IMG/VR virus record: IMGVR_UViG_3300009285_001968
Span: 1-20,733 of that record
DNA: 20,733 bases
Source: a virus
Reading direction: 5' to 3' (one strand)
The notes under the pieces are model-generated. The model searched no databases. It was given only the letters and a program-made list of their open reading frames with translations, and was not told the DNA's origin. Each line of letters starts with the position of its first letter. The stretch's first letter is position 1. A program made the translations under genes and the position numbers. Of this stretch, positions 1-20,733 are shown one piece after another.

Positions 1-1103
1 AATTGGCGCGGCGTCCTGGTCGAGAACACTGGCGCGGACACGAAGTAGAACACCATCGGATCGTTGGGGACTTCAAACTCCATTGCAAAACCGCGCGTCG
101 TCGGCTTGGTCTTGTCGGAAATCCGAGGGTTGCCGCCTCCCATCGAGAACCGTGCAGTCATGGGAACGGGCTTGGCGAAATGCGGCGCCTTGGACAGGTT
201 GGCGGCCTCGGCCGAAGGCGTAAACATGCCTTTCACGCAAACGCCTTTCGCGCCGCTGGCGCGCATCCGTTGCTGGTTGCCGCTGATGGCGAACATCGCA
301 TCGACGATGGTCTGCGGATCAACGTCGGTGGGCGAGGTGCTTGCTGCCGGAGCCGGCGGCGCTGCGGGCTGCGCTGTTTCCTTCTTGTACAGGTCAATCA
401 ACTCCACGGTCTGCGCGGCGGTACCGCCGTCGAGAATGCGGTTGAAGTTGTCCCGCAGTATCGCCGGCTTGCTCTCCACCCACTTCTCCACTTCGGGCAG
501 AATGGTGAAGGCGTCCGCATGCTTCCCAAGCACCGCGGCCTCGAAGGCGTTGGTGGCAAGGGTGGCGGCCACCGGGGTAAGCTGTTGCTGGAACTGCTGC
601 TTGACGGCGTCGAGCTCCTTCCGGAACTCGTTGGTAAGCCGGGTGGTGACTACCCGCTCGACGGCGGCGAGGGCCTTGCGCCCATCGGGAAACTCCTTCT
701 CGAACTCTTTGAACGCTGTTTCTTCCTCGGCAGTGAACTGCTCGGTAGCTTTACGAGCGGCCTCGGCGGCGTCATCGGCGGTCTTTTTCTCTGCGGCGGC
801 GCGGTCAGCAGCAGCAATCTCCGCGGCGGTCGGCGCCGGCGGCTGCTTCGCTTTGGGCGGCTCGGGAGGCGGGGGTGCTTCCGCCTTGGGCGGGTCCTCT
901 GCCTTCGGAGGATCCTCAACCTTGGGTGGCTCAGGGGCCGGAGGCGCCTCTGCCTTGGGCGGGTCCTCGACCTTGGGTGGCTCGGGAGCCGCTGGTGCCT
1001 CTGCCGGAGGCGGGTCGTCAATGTTGGGCGCAACTCCGGCCGCTGCATCAAATGCAAGGTCGAAGGCTTCGTCGGTCATGATGTCGGTAGTTTCGTCTGC
1101 CAT
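1..1103 (-). CDS. Probable phage scaffold/capsid assembly protein (3' end off the window)
   Basis: The frame is open from the ATG at 1103 to the left edge, giving at least 367 residues with the C-terminus missing. The start follows a GGGAGGC ribosome site. Residues about 29-75 are a low-complexity Pro/Glu/Lys tract made of repeated PPKVEDPPKAE-like blocks. A charged, Ala/Glu/Lys-rich helical segment with coiled-coil character follows (AAEKKTADDAAEAARKA, about 85-125), then a more ordered part. Position directly after the portal gene, acidic helical content and lack of enzymatic motifs fit a podovirus-type scaffolding protein, which would assemble the capsid shell and then leave it. This is an inference from synteny; I see no diagnostic motif. 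A decoration protein or an assembly protein fused to another domain is possible. Its own promoter appears to lie at 1147-1176. Confidence 0.6.
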   Translation of the reverse strand, partial: MADETTDIMTDEAFDLAFDAAAGVAPNIDDPPPAEAPAAPEPPKVEDPPKAEAPPAPEPPKVEDPPKAEDPPKAEAPPPPEPPKAKQPPAPTAAEIAAADRAAAEKKTADDAAEAARKATEQFTAEEETAFKEFEKEFPDGRKALAAVERVVTTRLTNEFRKELDAVKQQFQQQLTPVAATLATNAFEAAVLGKHADAFTILPEVEKWVESKPAILRDNFNRILDGGTAAQTVELIDLYKKETAQPAAPPAPAASTSPTDVDPQTIVDAMFAISGNQQRMRASGAKGVCVKGMFTPSAEAANLSKAPHFAKPVPMTARFSMGGGNPRISDKTKPTTRGFAMEFEVPNDPMVFYFVSAPVFSTRTPRQ

Positions 1104-1146
1104 AATTCCTTTTGCCTCCCCAGCAAAATTCAGTTATCTCTACGTT

Positions 1147-1176
1147 ACTGTATCAAAAGTTTACAAAAAAAGTCAA
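1147..1176 (-). promoter_or_regulatory. Probable sigma70-type promoter for the scaffold-like gene
   Basis: On the minus strand, TTGACT (1176-1171) is followed after 18 bp by TACAGT (1152-1147), preceded by TG to give an extended -10 (TGATACAGT). The -35 overlaps the stop codon of the upstream 63-residue ORF. It lies in a 69-bp gap before the scaffold-like start, one of the few gaps in this strand. The inference rests on hexamers only. Confidence 0.5.
1150..1164 (-). promoter_or_regulatory. Candidate operator, copy 1 (GTAnCAAnTTGnTAC family)
   Basis: The minus strand reads GTAAACTTTTGATAC. It shares GTA and TTGATAC with the best copy at 16241-16255, and the identity continues downstream as AGTAA. 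It covers the spacer and the first three bases of the -10 of the promoter at 1147-1176, where a repressor would block polymerase. Confidence 0.45.
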
Positions 1177-1364
1177 TCAAATATTTGCAACAATGCTTTA
1201 CATTCTTGCGATTTTCCACGGACAACCGGGTCTTCTTCTTTTTCTAACCGGTCACGATGCTGCTCACGACGAATTGCCAGCAGTTCGATAAACGCCGCAA
1301 CCCCCTCCTGGTGTTTCTGGCTGATTAATAAATCCTTCAACTCAGCTTCGCGTTCCTTGCTCAT
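1173..1364 (-). CDS. Small charged hypothetical protein between portal and scaffold
   Basis: 63 residues, ATG start behind a strong GGGAGGGGG ribosome site, overlapping the end of the portal gene by 23 bp. The product is highly charged and predicted helical (MSKEREAELKDLLISQ at the N-terminus, REQHRDRLEKEED in the middle), with one cysteine and no membrane segment. I do not recognise a family. Its position between portal and scaffold suggests a structural or assembly accessory role, but nothing in the sequence proves this. The gene is supported by its ribosome site and its tight fit between neighbours. Confidence 0.65.
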   Translation of the reverse strand: MSKEREAELKDLLISQKHQEGVAAFIELLAIRREQHRDRLEKEEDPVVRGKSQECKALLQIFD

Positions 1365-3423
1365 TTCCCCCTCCCTTATTTACTGCGGTCTCCAGCAGCA
1401 TTTTCAGATTTTCAAGCTGGTTCTTGTCCTCTGCCGATTTGGCAAACGCAAGGTTGCTCTCGATCCGAGACAGGATCTCCTGGATCGTGGCATCAGCAGA
1501 GGCGGCCAGCACTTCGGCCTCCAGTTCGCGCTTCTTCGCACTGGCAGAGACATCCGCAGTCTTGGCCTGGGTGAGCCCCTGCTCTACCTGCGAGGCCTGC
1601 GAAGCCGCATCGCGCATGCCCTGGATGACCTTCTCCGCCTCGTCTTTGGGCAGTACCCGGTCCACTGGCAGATCGCGGGCCTTGAGCCGGTCGATCAGCA
1701 GTCCATAGGTGTCGAGGATGGCCCGCTCCTCCGGGGTCAGGGTCATGACGAACTGATCAAGAGCAGCGCCGCGTACTTCCTTGGCCACCAGGGACAGATT
1801 GCCCTTGGCCCGAACCTGATAGTCACCCTTCAACTCCTCGTTCGGGTTGAACTCCATATTCCACTTGAGCATCGCCCCGACCTCACTGGTCGTGTATTTG
1901 TCGAAGGCCCGCACCGTATCCTTGGTAACCATGTTGGCTGAGCCCATCATCATGGACATATTGTTGGTGGTCCGGAACGCCTCGCCGAGCGGCTGCTGCA
2001 TGGCACCCATGGTGTAGGCCGGCAGGTTGCTCTCAATGTCGAGCTGCTGCCGTTGCATTGAAATTATTGGGATTATATCTTGCACATGGCAGTCTGTAGT
2101 CAGTTGCCGCAACGCCGGATAGTTGGCCTCGGCCCCGTCGCCCTCGCGCTCGATGGTCATAAACGCATGGATCGGCCCGACGTTCTTTCGCCCCCGGGGA
2201 AGCAGAGCTGTGTTCACCTCAGTAACAGGCCCCGCAGACGCGGCCATGTTATCCATCAAAGCCCTGGTCGAGGCGCACAGCGACATCTGTGAGTCCCTTA
2301 CCTCCTCTGGCAGCCCGACGCCAGTCAGTCCGGAATCTTCGTCCTCTGCGTAAATGAACGCATGGTACTGGTCAGATGGCCGCTCGCCGAACGCTGCCTT
2401 CTCCGCCTTGATCACCACGTCGTCGATGAACCACAGATCGGCCAAGATATCCTGGTCCAGCTCGTCGTCCTGCACATCGACCCCGGCCGCCTTCAGGGTG
2501 TGGGCGTCGATGAACCCGAGTGCGCGGTACAGCTCAAACCTCCGCGCCGTCCGGTCGGCAAGGTTGGCCGTCTTGGCCAGCTGATGCAGTTCCGCCTCGA
2601 AGGTCTTGGCCACATAGTTACCAGAAGCGTTCTCGCGCAAATACTCTCGAATTACATCTCCCTTGAAATCCTTCCGGTCGGCGAGCTTGCGGAAATCGTG
2701 CCGGGTCATGACCACTTTTTTGAAGCAAAGCTCCTGGTCTTCCCAGCTCTTGGCCGACAGATCTGGGTAGAAGTCCCAAACCCGGATGTATTCCGAGTAC
2801 GGCCGCTTGATCGTCTTCGTCTTTGCTACATAACCGCCGGTGGTTGGGTCTATCTCCCACACTCGCTCCGTCTGAGTTCGCACCAACGGGCACTCAGACA
2901 CACCGAAGCCATAGATGTACCCACTGCGCACAACTCGTTTGCACTTCTGCGGGTGGTCCTGCCCGGGGTCGGCCTGCTGATCGGCGATCTCCCGTTCCAT
3001 TTTCTCCGCCCGTTTAGCAGCAAAAGCCTGAACCTCGCGCTCGATGTCCTCACTGGTCACCGATACCGGCTGACCCTGCTCGTCGGTGCGGGCGTTCAGG
3101 GCGTCTATGATCTGCTGCAACGCAGCCTTTGGGATAGACGGGGACGGCGACGGAGTAAGTTCCCAGTTGCGCTCAGTGGCAGGGAACATCATCTCCATCA
3201 TCTTGGCCACGCCGCCCTTCACCTTGACTCGGGTATCTCTCGGATACACATGAGACCGCTCAGCAGGGATATTGGCCTTCACCTCCGGGTCGTACTGCCC
3301 AAGGTACTGGCGCAGGTTCTTCAGCCACTGCAGCTCGCATAAGTTGCGGTCAGCCACGAAGGTATCAAGCTGCTTCTTCAGGTGGGATCCGAGTTTCGCC
3401 AATTCGTCAGTTGTCGTAAGCAT
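1342..3423 (-). CDS. Phage portal protein (head-tail connector, podovirus type)
   Basis: 693 residues, starting three bases left of the TerL stop codon. The protein is soluble and mixed alpha/beta. The N-terminal region contains YPRDTRVKVKGGVAKMMEMM (about residues 60-79), typical of long portal proteins that start by anchoring to the membrane-free vertex, then RNWELTPSPSP. A Tyr/Trp-rich core (SEYIRVWDFYPDLSAKSWED) follows, then a long C-terminal helical region rich in Glu, Lys and Gln (about 600-690) that could be barrel or coiled coil. Size and position directly downstream of TerL match the 12-subunit ring through which DNA enters and leaves the head. I recognise it as the long (P22-like or environmental podovirus) portal type; the subfamily is not certain. 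The C-terminal end overlaps the next gene. Confidence 0.85.
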   Translation of the reverse strand: MLTTTDELAKLGSHLKKQLDTFVADRNLCELQWLKNLRQYLGQYDPEVKANIPAERSHVYPRDTRVKVKGGVAKMMEMMFPATERNWELTPSPSPSIPKAALQQIIDALNARTDEQGQPVSVTSEDIEREVQAFAAKRAEKMEREIADQQADPGQDHPQKCKRVVRSGYIYGFGVSECPLVRTQTERVWEIDPTTGGYVAKTKTIKRPYSEYIRVWDFYPDLSAKSWEDQELCFKKVVMTRHDFRKLADRKDFKGDVIREYLRENASGNYVAKTFEAELHQLAKTANLADRTARRFELYRALGFIDAHTLKAAGVDVQDDELDQDILADLWFIDDVVIKAEKAAFGERPSDQYHAFIYAEDEDSGLTGVGLPEEVRDSQMSLCASTRALMDNMAASAGPVTEVNTALLPRGRKNVGPIHAFMTIEREGDGAEANYPALRQLTTDCHVQDIIPIISMQRQQLDIESNLPAYTMGAMQQPLGEAFRTTNNMSMMMGSANMVTKDTVRAFDKYTTSEVGAMLKWNMEFNPNEELKGDYQVRAKGNLSLVAKEVRGAALDQFVMTLTPEERAILDTYGLLIDRLKARDLPVDRVLPKDEAEKVIQGMRDAASQASQVEQGLTQAKTADVSASAKKRELEAEVLAASADATIQEILSRIESNLAFAKSAEDKNQLENLKMLLETAVNKGGGNEQGTRS

Positions 3424-4896
3424 TTAATACCCCTCTTTCTGGGCTGGTCTGTAGGGCTGTTGCATGAATAGTGAGTTGAATCCGGATTCTATCGGGAGAT
3501 AGTCTGCCGGGTCGTACTTCTTACTGGACAAAAACATAGCACCGTACTGTCCGCCTTCAACAAGATGTGAGCACGGATGGGTCTTGTCCGGCTTGTCATC
3601 GTAGAGTTCGGCTACCGACAGCTTCAACCGGCGGTATTTGTAGTCTGACTGCATGGCGCGAATGAAGCTCTTACACGACGGATCGATCAAAATAAGCGGC
3701 CGGCAATCTGGGTACTCCCCGAACAGGTCGTCAAGAGCCTTTATCCGCGTCGTCGGGTCATTTGTAGATGCAGCCTTTGCGAGGATACCTGCATTCTTGA
3801 ACTCTTTGAAACAAGTGTTCTCGTCTGAATCTGCGCGGCGGACACCAGACGGGTCCCCGACCACGATGACTTCGTTTGTCGGAAACGTCGTTTTCCGCAT
3901 AGGGTTGAACTTGCTCTTGATATACCGCTTGGTCCCCATGTCAAACGCCGGAGTTTCCCGAAGAATGTGAATCCTCCCATCATGTTGCATCTGCATCCAC
4001 AGCCCTGCCGGAGTTAACCCGAAATCTTGCCCGACGATTACAGGCAGATACGGGTCAATATACAGCGGAGTTTTTGAAACGTGTCGGTCGTACCTGAACG
4101 TGTCCCAATAAACCGGCTTCCCAGCTTGTGACAGGGCGTACTTGGCACGAATGAAGACGTTTATGTAGGCGTTACTTCTGCCCTGGGCTTTCCTTTCATA
4201 GTACCCAGGAGCGAGGTTCACCTTGTTCTCAGCTTCAGGAGACAGCGCGTCTGGCTGTTTGAACGTGTCGCACAATACTACGGTCTTCGGGTCATCGTCT
4301 TCGAGAGGTACGTGCTCAAAAATTTTCCACCAGTACGACCCCAACTGAGGCGGGTTGGTGTCCGCAATCATCAACCAGTAATCGGACCCTCCCATTTTCT
4401 GCGACGGGTACCGCTCAAGCCGCCCCTGGACCCCTTCCACAATTTCCTGAACTATTTCGCGGCACTCGTTGAACCAGCACCCTGTGAGTTCGAGTGAAAG
4501 AACCTTAGAAACGTCCGCCGGAGTATCAAGCGCCCTGAACAGGATCTCTGCGCGAACATCTCCGTAGTGAATGAAGTACGTCATCGCGGTTTCTTTCCAG
4601 TATCCTACCCCCTGCCCTGGGGTGCCACTATCTGGAAACCAGTCGAACCACGTCTTCAACGTCGTGTCCTTCAGTTCTCCCTTGGTGTTCCTGACCACGA
4701 CCCAACGAGATCTACGGAACCCATCAGTGCTAACTCGCTGCTCTTTGCACCGCCGGAATATCTCTACGCAACACGCTACTGACTTTCCACCACCGATTGG
4801 GCCTAATATAGCGCGGAAGTCGGCGTTGGACCGATGAAACCTCGCCAGCGTAGGGGCCGATGTTCGCACATCGTATGTGAGAGTGAACTCACTCAT
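3424..4896 (-). CDS. terL: Terminase large subunit (ATPase and nuclease of DNA packaging)
   Basis: 490 residues. The Walker A P-loop GPIGGGKS is at residues 32-39. A Walker B-like hydrophobic strand ends in the catalytic acid (ELTGCWFNE, about 136-144). The coupling motif is DTNPP (about 179-183). The RNase H-fold nuclease follows, with acidic residues in VIVGQDFGLTPAG (Asp 291) and VVGDPSG (Asp 348). It pumps DNA into the prohead using ATP and cuts the concatemer. The start overlaps the stop of the TraR/DksA gene (TAATG), and the portal gene follows after one base. The probable small subunit lies about 8 kb away at 13118-13741, an unusual separation. Confidence 0.95.
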   Translation of the reverse strand: MSEFTLTYDVRTSAPTLARFHRSNADFRAILGPIGGGKSVACCVEIFRRCKEQRVSTDGFRRSRWVVVRNTKGELKDTTLKTWFDWFPDSGTPGQGVGYWKETAMTYFIHYGDVRAEILFRALDTPADVSKVLSLELTGCWFNECREIVQEIVEGVQGRLERYPSQKMGGSDYWLMIADTNPPQLGSYWWKIFEHVPLEDDDPKTVVLCDTFKQPDALSPEAENKVNLAPGYYERKAQGRSNAYINVFIRAKYALSQAGKPVYWDTFRYDRHVSKTPLYIDPYLPVIVGQDFGLTPAGLWMQMQHDGRIHILRETPAFDMGTKRYIKSKFNPMRKTTFPTNEVIVVGDPSGVRRADSDENTCFKEFKNAGILAKAASTNDPTTRIKALDDLFGEYPDCRPLILIDPSCKSFIRAMQSDYKYRRLKLSVAELYDDKPDKTHPCSHLVEGGQYGAMFLSSKKYDPADYLPIESGFNSLFMQQPYRPAQKEGY

Positions 4897-5093
4897 TACC
4901 TTCTCTCAACCTCTTCCTGGCACTCAACGCACCGCTGCACCCCTGGATACGCCTGGCGCCTCGCCTCGTGGATCCGCTCATCGCAGTCCATGCAGAAATG
5001 CGCAGATCTGCGCACCGGTATCCGCATCGCGGCCAAGACTACCGACATCTCTTTTTCGTATCGTTCTGATGCAATGTCAACGTCGTCGGCCAT
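4896..5093 (-). CDS. TraR/DksA-type C4 zinc-finger protein
   Basis: 65 residues. The C-terminal half has the four-cysteine finger C34-x2-C37 and C55-x2-C58 separated by EARRQAYPGVQR, the hallmark of the short TraR/DksA family. Family members insert their N-terminal helix into the secondary channel of RNA polymerase and alter promoter choice, in some cases without ppGpp. The N-terminal acidic helix (DDVDIASERYEKE) is consistent with this. A GGAG lies six bases before the ATG. It sits between the lysis hydrolase and TerL, so it would be made with the late genes and could retune host or phage transcription late in infection; that timing is inferred. Confidence 0.88.
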   Translation of the reverse strand: MADDVDIASERYEKEMSVVLAAMRIPVRRSAHFCMDCDERIHEARRQAYPGVQRCVECQEEVERR

Positions 5094-5095
5094 GG

Positions 5096-5482
5096 TCAGC
5101 TCCGATAGAACTCATGGTTACCGATAAGGCAGGTGCGGGTCATCGCCGCAGCCCAGGACGGCCTGACAACATGAGGATTAAAATAGTGGTCCGACCCGAA
5201 AAGGTTCTTGCCCATCATCCTTTCCCCAAAACAATCAAGCACTGATTCTGAACATTTTATCAGCGCCACTGGATATTTGACCGCTGGTACTTCCCCACCG
5301 TTGTACCATGAGAACTGCTTATCAGCCCGGATCACTTCTTCAACCGACTGCTTTCTGCGCTGGGCACGATTCAAGACAACATGGCATATAGCAATCTGCC
5401 CCTCGCGCGGCTCACCCATGGCCTCAAAATAGGTGTTCATAGTCAGCCAGAACAGCCAGTCTGCCCATTTTGATTCTGTCAT
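5096..5482 (-). CDS. SleB-type cell wall hydrolase (candidate endolysin)
   Basis: 128 residues from the ATG at 5482, chosen because GGAGG stands five bases upstream; an upstream in-frame start at 5518 lacks such a site. The segment TYFEAMGEPREGQIAICHVV matches the signature of the SleB/CwlJ (Hydrolase_2) family, with Glu20 as the likely catalytic acid, followed by VVLNRAQ and KQFSWYN, also typical. The family cleaves peptidoglycan glycan strands. No signal peptide or membrane anchor is visible, so release would depend on a holin. It is the best endolysin candidate in the window. Its start overlaps the stop of the ferredoxin-like gene (ATGA). Confidence 0.85.
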   Translation of the reverse strand: MTESKWADWLFWLTMNTYFEAMGEPREGQIAICHVVLNRAQRRKQSVEEVIRADKQFSWYNGGEVPAVKYPVALIKCSESVLDCFGERMMGKNLFGSDHYFNPHVVRPSWAAAMTRTCLIGNHEFYRS

Positions 5483-5682
5483 TTCAACCTCCGAAAAAAT
5501 ATACACCCGGCCGGGCAACTCGATTGCGCGGTTTTGACCGATTCCTCAATCTCTGCCAGATCAGCCCCGGTCCTGGATATAATCAGTCTCCCCCCATTTT
5601 GAGATACGAAGCCAGGCAACCACTCCTCACAGGCGCAGCAACGGTTACAGGACTGGCCGGCAGAAAGGAGATGTTTGCTCAC
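5479..5682 (-). CDS. Small ferredoxin-like [4Fe-4S] candidate protein
   Basis: 67 residues starting at a GTG that overlaps the previous stop (GTGA) and ending in an ATGA overlap with the hydrolase. Cysteines at 12, 15 and 18 form C-x2-C-x2-C, and a fourth lies in SSCPAGCIFF near the C-terminus. The spacing and the Cys-Pro before the last motif match single-cluster ferredoxins, whose usual pattern is C-x2-C-x2-C, about 30-40 residues, then C-P-x-G-x-I. The middle contains a PGFVSQNGG turn and a LAEIEESVKTAQ helix, as in that fold. It would carry electrons or act as a cluster-bearing accessory. Extra cysteines at 16 and near the end leave a zinc-binding alternative open. Confidence 0.6.
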   Translation of the reverse strand: MSKHLLSAGQSCNRCCACEEWLPGFVSQNGGRLIISRTGADLAEIEESVKTAQSSCPAGCIFFRRLK

Positions 5683-5816
5683 ACCGGACCCCAAAATAAC
5701 AGCAAGCCCCGGCCGCAGCCAAACTCGGCGCAGTCCCCGCAATCAATGCACAGCCCGCAAATATCGCAGACAACGCACTTGCTTCCGTCTCCATATTTTT
5801 CGCCCATGGTACTCAT
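5679..5816 (-). CDS. 45-residue protein with six cysteines spaced every third residue
   Basis: The ATG at 5816 overlaps the previous stop (ATGA), and its own stop overlaps the next start (GTGA), so it is coupled on both sides. The product has seven cysteines in 45 residues: after MSTMGEKYGDGSK comes CVVCDICGLCIDCGDC, then a seventh in FGC. Six cysteines are exactly three residues apart, which resembles metal- or cluster-binding motifs. The C-terminus is hydrophobic (GLLLFWGPV). I recognise no family. Its pairing with the ferredoxin-like gene suggests a joint metal or redox role, but this is inference. Overlap on both sides and the non-random cysteine pattern support a real gene. Confidence 0.65.
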   Translation of the reverse strand: MSTMGEKYGDGSKCVVCDICGLCIDCGDCAEFGCGRGLLLFWGPV

Positions 5817-6136
5817 TGCCGAATATCCCGCCGGCGCTCCCACACCTCATCTTTCAGCTCGTCGAGCTTATCCCTGAGCTGGGCGACAATATGTGCAGAA
5901 AGGATCTCCATATCCTTCGCCCGCCGAAGTTCGCATTCTGCCTGGATTCGGTCATGCCATTCCACGGTCAAAAGGTTTTGCCTCGGCCTATCTGGCGGAG
6001 GGAAGACGACAGACTCTAACTTTTGAATCTGTTCCCCCTGCCTGCGCGACTTCCAGGCGAATGCGGAGATTGTTGACACAACCGCAAAAGCGAACGCCCC
6101 AAGTTTTCCGTAGCTCTCCACCTCGCCTGCGTTCAT
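5813..6136 (-). CDS. Membrane-anchored coiled-coil protein (spanin- or holin-accessory-like)
   Basis: 107 residues from the ATG at 6136, chosen for AAGGAG seven bases upstream; the longer reading from 6169 has no ribosome site. Residues about 12-28 form one hydrophobic segment (LGAFAFAVVSTISAFAW) followed by KSRR, predicting a cytoplasmic or periplasmic helix-rich domain. Its second half (DRIQAECELRRAKD and IVAQLRDKLDELKDEV) is coiled-coil-like. This shape, a single N-terminal membrane helix with a long helical tail, matches inner-membrane spanins of the Rz type or small phage membrane proteins found near lysis genes. The lysis context supports this. No sequence family is certain. Confidence 0.6.
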   Translation of the reverse strand: MNAGEVESYGKLGAFAFAVVSTISAFAWKSRRQGEQIQKLESVVFPPPDRPRQNLLTVEWHDRIQAECELRRAKDMEILSAHIVAQLRDKLDELKDEVWERRRDIRQ

Positions 6137-6158
6137 CCTCAAACTCCTTTGCCCAGTA

Positions 6159-6581
6159 TCACGGCGCAACTTTTATTTCATCGATAGGGTTCCGGTCCCA
6201 AGAATGGAATTGCACCCCCCAAAATTCGGTAATCGCCGGGAACAGCCACATTCCATCCTGCCGGCAAACATCATAGTATTCTTCGTCAACTTCAGTTTTG
6301 AACTTTGGATCAAGTATCCCGACCTGGATCATGGTAACGAGCACATCGTGGATGAGCGCCGCCCGCATGTTGCTTTTCCGGTCAGGGACCACATTCGCAC
6401 CGTTCCAAGGGCAACTTTCTTCGATTATCAGCACCCCGCACGTCAACAATGTGACGAACTTGCCGTAGATATCCTTATCCGGCCTGACCTTCGTCTGGAA
6501 AGCATGACGCCGCGCCGTCGAATATTTCATCCGGTCGCGGTAGTATAACTGGATATCCAGCTCGCCGTCGTACTCACTCAT
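6159..6581 (-). CDS. DUF1353-like phage protein
   Basis: 140 residues with no signal peptide or membrane segment. The middle contains a Gly-Ala segment (CPWNGANVVPDRKSN) followed by AALIHDVL, resembling the turn and the His-Asp-containing helix of DUF1353 proteins (commonly GASIP...AALVHDxLY). The function of that family is unknown; members occur in tailed phages next to lysis and tail genes. The start is ATG with only a weak AAGGG upstream, so translation is probably coupled to the gene before it, whose stop is a few bases away. Confidence 0.55.
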   Translation of the reverse strand: MSEYDGELDIQLYYRDRMKYSTARRHAFQTKVRPDKDIYGKFVTLLTCGVLIIEESCPWNGANVVPDRKSNMRAALIHDVLVTMIQVGILDPKFKTEVDEEYYDVCRQDGMWLFPAITEFWGVQFHSWDRNPIDEIKVAP

Positions 6582-6584
6582 CGT

Positions 6585-6860
6585 TCAACCCTTATCGGTG
6601 CCAACAACCGGCTGTTCCGGCTTGACTTCTTCTGTATCTCCGCAGACTGAGCAGGCATCCCAGATACGGGAATATTTTTCCTTACCATCAATAATCCGCT
6701 TTTCTTCGTGGCGTTGCATCTTGTGCGGCACCAAAGGAAGGTGTCCGCTTGGACCCCGAGCCAAAGTAGTCTGGCAGTCTTCGCACCCCTGACATGGATA
6801 AATTGGATATCCTGAATCCCACCGCTCCCGTTTACCGCATTTACATTTGGCGTACTGCAT
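6585..6860 (-). CDS. Small cysteine-rich (zinc-ribbon-like) phage protein
   Basis: 91 residues from the ATG at 6860, chosen because GGAGG lies seven bases upstream and the ATG overlaps the previous stop (TGATG); a TTG at 6863 would be too close to the ribosome site. The N-terminus MQYAKCKCGKRERWDSG is followed by CQGCEDC, then GHLPLVPH, and a second pair, CSVCGD, lies near the C-terminus. The CxC/CxxCxxC plus CxxC arrangement suggests zinc binding. Short proteins with this layout recur in environmental phages without known function. Confidence 0.7.
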   Translation of the reverse strand: MQYAKCKCGKRERWDSGYPIYPCQGCEDCQTTLARGPSGHLPLVPHKMQRHEEKRIIDGKEKYSRIWDACSVCGDTEEVKPEQPVVGTDKG

Positions 6861-7213
6861 CAATCTGCCTCCTTAATCCTGCAAGGATCCGGATTTGTAT
6901 CGAACCGAACCGCCCTTATTGTATCCTTCCCCTCAAGTAGCGCTTTCATTATCCGGTGCCGCCCGTCCATTATTTCTCCGTCCTCGTCAAGGATAATGGG
7001 GAAATTCAAGTCTGCATCCTGAACGGCTTTCATGTGCATGACCAGCTCGCGGAGGGACAACCCTTCGTACTTATGCCAGACATTCAAATGGTCTAGAGGA
7101 ATTTCCATAACTGGTAAATCCTCTGTCAATTCAAACAGCCTGGCAACGGACCAGATGTGCCGGCCTATCTTCGCTTCCTGGACGGCGGTAGAATAGAACT
7201 CTGGTATCTTCAT
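6860..7213 (-). CDS. ParB/sulfiredoxin-like domain protein
   Basis: 117 residues. Near residues 79-95, GEIMDGRHRIMKALLEG matches the conserved core of the ParB N-terminal fold (Asp-Gly-x-His-Arg-x-x-Ala-x-x-x-Gly), in proteins that bind CTP or ATP or act as nucleases or kinases. The downstream strand TIRAVRFD fits the same fold. No helix-turn-helix follows, so it is unlikely to be a full partition protein. Phage members are usually called ParB-like nuclease or sulfiredoxin-like with no proven role. The start overlaps the stop of the holin-like gene (ATGA). Confidence 0.7.
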   Translation of the reverse strand: MKIPEFYSTAVQEAKIGRHIWSVARLFELTEDLPVMEIPLDHLNVWHKYEGLSLRELVMHMKAVQDADLNFPIILDEDGEIMDGRHRIMKALLEGKDTIRAVRFDTNPDPCRIKEAD

Positions 7214-7431
7214 TCAGCCGCCTTCCTGGCCTTGTCCGCCAGCCCGATCACCCCACCGCCTGCGCCGACGCCTACGAAGATTTCAGCAACGCGCCGGATG
7301 AGTGCCGCCCATTCTGGATATCCAGCCAGGGCTACACCATCGGCAATCACTGGCATGAGCAAGGCCGCGACGATTACCAGAATCATGCTGGCGTTGGTCT
7401 TTTTCCCCTCCATTGCTTCGATGACATTCAT
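7210..7431 (-). CDS. Holin-like small membrane protein
   Basis: 73 residues. A short N-terminal stretch with EGKKTNAS precedes a hydrophobic helix (about 16-37, MILVIVAALLMPVIADGVAL) and a second, Gly-rich hydrophobic segment (IFVGVGAGGGVIGLAD) before a basic tail. Two helices and an EGKK-T motif just before the first helix are common in small phage holins, which form the membrane lesion that releases the endolysin. The SleB-type hydrolase lies about 1.7 kb downstream in the same operon. The assignment rests on topology, length and context. Confidence 0.65.
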   Translation of the reverse strand: MNVIEAMEGKKTNASMILVIVAALLMPVIADGVALAGYPEWAALIRRVAEIFVGVGAGGGVIGLADKARKAAE

Positions 7432-7595
7432 CTCTCCACCCCATCGAATTGATGTTTTGCAATAACCTCACCGGCCTCTTTGCACCACGGGCACGGCGAA
7501 ATATCACAGCGCCGGTAGTCTACCGATGTCGGGTCGGAGTGCCAACCCATGATGACCCTCAGCAGGTCCAGGGCTTGTTCTCTGGTTTCGGTCAT
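7428..7595 (-). CDS. Small hypothetical protein with CPWC motif
   Basis: 55 residues from the ATG at 7595, four bases after the previous stop; its stop overlaps the holin-like start (ATGA). A helical N-terminus (TREQALDLLRVIMGWHSD) precedes RRCDISPCPWCKEAGEVIAKHQ, with three cysteines that may bind metal or form a redox pair. The ribosome site is weak, so translation is probably coupled to the gene before it. An upstream in-frame start at 7655 is less likely. No family recognised. Confidence 0.55.
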   Translation of the reverse strand: MTETREQALDLLRVIMGWHSDPTSVDYRRCDISPCPWCKEAGEVIAKHQFDGVER

Positions 7596-7599
7596 CACT

Positions 7600-7803
7600 T
7601 CACGGTGCGATGGGGAAATTCGGAGAGATGGCCGGCGTATTCGTGGCCCGCTCATCGGTGCCGGATTTCAGCACTTCCGGTGAAATGGTAGAGTGACAGA
7701 TTGTCAACGTTCCGCCATCCAGCACATGCACCGTCAGGTTTCGGCTACTATCCGCGCAGCCAGCCAAAAACATCAACGGAAGAATCCAAAATACCCTTTT
7801 CAT
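7600..7803 (-). CDS. Small lipoprotein (candidate outer-membrane spanin)
   Basis: 67 residues. The ATG at 7803 follows GGAGGGG, and an upstream in-frame ATG is rejected because it lacks this site. A lipoprotein signal (MKRVFWILPLMFLAGC) places the lipidated Cys at residue 16, leaving about 52 residues. The mature part ends in TNTPAISPNFPIAP, a proline-containing tail. Size, lipobox and position just upstream of the holin-like gene fit an o-spanin (Rz1-like), which would fuse the outer and inner membranes during lysis. Proline content is modest, so a general envelope lipoprotein is also possible. Confidence 0.6.
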   Translation of the reverse strand: MKRVFWILPLMFLAGCADSSRNLTVHVLDGGTLTICHSTISPEVLKSGTDERATNTPAISPNFPIAP

Positions 7804-7813
7804 AATCCCCTCC

Positions 7814-8572
7814 TCAGTTCCCGCAGTTAATAAAACAATCGCCTTTGTGCTCGAACCACTTCCTATTCCCGTCAAGTTTGATCTTTTTCTTTGTACCATC
7901 CTTGGCCTCGACAATGGCCCAGCCGGTTATCTTTGTCGGAGTCTTATTGATCCAGTCAACATTCGTCCACGTCTCCCGGTTGCAATTCGGCCCCCTGTCC
8001 CCGTGCAGGTGCATTGCCTTGCCGTTGATGGTGACAGACTTCAGGCCGGGAGCGTTTTTGCACATGATGATCGACACCCCGCGTCCGTCAAATGACTCTT
8101 GGTTGACGTGGTTGTAGCCCATGGTCTCCGGGATATCTCCATCAGCAGGTAGCGTCACCGGGGGAGGAGTGGCGTCCGGCACAGTCGGCGCATCGGTTGA
8201 AGGGTAAATCACAGTTGCGATTTTATCCCGGTATGCAGCCCCGGCAATGACCACCATATTACCCTTGGTCTGGGAGTTGCGGACCTCGATGTTGGCGTCC
8301 TTGTACCCGCCCCTTATCGTGTACTTTTTGCCCCCGGTCCTCAAGTCAAACTTGCCGTAGCTCGCGATTGGCTTGCTGAAATAGAAATCTACCTCCGCCC
8401 CGGTTATTGACTTGGTGCCCTGTTCGGTCGTTGTCGTCGGGGCAGGCGTTGGGTCAGGCACCGGAACGGGTACGGCCGGCGGGTCGTCTTTGGGGAAATA
8501 GCCCATGGAATAGGCAGAGCAGAGATTGCCCGATAAAAGCAGCGCCAGTACCAGCGCGATAATATGTTTCAT
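7814..8572 (-). CDS. Sec-exported hypothetical protein with Pro/Thr-rich linkers
   Basis: 252 residues from the ATG at 8572, preceded by GGAGG and overlapping the previous small gene (ATGA); a longer upstream reading is rejected. A classical signal peptide (MKHIIALVLALLLSGNLCSA) is followed by a Pro/Val/Thr-rich linker (PAVPVPVPDPTPAPTTTT). Next comes a beta-rich domain (about 65-140), a second Pro/Thr linker, and a C-terminal Gly/Asn/Trp-rich domain with four cysteines (MCKN, NCNRE, DCFINCGN). Export and cysteines suggest a disulfide-bonded periplasmic or surface protein. I do not recognise it. Role uncertain. Confidence 0.7.
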   Translation of the reverse strand: MKHIIALVLALLLSGNLCSAYSMGYFPKDDPPAVPVPVPDPTPAPTTTTEQGTKSITGAEVDFYFSKPIASYGKFDLRTGGKKYTIRGGYKDANIEVRNSQTKGNMVVIAGAAYRDKIATVIYPSTDAPTVPDATPPPVTLPADGDIPETMGYNHVNQESFDGRGVSIIMCKNAPGLKSVTINGKAMHLHGDRGPNCNRETWTNVDWINKTPTKITGWAIVEAKDGTKKKIKLDGNRKWFEHKGDCFINCGN

Positions 8573-8658
8573 TTTTTCCTCCGGTCCTTGATTTTTCCCC
8601 AGGTATCGCCTGCGGCCAGGGCCGCTATCAGTACGGCTATCAGCAGTATAATTTTCAT
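8569..8658 (-). CDS. 29-residue membrane peptide
   Basis: Starts at an ATG overlapping the previous stop (ATGA) and ends in another ATGA overlap with the exported-protein gene, so it is coupled on both sides. The product is one hydrophobic helix (MKIILLIAVLIAALAAGD) followed by a short basic tail (KIKDRRKK). It resembles small phage membrane peptides that modulate lysis or sit in the envelope. Alternatively it may be a leader for coupling. The GGAGAG upstream and the tight fit favour translation. Confidence 0.5.
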   Translation of the reverse strand: MKIILLIAVLIAALAAGDTWGKIKDRRKK

Positions 8659-9050
8659 AGCTCTCCATACCCCAGGCAGTGTTTCATTTCATGATCCCGG
8701 ATCGTTTCCCAGTCGAACATCAGATATATCTGGCAGGTACAGATTTTATCCGTCTCCCACCTCTTGATACCTGCGCACCCGAGCCGAGCGCACCCGAACA
8801 GCGGGGAGCCGGTAAGCATGGCCAGATAACCTTTTGGGCCGCAATTGGTATAGACGCCGGGTCCTATCACTTCCGCCCGGATATCCACCTCGGTCAGCGG
8901 ATCGAGCGGCTTGTTATCATGCTTTTCAACCAGGACCGGAAGCAGGTTGTTCTGGGGAAGACCCAGTGTGCATCCAGTGAGTAGCATAAGGATCAGCCCA
9001 CAGCATATCACTGAGCACACAAAGGAGACTGGTCGGCACCTACGTCTCAT
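8655..9050 (-). CDS. Lipoprotein with HExxH metallopeptidase-like motif
   Basis: 131 residues from the ATG at 9050, which overlaps the previous stop (ATGA); an upstream in-frame start at 9089 is ignored. A hydrophobic signal ends in LLTGC, with the lipidated Cys at residue 27. Close to the C-terminus, RDHEMKHCLGY contains His120-Glu121-x-x-His124, the zinc site of many metallopeptidases. Several further cysteines occur (NCG, FGCARLGC, ICTC). The motif lies only seven residues from the end, so a third zinc ligand would have to come from earlier in the chain or from the closing GEL. Envelope location plus HExxH suggests a surface or periplasmic peptidase. Confidence 0.65.
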   Translation of the reverse strand: MRRRCRPVSFVCSVICCGLILMLLTGCTLGLPQNNLLPVLVEKHDNKPLDPLTEVDIRAEVIGPGVYTNCGPKGYLAMLTGSPLFGCARLGCAGIKRWETDKICTCQIYLMFDWETIRDHEMKHCLGYGEL

Positions 9051-9466
9051 ACCCAAGCCCCCTGGCCTGTACGAACAGGGATCCACCATGGTTCCGGGGT
9101 GAGGTCAACAAGTACCCCGGCCTCGTCAAGTACCTGGCGTTTCGGTAGGTAGCTGTAGACCTCTGGTTGCACTGGCAGATATACCACCGAGCTGTCAAAC
9201 TCCTGACAAGTGAGTACCTGCCAGTCCAGACCATAGACCAGGAAGAGTCCTTGGAGTAGCAACACAGGGTCACTACTGGTCAGCTCAATCGTGGCCTGGA
9301 TCATCTTCCTGCCCCCAAAGGGTATCGTCCCGATGCTTACTCCACCCTCTGAGTGCCATTCCGCGCCGAGACTTCCCAGCTCGTACAGTACGCCCTCGTG
9401 CTCCTGGGACCATAAGGGGTCTTCAACAATCGTGTCCTGCGGTACGGTTATCAATACACTAAGCAT
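9047..9466 (-). CDS. Hypothetical protein downstream of the tail-fibre-like gene
   Basis: 139 residues with ATG behind AAGGAG (seven-base spacing). The protein has no signal peptide and is beta-rich with many Val, Leu, Gly and aromatic residues (LLLQGLFLVYGLDWQ, SSVVYLPVQPEVYSYL). It contains one cysteine. I do not recognise a family. Soluble, unlike its exported neighbours, it might be a virion or chaperone-like component, but nothing in it is diagnostic. Its end overlaps the HExxH lipoprotein gene (ATGA). Confidence 0.65.
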   Translation of the reverse strand: MLSVLITVPQDTIVEDPLWSQEHEGVLYELGSLGAEWHSEGGVSIGTIPFGGRKMIQATIELTSSDPVLLLQGLFLVYGLDWQVLTCQEFDSSVVYLPVQPEVYSYLPKRQVLDEAGVLVDLTPEPWWIPVRTGQGAWV

Positions 9467-9626
9467 GGAGCAGCTCCTTTAACTCTACGGCCAGTTCAAT
9501 GTCAGTGGTGGCTTTCAGTTTCTTCTCGTCGTGGCCCTTGGACTTCAGCAAGTCCTTGAGTGCCTTGATGTCCTTGGCCTTCACCGGCTTGCCTTGGGGC
9601 TTGGATTTCTTTTCTATCTTTGGCAC
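9459..9626 (-). CDS. Small lysine-rich helical protein
   Basis: 55 residues from a GTG at 9626, with GGAG five bases upstream; no ATG is available in this frame. The product is strongly basic: 16 of 55 residues are lysine, mostly in KPVKAKDIKALKDLLKSKG and DEKKLKATTD. It is predicted to be mostly helix. It overlaps the next start by three bases. Nothing identifies it further; nucleic-acid or partner binding is possible. The gene fills an otherwise empty 185-bp gap with consistent frame, ribosome site and stop. Confidence 0.55.
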   Translation of the reverse strand: MPKIEKKSKPQGKPVKAKDIKALKDLLKSKGHDEKKLKATTDIELAVELKELLHA

Positions 9627-9652
9627 AGTGTCTCCAGTATTCCTAAGTTCAT

Positions 9653-11902
9653 CTACATCCCCGCCGGATCAGCGGTGCCTAATACCCGCAGGTTTTTGAG
9701 GGCGAAGGGGTATTTTGCAGATGCAGGCAAAGCAATATTCCAATCCGTGCCCAGCACAAATGCTCCGTCATATGCAGCTGCTGTCCCCCAACCTGCGCCG
9801 TCAAAAGTATTTATTTTGTTTTTCGCAGTTGACCATGTGGATTTTAATGTATCTGATTCTCCTGCTGAAAAACTGGCGATTTCATTAATTACTGACGTAG
9901 TTGAGTCATTAATTCTTGACGATAAATTTCCAACTGCTGGTTTATATACATACATTAAAGAGTTTGACGTCGTTGATGGCGCGAGGGCAAAGACATAAGT
10001 ATCTGCTGCAACACTCGCACTCCCGAACCCCCAAGTAACATCCACGCTTGCAGTCCCTTCCCGTTGCCTGAAGTTCGTGCCATCTGCAACCGGGATGGTC
10101 AAGTTGTCTCTACTCCGAGAAGCAGCGGCACCCTCTACGATTATGCGGGAGGTTGGGACAGCGCCGGTTTCCGACCCCATCAGACAGAAGTACACTGTAT
10201 CCCCAGCCGGGATGATGATCCGAGTTGCAGCAGCAGCGGCGGTGTAGGTGTAGCTCTTCAGGACATAGGCGTCAGTCAGGTCGATTGCTGCACCGACTCC
10301 GGTGGTCACGTCTCCTAACTTGATATCATCGTCAGCAGCGGACCCGCCCCGAGCAAACAAGCTTATTGTGTGGGTAGCGGCACTGAGGTTCCCGGCCATG
10401 TCGATAATCATGTCGGCTATGCCGGTGCTGTTGTCGGCCTTGTACACTTTCCCCGAAGGGATAAGCCTGGTCAGCTTGGCAGTGGCGAGTTTGGCTGAAT
10501 CTGATACGATGGAGAGTACGCCAGCCGCATCACCTGAAACGGTCATGCCGGGGATAGCTGCGGTAGCTGCTGCGGTGTTCTGTGCGCCTGTGCCTAAACC
10601 TGACGCAAAAGTTCCGTCTAATTTGGCTGCGCCGATTTCCTTAAGCGAAAAATTGTCAATAGAATAAGCCCCCCCTGCACCCCCGGCCGCCCTTAAACTG
10701 AGGGAAACTGAACTTGCTGTAAAATCAATATATTTGTTGGCTCCTACTGTAGAAGAAATTTCAGTATACCCAGATAGTCCTAGTATACTCAGCGTTGCAG
10801 TTGTTGTATTTGCTATGACATCGTAATAAAATCTATAGCGTTTGCCGATTGTCGTTAAATTAGCGCGGCTTAAGTTCCCGTTCCCACTGCCGTGTGTCCA
10901 TGTTACTACCCCACTCCCTATTGACCACCCAACCCCTTTAGACCAAAACCCAGTATCACTTGCGAATGTCCGGTCTGCCTCTACCGTTATTAGCTCACTC
11001 CCCGGCATGTCCGGCCCAACGGCATTGTAAGCACTGGCAATCTTGTTCGTCGCGGCTCCGTCATACTGGTATCCGGTAAGCTGGGCCTCGGGGATCGCTG
11101 CGCCCGCGGTTTCAGTTACAACTCCGTTGGCATCCACCGTGTTGCCGTTCTCGTAGTCGAAATAGCGGACACCCTTTACTACTTGCCCACCGTAGTATTG
11201 ATGGGTGCTGACATATTCCGAGGGGTTCTGGTTTGTCTGCCCCGTTGCTTCCTCCAACATTGCGTTGGTGGCGGTGACTTGGGTGGCGGTTGCTCCTGCT
11301 GGGCGGAAGATACGAGTAGAATACCCAGCCGTATCTATGCCAGAAAACGTAATGGGTACTGAATATCTTGTTGGGGTAGACGTTAATGTTATAGACTTTG
11401 TATAAATTCCAGTCCCACCGTATCTATATATGCCTATAGATGCTGTCCCGTTGCCTGATAAAGTGGCGCTGAACACAAATGTTTTCCCGTAAGGGTTCCC
11501 GCTCGTTGATACATTTTGCACCACATAATCATTTTCAGCAGGGAAATTCAGAACATTAGTTCCTGTTACCGTGGCGGAATTCTGCTTGCCCCAACTCGCA
11601 ACCGAGAAGTCCTCACTCGAATCCGCAGCAAGCAGGTTCGCAACACGCCTCGCCTTGAATACCGCCTCGTTTACGTTGGTGGTCCTGGTTGCAACTCCTT
11701 CCCAGTCCTCGAAGACTCGTGCGCTGCCTCGGGTGAAGGTGGCGTTCCCGCCGGTCGGAGTGCCCTTGTACTCAAGGGACGTGATCAGGTCCGCAGTCAG
11801 TTGCGGCTGCGGAGCACCACCGATGAACTGTTCAGCGTTGGCAGGAAGGCCAAGCCCCGCTATCAGCAGGGCGACAAGCAGAGTATGGAGAAATCGTCGC
11901 AT
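9653..11902 (-). CDS. Tail-fibre/spike-like protein with a Sec signal peptide
   Basis: 749 residues. Residues 1-23 form a clear signal peptide (MRRFLHTLLVALLIAGLGLPANA, cleaved before EQF). The segment GGNATFTRGSARVFEDWEGV (about 52-71) followed by ARRVANLLAADSSEDFSVAS resembles the repeated opening of phage tail-fibre and head-spike domains. Two carbohydrate-binding-like beta-sandwich segments follow (about 100-220 and 290-430), then a long Ala/Thr/Gly-rich region. A C-terminal LamG-like domain (about 620-749, with SSRINDSTTSVINEIASFSAGE) completes it. This suggests receptor or polysaccharide binding. A signal peptide is not expected for a virion fibre, which is assembled in the cytoplasm, and is the main oddity. 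Confidence 0.75.
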   Translation of the reverse strand: MRRFLHTLLVALLIAGLGLPANAEQFIGGAPQPQLTADLITSLEYKGTPTGGNATFTRGSARVFEDWEGVATRTTNVNEAVFKARRVANLLAADSSEDFSVASWGKQNSATVTGTNVLNFPAENDYVVQNVSTSGNPYGKTFVFSATLSGNGTASIGIYRYGGTGIYTKSITLTSTPTRYSVPITFSGIDTAGYSTRIFRPAGATATQVTATNAMLEEATGQTNQNPSEYVSTHQYYGGQVVKGVRYFDYENGNTVDANGVVTETAGAAIPEAQLTGYQYDGAATNKIASAYNAVGPDMPGSELITVEADRTFASDTGFWSKGVGWSIGSGVVTWTHGSGNGNLSRANLTTIGKRYRFYYDVIANTTTATLSILGLSGYTEISSTVGANKYIDFTASSVSLSLRAAGGAGGAYSIDNFSLKEIGAAKLDGTFASGLGTGAQNTAAATAAIPGMTVSGDAAGVLSIVSDSAKLATAKLTRLIPSGKVYKADNSTGIADMIIDMAGNLSAATHTISLFARGGSAADDDIKLGDVTTGVGAAIDLTDAYVLKSYTYTAAAAATRIIIPAGDTVYFCLMGSETGAVPTSRIIVEGAAASRSRDNLTIPVADGTNFRQREGTASVDVTWGFGSASVAADTYVFALAPSTTSNSLMYVYKPAVGNLSSRINDSTTSVINEIASFSAGESDTLKSTWSTAKNKINTFDGAGWGTAAAYDGAFVLGTDWNIALPASAKYPFALKNLRVLGTADPAGM

Positions 11903-11903
11903 C

Positions 11904-12548
11904 TTAATCCCCCAGCGTTGCAGTATACTCGGCCTTGACGCCTAAAATGTTCAACGTCGCCACTGCGGTTGTGGTCCCGGCCGCGTCCATCTGCCAGCGC
12001 CAGTAGAGGGTGTCCCCGGCAGCGCACGTCCCGTTGCATGTCACTGCGGCGGAGGTCGTGTGGTCAACTCCGCTACTCCCGGTCACGGCTGCGTCATCGA
12101 TGGCTATCTCCGTGCCCCAGGTGTTGTTGATCGTCTCTCCAGGCCCTCGGCAGGCGCAGGTAATGTCCGAGTTCAGCGGCCCGGTATCGGCGGCGGTCTG
12201 CACATACTCAAGCTCAAAGGTGATCGTGCCCGCGTCCCAGCCGTCACGCATAACGGTGTTGCCGTAGATGGTGGAACTATCGCTATCCTGGCAGATGATG
12301 GAATATTGATACGGACCTGAGTTGATCTGGACCAGGTTGGCGTATCCGCAATAGACGCCATCTCCGGCTGTGCCGGCTGCGTTCCAGCGGATTGAGTTAA
12401 GCACTGAGTGAGCAGTGGTCGTGGTGTTGTGGGTGTTGATATCCCCGGCAGAGTCGATTATCGGATACCGCGGCTCGGCGAACGCCGCCGCCGCGAAGGC
12501 GACGACCGCCAGCCCTGTGAGGATGAGCTTACTCATTATGTTACCCAT
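11904..12548 (-). CDS. Sec-exported hypothetical protein, beta-rich
   Basis: 214 residues from the ATG at 12548, overlapping the previous stop (TAATG) and preceded by GGAGGG with seven-base spacing. Residues 1-24 are a signal peptide ending AAAAFA, cleaved before EPRY. The mature part is small, Thr/Ala/Gly/Asn-rich and beta-strand-like, with four or more cysteines (VYCGYANL, SIICQDSD, ITCACRG, TCNGTCAAG) that could form disulfides after export. No known family. Its composition resembles extracellular or tail-tip proteins. It is cotranslated with the fibre-like gene three bases downstream. Confidence 0.7.
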   Translation of the reverse strand: MGNIMSKLILTGLAVVAFAAAAFAEPRYPIIDSAGDINTHNTTTTAHSVLNSIRWNAAGTAGDGVYCGYANLVQINSGPYQYSIICQDSDSSTIYGNTVMRDGWDAGTITFELEYVQTAADTGPLNSDITCACRGPGETINNTWGTEIAIDDAAVTGSSGVDHTTSAAVTCNGTCAAGDTLYWRWQMDAAGTTTAVATLNILGVKAEYTATLGD

Positions 12549-13099
12549 TAAGGTACCCTCCGGAACAGTAAGTAAAATTTCCCGCCGTTGCCTACGGTGG
12601 TTGCGCCGATTGTCCACGGCCTCGCTACGGTGGCCATGCGGTAGGCGTACAGCCCGAGGAAGGAGTTGTAGAAGATCGTCTCTTTGGCAGTGGTGGCATC
12701 AAGGAAGTCAGTGCCCTTCGACCCGAGCAGGGACAGCCCAATGGTGGCAGTCATCCGCTCAGTAATCTCCAGGTCTGCGTTGTCGGTCGGCGGCGGGCCG
12801 CCGCTGTCGGCTACTGTCGAAGGGAAGCTGACAATCTGCCAATGGTACCACCCGGACAGTTTCTTCATGATGGCGTCCTTGGCGTCGGTACCGGACAGGG
12901 TGACGTTCACCACTCCATCGGTGTGCGCGGTGCAGAGCAGCATGATCTCGTCACCGGTGAGCTGTGTCCCGCTGTAGTACATGCCTACCGGGTTGCCGGC
13001 GTCAACGCAGGTGCCCGAGTCCGCTGCAAAGACCTCGGAGGACCATAGCAGGGTAAGCAGGAAGAAAGGAAGGAAGAAGGTGCGGGTGGTTGGACTCAT
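12548..13099 (-). CDS. Sec-exported hypothetical protein
   Basis: 183 residues, ATG behind GGAGGG (seven bases). The signal peptide (MSPTTRTFFLPFFLLTLLWSSEVFA) ends before ADSGTC. The mature domain has two cysteines (TCVDAG, LLCTAHT) and is beta-rich, with GVVNVTLSGTDAKDAIMKK and a Tyr/Trp-rich middle (GWYHWQIVSFP). A flexible Gly/Pro stretch (SGGPPPTDN) separates it from a C-terminal region ending in KFYLLFRRVP. No family recognised. It is first in the run of three exported proteins that follow the terminase small-subunit gene. Confidence 0.7.
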   Translation of the reverse strand: MSPTTRTFFLPFFLLTLLWSSEVFAADSGTCVDAGNPVGMYYSGTQLTGDEIMLLCTAHTDGVVNVTLSGTDAKDAIMKKLSGWYHWQIVSFPSTVADSGGPPPTDNADLEITERMTATIGLSLLGSKGTDFLDATTAKETIFYNSFLGLYAYRMATVARPWTIGATTVGNGGKFYLLFRRVP

Positions 13100-13117
13100 G
13101 ATATGACCCTCCGAAGT

Positions 13118-13741
13118 TCAGAAGTTGATGCTGATATTTATTTGCGAGTTATTCTGGTTTCCGTCGTTCTTGTCATCTTTTGGCTCCAATTTTGCCCATT
13201 TTACCGTGGACCGGATAGCTTCAAGCCGGGTAGACGCTGGAGTGCCGGCGTCGTAGACCAAAGCGTCCAGCACCTCCAAATATCCCTCAGCCTGCGTCCG
13301 AGCCTTGCCGGCGAAGGTGACCCCATTCTCCCGGGCGTCTCGGATGGTCAGGGCCAGCTCACGTCGGAAGGCTGGGACTTTAGAGAGTGTGTCGAACTCC
13401 TGCTCGGTCAGCCCATAGCGGGTGAGAATAGTGTCGAGTTCGTCCAGGCCCAGGGCGAGGTCCATGATGAAGCGCGGGTCCCATTTATTGGTGGGAGCTG
13501 GGCGGGGGAGACCGTCGAAGGCCGGATGTGTCAGCTCCTCAATTAAGTCCTGCGGACATGGTGCCGACCCACTACGTGCGCCACCAGATAAGGATGGGAG
13601 ACCGGCGAAGCCGGGCGGAGGGGGAGGCTCATACTCCGGCAACTCGGCCTCCCAAGGTTGTGCAAGCGTAGCGGGCTGCCCAAGCAGCTCCGCGTCCAGC
13701 ATATCGAAGTCGGTCCCCATTTCCCCTCGTATGGTATTCAT
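13118..13741 (-). CDS. Probable terminase small subunit
   Basis: 207 residues. The first 100 are acidic and Pro-rich (LPEYEPPPPPGFAGLP). The later part has a compact helical domain: ILTRYGLTEQEFDTLSKVP, then AFRRELALTIRDARENGV and AKARTQAEGYLEVLDALVYD, then an all-helical segment ending in QINISINF. Podovirus small terminases of marine and environmental phages share the order Arg-Tyr-Gly-Leu, Lys-Ala-Arg-x-Gln-Ala-Glu and a C-terminal (S)INI motif. The protein would recognise the packaging start and stimulate TerL. The start at 13741 has a weak ribosome site; an alternative ATG at 13720 lies too close to GAGGGG. Confidence 0.65.
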   Translation of the reverse strand: MNTIRGEMGTDFDMLDAELLGQPATLAQPWEAELPEYEPPPPPGFAGLPSLSGGARSGSAPCPQDLIEELTHPAFDGLPRPAPTNKWDPRFIMDLALGLDELDTILTRYGLTEQEFDTLSKVPAFRRELALTIRDARENGVTFAGKARTQAEGYLEVLDALVYDAGTPASTRLEAIRSTVKWAKLEPKDDKNDGNQNNSQINISINF

Positions 13742-13760
13742 GCCTTGATGTTACAACAAT

Positions 13761-13775
13761 ATAACATCCTGATAC
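13761..13775 (+). promoter_or_regulatory. Candidate operator, copy 2 (degenerate)
   Basis: Reads ATAACATCCTGATAC, matching ATA/GTA and TGATAC of the shared 15-bp palindrome with four differences from the best copy. It lies 20 bp upstream of the minus-strand start of the terminase small-subunit gene. The adjacent 13749-13768 sequence is also a dyad (ATGTTA, 8-bp loop, TAACAT). Confidence 0.35.
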
Positions 13776-13798
13776 AAGGAAAAAATGCGTAAGCTGGC

Positions 13799-13836
13799 AA
13801 AAAGAAAGCCCGACCGAAGGAGAAACGGCCGGGCTT
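13799..13836 (-). terminator. Rho-independent terminator of the 13874-15739 block
   Basis: On the minus strand, AAGCCCGGCCG pairs with CGGTCGGGCTT around the loop TTTCTCCTT, with one C-A mismatch in the stem, followed by TCTTTTTG. The arms are 13806-13816 and 13826-13836. It lies 38 bp past the end of the Cys-rich gene and before the terminase small-subunit gene. It should stop the upstream block. In the 132-bp gap between the two genes I see no strong promoter, only a TATATT-like hexamer. Confidence 0.8.
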
Positions 13837-13873
13837 AAGAAAAGGGTGCTAGAGACTTCAGTATAGCAAATTA

Positions 13874-14206
13874 CTACTTTTTGTCAAGCGGGTCTCGGTA
13901 TGGTGCCAGTCGCCCTAGGCAAGGGCCTTCGGGGGTGGGCGCGCCGCAGGTACTCCCAATAGATTTATAATAAACCGACTTCCTCCCACACTGTGAGCAT
14001 TGTGCAACAAAAGTGTCGATATTTACCACCACCTCGCCTCCGCTCGCCCACTCCCAGATCTGCTTAGCGGTGTCCAATACGTCTGAGGGCGTGAACGCTG
14101 GTGCATACTCCGCGCCGGACGGCTGCTTTCCTGCTGCATGGATATTAATTGCCATTCGCAGTGCTTCCATCTTGTAGGCCATCTCATTTTCTTTGCCTTC
14201 TGTCAT
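13874..14206 (-). CDS. Small phage protein with C-terminal zinc-ribbon-like cysteines
   Basis: 110 residues from the ATG at 14206, which overlaps the previous stop (ATGA). The N-terminal half is helical (KMEALRMAINIHAAGK, then PSDVLDTAKQIWEWASGGE), resembling short phage proteins whose helical domain precedes a zinc ribbon. The C-terminal half has CSQCGRK and CGAPTPEGPCLGRL, a C-x2-C plus C-x8-C arrangement able to hold zinc. The gene is the last before the terminator at 13799-13836. The function is unknown; the upstream ORF extension to 14332 is rejected because no ribosome site supports it. Confidence 0.65.
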   Translation of the reverse strand: MTEGKENEMAYKMEALRMAINIHAAGKQPSGAEYAPAFTPSDVLDTAKQIWEWASGGEVVVNIDTFVAQCSQCGRKSVYYKSIGSTCGAPTPEGPCLGRLAPYRDPLDKK

Positions 14207-14553
14207 AACTCCTCCCACTGGCCTTTGAGGTTCTCCCCCTCGACCTTTAAGTTTTCCGGCCGCATTTGCTCCACGACCAGTTCGTCCACCGTCTTGCCGG
14301 ACAGGATCTCCATAACCTTCGTGCTGTGCCACAGCTTGAACTTCGGGTGCTCCACCAGTCTGCTGAAGGCCGCTTTCTTGTTTGCATGCTGGCTCTTATG
14401 TTCCCGGCTCTCCCCCACGGCACCGCTCTCTCGGTGGATGATACGGATTCCGGACGCGGTTTTGTTCTGGTGCTGCCCTCCGGGGCCGCCGGCGCAGAAC
14501 GCCTGGACCTCAAGATCCTTCGCTGTTACTGAGAAGAGAAGTTGCTTTTTCAT
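14203..14553 (-). CDS. Stand-alone release-factor (GGQ) domain protein
   Basis: 116 residues. After a short N-terminus comes AGGPGGQHQNKTASGIRI, with the Gly25-Gly26-Gln27 motif that triggers peptidyl-tRNA hydrolysis in class I release factors, followed by HKSQHANKKAAFSRL, also typical of that domain. No stop-codon recognition domain is present, so it is a minimal GGQ protein such as ArfB (YaeJ), PrfH-like or phage RF-domain proteins. ArfB has a basic C-terminal tail that enters the empty mRNA channel; here the tail is acidic (GENLKGQWEEL). It could release stalled ribosomes or peptides during infection. The start overlaps the previous stop (TAATG). Confidence 0.85.
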   Translation of the reverse strand: MKKQLLFSVTAKDLEVQAFCAGGPGGQHQNKTASGIRIIHRESGAVGESREHKSQHANKKAAFSRLVEHPKFKLWHSTKVMEILSGKTVDELVVEQMRPENLKVEGENLKGQWEEL

Positions 14554-14882
14554 TACTGCGCTCGTAAATCTGTCCGCAGTTCAGCCGCAGGAACTCTGTG
14601 CAAAATACCATTCTCATCAGCAACAAATTTCACAGACGCTCTTTTCGGTTCGGGGACGAATCTATATTCAACGCCAGGATTAATCTCACGCATACCGCGA
14701 GGCGCTGGGACTTCTGCGTATAGTCCAAACAGCATACGCCTATATACCCCAGGCTCGGTTGGATTCCTCGCCTCGGATAGCGACGTACCTGATAAAAAGC
14801 CGCCGATGATTGAAAGCAAGAACCCCATCACTGCGATCATAATGCCGAGCAGTACTAAAGTTACTGGATCAATGTGTTTCAC
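14553..14882 (-). CDS. Small membrane protein
   Basis: 109 residues starting at a GTG that overlaps the previous stop (GTGA). Residues about 7-31 are hydrophobic (VTLVLLGIMIAVMGFLLSII), giving one long or two short membrane helices. A soluble, basic C-terminal part follows (GVYRRMLFGLYAEVPAPRG and FVPEPKRASVKFVADENG). No cysteines and no known motif. It could be a minor virion or envelope protein. Its end overlaps the release-factor-domain gene. Confidence 0.65.
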   Translation of the reverse strand: MKHIDPVTLVLLGIMIAVMGFLLSIIGGFLSGTSLSEARNPTEPGVYRRMLFGLYAEVPAPRGMREINPGVEYRFVPEPKRASVKFVADENGILHRVPAAELRTDLRAQ

Positions 14883-15016
14883 TCTTCCCCCGGTGGTTCA
14901 GGTAGCGGTTGCCTTTCAATCACAATAGCTGCCGTATCAACTGACCCAATCCACCCGTCATCAACAACAACGGCAGCGGTTCCAATAATTACGAAAGGCT
15001 GATTAATATTTTCCAT
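14879..15016 (-). CDS. 45-residue hypothetical protein
   Basis: ATG at 15016 follows GGGAGG (six bases) and overlaps the previous gene by 14 bp; its stop overlaps the next GTG start (GTGA). The product MENINQPFVIIGTAAVVVDD is followed by GWIGSVDTAAIVIERQ and an acidic Pro-rich tail, beta-strand-like with no cysteine. The strong ribosome site and the overlaps support it. No family recognised. Confidence 0.6.
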   Translation of the reverse strand: MENINQPFVIIGTAAVVVDDGWIGSVDTAAIVIERQPLPEPPGEE

Positions 15017-15494
15017 TCAGCGCCTCCCTGGCCTTGTCGGCCAAGTACATATCAATCATAGCGTCCAGCCTTTCTTCTGTATATGTCAACATACCTAGTT
15101 TGATCGCATCTGGCCTGGTAACGCACAGTGTCTTGAATGTCCAGTGCTGATTCTTCAGCCAGTGGTATCGTTCAGCGTCCTTCTGTATCTCCCGCAGCGC
15201 CTCATCCTTCCGCGCAATCTCGGCCCTTATGTCTTTTATCTTTTGAGCAAATGCAAGGTTGATTTCTGCCTTCAACGCAAGCTCGGCTTCGAGCTGCTGG
15301 ATTCGGTCGGCGGCATCGTTCAATAAATACCCTCCGGTCGTACCCTTCGGCTGGCTGTCTCTGAGTCGGTCAACTATGGGCCTGTTGCTATCAGCGCATT
15401 CGCCCTCATTCTTATAATCCCGATCAAGTGCGGCTTCTTTCTTCTCAAGATACCTGCGATTATCGGTTTTCTTGCCCAAGAAAAGATCGCTCAT
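15003..15494 (-). CDS. Coiled-coil phage protein
   Basis: 163 residues, ATG at 15494 with a strong GAGGAGGGG site, overlapping the previous stop (ATGA). The centre (about 62-108) is a long coiled coil (DRIQQLEAELALKAEIN and EIARKDEALREIQKDAE). After AERYHWLKNQHW comes TYTEERLDAMIDMYL near the C-terminus, an arrangement seen in small accessory proteins of many phages (ERYxWLR, then a LDxAID helix). Role unknown. The acidic, Lys-rich N-terminus is probably disordered. Confidence 0.7.
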   Translation of the reverse strand: MSDLFLGKKTDNRRYLEKKEAALDRDYKNEGECADSNRPIVDRLRDSQPKGTTGGYLLNDAADRIQQLEAELALKAEINLAFAQKIKDIRAEIARKDEALREIQKDAERYHWLKNQHWTFKTLCVTRPDAIKLGMLTYTEERLDAMIDMYLADKAREALNGKY

Positions 15495-15739
15495 ATCCCC
15501 TCCTCAAGACTCTCAAGCACAGCCAACAGTGACACTAGCGACGCCTGTGTTGGCGAGCCAGCAAAGGTAGAGTCGTAAGTCACGCCAACCCTCCCCATAC
15601 CTTCGCGCTTGACACATATCGGAAAATCACCGGGAGTTGCGCGGCCTACCAGGTCGACAACCTCGTCAGGGGATAGCCCAGGATTGCAAGCTGCGCCTGT
15701 CGTCTTGTTTGTTTGCAGAAACACTATTAATTTACCCAT
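15491..15739 (-). CDS. Small hypothetical protein, first gene of the leftward operon
   Basis: 82 residues with ATG at 15739 and AGGG upstream. The product MGKLIVFLQTNKTTGAACNP starts with a beta strand; later GRVGVTYDSTFAGSPTQASL precedes a C-terminal helix ending in LESLEEGI. No motif identified. It lies 27 bp from the leftward -10 at 15766-15771 and would be the first translated gene of the leftward operon. Confidence 0.6.
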   Translation of the reverse strand: MGKLIVFLQTNKTTGAACNPGLSPDEVVDLVGRATPGDFPICVKREGMGRVGVTYDSTFAGSPTQASLVSLLAVLESLEEGI

Positions 15740-15765
15740 CGTTTTCCCTAGTTGAATTTTATACT

Positions 15766-15794
15766 ATCGTAGCACGGAGTTTTGAAAAAGTCAA
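15766..15794 (-). promoter_or_regulatory. Leftward sigma70-type promoter
   Basis: On the minus strand TTGACT (15794-15789) stands 17 bp from TACGAT (15771-15766). The first gene starts 27 bp downstream of the -10. The -35 and the following T-run (TTGACTTTTT) are shared with the promoter at 1147-1176, suggesting the same recognition. Confidence 0.6.
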
Positions 15795-16060
15795 GGGAGT
15801 ATCAGAAAATAGGGGAGTAGTTAAAAAATTCAGAAATTCAGTGAGCTAGGTGGAGTAGACACTGGAGTTACAAAAATTTGGGGCTCTGGGTAAATCCTGT
15901 GTCTGAAACCATGAGACAGAGGGCGGCACCTCCGCACCTTCCCCCCACATACCCCTCCCCGAAAACACGAAGTACCCCGGCCCCTCCGAAAATCAGCGGG
16001 AAGAATCGAGTAGCAGGACAAGGACGACCGGACCGACGAAACAATGAAAGGACGTGGATC

Positions 16061-16138
16061 ATGCGCCGAAGCACGGAAAAACTTAGATACCTAGACGCCC
16101 GACCGAAACAAGTGCGGACCTGGAACACTGGGAAGTGA
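16061..16138 (+). CDS. Doubtful 25-residue basic peptide
   Basis: ATG at 16061 with AAGGA about eight bases upstream encodes a basic peptide (MRRSTEKLRYLDARPKQVRT and five more residues) ending in the first unit of the 16-bp tandem repeat. It has no second line of support and may be chance. Confidence 0.2.
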   Translation: MRRSTEKLRYLDARPKQVRTWNTGK

Positions 16139-16191
16139 TCCGCCTGGGAAGTGATCCGCCTGGGAAGTGATCCGCCCGGGAAGTGATACTC
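16128..16191 (+). repeat. 16-bp tandem repeat, four units
   Basis: Units start at 16128, 16144, 16160 and 16176. Three are identical (CTGGGAAGTGATCCGC); the fourth differs in four or five positions (CCGGGAAGTGATACTC). The 16-bp period is about one and a half helical turns, so successive units lie on opposite faces. It ends about 40 bp upstream of the rightward promoter. A protein-binding array is the simplest reading. Confidence 0.85.
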
Positions 16192-16229
16192 CCAACACAA
16201 AATAAAATGTAACTTGCTTAACATTTTCC

Positions 16230-16258
16230 TTGTCTCTTGCGTAACAAATTGATACAGT
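16230..16258 (+). promoter_or_regulatory. Rightward early promoter with extended -10
   Basis: TTGTCT (16230-16235) lies 17 bp from TACAGT (16253-16258), preceded by TGA to form TGATACAGT. The same -10 and flanks occur at the promoter at 1147-1176. It would drive the genes from 16314 on. The -35 is weak, so the extended -10 or an activator may be needed. Confidence 0.5.
16241..16255 (+). promoter_or_regulatory. Candidate operator, copy 3 (best palindrome)
   Basis: Reads GTAACAAATTGATAC. Arms GTA-CAA and TTG-TAC are complementary, leaving only positions 4/12 and the centre unmatched. It covers the spacer and first -10 bases of the rightward promoter. Confidence 0.55.
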
Positions 16259-16263
16259 AAATT

Positions 16264-16278
16264 ATAAAGAGTTGATAC
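16264..16278 (+). promoter_or_regulatory. Candidate operator, copy 4
   Basis: Reads ATAAAGAGTTGATAC: the right half TTGATAC is perfect, the left half degenerate. It starts 23 bp after copy 3, close to two helical turns, so two dimers could bind side by side over the promoter start. Confidence 0.4.
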
Positions 16279-16313
16279 TTGATTAACAAAAATAAAACGG
16301 GAGGAAATGAGCG

Positions 16314-16490
16314 ATGAAAACTTGGAAACGTTGGGATGAAAACAATTACCGTCACGCCGTAGCACGAAGAACCTGGAACCTCTGGACAACTCCCGGCAAC
16401 GCTCCATACTGGCTAGCCCGCCGTATGATCGATGCAGGCGCGAACATGGCAAGCGCGATAATGAATAGAGTTGCAGGAGTAACCAAATGA
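16314..16490 (+). CDS. Small early protein, Trp/Arg/Ala-rich
   Basis: 58 residues from the ATG at 16314 with GGGAGG upstream (nine bases). The product MKTWKRWDENNYRHAVARRT is followed by WNLWTTPGNAPYWLARRMID and a helical tail. Five tryptophans and many arginines stand out. It is the first gene of the rightward operon; small early phage proteins of this kind often target host enzymes, but there is no sequence proof here. Its stop overlaps the next start (ATGA). Confidence 0.65.
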   Translation: MKTWKRWDENNYRHAVARRTWNLWTTPGNAPYWLARRMIDAGANMASAIMNRVAGVTK

Positions 16491-16618
16491 CAATAATCAT
16501 TGACAATGAGGAAGAAGCCATTCAGGAAATGGAGCTTGCACTAGGAATTATCGAGGTCTCGGAAGCCATTAAGCGGGCTTGCCGGGTTGATATCAGCGAT
16601 TTATTGAAGGAGGATTGA
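16487..16618 (+). CDS. Small acidic early protein
   Basis: 43 residues starting in an ATGA overlap with the previous gene. MTIIIDNEEEAIQEMELALG is followed by a helix ending in SDLLKED; it is acidic and helical with one cysteine. No family recognised. The next gene starts four bases after its stop, behind a GAAGGAGG that lies inside this gene. Confidence 0.6.
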   Translation: MTIIIDNEEEAIQEMELALGIIEVSEAIKRACRVDISDLLKED

Positions 16619-16622
16619 GGTT

Positions 16623-16991
16623 ATGAAACAGCTCTGCAAAGATTTATACATTATGTATCATGAAGACTTGACAACGGTTACACGGAAAAATGACCTGCTA
16701 CTTTACGGCCGGGGCCATGTCGTAAAAACACTGCGGAAAACTGACCCTATCGCCATCCGGTATATGTCCCGAGTATATGAGACAATATCTGAAAAGATCA
16801 TTGCTGAAATAACTGAATCGCTCGGGGACCTTTTCCCGGAAGTACTCGCCCGTTGCGCGGTACTTGCTGCAGATCATCCGCTTGCCATGGCTCAGTATCT
16901 CGGATATTACGACCTGGACGACGCCGAAATAAACACGTTTGCTTCATATGTCGCCCGCTTGCTCGAAAGAACTGAAAAATATACAGGGTGA
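16623..16991 (+). CDS. Hypothetical early protein, all-helical
   Basis: 122 residues with ATG behind AAGGAGG. The N-terminus (LCKDLYIMYHEDLTTVTRK) and later helices (YMSRVYETISEKIIAEITE, CAVLAADHPLAMAQYLGYYD) suggest a compact helical protein with no membrane segment and two cysteines. No family recognised. It sits in the coupled early operon; function unknown. Confidence 0.65.
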   Translation: MKQLCKDLYIMYHEDLTTVTRKNDLLLYGRGHVVKTLRKTDPIAIRYMSRVYETISEKIIAEITESLGDLFPEVLARCAVLAADHPLAMAQYLGYYDLDDAEINTFASYVARLLERTEKYTG

Positions 16992-16995
16992 AACC

Positions 16996-17133
16996 ATGCG
17001 CGAAAGAATGAGACACCTTTTCAATCCACTGAAGTTACGCGGCCTGTTGCGGCGCCTGGGAGTCTCCCGCTTGTTTGCGCTGCAGCTGGCCGTATCTTAT
17101 GAATCTATTATATATAGGAGGTTAGGGTTATGA
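16996..17133 (+). CDS. Short basic helical protein (NPL...YE...YR family)
   Basis: 45 residues. The pattern FNPLKLRGLLRRLGVSRLFA, then VSYESIIYRRLGL resembles short proteins common in Mu-like phages and plasmids (N-P-L, R-L-x-x-x-G-L-S/V, Y-E, R-P-L). Their function is not known to me. The gene's stop overlaps the next start (ATGA). A longer upstream reading (from 16939) lies inside the previous gene and is rejected. Confidence 0.55.
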   Translation: MRERMRHLFNPLKLRGLLRRLGVSRLFALQLAVSYESIIYRRLGL

Positions 17134-17744
17134 GAACAGTCGAAATGAAGGTTTACAAGTTTGACGAACTGAGCGATTCAGCGAAAGACAAAGCACGGGA
17201 GTGGTTCAGGGGGACAATTGAACCCGACGATTATGCAGAATCCGTACTTGACGACGCAAACACCATTGCGCAGCTCTTCGGCCTGGAGATTGGCACGCGC
17301 ACTGTCAAGCTTATGGGAGGGGGATCAAGACAGGAACCGGAAATATATTTTGACCTTGGGCGCGGTTCAGGAGTTTATTTCTCCTGGAGCTACCAGTATA
17401 AACCGGGCGCCCTTGCCGCAGTGAAGGGGTATGCGGGACAGGATGAAGCCTTGCACAAGATAGTAGCAGACCTGCAGGCAATCCAGAAAAAGAACTTTTA
17501 CCAGCTCCAGGCAAGTGGAGAAATCCGGGACCGTAGTTATAATACTTGCGAAGTTGACCGCCTGGACGACAAAGAACCGACGGCCGACGCGCTGCAGGAA
17601 GTGGAAGACTGCATTTATCAGTTTAGTAACTGGATCCTTTCCAACCTGCAGAAAGAATACGACTATGTAAATTCGGACGAATCCGTCGATGAAAATATCC
17701 GGATCAATGAATATGAGTTCACGGCCGAAGGCGAAATAATGTAG
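17130..17744 (+). CDS. Phage protein of the type annotated antitoxin of a TA stability system
   Basis: 204 residues, starting in an ATGA overlap and preceded by AGGAGG. The opening VYKFDELSDSAKDKAREWFR is characteristic of a phage family (often labelled antitoxin of toxin-antitoxin stability system), followed by ESVLDDANTIAQLFGLEI, then SGVYFSWSYQYKPGALAAVK and the ending SVDENIRINEYEFTAEGE. No adjacent toxin is visible, and the label is not proven for this family. The stop codon TAG lies in the operator-like site at 17741-17755. Early expression and the acidic helical tail are all that can be added. Confidence 0.75.
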   Translation: MRTVEMKVYKFDELSDSAKDKAREWFRGTIEPDDYAESVLDDANTIAQLFGLEIGTRTVKLMGGGSRQEPEIYFDLGRGSGVYFSWSYQYKPGALAAVKGYAGQDEALHKIVADLQAIQKKNFYQLQASGEIRDRSYNTCEVDRLDDKEPTADALQEVEDCIYQFSNWILSNLQKEYDYVNSDESVDENIRINEYEFTAEGEIM

Positions 17745-17755
17745 CAAGTTGATAC
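17741..17755 (+). promoter_or_regulatory. Candidate operator, copy 5
   Basis: Reads GTAGCAAGTTGATAC, differing from copy 3 only at A-to-G in positions 4 and 8 of the 15-mer. It includes the stop codon of the preceding gene. No good -35 accompanies it. Confidence 0.5.
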
Positions 17756-17831
17756 ACTACATACTACAACGTAGTACAAGAAATATGATGAAAGTGACAG
17801 GAAATTAGTTTAACATTATTGTCAATTTTGT

Positions 17832-17846
17832 GTATCAAAATGCTAC
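17832..17846 (-). promoter_or_regulatory. Candidate operator, copy 6
   Basis: The minus strand reads GTAGCATTTTGATAC, keeping GTAGCA and TTGATACA. It faces copy 5 in convergent orientation 77 bp away. Confidence 0.45.
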
Positions 17847-17871
17847 CCGTAAGATGTTAAACAATAGGAAA

Positions 17872-17907
17872 ATGTAACAAAGAGCTACATGTAGAGCAAA
17901 GTTACAT
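17872..17907 (+). repeat. 36-bp spaced dyad
   Basis: ATGTAAC (17872-17878) and GTTACAT (17901-17907) flank the 10-bp perfect palindrome CTACATGTAG (17885-17894) with 6-bp spacers on each side, all centred at the same point. The half-sequences also match the GTA-n9-TAC operator layout (17874-17888 and 17891-17905). Confidence 0.7.
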
Positions 17908-17909
17908 CA

Positions 17910-17923
17910 TAAGCATATGCTTA
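17910..17923 (+). repeat. 14-bp perfect palindrome
   Basis: TAAGCATATGCTTA is its own reverse complement. It lies three bases past the 36-bp dyad. A protein-binding or unwinding role is inferred. Confidence 0.6.
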
Positions 17924-18064
17924 AATAGGTATGTTATGTAACAATAGGACACAAACAAAACGCACAAAAAGGGGTACAAAACGCACGTTTGCTGCAACGA
18001 AATGCTCAGGTGAGTAGGTCGTGGCGGGTTTGGTGCGGGGTTGACCAGGAGGATGAAAAGAGCC

Positions 18065-18098
18065 TTATATTATATACTTACTAATAAATATAATATAA
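18065..18098 (+). repeat. AT-rich inverted repeat
   Basis: TTATATTATAT (18065-18075) is complementary to ATATAATATAA (18088-18098) with a 12-bp loop. Both arms lie in an AT tract of about 50 bp that could unwind easily. No T-run of a terminator follows the stem in a convincing way. Confidence 0.6.
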
Positions 18099-18209
18099 AG
18101 AATGTAATTAATCCGGGTAAATTGATTATCATAGTCCCTATGGAGGGGGTCAAATTGGTGCGGATGCGGCCGGCCAAGAAAAAAAGTGAGTATGCTATTT
18201 TCGGCCGTG

Positions 18210-18365
18210 CAAAGTTACATTGTACCTTATTATCCTATCGGAATCATTACAAAAACCACCTTTTAAGGGCAAAACTTACAATGTCTCAACCTACTGGAAA
18301 CATTAAACTTTTTCAAAGTTACACGGCGTGCGAAATTACTAACAACTGGAATCATTACAAAAACC
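18210..18365 (+). repeat. Duplicated iteron-like motif pair
   Basis: CAAAGTTACA at 18210 and 18314 is followed 30-34 bp later by the identical 18-bp GGAATCATTACAAAAACC at 18240-18257 and 18348-18365 (108 bp apart). A third CAAAGTTACAT lies at 17897. The second pair is more diverged between the motifs, so this is an old duplication or a set of binding sites. Confidence 0.7.
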
Positions 18366-18402
18366 CCAAATCGCAAAACTACTCACTTGAGTAATTATAT
18401 TC

Positions 18403-18431
18403 TTGACATCATTTTGTAACTGCTATATCAT
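18403..18431 (+). promoter_or_regulatory. Strong sigma70-type promoter of the second rightward operon
   Basis: Perfect TTGACA (18403-18408) with 17 bp before TATCAT (18426-18431). The first gene starts 23 bp past the -10, with AAAGGAG between. It is the best promoter in the window. Confidence 0.75.
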
Positions 18432-18454
18432 TAAGACATAAAGGAGAGCAAACT

Positions 18455-18730
18455 ATGAAGCGAAATTGGTACACACCAAAGACAGACAGCCACCAAGGGC
18501 TCATCATTGATGAGCAGACCGGCAACAGTGTTGCCGTAGCCTTTGACAAAGCAGACGCGCCGCTCATCGCCGCCGCTCCTGACCTGCTGGAGGCGTTAGG
18601 GGCCTATCTTGCAGCACACGACAACGCTGCATGCACTGGCAGGCTCAGCGCACTCCTGGACGAGGGTTTTTCACTTGATTTGATGTTCGCCGCCAGGGAA
18701 GCAATAAGGAAAGCAACCGAGACCGAATGA
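18455..18730 (+). CDS. Small phage protein with AAPDLLEAL motif
   Basis: 91 residues, ATG after GGAG with eight-base spacing. The centre, DAPLIAAAPDLLEALGAYLA, is a short phage motif found in many small hypothetical proteins (A-x-L-I-A-A-A-P-x-L-L-E-A-L). The N-terminus resembles a beta hairpin with GLIIDEQTGNSVAVAFD. Its function is unknown. It is first in the operon driven from 18403-18431, and its stop overlaps the next start (ATGA). Confidence 0.7.
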   Translation: MKRNWYTPKTDSHQGLIIDEQTGNSVAVAFDKADAPLIAAAPDLLEALGAYLAAHDNAACTGRLSALLDEGFSLDLMFAAREAIRKATETE

Positions 18731-18951
18731 GGCCAGCGATGGACCCTAAGAAAATAACCATCCCACAAATGACCCCGGACCATTTGAAGCTGTTCCGCAA
18801 GGAATACGCCCTTAGCCAGTCCGACGCCGCGCAGATCACAGGTGTCTCCAGGGTCACGTGGAACCGCTACGAGAACGGGCACACAATCCCCCTGTACATG
18901 GTGCATGTGCTGAGGGGGGTAATCCGAACAATAAAGGAGCTAAAACCATGA
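18727..18951 (+). CDS. Small helix-turn-helix DNA-binding protein (XRE-like)
   Basis: 74 residues; the start at 18727 overlaps the previous stop (ATGA), and an in-frame ATG at 18739 with GAGG six bases upstream is the likelier start (70 residues). LKLFRKEYALSQSDAAQITG followed by VSRVTWNRYENGHTIPLYM is a classic helix-turn-helix: Ser-Gln-x-x-x-Ala-x-x-x-Gly-Val-Ser and Trp-x-x-Tyr-Glu-Asn-Gly. A short tail follows. It is the only clear DNA-binding repressor-like protein here, hence a candidate for binding the GTAnCAAnTTGnTAC sites; that link is pure inference. Confidence 0.85.
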   Translation: MRPAMDPKKITIPQMTPDHLKLFRKEYALSQSDAAQITGVSRVTWNRYENGHTIPLYMVHVLRGVIRTIKELKP

Positions 18952-19469
18952 AACAACCAACCGAGTATGAAAAACAGGTGAACGACTTTTTACTCTCTCA
19001 CAACGTAACCATCGGCGCCAAGTATGGAGGACACCACAAGTATTTTCCGGACGACCCCACACCGCGAGCGGTCTTCCTGGTCACCATCGAGCGCGAGGGG
19101 CGCAAGCCGTACTCCTTCACCTTTGGTCAGTCCCTGGTGGACAGCTATGAAGGGCGGGACACTGAAAAACTCGGCCGATGGTCCCAGCTCCCGCAGGGCG
19201 CCGACTACGCCCGCATTAATGACAACCGGCTGAGGGTCGGAAAGATGCTCTACAACGTCCGACCCGCTCAGGCCCCGCCAACCTCTTATGACATCCTCGC
19301 CGCGATCACCAAGAGTGATCCGGGCGACTTCGACGAGTTTTGCTCCGAGTTCGGGTACAACACCGACAGCAAGAAGGACACGGAGCTGTATTTGTCCGTG
19401 GTCAAAGAGTGGCAGAACATCGAGCGGCTTTTCGGCGATTGTCTGGACGAGCTGCAAGAAATCAACTGA
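18948..19469 (+). CDS. Widespread phage hypothetical protein (YDILA...FDEFCSEFGY family)
   Basis: 173 residues from the ATG at 18948, overlapping the HTH stop (ATGA) and preceded by GGAG. The C-terminal part, TSYDILAAITKSDPGDFDEF then CSEFGYNTDSKKDTELYLSV and KEWQNIERLF, is a pattern I know from many environmental and gut phage hypothetical proteins (YDLLA, DFC-x-x-F-GYDTDS, VVKEW). The N-terminal part is a beta-rich domain with KYFPDDPTPRAVFLVTIERE. Its function is unknown. Codon use matches its operon neighbours. Confidence 0.8.
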   Translation: MKQPTEYEKQVNDFLLSHNVTIGAKYGGHHKYFPDDPTPRAVFLVTIEREGRKPYSFTFGQSLVDSYEGRDTEKLGRWSQLPQGADYARINDNRLRVGKMLYNVRPAQAPPTSYDILAAITKSDPGDFDEFCSEFGYNTDSKKDTELYLSVVKEWQNIERLFGDCLDELQEIN

Positions 19470-19482
19470 GGAGGGCGTAAAG

Positions 19483-19779
19483 ATGGACGAAATCAAAAAA
19501 ATTGAGGTAGCATACAATTCATACCTTGCCAAGGTTGAGGCTTACGCCTTGGTATATTTTGCGCGGGAAGTGCGGCCAGTATTTAAGCGGCACGGCGTCT
19601 GGTTTTCCCAAGGAATGGGCAGCTATTCGACTTACAATGCAAAAACTGGTCGCGTGCTTGACCTTTCCACGGTTCCGAATTTCCGCCAGCTTATAGAAGA
19701 CTTGGACACACTGATCCCAGGGTGCAATAATTGCTTCGCGGAATTTATGCCGGACTATAACCCAAACACTGAGGAGTAA
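19483..19779 (+). CDS. Hypothetical protein of the second rightward operon
   Basis: 98 residues from the ATG at 19483, 13 bp after the previous stop with GAGGAGGG upstream. Aromatic-rich helices (VAYNSYLAKVEAYALVYFAR, REVRPVFKRHGVWFSQGMGS) precede a Tyr-rich segment (SYSTYNAKTGRVLDLS) and a short cysteine pair (PGCNNCFAEF). No recognised family. Soluble, no signal peptide. Longer in-frame readings overlap the previous gene and are rejected. Confidence 0.7.
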   Translation: MDEIKKIEVAYNSYLAKVEAYALVYFAREVRPVFKRHGVWFSQGMGSYSTYNAKTGRVLDLSTVPNFRQLIEDLDTLIPGCNNCFAEFMPDYNPNTEE

Positions 19780-19785
19780 AAAATC

Positions 19786-20043
19786 ATGGCACATTTTATG
19801 GCAGTAATCCAAGGAAACAGGGGTGAAGCGTCCAGACTGGGCAGCGCTAACAGCGGCATGCAGGCCAGTGTCAACGGCTGGCATTCAGGGGTGCGGGTCT
19901 ATGCCTCGTACAATGAAGAAAAAGGCCGCGACGAGTTCCAGATCACTTTGTCCGGCGGCAGCAACGGCTACATTGTGCCGCGGCCACTCGGAGTGTTCGC
20001 CCTGGTCGATGGAGAGATGAAAAAACTTGAAGGAGGTGAGTGA
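19786..20043 (+). CDS. Small phage protein (NRGEA...RLG...SG family)
   Basis: 85 residues. The opening MAHFMAVIQGNRGEASRLGS then NSGMQASVNGWHSGVRVYAS matches a small family I associate with phages and plasmids (GxxxGNRGEAxRxG-x-SGM, then a WxxxVxVxxxYxE strand). The C-terminal half is beta-rich. Function unknown. Its stop overlaps the next start (TGATG). Confidence 0.7.
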   Translation: MAHFMAVIQGNRGEASRLGSANSGMQASVNGWHSGVRVYASYNEEKGRDEFQITLSGGSNGYIVPRPLGVFALVDGEMKKLEGGE

Positions 20044-20540
20044 TGAAAGCAAAAATCATCAGCCAGAACAGCAACGCCCTGCAGCCCAGCAACAAAGAAA
20101 CGGTCAACGTCCTGAACGTGGTAGGCACCCACAAAGGCGAGGTTATTAACCCAGTAACCGCCCGTTTCTACATGGGCCGGTCCTCCTCCGCCTCGGTGGT
20201 TTACTGCAACCTCTGGGTGCATGGCCCGCACAGTTCAAACCTGCACACCTCCGGCCGGGGGAGCGCCGGCGGGGGTGGCTACCATAAAGAGAGCGCCGGC
20301 GGGGGTGGCTACCATAAAGAGAGCGCAGCCTTGCAGGAGGCTATTACCTCCGCAGGGATCGAGTTGTATGGCTCTGCATACTGGCCCCCCCGCAAGGGGG
20401 AAGCAGCGAAAAACGAGCGGCCAGCAAAGAAAAACATCTGCCACATCGGCGGAGTGGGGTCCTCAGCCATGGAGACAGCCTTGCTTGCCATCGCTCGGGC
20501 GGCGGGGTTCAGGGGCAAACTTAAAGTGATTGGGGGGTGA
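20043..20540 (+). CDS. Widespread small phage protein with an internally duplicated Gly-rich motif
   Basis: 165 residues from the ATG at 20043, chosen because GGAGG lies upstream and the ATG overlaps the previous stop (TGATG). The family features are ARFYMGRSSSASVVYCNLWV then NLHTSGRGSAGGGGYHK, then AALQEAITSAGIELYGSAYW and HIGGVGSSAMETALLAIARA. I recognise it as a common, unnamed phage and plasmid family. Here the decapeptide SAGGGGYHKE is present twice through a 30-bp DNA duplication (20261-20320); the usual form has one copy. Function unknown. Confidence 0.75.
   Translation: MKAKIISQNSNALQPSNKETVNVLNVVGTHKGEVINPVTARFYMGRSSSASVVYCNLWVHGPHSSNLHTSGRGSAGGGGYHKESAGGGGYHKESAALQEAITSAGIELYGSAYWPPRKGEAAKNERPAKKNICHIGGVGSSAMETALLAIARAAGFRGKLKVIGG
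20261..20320 (+). repeat. 30-bp in-frame tandem duplication
   Basis: Two identical 30-bp units (20261-20290 and 20291-20320), starting GAGCGCCGGCGGGGGTGGCT. They give two consecutive SAGGGGYHKE-type blocks in the encoded protein. Slippage or recent duplication is the likely origin. Confidence 0.95.
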
Positions 20541-20672
20541 GAGTATGCCCAACAAATTCAAGACAAGTATGATAAGTTTAATGTTATAGTAAGAAAGACT
20601 AAATGTCAGGATTGTGGTGAAATTATGGAATATCCTGTTCTAAGAAATTCAAAGAAGGTGAAAAATAAATGA
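20541..20672 (+). pseudogene. AT-rich open frame without a start, possible gene remnant
   Basis: From 20541 the frame that begins just after the previous stop (TGA at 20538-20540) stays open for 43 codons to 20672. It encodes a charged Lys-rich segment with a TKCQDCGE zinc-like pair, ending in RNSKKVKNK. There is no ATG, GTG or TTG in frame before the ATG of codon 29. A different frame offers an ATG at 20545 that ends after 14 codons. Its AT-richness and lack of a start fit a 5'-truncated gene; a sequencing frameshift between the two frames is an alternative. Confidence 0.45.
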
Positions 20673-20733
20673 AATTAAACACAAAGGATATAAGAGAATT
20701 GAAAGAAGGAATTGATGAAATGTTAGACGTTTT
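20669..20733 (+). CDS. Hypothetical protein, 3' end off the window
   Basis: ATG at 20669 overlaps the previous stop (ATGA) and runs to the right edge. The first 21 residues, MKLNTKDIRELKEGIDEMLD and V, form a Lys/Glu-rich helix. The composition is as AT-rich as the fragment before it. Nothing more can be said from 22 codons. Confidence 0.5.
   Translation, partial: MKLNTKDIRELKEGIDEMLDV

Follow-up and report, generated by a model that had tools for sequence, protein, structure and literature searches.

Given that one palindromic pattern recurs in small gaps and control regions of an uncultivated phage, does it serve as an operator, and which protein would read it? We addressed these questions in a window of 20,733 nt, the whole stretch of DNA analyzed here (IMG/VR record IMGVR_UViG_3300009285_001968, positions 1-20,733), for which the original prediction had listed six copies of GTA-n-CAA-n-TTG-n-TAC. 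With a probability of roughly three in four, we consider the repeated element to be the operator of a phage-encoded dimeric repressor, most likely the small XRE protein encoded at 18742-18951 or a paralogue; that a repressor would bind the dyads and repress transcription there, we infer from sequence.

The repeated element is a 15-bp dyad with a variable centre

Exact copies of GTANCAANTTGNTAC occurred at only two places in the window, 16241-16255 and 17741-17755; the copy at 17832-17846 differed from it at one position, and those at 1150-1164, 13761-13775 and 16264-16278 at three each. When up to three mismatches were allowed, the window contained 13 matches versus 5.4 expected from dinucleotide shuffles (maximum 10), a count equalled by none of 100 shuffles. 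This excess, combined with the scarcity of exact copies, indicated that a signal was present but that the pattern as first written was not the right one. The rigid 15-mer with CAA and TTG fixed was too long and its centre was not conserved; it was replaced by the 15-bp dyad GTAWCA-N3-TGWTAC, sometimes N2, in which the fourth base of each half is loose. Tallying GTAWCA and TGWTAC at every spacing from 0 to 12 with at most one mismatch, we found four pairs in the window, all with spacing 3; with at most two mismatches, 11 pairs fell at spacing 3 versus 1-5 at the others. The related contigs G001 to G005 showed the same preference, although counts were low in G005, which is short; some good copies in the relatives have a spacing of 2.

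We built a symmetric weight matrix from 21 training sites, drawn from relatives only, and ran it over the window. The three central bases of the dyad carried almost no information. The best scores belonged to 16241 (18.6), 13761 (14.9), 17832 (14.6) and 1150 (14.4), followed by 3233 (14.1), 17874 (13.1), 17741 (12.6), 5058 (11.7) and 17938 (11.6). The operator reading would have suffered had equally good matches been scattered through genes at the same density. Good matches instead concentrated outside them: nine matches scored at least 10 (shuffles: mean 0.8, maximum 4), and seven of these lay within the 1,484 bases of non-coding DNA (shuffles: mean 0.27, maximum 3). Equally good matches inside genes do occur, at 3233 (portal gene) and 5058 in the window and at several places in G002-G004, some of them fixed by protein coding; the portal-gene match, which recurs within the same gene of relatives, is best read as coding. 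Matrices built by leaving out one lineage at a time recovered sites in G001, G002, G003, G004 and L097, along with in-gene matches; in L095 they recovered a single strong site. Accordingly, five of the six listed copies stand (1150, 13761, 16241, 17741 and 17832), the one at 16264 is doubtful (score 8.9), and the matrix suggests that 17874 and 17938 should join the list.

Predicted operators overlap the -10 boxes of early and late promoters

The top site, the predicted operator GTAACA-AAT-TGATAC (16241-16255, + strand), lies in the early promoter at 16230-16258 (+), where the -35 hexamer TTGTCT (16230-16235) is followed by 5 bp, the dyad and the -10 box TACAGT (16253-16258); the spacer is 17 bp, and the -10 box overlaps the right half of the operator. 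Promoter boxes here are consensus matches only, and the early -35 reads TTGTCT. The weak, uncertain site ATAAAGAGTTGATAC (16264-16278, +) is centred 23 bp downstream of the centre of the 16241 site. Upstream of the early promoter we also observed a short tandem array (16128-16190), as in G002 (L091 1-165) and G003 (L087 5360-5420); its unit differs, being the 16-bp CTGGGAAGTGATCCGC in the window, the 8-bp GCAGGAGC in G002 and the 8-bp GGGCAGAC in G003.

Gene 1-1104 is the first of a leftward operon whose promoter lies next to the portal gene. This promoter carries the predicted operator GTAAAC-TTT-TGATAC (1150-1164, - strand), with -35 TTGACT, an 18-bp spacer and -10 TACAGT. The 12-mer TTGATACAGTAA that the original prediction had found common to this site and the one at 16249 proved real: it comprises the right half-site together with the -10 box TACAGT. 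A possible second, weaker site, GTAAAGCATTGTTGC (1187-1201, -), lies within the end of gene 1173-1364, 37 bp upstream of the 1150 site from centre to centre, and is partly explained by coding. Upstream of gene 13118-13741, matrix and orthologues together point to the predicted operator GTATCA-GGA-TGTTAT (13761-13775, -), downstream of a terminator-like hairpin; the degenerate copy GTAGTA-ATT-TGCTAT (13863-13877, -) lies in the strong promoter TTGACA-N16-TATACT upstream of the same gene.

The remaining sites cluster around the non-coding control region between the first and second early operons (17745-18454). The predicted operator GTAGCA-AGT-TGATAC (17741-17755, +) overlaps the stop codon that closes the final gene of the first early operon; beyond it the matrix identified the predicted operator GTATCA-AAA-TGCTAC (17832-17846, -), the operator-like GTAACA-AAG-AGCTAC (17874-17888, +) and the weaker GTAACAATAGGACAC (17938-17952, +). 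The 17874 site and a mirror copy at 17891-17905 form a larger palindrome (17872-17907). Centre-to-centre distances of 91, 42 and 64 are irregular, and helical phasing of the cluster was therefore dropped. The second early operon, which carries the helix-turn-helix (HTH) gene, is preceded by the promoter TTGACA-N17-TATCAT (18403-18431, +), and no operator was found within that promoter. Other repeats in the non-coding region are three copies of CAAAGTTACAY (at approximately 17897-17907, 18210-18220 and 18313-18323) and two of GGAATCATTACAAAAACC (18240 and 18348). Further along, gene 20043-20540 contains an in-frame 30-bp tandem duplication (20261-20320) encoding the ten residues SAGGGGYHKE twice.

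Related viruses keep the dyad at orthologous positions

Related virus contigs were found via the terminase, and their control regions were read directly. The same 8-bp repeat array is present at both termini of G002 (63.0 kb), and G003 (63.4 kb) carries a terminal repeat of ~165 bp; both are probably complete genomes. G004 spans 50 kb, and a scan with the HTH alignment contributed two more loci, L097 from the 64-kb contig G006 and L095 from the 23-kb contig G007. Named relatives are remote, with terminases at most 39% identical; megablast of the window against named phages gave no match, nor did an Rfam search. Single-protein scans of viral contigs with the early genes 17130 and 18742 returned no relatives, whereas the alignment of HTH orthologues did find some. 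No recurring related palindrome was seen at the distant HTH loci L101-L103.

Conservation bore out the original prediction: relatives keep the dyad at orthologous positions even where the flanking DNA has diverged. In the ~63-kb related viruses copies stand at the promoters of the capsid and early operons, at that of the operon containing gene 13118-13741, and in the non-coding DNA that follows the first early operon. For the leftward operon (gene 1-1104), sites are present at the orthologous promoters of G001, G002, G003, G004, G005 and L016; in each, TTGAC[AT] is separated by 6 bp from the dyad, whose right half contributes TAC to a -10 box completed by ACT, AGT or TAT (spacer 18). Sites orthologous to 13761 were found at G001 2039, G002 62267, G004 38663, L097 2570 and L095 3150, with a weaker counterpart at G003 13959. 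Two further sites, G001 27115 (located in a leader) and G002 37803, were considered as orthologues and rejected. Early promoters with a layout like that of 16241 occur at G002 341, G004 39754 and L097 4274. Between two of these, GTAACA-GAG-TGTTAC in G004 is replaced by ATAACA-GAA-TGTTAT in L097; the two arms change alike, which would be anticipated if a symmetric dimer recognizes the dyad. At the early promoter of G003 the left half is unrecognizable (0/5 fixed bases), and matrix scans revealed no site at that of L095, so the early site is not universal.

In the window and its relatives alike, the first site of the non-coding cluster is found where the final gene of the first early operon ends; counterparts of 17741 lie at L091 3416, L090 6212 (G004 42211), L087 6986 (G003 15985) and L097 6303. 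The clusters span G002 3416-3858, G003 15985-16077, G004 42211-42630 and L097 6303-6640, within equivalents of 17745-18454 at L091 3425-4250, L090 6222-7020, L087 6985-7700 and L097 6312-7100. Near-perfect long hairpins with arms of 16-39 bp were also present in non-coding DNA (L091 3975-4075, L090 6748-6848 and 6408-6548, L095 5392-5496, L097 6848-6920). Their sequence varies by lineage, with a paired change between G002 and G004 from GTGGGAAATG/CATTTCCCAC to GTGGTAAATG/CATTTACCAC; a priming site, a structured RNA or a cruciform is possible. Elsewhere in G003, a large helicase-like reading frame (26980-29496) contains the Cys-containing stretch CVDGSTEFLTPTG, which looks like the start of an intein.

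The left half-site is retained when promoters are selected without it

At most promoters 5-6 bp separate the -35 hexamer (TTGACA) from the start of the dyad, whose right half supplies the first bases of the -10 box. The bare TTGATAC was accordingly ruled out as a -35 box. A dyad placed between -35 and -10 is an arrangement typical of repressors that keep RNA polymerase off the promoter, which supports the earlier reading of the sites as operators of early and late promoters. The same geometry suggests another explanation, namely that the motif is a mere promoter signature, an extended -10 element (TGnTACAnT) used by the host or a phage-modified polymerase, with an accidental left half; at most promoters the right half plus ACT or AGT does read TGnTACACT or its equivalent. 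We therefore chose promoters by their -35 and right half alone and inspected the left half afterwards. At least three of its five fixed bases were present in 12 of 21 promoters (chance 0.10 each; p ~2e-7 if independent) and, after orthologues were collapsed, in 8 of 15 (p ~4e-5). Enrichment at a fixed distance in a half that was not selected on implies that the left half is itself under selection and that the element is more than an extended -10 box. Together with non-coding sites that lack any -35 and occur in both orientations, this favours protein binding to the dyad; moreover, a single half-site spacing is preferred in six genomes. We regard the promoter-signature explanation as quite improbable.

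A small XRE protein is the leading candidate binder

The sole HTH protein found in the window, whose contig is incomplete, is a small XRE-type protein of 69 aa counted from 18742 (18742-18951, +; first in-frame ATG at 18727). It passed the Pfam family cut-offs for HTH_31 (30.0 bits, cut-off 27) and HTH_3 (28.9 bits, cut-off 23), and an AlphaFold model (pLDDT 88) has the HTH fold of the XRE family; the model's nearest folds are Aca10 (Z 9.2), HigA2 (8.8) and Aca2 (8.3), and also include MqsA (7.2). By sequence, its PDB relatives include Aca3, PezA, Aca10, Aca2 and MqsA. Each of the five relatives whose sequence includes the early region (G002, G003, G004, G006 and G007) has an orthologue, and these share the recognition-helix core RV[ST]WxR[WY]E with invariant R37, V38, W40, R42 and E44. 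Judged by conservation and position, the odds that this particular protein binds the operator are about even.

A different regulator is a lesser but serious prospect, either another XRE paralogue or a host XRE protein. Relatives have some three XRE proteins each: besides the orthologue, G002-G004 and G006 encode two more with partly similar recognition helices, and the window contig is incomplete. Against this, of the three XRE proteins the orthologue of 18742-18951 shows the highest conservation, and no other was seen in the window. In G007 a second, degenerate HTH-like domain precedes the orthologue in a fusion (L095 5758-6153), and in G002 a longer XRE protein lies upstream of it (L091 ~4440-4970); expansion of the XRE family seems to be under way in this early region.

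Two further readings concern the role of the sites rather than the identity of their binder. The cluster at 17745-18454 could be a replication origin or centromere, the motif being a Rep or Par site that also autoregulates promoters: the region is long, AT-rich and non-coding, holds several copies just before the second early operon, and has long hairpins in relatives. Yet the relatives have no ParA-type or resolvase genes, no strict DnaA box lies within 17745-18454, inter-site distances are irregular, and the same sites occur at capsid-operon promoters, which is not expected of iterons; we deem this reading improbable. The position of the dyad between -35 and -10 would also suit a MerR-like activator. 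MerR target promoters have spacers of 19-20 bp, but those observed here (17-18 bp) are already optimal for sigma-70 and the candidate belongs by Pfam to XRE, not MerR, so that activation of this kind is very improbable.

Proposed mode of regulation

Returning to the preferred reading, a phage-encoded dimeric repressor, a dimer of the small XRE protein would place one recognition helix in each half-site, cover the spacer and -10 box and thereby exclude host sigma-70 RNA polymerase. Blocking transcription from the first early promoter (16230-16258) as well as from the late promoters at 1150 and 13761 would coordinately repress the early and the two leftward operons. A search for a T7-type RNA polymerase gave no match, but neither did its control query anywhere, so that this negative carries no weight. 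The HTH gene stands behind the operator-free promoter at 18403, so repressor synthesis could continue; its counterparts in G002 and G004, and by reading in L097, likewise have a promoter without an operator, so that in most members of the group the repressor would not regulate itself. In G003 a site (16672) lies just downstream of the promoter preceding the HTH gene. The cluster at 17741-17952 probably serves one or more of cooperative binding, looping, an operon-end road-block and repressor titration, and late genes could be derepressed through titration by replicating genomes or through an anti-repressor, both being possible.

Pfam searches of the relatives, two of which look complete, found no tyrosine integrase, resolvase or ParA (PF00589, PF00239, PF13614); a lysogenic module of some other type may be present. 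Tentatively, we envisage ~63-kb tailed phages without an integrase in which one palindrome, fused into early and late sigma-70 promoters and repeated in a non-coding region, forms a genome-wide switch operated by an Aca-like mini-repressor, either as a lytic timing device or as a lysogeny or carrier-state switch without integration.

Comparison with known repressor systems

The predicted operator family is conserved across this uncultivated phage group, and dispersed phage repressor operators are a kind already known, of which it is a further case: the same site is repeated at several promoters and in gaps between genes throughout the genome. The C1 repressor of phage P1 similarly acts through 22 operator sites across early and late control regions, and its sites are 17 bp long and asymmetric (PMC8546580). 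Unlike these, the present sites are 15-bp dyads fused into promoters; and P1 is temperate, whereas the relatives here have no detected integrase, resolvase or ParA. Operators and stoperators of the mycobacteriophage L5 type also lie at promoters and small intergenic gaps genome-wide, as 13-bp asymmetric sites that a monomer binds and whose orientation follows that of transcription (PMC9283540). The present sites share that distribution but are palindromic, and many lie in the core promoter. They lack the asymmetry of P1 C1 and L5 sites, being dyads whose left half is kept even when unselected.

The antitoxin MqsA recognizes AACCT-N3-AGGTT and an N2 variant (PMC4894380). Its C-terminal HTH resembles the system described here in its short half-sites, 2-3 bp centre and regulation of several promoters; the half-site sequence differs, however, and here only the HTH part is present. 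The 18742-18951 protein scores below the Pfam MqsA_antitoxin cut-off (26.2 versus 30 bits), and no toxin partner was seen for it.

Aca repressors provide the closest fold, that of Aca10, and a similar architecture. Members of that family bind inverted repeats in core promoters (PMC9410906, PMC9410881); the repeat always lies within the core promoter, a strong sigma-70 one (PMC9410906), and here too an inverted repeat lies in the core promoter of the operons presumed to be regulated, with a small phage XRE/HTH protein (as in Aca1, Aca2, Aca3 and Aca10) as candidate binder. Aca proteins are known for repressing their own acr operon. Here, in contrast, the sites stand at early and late operons other than that of the HTH gene, which lies behind an operator-free promoter; no acr gene was identified, and the neighbouring early genes had no Pfam match or PHROG of known function. 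What appears to distinguish this family is a dyad that merges with the -10 box in promoters of both early and late operons, with an Aca/MqsA-like mini-repressor as the likely binder. A sequence pattern of an uncultivated phage is thereby turned into a testable regulon that specifies which operons, which protein and which bases. Collectively, our findings suggest that a phage group without a recognizable integrase keeps a genome-wide early and late off-switch, and that Aca-like mini-repressors may govern a whole phage programme rather than just one anti-CRISPR operon.
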